Shown here: positions 1-17,327 of the stretch, piece by piece
Numbering within the stretch: position 1 is the first letter of the stretch
Layout: each line of letters starts with the position of its first letter
Assembly (NCBI GenBank): GCA_013361595.1
Contig: JABFXT010000417.1
Span: 1 to 17,327, forward strand
From: Nocardia sp.
GTDB lineage: Bacteria > Actinomycetota > Actinomycetes > Mycobacteriales > Mycobacteriaceae
Direction: 5' to 3'
Length of the DNA stretch: 17,327 bases
Program-made: the position numbers and the translations under genes
Notes under the pieces: generated by a model
Seen by the model: only the letters and a program-made list of their open reading frames with translations
What the model was told of the DNA's origin: nothing
Databases searched by the model: none

Positions 1-125
1 CACCTTGGCGAGTACCGCCCTCTTGCCTTGGCGAGCGACCCCTCCTCTTACCTCCGCGAGCCACTCCACCCCTCAACTCCGCGAGTCGGCTCCACTTCCG
101 TGAGTCGCCTCCTCACCTTCGCGAG
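1..125. repeat. Six degenerate short direct repeats upstream of hemB
   Basis: A core close to CTYCGCGAGYS recurs six times. The GCGAG (or GTGAG) element lies at 8-12, 31-35, 56-60, 81-85, 100-104 and 121-125, giving spacings of 19-25 bp. The flanks are pyrimidine-rich (CTCC, CACC, CCTC). The units are too diverged for a recent tandem duplication, and the window edge cuts the first one. An open frame (TTG at 28) crosses the array into hemB, but the translated extension does not resemble a HemB N-terminus, so I treat the array as non-coding. Its function is unknown. Confidence 0.6.
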
Positions 126-158
126 CGGGGGCATCATCCCCTCGCTGACCGGCACGCC

Positions 159-171
159 TAGACTCCACCCC
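159..171 (+). promoter_or_regulatory. Candidate leaderless promoter of hemB (-10 element)
   Basis: TAGACT at 159-164 fits the actinobacterial TANNNT -10 element. It ends exactly 7 nt before the ATG at 172, so transcription would begin at or next to the start codon. There is no Shine-Dalgarno in the intervening CCACCCC, which agrees with leaderless translation. No good -35 hexamer is visible at the usual distance. Confidence 0.5.
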
Positions 172-1149
172 ATGAGCGGTATCGAGCGTCCGCGGCGACT
201 CCGGCGTACGCCGGCATTGCGGCGGCTGGTGGCCGAGACCAGTCTGGAGCCCCGGCATCTGGTGTTGCCGATGTTCGTGGCGGACGGGTTGTCCGAGCCC
301 CGGGAAATCGGTTCCATGCCCGGGGTGTACCAGCATTCGCTGGATTCGCTGCGCAAGGCCGCCGCCGAGGCCGTGGCCGCCGGTGTGGGCGGGTTGATGT
401 TGTTCGGGGTGCCGAAGCCCGAGGACAAGGATCCGGTGGGTAGCGGGGCGACCGATCCGGCGGGAATCCTGAACCGCGGGTTGCGGGCGCTGGCGGCCGA
501 GGTGGGCGATGCCACCGTGGTGATGGCCGATACCTGTCTGGACGAGTTCACCGATCACGGCCATTGCGGTGTGCTGGACGGTTCGGGCGCGGTGGACAAC
601 GACGCCACGCTGGAGCGGTACGTGGAGATGGCGCTGGCGCAGGCCGATGCGGGCGCCGATCTGCTCGGTACGAGCGGGATGATGGACGGCCAGGTGGGTG
701 CCATCCGGGAGGCGCTGGACGAGGCGGGCCGCACCGATACCGCGATCCTCGCCTATGCGGCGAAATACGCGTCGGCGTTCTACGGGCCGTTCCGGGAGGC
801 GGTGGCCTCCTCGTTGCAGGGTGATCGCCGCACCTATCAGCAGGACGCGGCCAATCGCCGGGAGTCGATCCGGGAACTGGAACTGGATCTGGAACAGGGC
901 GCCGATATCGTGATGGTGAAACCGGCGATGTCCTATCTCGATATCCTGCGCGAGGTGGCCGATCGTTCCCCGGTTCCCGTTGCGGCCTATCAGATCTCGG
1001 GAGAGTATTCGATGATCACGGCGGCGGCCGAACGCGGCTGGATCGATCGTCGCGGTGCCGTATTGGAATCGCTGACCGGGATCCGGCGCGCGGGTGCGGA
1101 TATCGTGCTGACCTATTGGGCGACGGAGGCGGCGCTCTGGCTGTCATGA
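172..1149 (+). CDS. hemB: Delta-aminolevulinic acid dehydratase (porphobilinogen synthase)
   Basis: Condenses two 5-aminolevulinate molecules into porphobilinogen, an early common step of haem, sirohaem and cobalamin synthesis in the cytoplasm. The product is 325 aa, the usual family length, and starts [14 protein letters not shown], a typical HemB N-terminus. The Schiff-base lysine is Lys250 in [15 protein letters not shown], and the second active-site lysine is Lys198 in [14 protein letters not shown]. The metal-binding segment [14 protein letters not shown] has Cys122 and Cys132, but Asp124 stands where zinc-type enzymes carry the middle cysteine. The ATG at 172 is preferred over an in-frame TTG at 28, because the extra 48 residues come from the upstream repeats and a -10 element sits 7 nt before the ATG. 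The stop overlaps the next start (ATGA). Confidence 0.96.
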
Positions 1150-1649
1150 CCCCGCCGGTGGATATCAGCACCGCGCGGCAACTGTGGTGGGGCGTAATCG
1201 GTCTCGGTGTGGGCCGGTTGTTCGTATCCCTGGCCGATACGCTCGGCAATCGTGAGCGGTTCAGCGCCGAATTCCGGGAGCGGATGCAATCGGCCGATCC
1301 GCAGATCACCCCGGCGATGGTCGACCTGCTGGTGACGGTGGGTGCGGTCCTCGGGGTGATCTTCGGCTTGGCGGTGGCCGCGCTGGGCGTCCTGGTGGTG
1401 CATCAGCTCGGCCGCGGAAAGCTGTGGGCGCGGACGCTGCTGACCTTCGTCGGCGTCTGGCTGGTGATCACCGGGTTCGTCGCGCTGTTCTCCATCACCG
1501 CGGTGGAGGGCGTGGGGCCGCTGCTGTCGGGGGCCGCGTCGATCGTGCAGGCGGTGCTGGCCGGTGGCGCGATCTTCCTCTGTCAGCGGCCGGAGGCGGC
1601 GAAATGGTTCTTGCCGCCCTCTGGCCCCGGTGCCCCCGGAAATCGGTAA
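1146..1649 (+). CDS. Hypothetical multi-pass membrane protein downstream of hemB
   Basis: 167 aa. The ATG at 1146 overlaps the hemB stop (ATGA, 1146-1149), so it is probably translationally coupled to hemB. About four hydrophobic segments can be read, near residues 11-30, 60-86, 95-116 and 125-146. A hydrophilic, charged stretch ([18 protein letters not shown]) lies between the first and second, and a short Pro/Gly tail ends the protein. I recognise no catalytic motif. An open frame continues upstream to 1116 inside hemB, but the overlapping ATG is the more natural start. M. tuberculosis also has a small membrane-protein gene after hemB (Rv0513, from memory), so positional conservation is plausible. 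Function unknown. Confidence 0.8.
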
Positions 1650-1727
1650 CACCTCGAACCCGGCTTCCTGACCTGGGCGTTGATACCGACGCCGGGTGAG
1701 TGGCGCATTCGGATAAAGAACGTGGAG

Positions 1728-1756
1728 TTTGTTCCCGGTATTCCGCCATGTATGGT
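1728..1756 (+). promoter_or_regulatory. Weak candidate promoter for the 39-aa ORF
   Basis: The 197-nt gap at 1650-1846 holds TATGGT (1751-1756, TANNNT type). A poor -35-like TTTGTT (1728-1733) lies 17 nt upstream. A short inverted repeat, GGCGT (1676-1680) with ACGCC (1689-1693) and an 8-nt loop, comes soon after the preceding stop and could be a weak terminator. Only the -10 element looks convincing. Confidence 0.25.
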
Positions 1757-1846
1757 GAGGGCTGTCACAGAGGACATGCCAACCGGCGGCCTCGGGTACC
1801 CGGCCAGTAGGACGGAGACCGCACCGTCCGGGGATCGGAGGCGACG

Positions 1847-1966
1847 ATGCGAGTGGTGATCCAACAGCCACAGAGTATTCGGCGGGACATGCTCGTACTG
1901 ACACTTCTGATCCTGTTCGGGGTTCTCACCGTCGCGGTTCTGCTGATCCCCGGCGTTATCGGCTGA
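1847..1966 (+). CDS. Very small single-helix membrane protein (39 aa)
   Basis: The frame starts at ATG 1847 with a strong Shine-Dalgarno (GGAGG, 1837-1841, 5-nt spacing) and ends at TGA 1964-1966. The 14 N-terminal residues are polar and basic (MRVVIQQPQSIRRD). They are followed by an uninterrupted hydrophobic stretch from about residue 15 to 39 that can form one transmembrane helix, with the basic N-terminus predicted to face the cytoplasm. The good ribosome site, clean start and membrane-protein composition argue for a real gene. I do not recognise the family. It lies 33 nt before the next membrane-protein gene and may be co-transcribed with it. Confidence 0.6.
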   Translation: MRVVIQQPQSIRRDMLVLTLLILFGVLTVAVLLIPGVIG

Positions 1967-1999
1967 TACGGGTGGCCCACGCTTCCCGCCGGTTCGTCC

Positions 2000-2512
2000 A
2001 TGTCTGATCGCGCGGAAACCACCGAGGCCGCGGAGCTTCTCTTCGCCGAGCCCGGCGCGCGCTGGCGGGCAGTGGCCTACGGCCCCTTGATCTGTGTGCT
2101 GCTGCTGGCCGCCGAGATCGCCGCCGGAGCTACCCCGCACTGGTTCGCTCTGCTGTTCTGTGCGTTCTTGATCAGCGGATTCGCGGTTCTGCAGGTATAT
2201 GCGGCGCGTACCCATGTCAGTGTCGAGCTCACGGACGGTTTCCTGCGCAACGGCGCCGAGACGACCCCGGTCCGATCCATTGCCGCGGTACTGCCGGTGG
2301 ACGCCGACGAACCCTGGGAGGACGGCCGCGCGCTCGGCGAACTGACCGGCGTCCCGCGGCGGCGTACCGCGATCGGACTGCGCCGCACCGACGGCGAACT
2401 GGTACGTACCTGGGCCAAGGATCATCGTGCGCTGCGGTCGGCGCTGAGCCGGGTGGTCGCCGCGCCCCGGATCGGGGATGATTCCGGGCCGGACACCGGT
2501 CGCGACGATTGA
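2000..2512 (+). CDS. Hypothetical membrane protein with PH-like cytoplasmic tail (DUF3093-like architecture)
   Basis: 170 aa. A polar N-terminus of about 25 residues is followed by two closely spaced hydrophobic segments (about residues 28-43 and 48-66). The next 90 residues are predicted to be beta-rich (HVSVELTDGFLRNG, TAIGLRRTDGELVRTW), and the tail is acidic (DDSGPDTGRDD). Two helices followed by a small beta domain resembles DUF3093-type actinobacterial proteins and bacterial PH-domain proteins, but this is a resemblance of layout, not a recognised signature. The ATG at 2000 has no visible Shine-Dalgarno and lies 33 nt after the 39-aa ORF. The position after hemB recalls M. tuberculosis Rv0513/Rv0514. 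Confidence 0.75.
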   Translation: MSDRAETTEAAELLFAEPGARWRAVAYGPLICVLLLAAEIAAGATPHWFALLFCAFLISGFAVLQVYAARTHVSVELTDGFLRNGAETTPVRSIAAVLPVDADEPWEDGRALGELTGVPRRRTAIGLRRTDGELVRTWAKDHRALRSALSRVVAAPRIGDDSGPDTGRDD

Positions 2513-2578
2513 AAATCGGGTCCCGCGCGGGCAACATCGGGTGATCACATCCGAGTCGCCGCCGTCCCGAGGAGACCT

Positions 2579-2827
2579 GTGAACCGTTCGCTCGCTCTAC
2601 CGGCCGCGGATATCGCGGCAGCGGTCCTCGCGCTCGCGCTGGCCGCGCTCTGCTGGTATCTCGGGGTGCAGAACACCGATTTCCCGGCGACCGGTGAGGT
2701 CCCGGCCTATTCGGCCACCCGCTACGTGGGGCCCTGGTTGTTCCTCGCGATGCTGCTGGTGGCGGGTGCCGGAGCGGCGGTCATCGACGGTGTGGCGCGG
2801 ATCGTCCGCGCACCCCGGCGTTCCTGA
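2579..2827 (+). CDS. Small two-helix membrane protein
   Basis: 82 aa from GTG 2579, with a Shine-Dalgarno (GAGGAG, 2569-2574) 4 nt upstream. Two hydrophobic segments, about residues 8-28 and 50-70, flank a short polar loop (QNTDFPATGEVPAYSATRYVG), and the C-terminus is basic (RIVRAPRRS), suggesting a cytoplasmic tail. The size and place between hemB and hemL recall the short membrane protein Rv0514 of M. tuberculosis (from memory). No functional motif is visible. It is probably the last gene of the hemB transcript, because the next gene is on the other strand and its stop lies 6 bp away (2834). Confidence 0.75.
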   Translation: MNRSLALPAADIAAAVLALALAALCWYLGVQNTDFPATGEVPAYSATRYVGPWLFLAMLLVAGAGAAVIDGVARIVRAPRRS

Positions 2828-2833
2828 CGCCTG

Positions 2834-3229
2834 TCAGCGCCACTGCTGGTAGATATCGAACACCCGGCCGTGTTCGGCCCCGGGAACGTGGAAGAACACC
2901 AGGACCGATCCGCCGTTGTTCGCCGATTCCAGGATCACCTGGCGCAGCGAGGCGTGGACACCGCCGTTCTCGTCGCGGTACAGGCGGGTATCGCTGTCGA
3001 GGCCGGCGCCGATCTGCGAGGGCGGGATCACGTGGTCGACCAACGCCGGAACCGGCCCGCCGGCCAGCGCCGCGGTTTCGGGCTGGCTCAGCCGGAAACC
3101 GGCGCGGGCGTTGTCGGGGTCCACGACCGGCTCGACGGCCGCCGCCGTGCCCGCGCCCAGCCCGGTAGCCAGGATTCCGAAGGCGACCGAGACCAGAGAA
3201 AGAGCCGCAGTACTCGAGGCAATACGCAA
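2834..3229 (-). CDS. Small secreted protein of unknown function
   Basis: 131 aa on the minus strand, starting with TTG (3229-3227). A strong Shine-Dalgarno (GGAGG, complement of 3235-3239) lies 5 nt upstream and decides this start. The N-terminus is a Sec signal peptide: basic start (MRIASS), hydrophobic core to about residue 27, and a likely signal peptidase I site after Ala31 (TAAA/VEP). The mature part is about 100 aa, has no cysteine, and is rich in Asp, Gly, Pro and Val. No domain is recognised. It diverges from hemL across 170 bp and converges on the preceding small membrane gene with a 6-bp gap. It looks like a genus-level secreted hypothetical protein. Confidence 0.75.
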   Translation of the reverse strand: MRIASSTAALSLVSVAFGILATGLGAGTAAAVEPVVDPDNARAGFRLSQPETAALAGGPVPALVDHVIPPSQIGAGLDSDTRLYRDENGGVHASLRQVILESANNGGSVLVFFHVPGAEHGRVFDIYQQWR

Positions 3230-3257
3230 AACGACCTCCCTGGCCGGTTATCCACTG

Positions 3258-3286
3258 TTGATCAGATGCAGACTGCAGACTACGCA
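3258..3286 (+). promoter_or_regulatory. Candidate promoter in the hemL upstream region
   Basis: TTGATC (3258-3263) and TACGCA (3281-3286) are separated by 17 nt, a sigma70-like layout with four of six -35 matches and an imperfect -10. The spacer ends in a perfect tandem 7-mer, TGCAGAC at 3267-3273 and 3274-3280. Transcription from here would give hemL a leader of about 105 nt. The rest of the 3230-3399 gap shows no hairpin or riboswitch that I can recognise. Confidence 0.35.
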
Positions 3287-3399
3287 CTCGCGCCGTGACC
3301 CGGTTGTATTTGGCTCGGCAAGTGTCGTCTCGGCGGTGTGTGTCACGTATGCGCACCCTGTCGTCGACGCCGCCGCGGCGGGCTGCCAAACTGGAGGCC

Positions 3400-4734
3400 G
3401 TGAGTTCTCTGCGCGTGGCCGGTACGGCAGTGCCGGCCTCCAGTCAGCTTTTCCAGCGAGCCGAAGCGGTTGTTCCCGGCGGGGTCAATTCCCCGGTGCG
3501 AGCCTTCGGTTCGGTGGGCGGCACGCCGAGGTTCATCACATCCGCCCGCGGCTGTCTGCTCACCGACGCGGACGGTCACGATTACGTCGATCTGGTGTGC
3601 TCATGGGGGCCGATGATCCTCGGGCACGCGCATCCGGCGGTGGTGGCGGCGGTCCGTGAGGTCGCCGGGTCCGGACTGTCCTTCGGGGCGCCGACACCGG
3701 GCGAGGTGGAGCTGGCCGAGCTCATCGTCGAGCGGGTGGCTCCGGTGCAGAAGGTGCGCCTGGTGAATTCCGGCACCGAGGCGACCATGAGCGCGGTCCG
3801 GTTGGCGCGCGGCTACACCGGCCGCACCAAGATCATCAAATTCGCCGGTTGTTATCACGGTCATGTCGACGCCCTGCTGGCCGATGCCGGCTCCGGGGTG
3901 GCCACGTTCGGATTGCCGACCTCGCCCGGCGTCACCGGCGCCCAGGCGGCCGACACCATCGTGGTGCCCTACAACGATCCGGACGCGGTGCGCGCCGCTT
4001 TCGAAGCGAACCCGGGCGAGATCGCCGCGGTGATCACCGAGGCCGCCGCCGGCAATATGGGCGCGATCGCGCCGCTGCCCGATTTCAATGCCGGACTGCG
4101 CCGGCTCACCGCCGATCACGGCGCGCTGCTCATCATGGACGAAGTGATGACCGGCTTCCGGGTGAGCGCCTCGGGCTGGTACGGGATCGATCCGGTCGCC
4201 GCCGACCTCTACACCTTCGGGAAGGTGATGAGCGGTGGGTTGCCCGCGGCCGCGTTCGGGGGCCGGGCCGATGTGATGGACCGGCTGTCTCCGCTGGGTC
4301 CGGTGTATCAGGCCGGCACCCTGTCCGGGAACCCGGTCGCCGTGGCGGCCGGGCTCGCCACGCTGCGCGCCGCGGACGACGCCGTGTACGCCGCGCTGGA
4401 TCGCAACAGCGAACGACTCGGGATTCTGCTCACCGAAGCCCTCACCGGCGCGGGGGTCCCGCACCGGGTGCAGTTCGCGGGCAATATGGTGAGCGTGTTC
4501 TTCGCCGATGAACCGGTACTCGACTACGCCGCCGCCAAGGCGAGCGCGACCTGGCGTTATCCGGCCTTCTTCCACGCGCTGCTCGACGGCGGGGTGTACG
4601 CGCCGCCCAGTGCGTTCGAGGCCTGGTTCGTCTCGGCCGCGCTCGACGACGCCGCGTTCGACCGAATCGCCGCAGCCCTGCCCGCCGCCGCCGAAGCGGC
4701 CGCGAGCGCCACACCCGAAGGAAATCGCGCGTGA
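3400..4734 (+). CDS. hemL: Glutamate-1-semialdehyde 2,1-aminomutase
   Basis: PLP-dependent transfer of the amino group in glutamate-1-semialdehyde, giving 5-aminolevulinate, the substrate of HemB, in the C5 pathway. With the GTG start at 3400 the product is 444 aa. Family hallmarks are [12 protein letters not shown] near the N-terminus, [17 protein letters not shown] (cofactor phosphate region), CYHGHVD, and the PLP lysine Lys275 in [17 protein letters not shown]. An in-frame ATG at 3349 would add 17 residues, and TTG/GTG codons lie further upstream; homology begins after about residue 14 of my model. GGAGG lies only 2 nt before the GTG, but CAAACT (-10-like) ends 7 nt before it, so a leaderless start is possible. 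The stop overlaps the next GTG (GTGA, 4731-4734). Confidence 0.95.
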
Positions 4735-5522
4735 GCAAGCCCGACCCGGAGCGCGTATCCACCACCCCGGACGACCGGGGCACCACCTCGTCCCCGGCCG
4801 CGCCGGTGACCCCGCCGGAAACCGGCGCCGACCTCCCGGCTTCCGGTCAGGTCGCCCCCAACGCACCGTCGACCGGTTCGGCCGGTTCCGAAGCGGTCGA
4901 AACCATCGTCCACGTCCTGCGGCACGGTGAGGTGCACAATCCGCGCGGCATCCTGTACGGCAGACTGCCCGGATTCGGGCTGTCGGTCACCGGCCGCGCC
5001 CAGGCCGGCGCGGTGGCGCGATCCCTGGCCGATCACGATATCGCCCTGGTCATCGCCTCGCCGTTGCAGCGTGCGCAGGAAACCGCCGAACCCATCGCGG
5101 GTGAGCACGGGCTGATCGTGCGCACCGACGAGAACCTCATCGAAGCCGGTAACACCTTCGAGGGCCTGCGCGTATCGGTCGGTGACGGTGCGCTGCGCAA
5201 ACCCCGGCACTGGTGGAAGTTGCGCGATCCGTTCACCCCGTCCTGGGGCGAGCCGTATCTGCAGATCGCGCACCGTATGCTGGCCGCGGTGAACAAGGCC
5301 CGGGTGGAGTCGGCCGGTCGTGAGGTCGTGCTGGTCTCCCATCAGCTTCCGGTGTGGACGCTGCGCCGGTTCCTGCAGGGGCAGCGACTGTGGCACGATC
5401 CGCGCGCCCGGCAGTGCGGTCTGGCCTCGCTCACCTCGCTGGTGTACCGGGGCGACACGCTCGTCGATATCGTCTACTCCGAGCCCGCGGGCGGTTCGGA
5501 CCCGACGGTGCACGGCGCATGA
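4731..5522 (+). CDS. Histidine phosphatase (phosphoglycerate mutase-like) with disordered N-terminal extension
   Basis: 263 aa, starting at the GTG that overlaps the hemL stop. The histidine phosphatase core begins near residue 58. It carries RHGE (64-67, catalytic His65), the [10 protein letters not shown] block with Arg114, the acid Glu138 in LIEAG, and the second histidine His204 in VSHQLPVW. These are the residues of the acid-phosphatase/mutase superfamily; the substrate cannot be read from sequence and a true glycolytic mutase is unlikely. The first 55 residues are Pro/Thr/Ser/Ala-rich and probably disordered. The gene recalls Rv0525, which lies between hemL and the cytochrome c maturation genes of M. 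tuberculosis (from memory). Its stop overlaps the first unit of the downstream repeat. Confidence 0.88.
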
Positions 5523-5592
5523 ACGGTCAGCGTCCGGAGGCGGTAGCGCAGCGTGACCACGCAGGGCGCCCGTTCGTGCGCCGGAGGGCAGA
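5515..5592 (+). repeat. Direct repeat unit 1 (78 bp) between the phosphatase and tlpA genes
   Basis: Begins with GCGCATGAAC at the phosphatase stop codon. Its first 59 positions match unit 2 at all but one position (C5562 versus T5640). It contains GGAGG (5536-5540) and a hairpin, GGCGC (5565-5569) with GCGCC (5578-5582), whose 8-nt loop is CCGTTCGT. The unit is 26 codons long and open in the frame that starts at ATG 5519. Confidence 0.9.
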
Positions 5593-5674
5593 GCGCATGA
5601 ACGGTCAGCGTCCGGAGGCGGTAGCGCAGCGTGACCACGTAGGGCGCCCGTGCGCCATCGGGTGGAGCGCATGA
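5519..5674 (+). CDS. Possible 51-aa minicistron made of two repeat units
   Basis: Starts at ATG 5519, which overlaps the phosphatase stop (ATGA, 5519-5522), and ends at TGA 5672-5674, which overlaps the next ATG. The peptide contains [14 protein letters not shown] twice, at residues 1-14 and 27-40, each followed by (A/V)GRP. The internal ATG 5597 has its own Shine-Dalgarno (GGAGG, 5583-5587, 9-nt spacing) and could start a 25-aa version. The peptide is polar and basic, with no hydrophobic segment. The stop/start overlaps suggest translational coupling, but the frame may simply be an open stretch of a DNA or RNA repeat. Confidence 0.3.
   Translation: MNGQRPEAVAQRDHAGRPFVRRRAERMNGQRPEAVAQRDHVGRPCAIGWSA
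5593..5666 (+). repeat. Direct repeat unit 2 (74 bp)
   Basis: Near-identical copy of unit 1. The length difference is a 4-nt deletion in the loop of the internal hairpin, which here is GGCGC (5643-5647), loop CCGT (5648-5651), GCGCC (5652-5656). The last 10 bp before unit 3 have diverged (ATCGGGTGGA here, GGAGGGCAGA in unit 1). Loss of 4 nt changes the frame so that the coding stretch ends at the TGA overlapping the next unit's ATG. Confidence 0.9.
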
Positions 5675-5706
5675 ACGGTCTATGCCCGGAGGCAGAGAAC
5701 AGATGA
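5667..5706 (+). repeat. Partial third repeat unit carrying the tlpA ribosome binding site
   Basis: The first 14 nt (5667-5680, GCGCATGAACGGTC) match units 1 and 2. After a short diverged stretch, CCGGAGGC matches again. GGAGG at 5688-5692 lies 10 nt before the tlpA ATG at 5703 and is its likely Shine-Dalgarno. Confidence 0.7.
5671..5706 (+). CDS. Possible 11-aa leader minicistron ahead of tlpA
   Basis: ATG 5671 overlaps the stop of the preceding minicistron. The frame reads MNGLCPEAENR and stops at TGA 5704-5706, overlapping the tlpA ATG (ATGA, 5703-5706). Only a weak GGAG (5664-5667, 3-nt spacing) precedes it. It may serve to couple translation into tlpA, or may be a chance frame in the repeat remnant. 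Confidence 0.2.
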   Translation: MNGLCPEAENR

Positions 5707-6320
5707 GACGAGGTGCGACATTCGGGTTCCGGCTCTTGCCGGCGCTCGTCGCCCTGCTGTGTCTGACCGCTTCGGCGTGCTCGACCGGTACCGACGCGGT
5801 GGCCACCGGTGGCACCTTCGAATTCGTCTCGCCGGGCGGGCAGACCGATATCTTCTACGATCCGCCGTCCGCGCGTGGCACGATCGGCAAGCTCGCCGGC
5901 CCGGACCTGATGTCCGACGACGGTGCGAACGTATCGGTGGACGATTTCCCGGGCCAGGTGGTCGTCGTCAATCTGTGGGGGCAGTGGTGCGGGCCCTGCC
6001 GCGGCGAAGCCCCCGCGCTCGAACAGGTCTACGAGCAGACAAAAGATCTCGGGGTCGCTTTCCTCGGGATCAATGTCCGTGATTTCCAGCAGGACAAAGC
6101 ACGAGATTTCATTATCGATAACCACGTCGGTTATCCGTCGATCTACGACCCGTCGATGCGCACGCTGCTGGCGCTCGGTGGAAATTTCCCGACCAGTGTC
6201 ATTCCCACAACTCTGGTATTGGATCGGGACCACCGGGTAGCGGCGGTTTTCTTGCGCGCCCTACTCGCAGAAGATCTTTTACCGGTGGAGCAACGCATCG
6301 CCGCGGAGGGAGCATCATGA
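5703..6320 (+). CDS. TlpA/ResA-like thioredoxin-fold lipoprotein for cytochrome c maturation
   Basis: 205 aa. The N-terminus is a lipoprotein signal: MRRGATFGFR, a hydrophobic core, and a lipobox ending at Cys26 (TASAC). The thioredoxin fold begins near residue 80 (VVVVNLWGQWCGPCRGEAPAL), with the redox pair Cys96-Cys99 in WCGPC and the cis-proline Pro168 in VIPTTLVLD. The family is predicted to reduce apocytochrome c CXXCH thiols on the outer face of the membrane, taking electrons from CcdA (the ResA/CcsX role). The ATG at 5703 is chosen over an in-frame ATG at 5682 because GGAGG sits 10 nt upstream and the signal peptide then starts with Arg-Arg. The stop overlaps the next ATG (6317). Confidence 0.92.
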   Translation: MRRGATFGFRLLPALVALLCLTASACSTGTDAVATGGTFEFVSPGGQTDIFYDPPSARGTIGKLAGPDLMSDDGANVSVDDFPGQVVVVNLWGQWCGPCRGEAPALEQVYEQTKDLGVAFLGINVRDFQQDKARDFIIDNHVGYPSIYDPSMRTLLALGGNFPTSVIPTTLVLDRDHRVAAVFLRALLAEDLLPVEQRIAAEGAS

Positions 6321-6568
6321 GAAGTCTTCGATCCCGAGGCGTACGCCGCTACGGGGCGACCCGGCCCCCGCGCGGCGTCCGCGCCGAGGTGCTGGTCAAA
6401 TCCTCGCTCGGTTCGTGGGAGCTACAGCCCGCGACCCAGCAGCACGGCAGTGACCGGCGGGTGTCGAGTTCGCGCCCGTCGGGTGGCCGGGGCTCGACCG
6501 CGCCGGGTGGCCGCGACGAGCGGCGCGCGAACAACTCCGAAGGTGAAGCGGAGCGTAGTTCGCGTTGA
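6317..6568 (+). CDS. Small Arg/Ser-rich ORF between tlpA and ccdA
   Basis: 83 aa, strongly basic (Arg/Gly/Ser-rich, for example [20 protein letters not shown]), with no hydrophobic segment and probably disordered. It fills the whole tlpA-ccdA gap. Its ATG overlaps the tlpA stop (ATGA, 6317-6320) and its TGA overlaps the ccdA TTG (TTGA, 6565-6568). After the first eight or so codons the third positions are mostly G/C, as in its neighbours. These features favour a real coupled gene, but the composition is also what GC-rich non-coding DNA can give, and I recognise no family. If it is not coding, the gap is a 244-nt spacer inside the operon. Confidence 0.4.
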
Positions 6569-7455
6569 CGGTACTGGCAGGAGTGGGGGAATCGTTTCAG
6601 CAGACAGCGGCCACCGGGCCGTTGCTGCTCGCCCTCGGCGCCTGCCTGCTGGCCGGATTGGTGTCGTTCGCCTCGCCGTGTGTGGTGCCGCTGGTGCCGG
6701 GGTATCTGTCCTACCTGGCCGGTCTCGTCGGCGCGCAGGCGCCGCCGGCGACCGTGGAGCAGGTTCGGCGCGGCCGGACCGCGACGCCCGCGGGCGCGAG
6801 CACGACGGCGGTGCTCACCGAGACCTCCGTTGTCGCGGATACCGCCCCGGCGCCCGTTCCCGATTCGGGACGTCTGCGGGTCGCCGGCGCGGCCGGACTG
6901 TTCGTCGCCGGTTTCACGGTGGTGTTCGTGCTGGCCACCGCCACTGTCTTCGGCCTCATCCAGACTTTGAACGTCAACCGGGATCTGTTGCAGCGCCTGG
7001 GCGGCGTGGTCACCATCGTGATGGGCCTGGCCTTCCTCGGCCTGATCCCGGCACTGCAGCGTGATACCCGGATGGAACCGCGGCGCCTCGCCGGAATCGC
7101 CGGAGCGCCACTGCTCGGGGCTGTCTTCGCCCTCGGCTGGACTCCGTGCCTGGGCCCGACACTGTCCGGGGTGATGGCGGTGGCCGCCGGTACCGAGGGC
7201 ACCACCGCGGTGCGCGGTGTGGCCTTGATCGTCGCCTACTGTCTCGGGCTCGGGCTGCCGTTCGTGATCCTGGCCTTCGGGTCGGCGAGCGCGCTGCGCG
7301 GGGTCGGCTGGTTGCGGCGTAATTCCCGCCGGATCCAGGTGATCGGCGGAATTCTGCTGGTCGCGGTGGGTGCCGCCCTGGTGACCGGGGCCTGGGATCA
7401 GTTCGTCGGCTGGGTGCGCGACGGATTCGTCGCCGAGGTGACGCTGCCGATATGA
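6565..7455 (+). CDS. ccdA: CcdA-type thiol-disulfide transporter (cytochrome c biogenesis transmembrane protein)
   Basis: 296-aa polytopic membrane protein of the DsbD-beta/CcdA family. It moves electrons from cytoplasmic thioredoxin to the extracytoplasmic TlpA/ResA-like thioredoxin. The two redox cysteines are Cys39 in [20 protein letters not shown] and Cys195 in [14 protein letters not shown], each in the expected Pro-Cys context. About six transmembrane segments are readable. The loop after the first segment (about residues 57-108) is long, Ala/Thr/Pro-rich and probably disordered. The TTG at 6565 overlaps the stop of the preceding small ORF, and GGAG (6550-6553) lies 11 nt upstream; GTG 6583 is an alternative. 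The stop overlaps the resB ATG (ATGA, 7452-7455). Confidence 0.93.
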
Positions 7456-9071
7456 CCGTGACAGACCGCCCCGAGGCGCCCCCGGTTCATCCGCCCCGGC
7501 AATCTCCGCTGGGCCGTGCGCTGGCGCTGCTGCGCAACAGCTGGCGTTCGCTCACCAGTATGCGGACCGCGCTGGTGCTGCTCTTCCTGCTGGCGCTGGC
7601 CGCCATCCCCGGTGCGCTGCTGCCGCAGCGCAGCTTGAACGAGCAGAAGGTCGCGACGTACATCGCGGACCGGCCGGTGCTCGGCGAGTGGATGGACCGG
7701 TTCGAACTGTTCGACGTGTTCGCCAGTTTCTGGTTCACGGCGATCTATGTGCTGCTGTTCATTTCGCTGGTGGGCTGCATCCTGCCGCGCACCGTGGACC
7801 ACTATCGGGCGTTGCGGACCCCACCGGTGCGGGTGCCGCGCAATCTGACCCGGTTACCGCACCATCACCGGGTGGTCCTCGACGGCACACCGGACGAGAT
7901 CGCCGCGCAGGCCCGCACGCGGTTGCGCGGCTGGCGGACCGAGATGCGGCCGGGCGAGCGCGACGGTGAGGTCACGCTGTCGGCCGAGAAGGGTTACACC
8001 CGCGAACTGGGCAATCTGGTGTTCCACCTGGCGCTGGTCGGGTTGCTGATCGCTATCGCGGCCGGGAAATTGTTCGGTTACGAGGGCAATGTCATCGTGA
8101 TCGCGAACAACGGGCCGGGCTTCTGCACGACCTCGCCGGCGGTATTCGATTCCTTCCGGGCCGGGAACGTGAACGACGGAACCGGTATGACCCCGATGTG
8201 TGTGAAGGTGAAGAACTTCCGCGCCGACTACCTCGACAACGGCCAGGCCGAGATGTTCACCTCCGATATCTCGTATCAGGAGGGCGCCGATCTGGAGTCC
8301 GGGACCTGGCGGGATACCACCATCAAGGTGAACCATCCCCTGCGGGTCGGCGGGGACCGGGTCTATCTGCAGGGTCACGGTTATGCGCCGACGTTCACCG
8401 TGACCTTCCCGAACGGCGAGACGCGCACCGAAACCGTGCAGTGGCAGCCCAACGATATGCAGACCTTCCTGTCCAGCGGCGTGCTGCGCATCGATCCGCC
8501 GGGCGGCATGTTCGCCACCGAGGAGCAGCGCCGGCAGAACCAGATCGCGATCGAGGGCCTGTTCGCGCCCACCGCGAGTTTCCACGGGTCGCTGCTCACC
8601 TCGGTGTACCCGGAGCTGACCGATCCGGCGGTGGCGGTGGATATCTATCGCGGTGACACCGGTCTGGACACCGGCCGCCCGCAGTCGATCTTCGCGCTGG
8701 ACCAGGAGATGGTGGCGCAGGGTCGGCTCAGCAAGGAGGCCCGGGTGAACCTGCGGCCGGGTGAGACAACCGAACTGCCCGGTGGGACCCGGGTGCGTTT
8801 CGACGGTGCGGAAGAGTTCGTGAACCTGCAGGTTTCGCATGATCCGGCGCAGCAGTGGGTGCTGGTCAGCGCCCTGGTGATGATGGGCGGGCTGTTGGTC
8901 TCGCTGCTTGTTTCGCGGAGGCGGGTCTGGTTGCGGGTGACCCCGGAGGGTACCGTGGAGCAACGACGCGTCGTAGTAGAGATGGGTGGGCTGGCCCGTA
9001 CCGATCAGGCCGGCTGGGGTGGCGAGTTCGATCGCCTGCGCCACCGCCTGCTGGACGCGTCCGGCGACTGA
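7452..9071 (+). CDS. resB: ResB-like cytochrome c biogenesis protein
   Basis: 539 aa, the usual length for actinobacterial ResB/Ccs1. Three transmembrane segments lie in the N-terminal third (about residues 35-56, 84-112 and 192-212). A large extracytoplasmic domain of about 250 residues follows, then a fourth segment (about 457-480, [19 protein letters not shown]) and a short cytoplasmic tail. Hallmarks are the N-terminal [29 protein letters not shown] and [15 protein letters not shown] with a conserved histidine. ResB and CcsB form the System II haem export and cytochrome c synthetase complex. The start is coupled to ccdA. An 88-nt gap with two hairpins separates it from ccsB. Confidence 0.93.
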
Positions 9072-9089
9072 CCGCCGCCCCCAGGACCC

Positions 9090-9123
9090 GCGTGGGCGAC
9101 CACGCACGGGCAGCAAACTGCCC
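9090..9123 (+). other. Two back-to-back perfect tetraloop hairpins in the resB-ccsB gap
   Basis: Hairpin 1 is GCGTGG (9090-9095), loop GCGA (9096-9099), CCACGC (9100-9105), a GNRA-type tetraloop. Two nucleotides later hairpin 2 is GGGCAG (9108-9113), loop CAAA (9114-9117), CTGCCC (9118-9123). Both stems are 6 bp without mismatch. They begin 18 nt after the resB stop and end 36 nt before the ccsB start, with no T-run after them. They could be a stabiliser or processing site, or a weak attenuator, setting ccsB expression relative to resB. Confidence 0.6.
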
Positions 9124-9159
9124 ATCGAGCACCGCGGTACGAACACGGGAGATGCAACG

Positions 9160-10128
9160 ATGCCGATCGACGACACGCTCGCCGGCTACAGCGACCTCGC
9201 CTACAAGACGGCGATCGTCGTATACGCGCTGGTGCTGGTGCTATTGATCGTGCAGTACGCCTCGGCGCGGGTGCGGCAGGTGAGCGAGCGGGAGCTGGTC
9301 CCGGCCGGTGGCGTCGCCGCCGGCAGCGATACCCCGGGCCGGATCACCGAGGCGCCGGCCGTGCCGCTGTCCGAGCGGCTCGGCAATATCGCGTTCTCGG
9401 TGCTGTTCGTGGCGGTGGCCCTGCATGTGGGCTCGATCGTGCTGCGCGGTTTCTCGACCGGCCGTTTCCCGCTCGGCAATATGTACGAGTTCGTCGCCAT
9501 GGCGACCGCGGCGGCCGGGGTGGTCGGTCTGGTGTTCATGCGCGACGCGCGCTACCGGTCCATGTGGGTCTTCCTGCTCGTTCCCATGCTGATCCTGATG
9601 TTCCTGGGCGGCACCGTGCTCTACACCGACGCGGCCCCGGTGGTGCCGGCGTTGCGGTCGTTCTGGTTGCCGCTGCACGTCACGATCGTGAGCCTCGGCA
9701 GCGGTGTGTTCCTCGTGTCCGGGGTGGCGAGTCTGCTGTTCCTGTACCGGTTGCGTCAGCCCGAGGGTGCGGAATCCACGAACATCCTGGGGGCGATCGC
9801 GCGGCGGCTGCCCGACGCCCGCATGCTCGACCGGCTGGCCTACCGCACGACCATCATCGGGTTCCCGCTCTTCGGCGCGGGTGTGATCCTGGGGGCCATC
9901 TGGGCCGAGGCGGCGTGGGGGCGGTTCTGGGGATGGGATCCGAAGGAGACCTGTTCGTTCATCGCCTGGGTGCTCTATGCGGCGTACCTGCACGCGCGGG
10001 CGACCTCGGGCTGGCGGGACACCAAAGCCGCGTGGATCAATGTGGCCGGATTCGTGGCGATGCTGTTCAACCTCTTCATCATCAATCTGGTCGTTTCCGG
10101 GCTGCACAGCTACTCCGGGCTGACCTGA
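9160..10128 (+). CDS. ccsB: CcsB/CcsA-type cytochrome c haem lyase subunit (c-type cytochrome biogenesis protein)
   Basis: 322-aa polytopic membrane protein of the haem-handling family. The signature tryptophan-rich motif WGWDPKE is at residues 257-263, and candidate haem-ligand histidines are His89, His173 and His316. About eight transmembrane helices can be read (near residues 15-33, 74-95, 108-126, 134-152, 170-196, 232-252, 266-280 and 294-314). With ResB it delivers haem across the membrane and attaches it to CXXCH motifs. The ATG at 9160 has a Shine-Dalgarno (GGGAG, 9147-9151, 8-nt spacing); the open frame upstream overlaps resB and is not family-like. Actinobacterial annotations use ccsB, M. 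tuberculosis uses ccsA. Confidence 0.95.
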   Translation: MPIDDTLAGYSDLAYKTAIVVYALVLVLLIVQYASARVRQVSERELVPAGGVAAGSDTPGRITEAPAVPLSERLGNIAFSVLFVAVALHVGSIVLRGFSTGRFPLGNMYEFVAMATAAAGVVGLVFMRDARYRSMWVFLLVPMLILMFLGGTVLYTDAAPVVPALRSFWLPLHVTIVSLGSGVFLVSGVASLLFLYRLRQPEGAESTNILGAIARRLPDARMLDRLAYRTTIIGFPLFGAGVILGAIWAEAAWGRFWGWDPKETCSFIAWVLYAAYLHARATSGWRDTKAAWINVAGFVAMLFNLFIINLVVSGLHSYSGLT

Positions 10129-10296
10129 TCGAGCGGCTATTTCTCCGGCCGTAATGATCGTTACTCTGCCGCAATGCTCGGTTGCTATTGTTCGGTCGAG
10201 TTATTTGCTGAACTGTACAGGGCCCGGCCTGCGATTTATCGGGTTCGACCGGTCATTTCCCCTCCATAGCGCGGCGAGCAATGAGGAGAGCGGCAA
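10129..10296. other. AT-richer intergenic region after ccsB, with an interrupted palindrome
   Basis: 168 nt without a convincing gene, less GC-rich than its surroundings. It contains GTAATGATCGTTAC (10151-10164), which is palindromic at 12 of 14 positions and could be an operator. I found no convincing -35/-10 pair and no strong terminator hairpin after ccsB. It presumably carries the promoter of the next small gene. Confidence 0.4.
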
Positions 10297-10521
10297 GTGG
10301 ATTCGGAGAATTTCAGTTCGGATAACAGCGGCGATACCGATTACCGCGCGACCGTGGCCGCAGACAACGCGCTCATATGCGGTCTGGAGCCCGACTCCCT
10401 GCTCAGATTGGTACGCACCGCCGTGGGGCTGCCCGCCGAAGCGCTCGAACGCCTGGCCGTCGTCGCGGATAAATTGCGCGCGGTGGAAGGGCTGCCGCAA
10501 CTGGACAGCACCGGCGATTGA
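10297..10521 (+). CDS. Small acidic hypothetical protein
   Basis: 74 aa from GTG 10297, with a good Shine-Dalgarno (AGGAG, 10284-10288, 8-nt spacing). The N-terminal 20 residues are Ser/Asp-rich and probably disordered (MDSENFSSDNSGDTDY). Residues 32-65 are predicted to be two amphipathic helices (PDSLLRLVRTAVG and AEALERLAVVADKLRAVEGL). There is no transmembrane segment and no cysteine motif; a single Cys lies near residue 28. I do not recognise the family. It ends just before a strong terminator shared with the converging gene and has no close partner on its own strand. A small helical, possibly regulatory or adaptor, protein is a guess only. Confidence 0.65.
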   Translation: MDSENFSSDNSGDTDYRATVAADNALICGLEPDSLLRLVRTAVGLPAEALERLAVVADKLRAVEGLPQLDSTGD

Positions 10522-10530
10522 ACCTGCCCT

Positions 10531-10559
10531 CCGGGCCGCGGGCGACAACCCGCGGCCGG
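10531..10559. terminator. Convergent (bidirectional) intrinsic terminator
   Basis: A perfect 9-bp stem GGCCGCGGG (10534-10542), loop CGACAA, CCCGCGGCC (10549-10557), extended by two pairs past a one-base bulge. It lies between two converging genes, 10 nt after one stop and 20 nt before the other. There is no long T-tract, as is common in actinobacteria. Confidence 0.8.
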
Positions 10560-10579
10560 ATATTGTGCGGGTGTGGCGA

Positions 10580-10777
10580 TCAGTGTTCGGCAGAGCCCGG
10601 ATCGCCGTCCCGATGTTTCTGCTGACGTGAGATCCGCCAGAGGAATTCGGGATCGTCATCCGGGCCGAGAACACGCTTTCGGGCCGGTCCCGGAGCGGGT
10701 GTGTCACGCCCGGGGCCGAATGCCTTCCAGCACAGCACCACGATCGCCACGATCGCGATGAGTGCCAACAGGTACAT
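10580..10777 (-). CDS. Small single-helix membrane protein
   Basis: 65 aa when started at ATG 10777 (MYLLALIAIVAIVVLC...). One transmembrane helix spans residues 1-18, followed by a basic, Pro-rich juxtamembrane stretch (GRDTPAPGPARKR) and a charged tail containing DDDPEFLWRISR and ending in a His/Asp-rich segment. The upstream strand carries AGGAGGTGA, an almost full complement of the 16S rRNA 3' end. From AGGAGG the spacing is 8 nt to GTG 10780 and 11 nt to ATG 10777, so GTG 10780 (66 aa) is equally possible; a TTG at 10798 lies upstream of the site and is excluded. TAACCT (complement of 10801-10806) could be a -10 element. Function unknown. Confidence 0.7.
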   Translation of the reverse strand: MYLLALIAIVAIVVLCWKAFGPGRDTPAPGPARKRVLGPDDDPEFLWRISRQQKHRDGDPGSAEH

Positions 10778-10868
10778 CACGTGGCTCACCTCCTCCAACG
10801 AGGTTAGCTCCCGGAGACGCCGGTGGGTATGGGCGGCCGGGCGCCGGTGGTCCCGTTCCGCCGGGCCG

Positions 10869-10901
10869 AGCTCAGCCGCGCTGTGAAGAAGCGGCCGAGC
10901 T
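10869..10901 (-). terminator. Hairpin terminator downstream of bldC
   Basis: Stem AGCTC/GAGCT plus GCCGC/GCGGC: ten pairs with one A-C mismatch, between 10869-10879 and 10891-10901, and an 11-nt loop. It lies about 22 nt past the bldC stop on the minus strand. No U-tract follows. The rest of 10799-10922 shows no gene. Confidence 0.5.
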
Positions 10902-10922
10902 GCCCCGCGGGTGTGGTGCGAC

Positions 10923-11138
10923 TCAGCTGCCGCGGACGGTGGCCTCGGTGGTGAGCGATTCGAGCAACCGCATCACTTCCGATTCGCGGAACCGGCGATG
11001 TCCACCCGGAGTGCGCAGCGAACCGAGCCGTCCCGCGTGCGCCCAGCGGGTGACGGTCTTGGGGTCTACGTGGAACAGGGCGGCAACCTGGCCCGGGGTC
11101 AACAGGTTCTCCTGCACCCCCACGGCGATCGCGGTCAT
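10923..11138 (-). CDS. bldC: BldC-type MerR-like DNA-binding protein
   Basis: 71 aa, close in size and sequence to Streptomyces BldC (about 68 aa), a developmental regulator built of a single MerR-like winged helix-turn-helix. The core LLTPGQVAALFHVDPKTVTRWAHAGRLGSLRTPGGHRRFRESEV (residues 12-55) has the recognition segment VDPKTVTRWA and the wing signature TPGGHRRFRE. There is no effector or dimerisation domain; the family is known to bind direct repeats cooperatively. The ATG at 11138 is preceded by AAAGG 7 nt upstream, and a long open frame beyond it does not look like protein. It is transcribed away from the DUF4229 gene across a 159-bp intergenic region that holds TCGGATTCCGA and GTTCGAAC palindromes. 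Its targets cannot be read from this window. Confidence 0.9.
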   Translation of the reverse strand: MTAIAVGVQENLLTPGQVAALFHVDPKTVTRWAHAGRLGSLRTPGGHRRFRESEVMRLLESLTTEATVRGS

Positions 11139-11170
11139 GGCAAACCTTTCTGTTTCGTCACGTTTTCTCA

Positions 11171-11181
11171 TCGGATTCCGA
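11171..11181. promoter_or_regulatory. Candidate operator palindrome between bldC and the DUF4229 gene
   Basis: TCGGA-T-TCCGA is a perfect 11-nt inverted repeat with a 1-nt centre, located 33 nt upstream of bldC. A second 8-bp palindrome, GTTCGAAC, is at 11207-11214. Either could bind a regulator of the divergent pair. BldC itself is described as binding AT-rich direct repeats, which these are not. Confidence 0.3.
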
Positions 11182-11285
11182 CATAGTGGCACCGCGACCC
11201 CCGGGTGTTCGAACCACCTACTGTTGGTAAAGCGGAGGTAATGGACAAAACGGATACGCGGTGCGGGTGGGTTCGGGCCGTCGCT

Positions 11286-11297
11286 TACGCTGGTCAG
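11286..11297 (+). promoter_or_regulatory. Candidate leaderless -10 element for the DUF4229 gene
   Basis: TACGCT (11286-11291, TANNNT) ends 6 nt before the GTG at 11298. No Shine-Dalgarno precedes that GTG, so a leaderless transcript fits. It would drive the DUF4229 gene and the coupled cds1. Confidence 0.45.
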
Positions 11298-11741
11298 GTG
11301 AGTGACGCGAACCCATCCGAGGAACCGACCGCCCCCGCGCCCGGTACATCGCCGGGCCGCCGACTGGCACGCAACCTGGCGCTGTACACCCTGGCCAGGC
11401 TGGCGCTGGTCGCGATACTCACCGTTGTGATCATGGTGGGAGCGGCGGTGGTCACCGTGGAGATACCGCTGGTCGTCGCCATTCTCTTCGCGATCGTCAT
11501 CGCATTGCCGCTCTCGCTCACGCTGTTCAAGGGGCTGCGCGGGAAGGTGAACGCCGATATCGCGGCCGTGGACGAACGCCGCCGCCGGGACAAAGCACAA
11601 CTGCGCGCCCGCCTACGCGGTGACGCCGTGGCCGAGAGCCCGGCGGACACCACCACCGCGGCAACCGAATCCACGGCCGAACCCGCGCCGGACGCGGAAA
11701 CGAAGCGGGGGGATTCGGGCAGCTCCGGCGGCCCGGCGTGA
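11298..11741 (+). CDS. DUF4229-like two-helix membrane protein
   Basis: 147 aa. A Pro/Glu/Ala-rich N-terminus precedes [22 protein letters not shown], the typical start of DUF4229 proteins. Two transmembrane helices follow (about residues 29-52 and 57-76), then a basic heptad-like helix ([24 protein letters not shown]...) and a Thr/Ala/Glu-rich disordered tail of about 45 residues. GTG 11298 is preferred because of the leaderless -10 element. ATG 11241 would add 19 residues; its GGAGG (11234-11238) is only 2 nt away. Actinobacteria, including M. tuberculosis (Rv0531, from memory), carry such a gene after the ccs genes, but its role is unknown. The stop overlaps the cds1 GTG (GTGA, 11738-11741). 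Confidence 0.8.
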
Positions 11742-12823
11742 AAAGCTGTGCCCGCGGCAACCCGCGCGGTTGGGCGGACGAAGCCGTCCGGCTCATCGAC
11801 GCGGACGCCCAGCGCAGCGCCGACACACATCTGCTTCGCTATCCGCTGCCGGTGGACTGGAATGTGCAGCTGTACCTCAAGGACGAGTCCACTCATATCA
11901 CCGGCAGCCTGAAACACCGGCTGGCCCGTTCGCTGTTCCTCTACGCCCTGTGCAACGGCTGGATCACCGAGGGCACCACGATCGTGGAGGCGTCCTCGGG
12001 TTCGACCGCGGTGAGCGAGGCCTATTTCGCCCAGCTGCTCGGCCTGGAGTTCGTGGCGGTGGTCCCGGCGGGTACCTCGCCGCAGAAGATCGCTCTGATC
12101 GAAGCCCAGGGCGGGCGATGCCATTACGTACAGCGGCCGCCCGATATGTACACCGAAGCGGCTCGGCTCGCCGCGGAGTGTGGTGGGCATTATCTGGACC
12201 AGTTCACCAACGCCGAACGCGCGACCGACTGGCGTGGGAACAACAATATCGCCGAGTCGATCTTCGATCAGCTCACCATGGAGACCCACCCGGTGCCCGA
12301 ATGGATCGTGGTGGGCGCCGGAACCGGCGGTACGAGTGCGACCATCGGCCGCTATCTGCGCTACCGCCGGCATCCGACCCGGCTGGCCGTGGTGGATCCG
12401 GACAATTCCGCGTTCTACGGGGCCTACGAGACCGGTTCGCGGGACTACACGACCGGTATGCCGTCGCGGATCGAAGGGATCGGCCGGCCCCGGATGGAGC
12501 CCTCGTTCGTGCCGGAGGTGGTGGACCGGATGATCCACGTCCCCGACCCGGCTTCCGTCGCCGCGGCGAGATTCGCGAGCCGGGGGCTGGGCCGGCGGGT
12601 CGGCGGTTCGACCGGTACCAATTTCTGGGGCGCGTGCGGACTGATCGCGCAGCTGCTGGCCGAGGGGCGCAGCGGCAGCGTGGTGACTCTGCTCTGCGAC
12701 GGCGGCGAACGGTACGCGGGCAGCTATTTCAGCGATGAATGGGTCGCCACCCAGGGCTGGGACCTGACCGCGCCGACCGCGGTCCTGACGGAGTTCCTGG
12801 CCACCGGCCGGTGGCCGGCCTGA
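11738..12823 (+). CDS. cds1: Cds1-like PLP-dependent L-cysteine desulfhydrase / cysteine synthase family protein
   Basis: 361 aa, fold-type II PLP enzyme. The PLP lysine is Lys59 in [18 protein letters not shown], the substrate loop is SSGSTAVSE (87-95), and the cofactor phosphate loop is GAGTGGTS (193-200). Long identical-looking blocks ([35 protein letters not shown]) place it with M. tuberculosis Cds1 (Rv3684), reported to release H2S, pyruvate and ammonia from L-cysteine, rather than with CysK or CysM. Substrate specificity here is inferred. GTG 11738 overlaps the preceding stop, indicating translational coupling to the DUF4229 gene, and a 62-nt gap separates it from the regulator. In M. 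tuberculosis the gene sits elsewhere, so this placement is noteworthy. Confidence 0.88.
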
Positions 12824-12870
12824 CGCCGCGGTGCGGTGAAAACGACGCGCTCGCCGGGCCGGGCAGCGCC

Positions 12871-12885
12871 TACGATGACGTCGGT
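12871..12885 (+). promoter_or_regulatory. Candidate -10 element for the AfsR-like regulator gene
   Basis: TACGAT (12871-12876, TANNNT) ends 9 nt before ATG 12886. There is no Shine-Dalgarno between them, so the transcript would be leaderless or have a leader of only a few nucleotides. This suggests the regulator can be transcribed independently of cds1. Confidence 0.4.
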
Positions 12886-15800
12886 ATGGTTCTCGATCCG
12901 GGCCGCTCGCACGGCCGTCCTCCCGTGATCCCGGCGCCCGCGGACGAACCGCTCGTGGTGGCGCTGCTGGGTCGTATCGCGCTGCGCCGCGACGCCGAAC
13001 TGGTGGTGTTGCCGGGGGCCCGGGCCCGGTTGCTGCTGGTGGCACTGGCTCTGCGGCCGGGGCGCAGCCGTAGTGCGGCCGTGCTCATCGAAGAGGTCTG
13101 GGGCGGTGATCCGCCGCGCTCGCCGATGAACGCCCTGCACACCCAGATCTCCCGCCTGCGTGCCGCGCTGCCCGACGGCGTGCTGGAGGCCGGGCCGGCC
13201 GGTTACCGGGTCGTATTGCGTCCGGAGCAGGTGGATCTGACGGCCGTACAACAGCTGGCCCGGCAGGCCGATACGGTGCTGGCCGCCGGCGATCCACCGG
13301 CGGCGCTGGCGATCGTGGGCCGGGCGCGCGCACTCTGGTCCGGTGAGCCGGGTACCGATCTGCCGCCGAGCGAACCGGCCACGGAACTCGCCGCTGTGGC
13401 GGCGGAATCCGCCGGAAGACTCGACGATATCGAGCGGGCGGCCCGGGAGGCAGTGGGTGATCTGGACGGGGCTGTCGCCATCGCACGCCGGCAGTCGCGG
13501 GAGCGACCCGCCGACGAGGCCCGGGCCCGGAATCTCATGCGGCTGCTCGCCACCGCCGGCCGCGACAGCGAAGCACTGGATGTGTTCGCCGCCCTGCGCT
13601 CGATGCTGGCCACCGAACTCGGCACCGACCCGGGTGCCGCGATCACCGAACTCAACACCGCGATCCTGCGTGGCGAATTCGCCTCCCGCACACCACCCCG
13701 TCCGCCCGAACAGGAAGTACCGGTACCGGTCTCGGCCGCCGTCGGGGTGCGCGCCGCGCCCAACGCACTGCTCGGCCGCGCGGACGATCTCGCCGAACTG
13801 AGCCGCCTGCTCGGAACTTCCCGGGTCACCACCGTGCTCGGCCCGGGCGGCGCCGGAAAGACCAGGGTCGCCAACGAACTCGCCGCGCGATCGGCCGCCA
13901 CCCAGCCGGTGGTGCTGGTGGAACTGGCCCCGGTGCGGCCGGACGGGACGAGCCGGGACGCGGCGGTGGATATCGAAACCGCCATCGCCGGGGCGGTCGG
14001 CCTGGGGGAGACCGTCCGCGATCGCGCACTGCCGCAGGTGCGTCCGCCCGCCGACAGCCGTCGCCGGCTGCGCGACGCGCTCTCGGCCCGGCCGATGCTG
14101 CTGGTGCTGGACAACTGCGAGCACCTGATCGAGGGCGCGGCTCTGGTAGTGGCCGATCTGGTGGGCAGTTGCCCGCAACTCACGGTGCTCACCACCAGCC
14201 GGTCGCCCTTGGCGATCACCGCGGAAACGGTCTATCCGCTGGCGCCCTTGGCAATCGACGCCGCCGGGTCACCGGCCACCGATCTGTTCGCCGCGCGCGC
14301 CCGCGCGGTCCGGCCGTCGGTGCGATTGGACGCGGCGGTCGTGGCCCGGCTGTGCCACACCCTGGACGGGCTACCGCTGGCCATCGAACTCGCCGCGGCC
14401 CGGGTGCGCACGATGAGTGTGGAGGATATCGAGCGGCGGCTCGATCAGCGTTTCGCGCTGTTGCGCACCGGCGATCGCACTTCGCCGGAGCGGCACCGCA
14501 CACTGCACGCCGTGATCGCCTGGAGCTGGAATCTGCTGGAGCCCACTCAGCGGATCGCGCTGCGCCGGATGTGCCGTTTCCCCGCGGGATTCACCCTGGA
14601 CGCGGCCGAGGCGGTGGCGGGCGGCCCGGAGGTGGGTGATATCGCCACGGCGGTGGACGGGCTGGTCGGGCAATCGCTGCTGGCGGTCGTGGAAGACGAC
14701 GACAGCGCGACCGATCCCGCGCTGGGCGTGCGTTATCGGATGCTGGAGACGGTCCGCGAATTCGGCGAACAGCAGCTGATCGCCGCGGACGGCGGGACCG
14801 GCGCGGAGATCGAACTCGTGGAGTCCCGGATGGCCGGCTGGGGCCGCGAATTCGCGGTGGCGGTCGCGCAGCGGTATCTGGGAGGTGACGAGCTCGGGCC
14901 CGCCCTGCTCATGCTCGCGGAACTGGACAACCTGGTGGCGGTGTTGCGCCGGGCCGAGGCGGCCGGCGACCGGCACACCGTGTACGCGGTCTTCCCGGCG
15001 GTCTCCATGCGCTGGGTGGCGCAGGGCGCGCATCTGGAATTGATGGGATGGATTCCGCGGCTGCTCGCGCTGCCGCCGCCCGAGCACGCGTCCGGGACCT
15101 ACGCGGATCTGTACCTGCTGGGCCACGGAATGACCGCACTGCACCTGGCCTTCATGAGCCGCAATATGCGCGAGCTGGCGGTGGTCCGGTTCCGCGTGCG
15201 GGCGCTGCTGCGGAACGCGACCGGGATGGACGCGACCCTGCGGTACCTCGGGCAGCTGCTGACATGTCCAGCCGATGTGACCCGGCTGGCCCGGCTGCTC
15301 GCCGACGGCGCGCGTTCGGATACCGCGCAGATCAGAGTGGTCGCCCTGGTGGCCCGGGCGAACATCTGGGAGAACATGGGCCGGATCTTCGCCTCCCGTC
15401 GCGACGCGCGCGCCGCGTGGGCGCTCACCTCCGAGCCGGAGGTGTGGAGCCGGGCGATGGTGGTCCAGCATCTGGGCGCGCTCGACGGGCAGACCGCGAA
15501 CTATCGTGAATCGGTCGGGTACTACGAGGAAGCCGCCGAACTGCTGCACCGGATCCGCGCCTACGACGAAAGCCTCGAGGTGCGTTCGTTCATGGCGGTG
15601 TGCCTGGCCGGTATCGGTGAGCCGGGGCGGGCGCGGCGGGAACTCGCCGCCGCGTTGGGTCTGTCCGGTTCCGGTGGGGCGGGACTGGAGCTGATCGACG
15701 ATCCGACCATCCGGCGCAACCACCGGCTGTCGACGATCTCGGCCGGGCTCGCCGAGGTCGAACTCGCCGAAGGCGATACCGAGGCCGGGCTCGCCCATTT

Positions 15801-16287
15801 CCGGCGTGCGCTGGATCTGCTGGGCTGGCCCGGAGGTGAATTCACGCCCGGGCCGGGAGCATTGCTGATGTGTTCGACGACCGTCGCCGCGCATGTACTG
15901 GCCGGGCGGATCGAGGCGGTCGCGCCGCTGGTGCCGGAGCTGGCCGTCATCGCGCTGGACCGGCTCGGCACGGTTCCCGATCTGCCGCAGATCGGTGCGG
16001 TGGCCTGTGCGCTCGGGTCGGGTCTGCTGGCTCTGGACCCGGGGTCCGCGGCCGGGGTCGAACTGCTCGCGCTGGCACCGGTGGCGAACGCCCGGCAGGA
16101 CTATCCGGTCATCCGCTGGGAGCGGCATCACGAACTGTGGCGGGAACGGCTCGGCGAACGCCGGGTCGACGCGGCTGTCGACGCGGCCCAGCGGTTGCGC
16201 AGGACGGTGGCCGCCGAGCGGATCCTGGAATTGATCGATACGGTCGGCGCGCCACCGGGCCCGCTCCACCGGTCGGCGACCGATTGA
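12886..16287 (+). CDS. AfsR/SARP-family transcriptional regulator (winged helix - BTAD - NB-ARC - helical C-terminus)
   Basis: 1133 aa. Residues about 20-105 are an OmpR/SARP-type winged helix (LLGRIALRRDAE, LIEEVWGGDPPRSPMNALHTQISRLR, GPAGYRVVL). Residues about 115-264 form a bacterial transcriptional activation domain ending GTDPGAAITELNTAILRGE. After a Pro-rich linker, a STAND/NB-ARC ATPase starts near 288 (ALLGRADDLAEL), with Walker A GPGGAGKT (319-326, Lys325), Walker B LLVLDNCEH (Asp409), TTSRSPLAI, and LPLAIELAAARV near 496. The C-terminal 500 residues are helical and TPR-like, without a LuxR or enzymatic output domain. Such proteins activate metabolite or export genes in an ATP-dependent way. 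The start is ATG 12886; the upstream open frame overlaps cds1. Its neighbour is a converging DrrAB-type exporter. Confidence 0.9.
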   Translation: MVLDPGRSHGRPPVIPAPADEPLVVALLGRIALRRDAELVVLPGARARLLLVALALRPGRSRSAAVLIEEVWGGDPPRSPMNALHTQISRLRAALPDGVLEAGPAGYRVVLRPEQVDLTAVQQLARQADTVLAAGDPPAALAIVGRARALWSGEPGTDLPPSEPATELAAVAAESAGRLDDIERAAREAVGDLDGAVAIARRQSRERPADEARARNLMRLLATAGRDSEALDVFAALRSMLATELGTDPGAAITELNTAILRGEFASRTPPRPPEQEVPVPVSAAVGVRAAPNALLGRADDLAELSRLLGTSRVTTVLGPGGAGKTRVANELAARSAATQPVVLVELAPVRPDGTSRDAAVDIETAIAGAVGLGETVRDRALPQVRPPADSRRRLRDALSARPMLLVLDNCEHLIEGAALVVADLVGSCPQLTVLTTSRSPLAITAETVYPLAPLAIDAAGSPATDLFAARARAVRPSVRLDAAVVARLCHTLDGLPLAIELAAARVRTMSVEDIERRLDQRFALLRTGDRTSPERHRTLHAVIAWSWNLLEPTQRIALRRMCRFPAGFTLDAAEAVAGGPEVGDIATAVDGLVGQSLLAVVEDDDSATDPALGVRYRMLETVREFGEQQLIAADGGTGAEIELVESRMAGWGREFAVAVAQRYLGGDELGPALLMLAELDNLVAVLRRAEAAGDRHTVYAVFPAVSMRWVAQGAHLELMGWIPRLLALPPPEHASGTYADLYLLGHGMTALHLAFMSRNMRELAVVRFRVRALLRNATGMDATLRYLGQLLTCPADVTRLARLLADGARSDTAQIRVVALVARANIWENMGRIFASRRDARAAWALTSEPEVWSRAMVVQHLGALDGQTANYRESVGYYEEAAELLHRIRAYDESLEVRSFMAVCLAGIGEPGRARRELAAALGLSGSGGAGLELIDDPTIRRNHRLSTISAGLAEVELAEGDTEAGLAHFRRALDLLGWPGGEFTPGPGALLMCSTTVAAHVLAGRIEAVAPLVPELAVIALDRLGTVPDLPQIGAVACALGSGLLALDPGSAAGVELLALAPVANARQDYPVIRWERHHELWRERLGERRVDAAVDAAQRLRRTVAAERILELIDTVGAPPGPLHRSATD

Positions 16288-16310
16288 GCGGGCCCGGCGG
16301 CACGTACCCG

Positions 16311-17135
16311 TCATGCGCGGCGCATATAGGCCCGTACCGTGAGCGGCGCGAACACCGCGATGATCGCGGCGGCGCCCACCAGCGACCAGAGCACGTGCAT
16401 CCCGATATGCCCGGTGTTCATCAGGTCCCGGCAGGCCCACACCAGATGGGAGACCGGATTGACGTCGATGAACGCCTGCAGCCAGCCCGGCATCGTCTCT
16501 TTGGGCACGAAAGCCGGCGAGGCGAAGGTCAACGGGAACATGACGAGCATCGAATAGCCCTGTACGGCCGAGGCCTTGTTGGCGATCACGCCGAAGAAGG
16601 CCCAGATCCAGCTGGTGGCGAAGGAGCAGGCCACGACCAGCAGGACCGCCAGCAGGACACCGGCCGGTTCGGGGCGGTAGCCCATGATGAAGCCCATCAC
16701 GACGGTGAGCACCGAGGCGATGCCGTAGCGCACCATATCGGCGGTGAGCGCGCCCGACAGGGCGGCGATCCGGGCTATCGGCAGGGATTTGAAGCGGTCG
16801 AAGACCCCCTTCTCCATATCCTCCTTGAGCTGGACACCGGTGACCACCGAGGTCATCACGACGGTCTGCACCAGGATGCCGGGAATGATGACCGGTAGAT
16901 AGCTCTTCACGTCGCCGGAGATGGCCCCGCCGAAGATGTAGGTGAACATCAGAGTGAAGATCACCGGCTGGATTACCACGTCGAACAGCTGCTCGGGATT
17001 GTGCTTGATCTTGAGCAGGCCGCGATAGGCCATGGTGAGGGTGTTCTCGAAGGTTTTTCGCAGCCCGATCCGGGCCGCCGGTTCCGGAATCCGCGCAACC
17101 GTGACGGGCGCGGGTTCGGTCAGTGTCGTGGTCAT
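16311..17135 (-). CDS. ABC-2 type transporter permease, DrrB family
   Basis: 274 aa on the minus strand. A polar N-terminus (MTTTLTEPAPVTVARIPEPA) is followed by about six transmembrane helices. Family marks are NTLTMAYRGLLKIKHNPEQLFDVVIQPVIFTLMFTYIFGG, the cytoplasmic EDMEKGVFDRFKSLPIAR loop that contacts the ATPase, and FPLTFASPAFVPKETMPGWLQAFIDVNPVSHL. DrrB-type permeases pair with DrrA ATPases to export daunorubicin-like compounds, lipids or other amphiphiles; the substrate here is unknown. The ATG overlaps the ATPase stop (ATGA on the minus strand, 17135-17132), so the pair is translationally coupled. The gene converges on the AfsR-like regulator with a 23-bp gap (16288-16310) that shows no clear terminator. 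Confidence 0.92.
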   Translation of the reverse strand: MTTTLTEPAPVTVARIPEPAARIGLRKTFENTLTMAYRGLLKIKHNPEQLFDVVIQPVIFTLMFTYIFGGAISGDVKSYLPVIIPGILVQTVVMTSVVTGVQLKEDMEKGVFDRFKSLPIARIAALSGALTADMVRYGIASVLTVVMGFIMGYRPEPAGVLLAVLLVVACSFATSWIWAFFGVIANKASAVQGYSMLVMFPLTFASPAFVPKETMPGWLQAFIDVNPVSHLVWACRDLMNTGHIGMHVLWSLVGAAAIIAVFAPLTVRAYMRRA

Positions 17136-17327
17136 GCTGCGGTCCGTTCGGTGTCGGTGTCGGCCGGGCGGCCGGTGAGGGTCAGGAAGACTTCGTCGAG
17201 GCTGGGCTTGGATACGGTGATCTCTTCCACCGCGATATCGAAGTCGCGCAGCCTGATCAGCAGATCGGTGGTGCTGTTCGGATCGGGCAGCGCGGCGGTC
17301 AGCCGGCCGGCCTCCGGGGTGGCCTGC
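17132..17327 (-). CDS. ABC transporter ATP-binding protein, DrrA family (partial, C-terminal end)
   Basis: The gene runs off the window, so only the last 64 residues are visible, read from 17326 down to the TGA at 17134-17132. They include SKPSLDEVFLTLTGR, the conserved C-terminal segment of DrrA-type ATPases (DUF4162 region), and end in a polar tail (PADTDTERTAA). The Walker motifs lie outside the window. The stop overlaps the permease start, showing that ATPase and permease form one operon transcribed toward the regulator. The name rests on the terminal motif and on the downstream DrrB-like partner. Confidence 0.85.
   Translation of the reverse strand, partial: QATPEAGRLTAALPDPNSTTDLLIRLRDFDIAVEEITVSKPSLDEVFLTLTGRPADTDTERTAA

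Follow-up and report, generated by a model that had tools for sequence, protein, structure and literature searches.

A dispersed, hairpin-forming repeat at stop/start overlaps of Nocardia operons probably fills a phosphatase–tlpA gap

What fills the gap between the histidine phosphatase gene and tlpA in the 17,327-nt stretch of Nocardia sp. DNA analysed here (the window)? Probably two units and part of a third from a MIRU-like repeat family dispersed in Nocardia, which would have entered, or been amplified at, a 4-nt stop/start overlap and which would pass translation onward. On our best reading, the window contains one occupied junction of a genus-wide, hairpin-forming repeat that is predicted to be transparent to translation. 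At the level of predicted frames, the unit has an open frame, its ATG overlaps the stop of the gene upstream, and its length is mostly 0 or 2 modulo 3: lengths of 0 modulo 3 yield an N-terminal extension of the predicted downstream frame, and lengths of 2 modulo 3 end on the next predicted start.

Architecture of the window array

The array (Table 1) lies in an operon in which an aminotransferase gene (hemL in the original prediction) and the histidine phosphatase gene are followed by tlpA and by ccdA-, resB- and ccsA-like genes, the ccdA-like Pfam match scoring below the Pfam cut-off. The two near-identical units that had been described at 5515-5592 and 5593-5666 were recovered, with 58 of their first 59 positions equal and 97% agreement over 62 nt, as was a partial third unit at 5667-5706. 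Both minicistrons claimed for the array, of 51 aa from ATG 5519 and of 11 aa from ATG 5671, were found, and the stop/start overlaps are exact ATGA words at 5519-5522 (the phosphatase ORF ending at 5522), 5671-5674 and 5703-5706. Units are spaced by 78 nt, which stays in frame, and then by 74 nt, which leads into a stop/start overlap. The tlpA start at 5703 matches the starts in N. fusca and N. grenadensis; an alternative in-frame ATG lies at 5682.

Table 1. Features of the array between the phosphatase gene and tlpA in the window
Feature	Position	Strand	Basis or remark
Histidine phosphatase (His_Phos_1) gene	4731..5522	+	TGA stop within ATGA 5519-5522
Unit 1 hairpin	5514..5582	+	R1 model match and fold
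Unit 1 5′ arm, GGCGCATGAACGG	5514-5526	+	holds start codon
Unit 1 3′ arm, CCGTTCGTGCGCC	5570-5582	+	one mismatch
51-aa frame over units 1 and 2	5519..5674	+	translation
Unit 2 hairpin	5592..5659	+	68-nt R1 match; 3′ arm degraded
Partial third unit	5667..5706	+	ATGA overlap at 5671, CCCGGAGG at 5685-5692, then tlpA start
11-aa frame MNGLCPEAENR (second hop)	5671..5706	+	stop overlaps tlpA start
GGAGG, Shine-Dalgarno-like	5688..5692	+	10 nt 5′ of tlpA ATG; duplex -9.5 kcal/mol
tlpA, thioredoxin-like, lipoprotein judged from N-terminus	5703..6320	+	

Single units have a strong predicted fold; the array as a whole gains modestly over shuffled sequences (z -2.17, 8 of 200 shuffles as good), with pairing between units. 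Tandem Repeats Finder, at its threshold, did not report the array, which another repeat search did detect, and an Rfam search of positions 5300-6000 returned no match at E<=1.

Further 4-nt DTGA overlaps occur along the operon (4731-4734, 6317-6320, 6565-6568 and 7452-7455), which is therefore rich in potential sites for such elements. Between tlpA and the ccdA-like gene, a small ORF of ~83 aa (6317-6568) is chained to its neighbours through ATGA and TTGA overlaps, and similar ORFs follow tlpA in several relatives. Elsewhere in the window, Tandem Repeats Finder detected a 25-bp tandem repeat of 2.7 copies (19-85) close to where the first ORF begins, an ORF which from its translation we take to be hemB-like.

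A repeat dispersed through the genus

The ~75-bp unit is dispersed. Searched against the draft genome of the window, the 78-nt unit gave 25 matches at E<=1, the weakest of them probably due to chance; three lie in the window itself, and outside it 15 matches reached E<=0.001. R1, a covariance model that we derived from 13 copies, found 27 matches at E<=1 in the same genome, two of them within the window. Among 60 related genomes scanned, R1 had matches in every one of the 36 that belong to this genus, among them the genome of the window, at 1 to at least 83 per genome (high counts being lower bounds, as at most 84 candidates were scored in each), and in none of the 24 other genomes of the order. 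Across the family, 22 of 251 genomes and 2 of 31 genera carried matches, the match outside the genus being a single 66% complete genome with 5. The dispersed copies for which the original prediction had proposed to search are thus present in every same-genus genome scanned, and at many loci across them. Its suggestion of a duplicated leader, in turn, proved wrong: the unit is a dispersed repeat, not a local leader.

A phage collection held no match to the repeat at E<=0.001, and in a plasmid collection one Nocardia farcinica record carried it at 24 places that bear no annotation. In the part of the open-licence literature that was covered, by title and beginning of the abstract, we found no description of the repeat in Nocardia.

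The phosphatase–tlpA junction in relatives

Eighty TlpA loci were kept from named genomes (77 Nocardia, 3 Rhodococcus), a share from which we take the genus whose genomes R1 matches to be Nocardia, and 78 of the loci include the end of the phosphatase gene. An R1 element occupies the gap in 11 of these 78 readable relatives, with unit numbers ranging from 0 to 4 across all of them. Multiple units are found in N. rhamnosiphila (2), N. testacea (3), N. paucivorans (4) and one Nocardia sp. (2 and a bit), and a single unit in N. grenadensis, two N. carnea, N. speluncae, N. thailandica, N. cyriacigeorgica and N. uniformis, the last with a weak match (E 0.0011) and extra sequence inside. Of the other 67 relatives, 66 have on the phosphatase stop a DTG whose frame continues straight into TlpA (52 ATGA, 14 GTGA), N. 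fusca being the exact empty counterpart of the window junction; the lone exception is a third N. carnea, in which a chained remnant of 6 aa is left.

The phosphatase stop is where the unit frame starts at each of the 11 filled sites, and no gap follows: at five of them the frame runs on, in phase, into TlpA, and at six it terminates in the DTGA from which TlpA starts, the window junction itself taking two hops. Two inserts at this site measure exactly 77 bp. The comparison of unit number and frame among relatives, suggested at the outset as a check, thus reveals lengths and numbers that differ around a continuous path that is kept at every filled junction.

Two side observations concern the same operon. 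In N. carnea NBRC 14403 (L087:2093-2161) and N. speluncae (L093:1973-2041), an extra unit lies just 5′ of the phosphatase gene and represents a second occupied junction. The phosphatase–tlpA gap of N. aurea (L128) contains a different tandem repeat of ~24 bp, CACGCCGTTCCACGGCACATATGT-like.

Position, orientation and frame across genomes

For a genome-wide view, 120 loci from same-genus genomes were pooled with the own-genome loci, giving 209 units in 146 arrays at 89 sites after merging of homologues; the 209 units are what remained of 234 matches once the 3 weakest, 2 duplicates and 20 from the named TlpA loci (analysed separately) had been removed. Loci were picked from the high-scoring matches listed, a choice that under-represents weak or decayed copies, and some of the counts depend on one another through the kinship among homologous sites and among tandem copies.

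At the unit start, 103 of the 146 arrays read ATGA and 12 GTGA. With stop positions and the junction class taken from a GC3-based gene caller, an upstream same-strand gene was called for 88 arrays; its stop is the TGA of the start word in 59 and forms TGA-C-DTG in 9 more. The called genes gave no confirmation of an upstream stop at the DTGA for 46 of the 89 sites. The 43 stop/start sites, counted with one array each, comprise 21 fused in frame to the next gene, 11 with a DTGA overlap, 4 ending near a start and 7 in which no intact chain to the next gene was found; over all 68 stop/start arrays, the same classes hold 35, 15, 9 and 9. As the GC3-based caller gave wrong strands at some loci, orientation was counted with a codon-usage caller instead: of the 110 flanks that could be called, 104 share the strand of the unit (68 of the 178 flanks of the 89 sites were uncallable), and none of the 89 sites has both flanks on the opposite strand. 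Tandem units mostly follow one another at 75 nt (53 of 63), which is simply the unit length, and otherwise at 78 (4), 81 (2), 74 (2) or 77 nt (2). Spacings of 1 modulo 3, the class that would break the chain, are absent (0 of 63).

Not one of the 112 units at called stop/start junctions has an in-frame stop; their other two frames contain stops in 112 and 87 units. Frame-broken copies at non-coding sites had been named as what would speak against coupling, and such copies do exist but are few, with an in-frame stop in 3 of 97 units outside called junctions, in a sample that leans towards high-scoring matches. What holds of the claim of uninterrupted coupled translation is, at the level of sequence, a continuous reading path through the filled junctions and their units. 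Rarity of T at the variable base where it would create TAG (1 of 188) was considered as a sign of anti-stop selection and set aside, T being nearly as rare (2 of 188) at another variable base where no stop arises. GGC precedes DTGA at 33 of 75 targets versus 16 of 124 bare junctions, a preference that we set aside as evidence because many of the bare junctions are orthologues of one another.

Fusions of this kind carry a warning for annotation, in that units can append 25-aa repeat extensions to predicted N-termini or conceal real starts. They do reach the databases: one protein begins with two units fused to a sequence that, by its look, we take to be dihydroorotase-like.

Conservation of the hairpin and alternative explanations

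What is conserved in the unit? It forms a 23-pair hairpin that shows covariation and holds the start codon inside its outer stem. In an alignment of the best 150 of 158 matches, whose rows are related and whose fit to the structure favours the hairpin, 95.9% of hairpin cells are paired, as compared to 34.8-47.5% with partners slid by 1-3 (147 distinct rows), and 183 cells have changed on both sides of a pair versus a mean of 33 in shuffles. Within the outer helix, 10 of 12 pairs show changes on both sides.

That the units encode a functional small repeated peptide, one of the options raised originally, is very improbable. The frame is open in all 112 called-junction units, as a peptide would demand, but mean entropy in the unit core amounts to 0.42, 0.52 and 0.20 bits at codon positions 1, 2 and 3 (188 distinct units); the third position varies least, the reverse of coding conservation, and it is the hairpin arms that co-vary. 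Furthermore, the 51-aa peptide had no homologue at E<=0.001 among ~5.8 billion proteins, in a search that relies on common 5-residue words, and Pfam yielded nothing for it at E<=1. Does the strong covarying hairpin then mark an RNA or DNA element that acts independently of translation, such as an mRNA stabiliser, an attenuator or a REP-like protein site? We consider this quite unlikely, for the near-absolute co-orientation with flanking genes, the open frame with its spacing rule, and the placement at stop/start words all argue against it.

The array might also be a domesticated regulator that tunes TlpA relative to the phosphatase, with unit number serving as a slow switch in the manner of a variable-number repeat. 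The spread from 0 to 4 units at this junction among relatives would suit such a role, as would the GGAGG of the window remnant, whose duplex of -9.5 kcal/mol compares with a mean of -5.8 for 16 empty sites. However, the downstream starts of 6 of the 11 filled relatives scored -3.5 to -6.3, none with a gain, 67 of the 78 relatives lack the element, and the unit is also present in many unrelated operons, all of which makes a regulator an unlikely explanation. Supply of a Shine-Dalgarno sequence as a general function of the unit was likewise rejected, being clear in the window alone.

Proposed mechanism of coupling

We favour a repeat that spares the coupling it interrupts. Ribosomes ending the phosphatase would open the hairpin, initiate anew at the ATG that overlaps their stop and pass through the unit or units to tlpA, either by fusion (0 modulo 3) or through a further overlap (2 modulo 3). 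The outer stem may mask de novo initiation at the unit start, and tlpA would therefore remain coupled to upstream translation. The element may persist because it is nearly transparent to translation, and one of this kind could spread through overlapping operons at low cost. In the window, the 78-nt unit, the 74-nt unit and the 32-nt remnant would turn fusion into two short hops, thereby keeping the repeat peptide off the TlpA signal peptide and letting TlpA retain its own N-terminus.

If true, this widens the idea of operon-invading, coupling-sparing repeats from mycobacterial MIRUs to Nocardia, where many natural insertions, empty sites and copy-number variants are available for comparison. 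A hairpin that encloses the stop/start word, moreover, offers a testable coupling mechanism.

Matching of the 3′ arm to the stop/start word

The matching between the arm of the hairpin and its flank is real. The outer arm pairs with the stop/start word and the three bases upstream, and no further: among first units of 69 nt (137 of 146, representing 84 non-redundant sites), complementarity of the left flank to the 3′ arm lies far above permutation at -3, -2, -1, D, T and the final A (z 6.6 to 9.9) and is absent at -4 and beyond, the G of DTGA being invariant on the left side. At the tlpA junction, including the window, the host base at -3 (7 C, 5 G) finds its match in the arm in 12 of 12 cases, as do the bases at -2 and -1, and within DTGA the match holds in 11 of 12 at D and 9 of 12 at both T and the final A. 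The AAA-ATPase junction reads CGGATGA in 8 of the 9 nearest empty sites, and CGG is found in both flank and arm of 6 of the 7 filled copies, the remaining one combining a GGCGTGA flank with a matching arm. At the biotin-carboxylase junction, four filled copies share the flank GTCCTGA and nearby empties are mostly GGCATGA or AGCATGA, with one GTCATGA; a further copy (L333) combines a GGC flank with a GTC arm. Filled flanks at the qcr junction are mostly GACATGA or GACGTGA, unlike the empties. With the flank being non-native in 2 of the 4 junctions examined, it may come with the element or be rewritten by it. In later tandem units, the arm at -3 agrees with the first flank of the array in 27 of 34 informative cases, with the left flank of the unit itself in 2 and with neither in 5; these copies, however, are for the most part young, and GGC is in any event the arm most often seen. 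Arm type was also tried as a subfamily marker and dropped, with no significant link to core similarity (p 0.16).

How did arm and flank come to match? Candidate origins are guided insertion, copying, compensatory selection and template-switch palindrome correction, the last of which acts on imperfect palindromes and would also yield matched arms. Base-pair-guided insertion, with the 3′ arm as a guide that selects a target NNNDTGA, is conceivable, though we hold it to be doubtful. Pairing that extends to -3 and ends at -4 across the 84 sites is what a guide would leave behind, and the same can be said of the arm that follows the host base at -3 throughout the tlpA junction, of the CGG shared by empty and filled AAA-ATPase sites and of the tandem arms that fit the first flank of their array. 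Yet the flanks at the biotin-carboxylase and qcr junctions are not the native ones, arm type has no predictive value for core similarity, and the tandem argument is weakened by young copies and the prevalence of GGC; there is no known transposase, Y1/RAYT occurring in 4 of 22 same-genus genomes, and compensatory selection or template-switch correction would give matched arms, too.

A further reading, which we hold to be less likely than not, is that these genus-wide repeats are portable coupling locks, in which a 3′ arm complementary to the NNNDTGA of the junction would sequester the start until upstream ribosomes finish, and in which the match might stem from the insertion event, through base-pair guidance or through copying between arm and target in either direction, and not from drift. 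The sharp 7-nt arm match provides a handle on how such repeats move.

Comparison with known repeat families

MIRUs are described as dispersed repeats of 40-100 bp with tandem copy-number variation (PMC12548453, PMC4473831, PMC2734929, PMC4213456), said to insert at start codons with -4 nt spacing such that the contained ORF becomes coupled (PMC12548453). Their listed hallmarks are a lack of dyad symmetry, small ORFs overlapping the neighbours and a common orientation with contiguous ORFs (PMC4473831), and one paper restricts them to M. leprae and the M. tuberculosis complex (PMC4213456). The Nocardia repeat is similarly oriented with its flanking genes (104 of 110 called flanks) and falls into the same range of size and copy number, with spacings of 74-81 nt and 0-4 units at one junction; the two tlpA-site inserts of exactly 77 bp recall the 77-bp MIRU repeats of senX3-regX3. 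Overlap with ORF ends is shared in part: upstream it is exact in 59 of 88 arrays, plus 9 with a 1-nt gap, and downstream 11 of 43 sites overlap, with 21 of 43 fused in frame instead. In contrast to MIRUs, the Nocardia repeat is a strong hairpin, and its units are most often spaced by 75 bp, which gives an in-frame fusion, not by 77 bp, which gives a separate minicistron. By analogy, it appears to work like a MIRU, yet we do not file it as one because it has dyad symmetry and because the comparison rests on descriptions, not on sequence.

Rickettsia palindromic elements are palindromic repeats that lie in frame within protein genes, and in both respects resemble the present family; they differ in sitting inside coding regions, not at stop/start junctions. 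Dispersal and hairpin formation are features shared with REP/RAYT systems, whose palindromes are extragenic and follow no rule of gene direction, but REPs measure 20-40 bp (PMC3733652), and the Nocardia unit is ~75 bp long, strictly oriented and tied to stop/start words. A REP/RAYT-type Y1 enzyme as mobiliser was rejected, as PF01797 is found in just 4 of 22 same-genus genomes and orientation also speaks against it; the domain is absent from genomes G000, G019 and G020 despite 22, 81 and 65 repeat matches, G000 being only 78% complete. Enterobacterial RU-1/2/3 are small, mobile, MITE-like and ORF-carrying elements that keep the frame on gene fusion (PMC2759123) and in this resemble the Nocardia repeat, although at 103-168 bp they are longer, and the abstract describing them does not mention stop/start overlaps (PMC2759123).

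A second type of insert, unlike R1, runs from ATGA to ATGA at the biotin-carboxylase and qcr junctions of some genomes (L324, L396). Its 17-nt motif GCCGAGCGCCAGCGAGG occurs 72, 43 and 40 times in three same-genus genomes, as compared to 0-1 occurrences of a reversed control (1 mismatch allowed, both strands), and the tandem spacings listed for it include 80, 77 and 81 nt, with one pair at 55. The GCCGAGCGCCAGCGAGG inserts possibly constitute a second family of coupling repeats.
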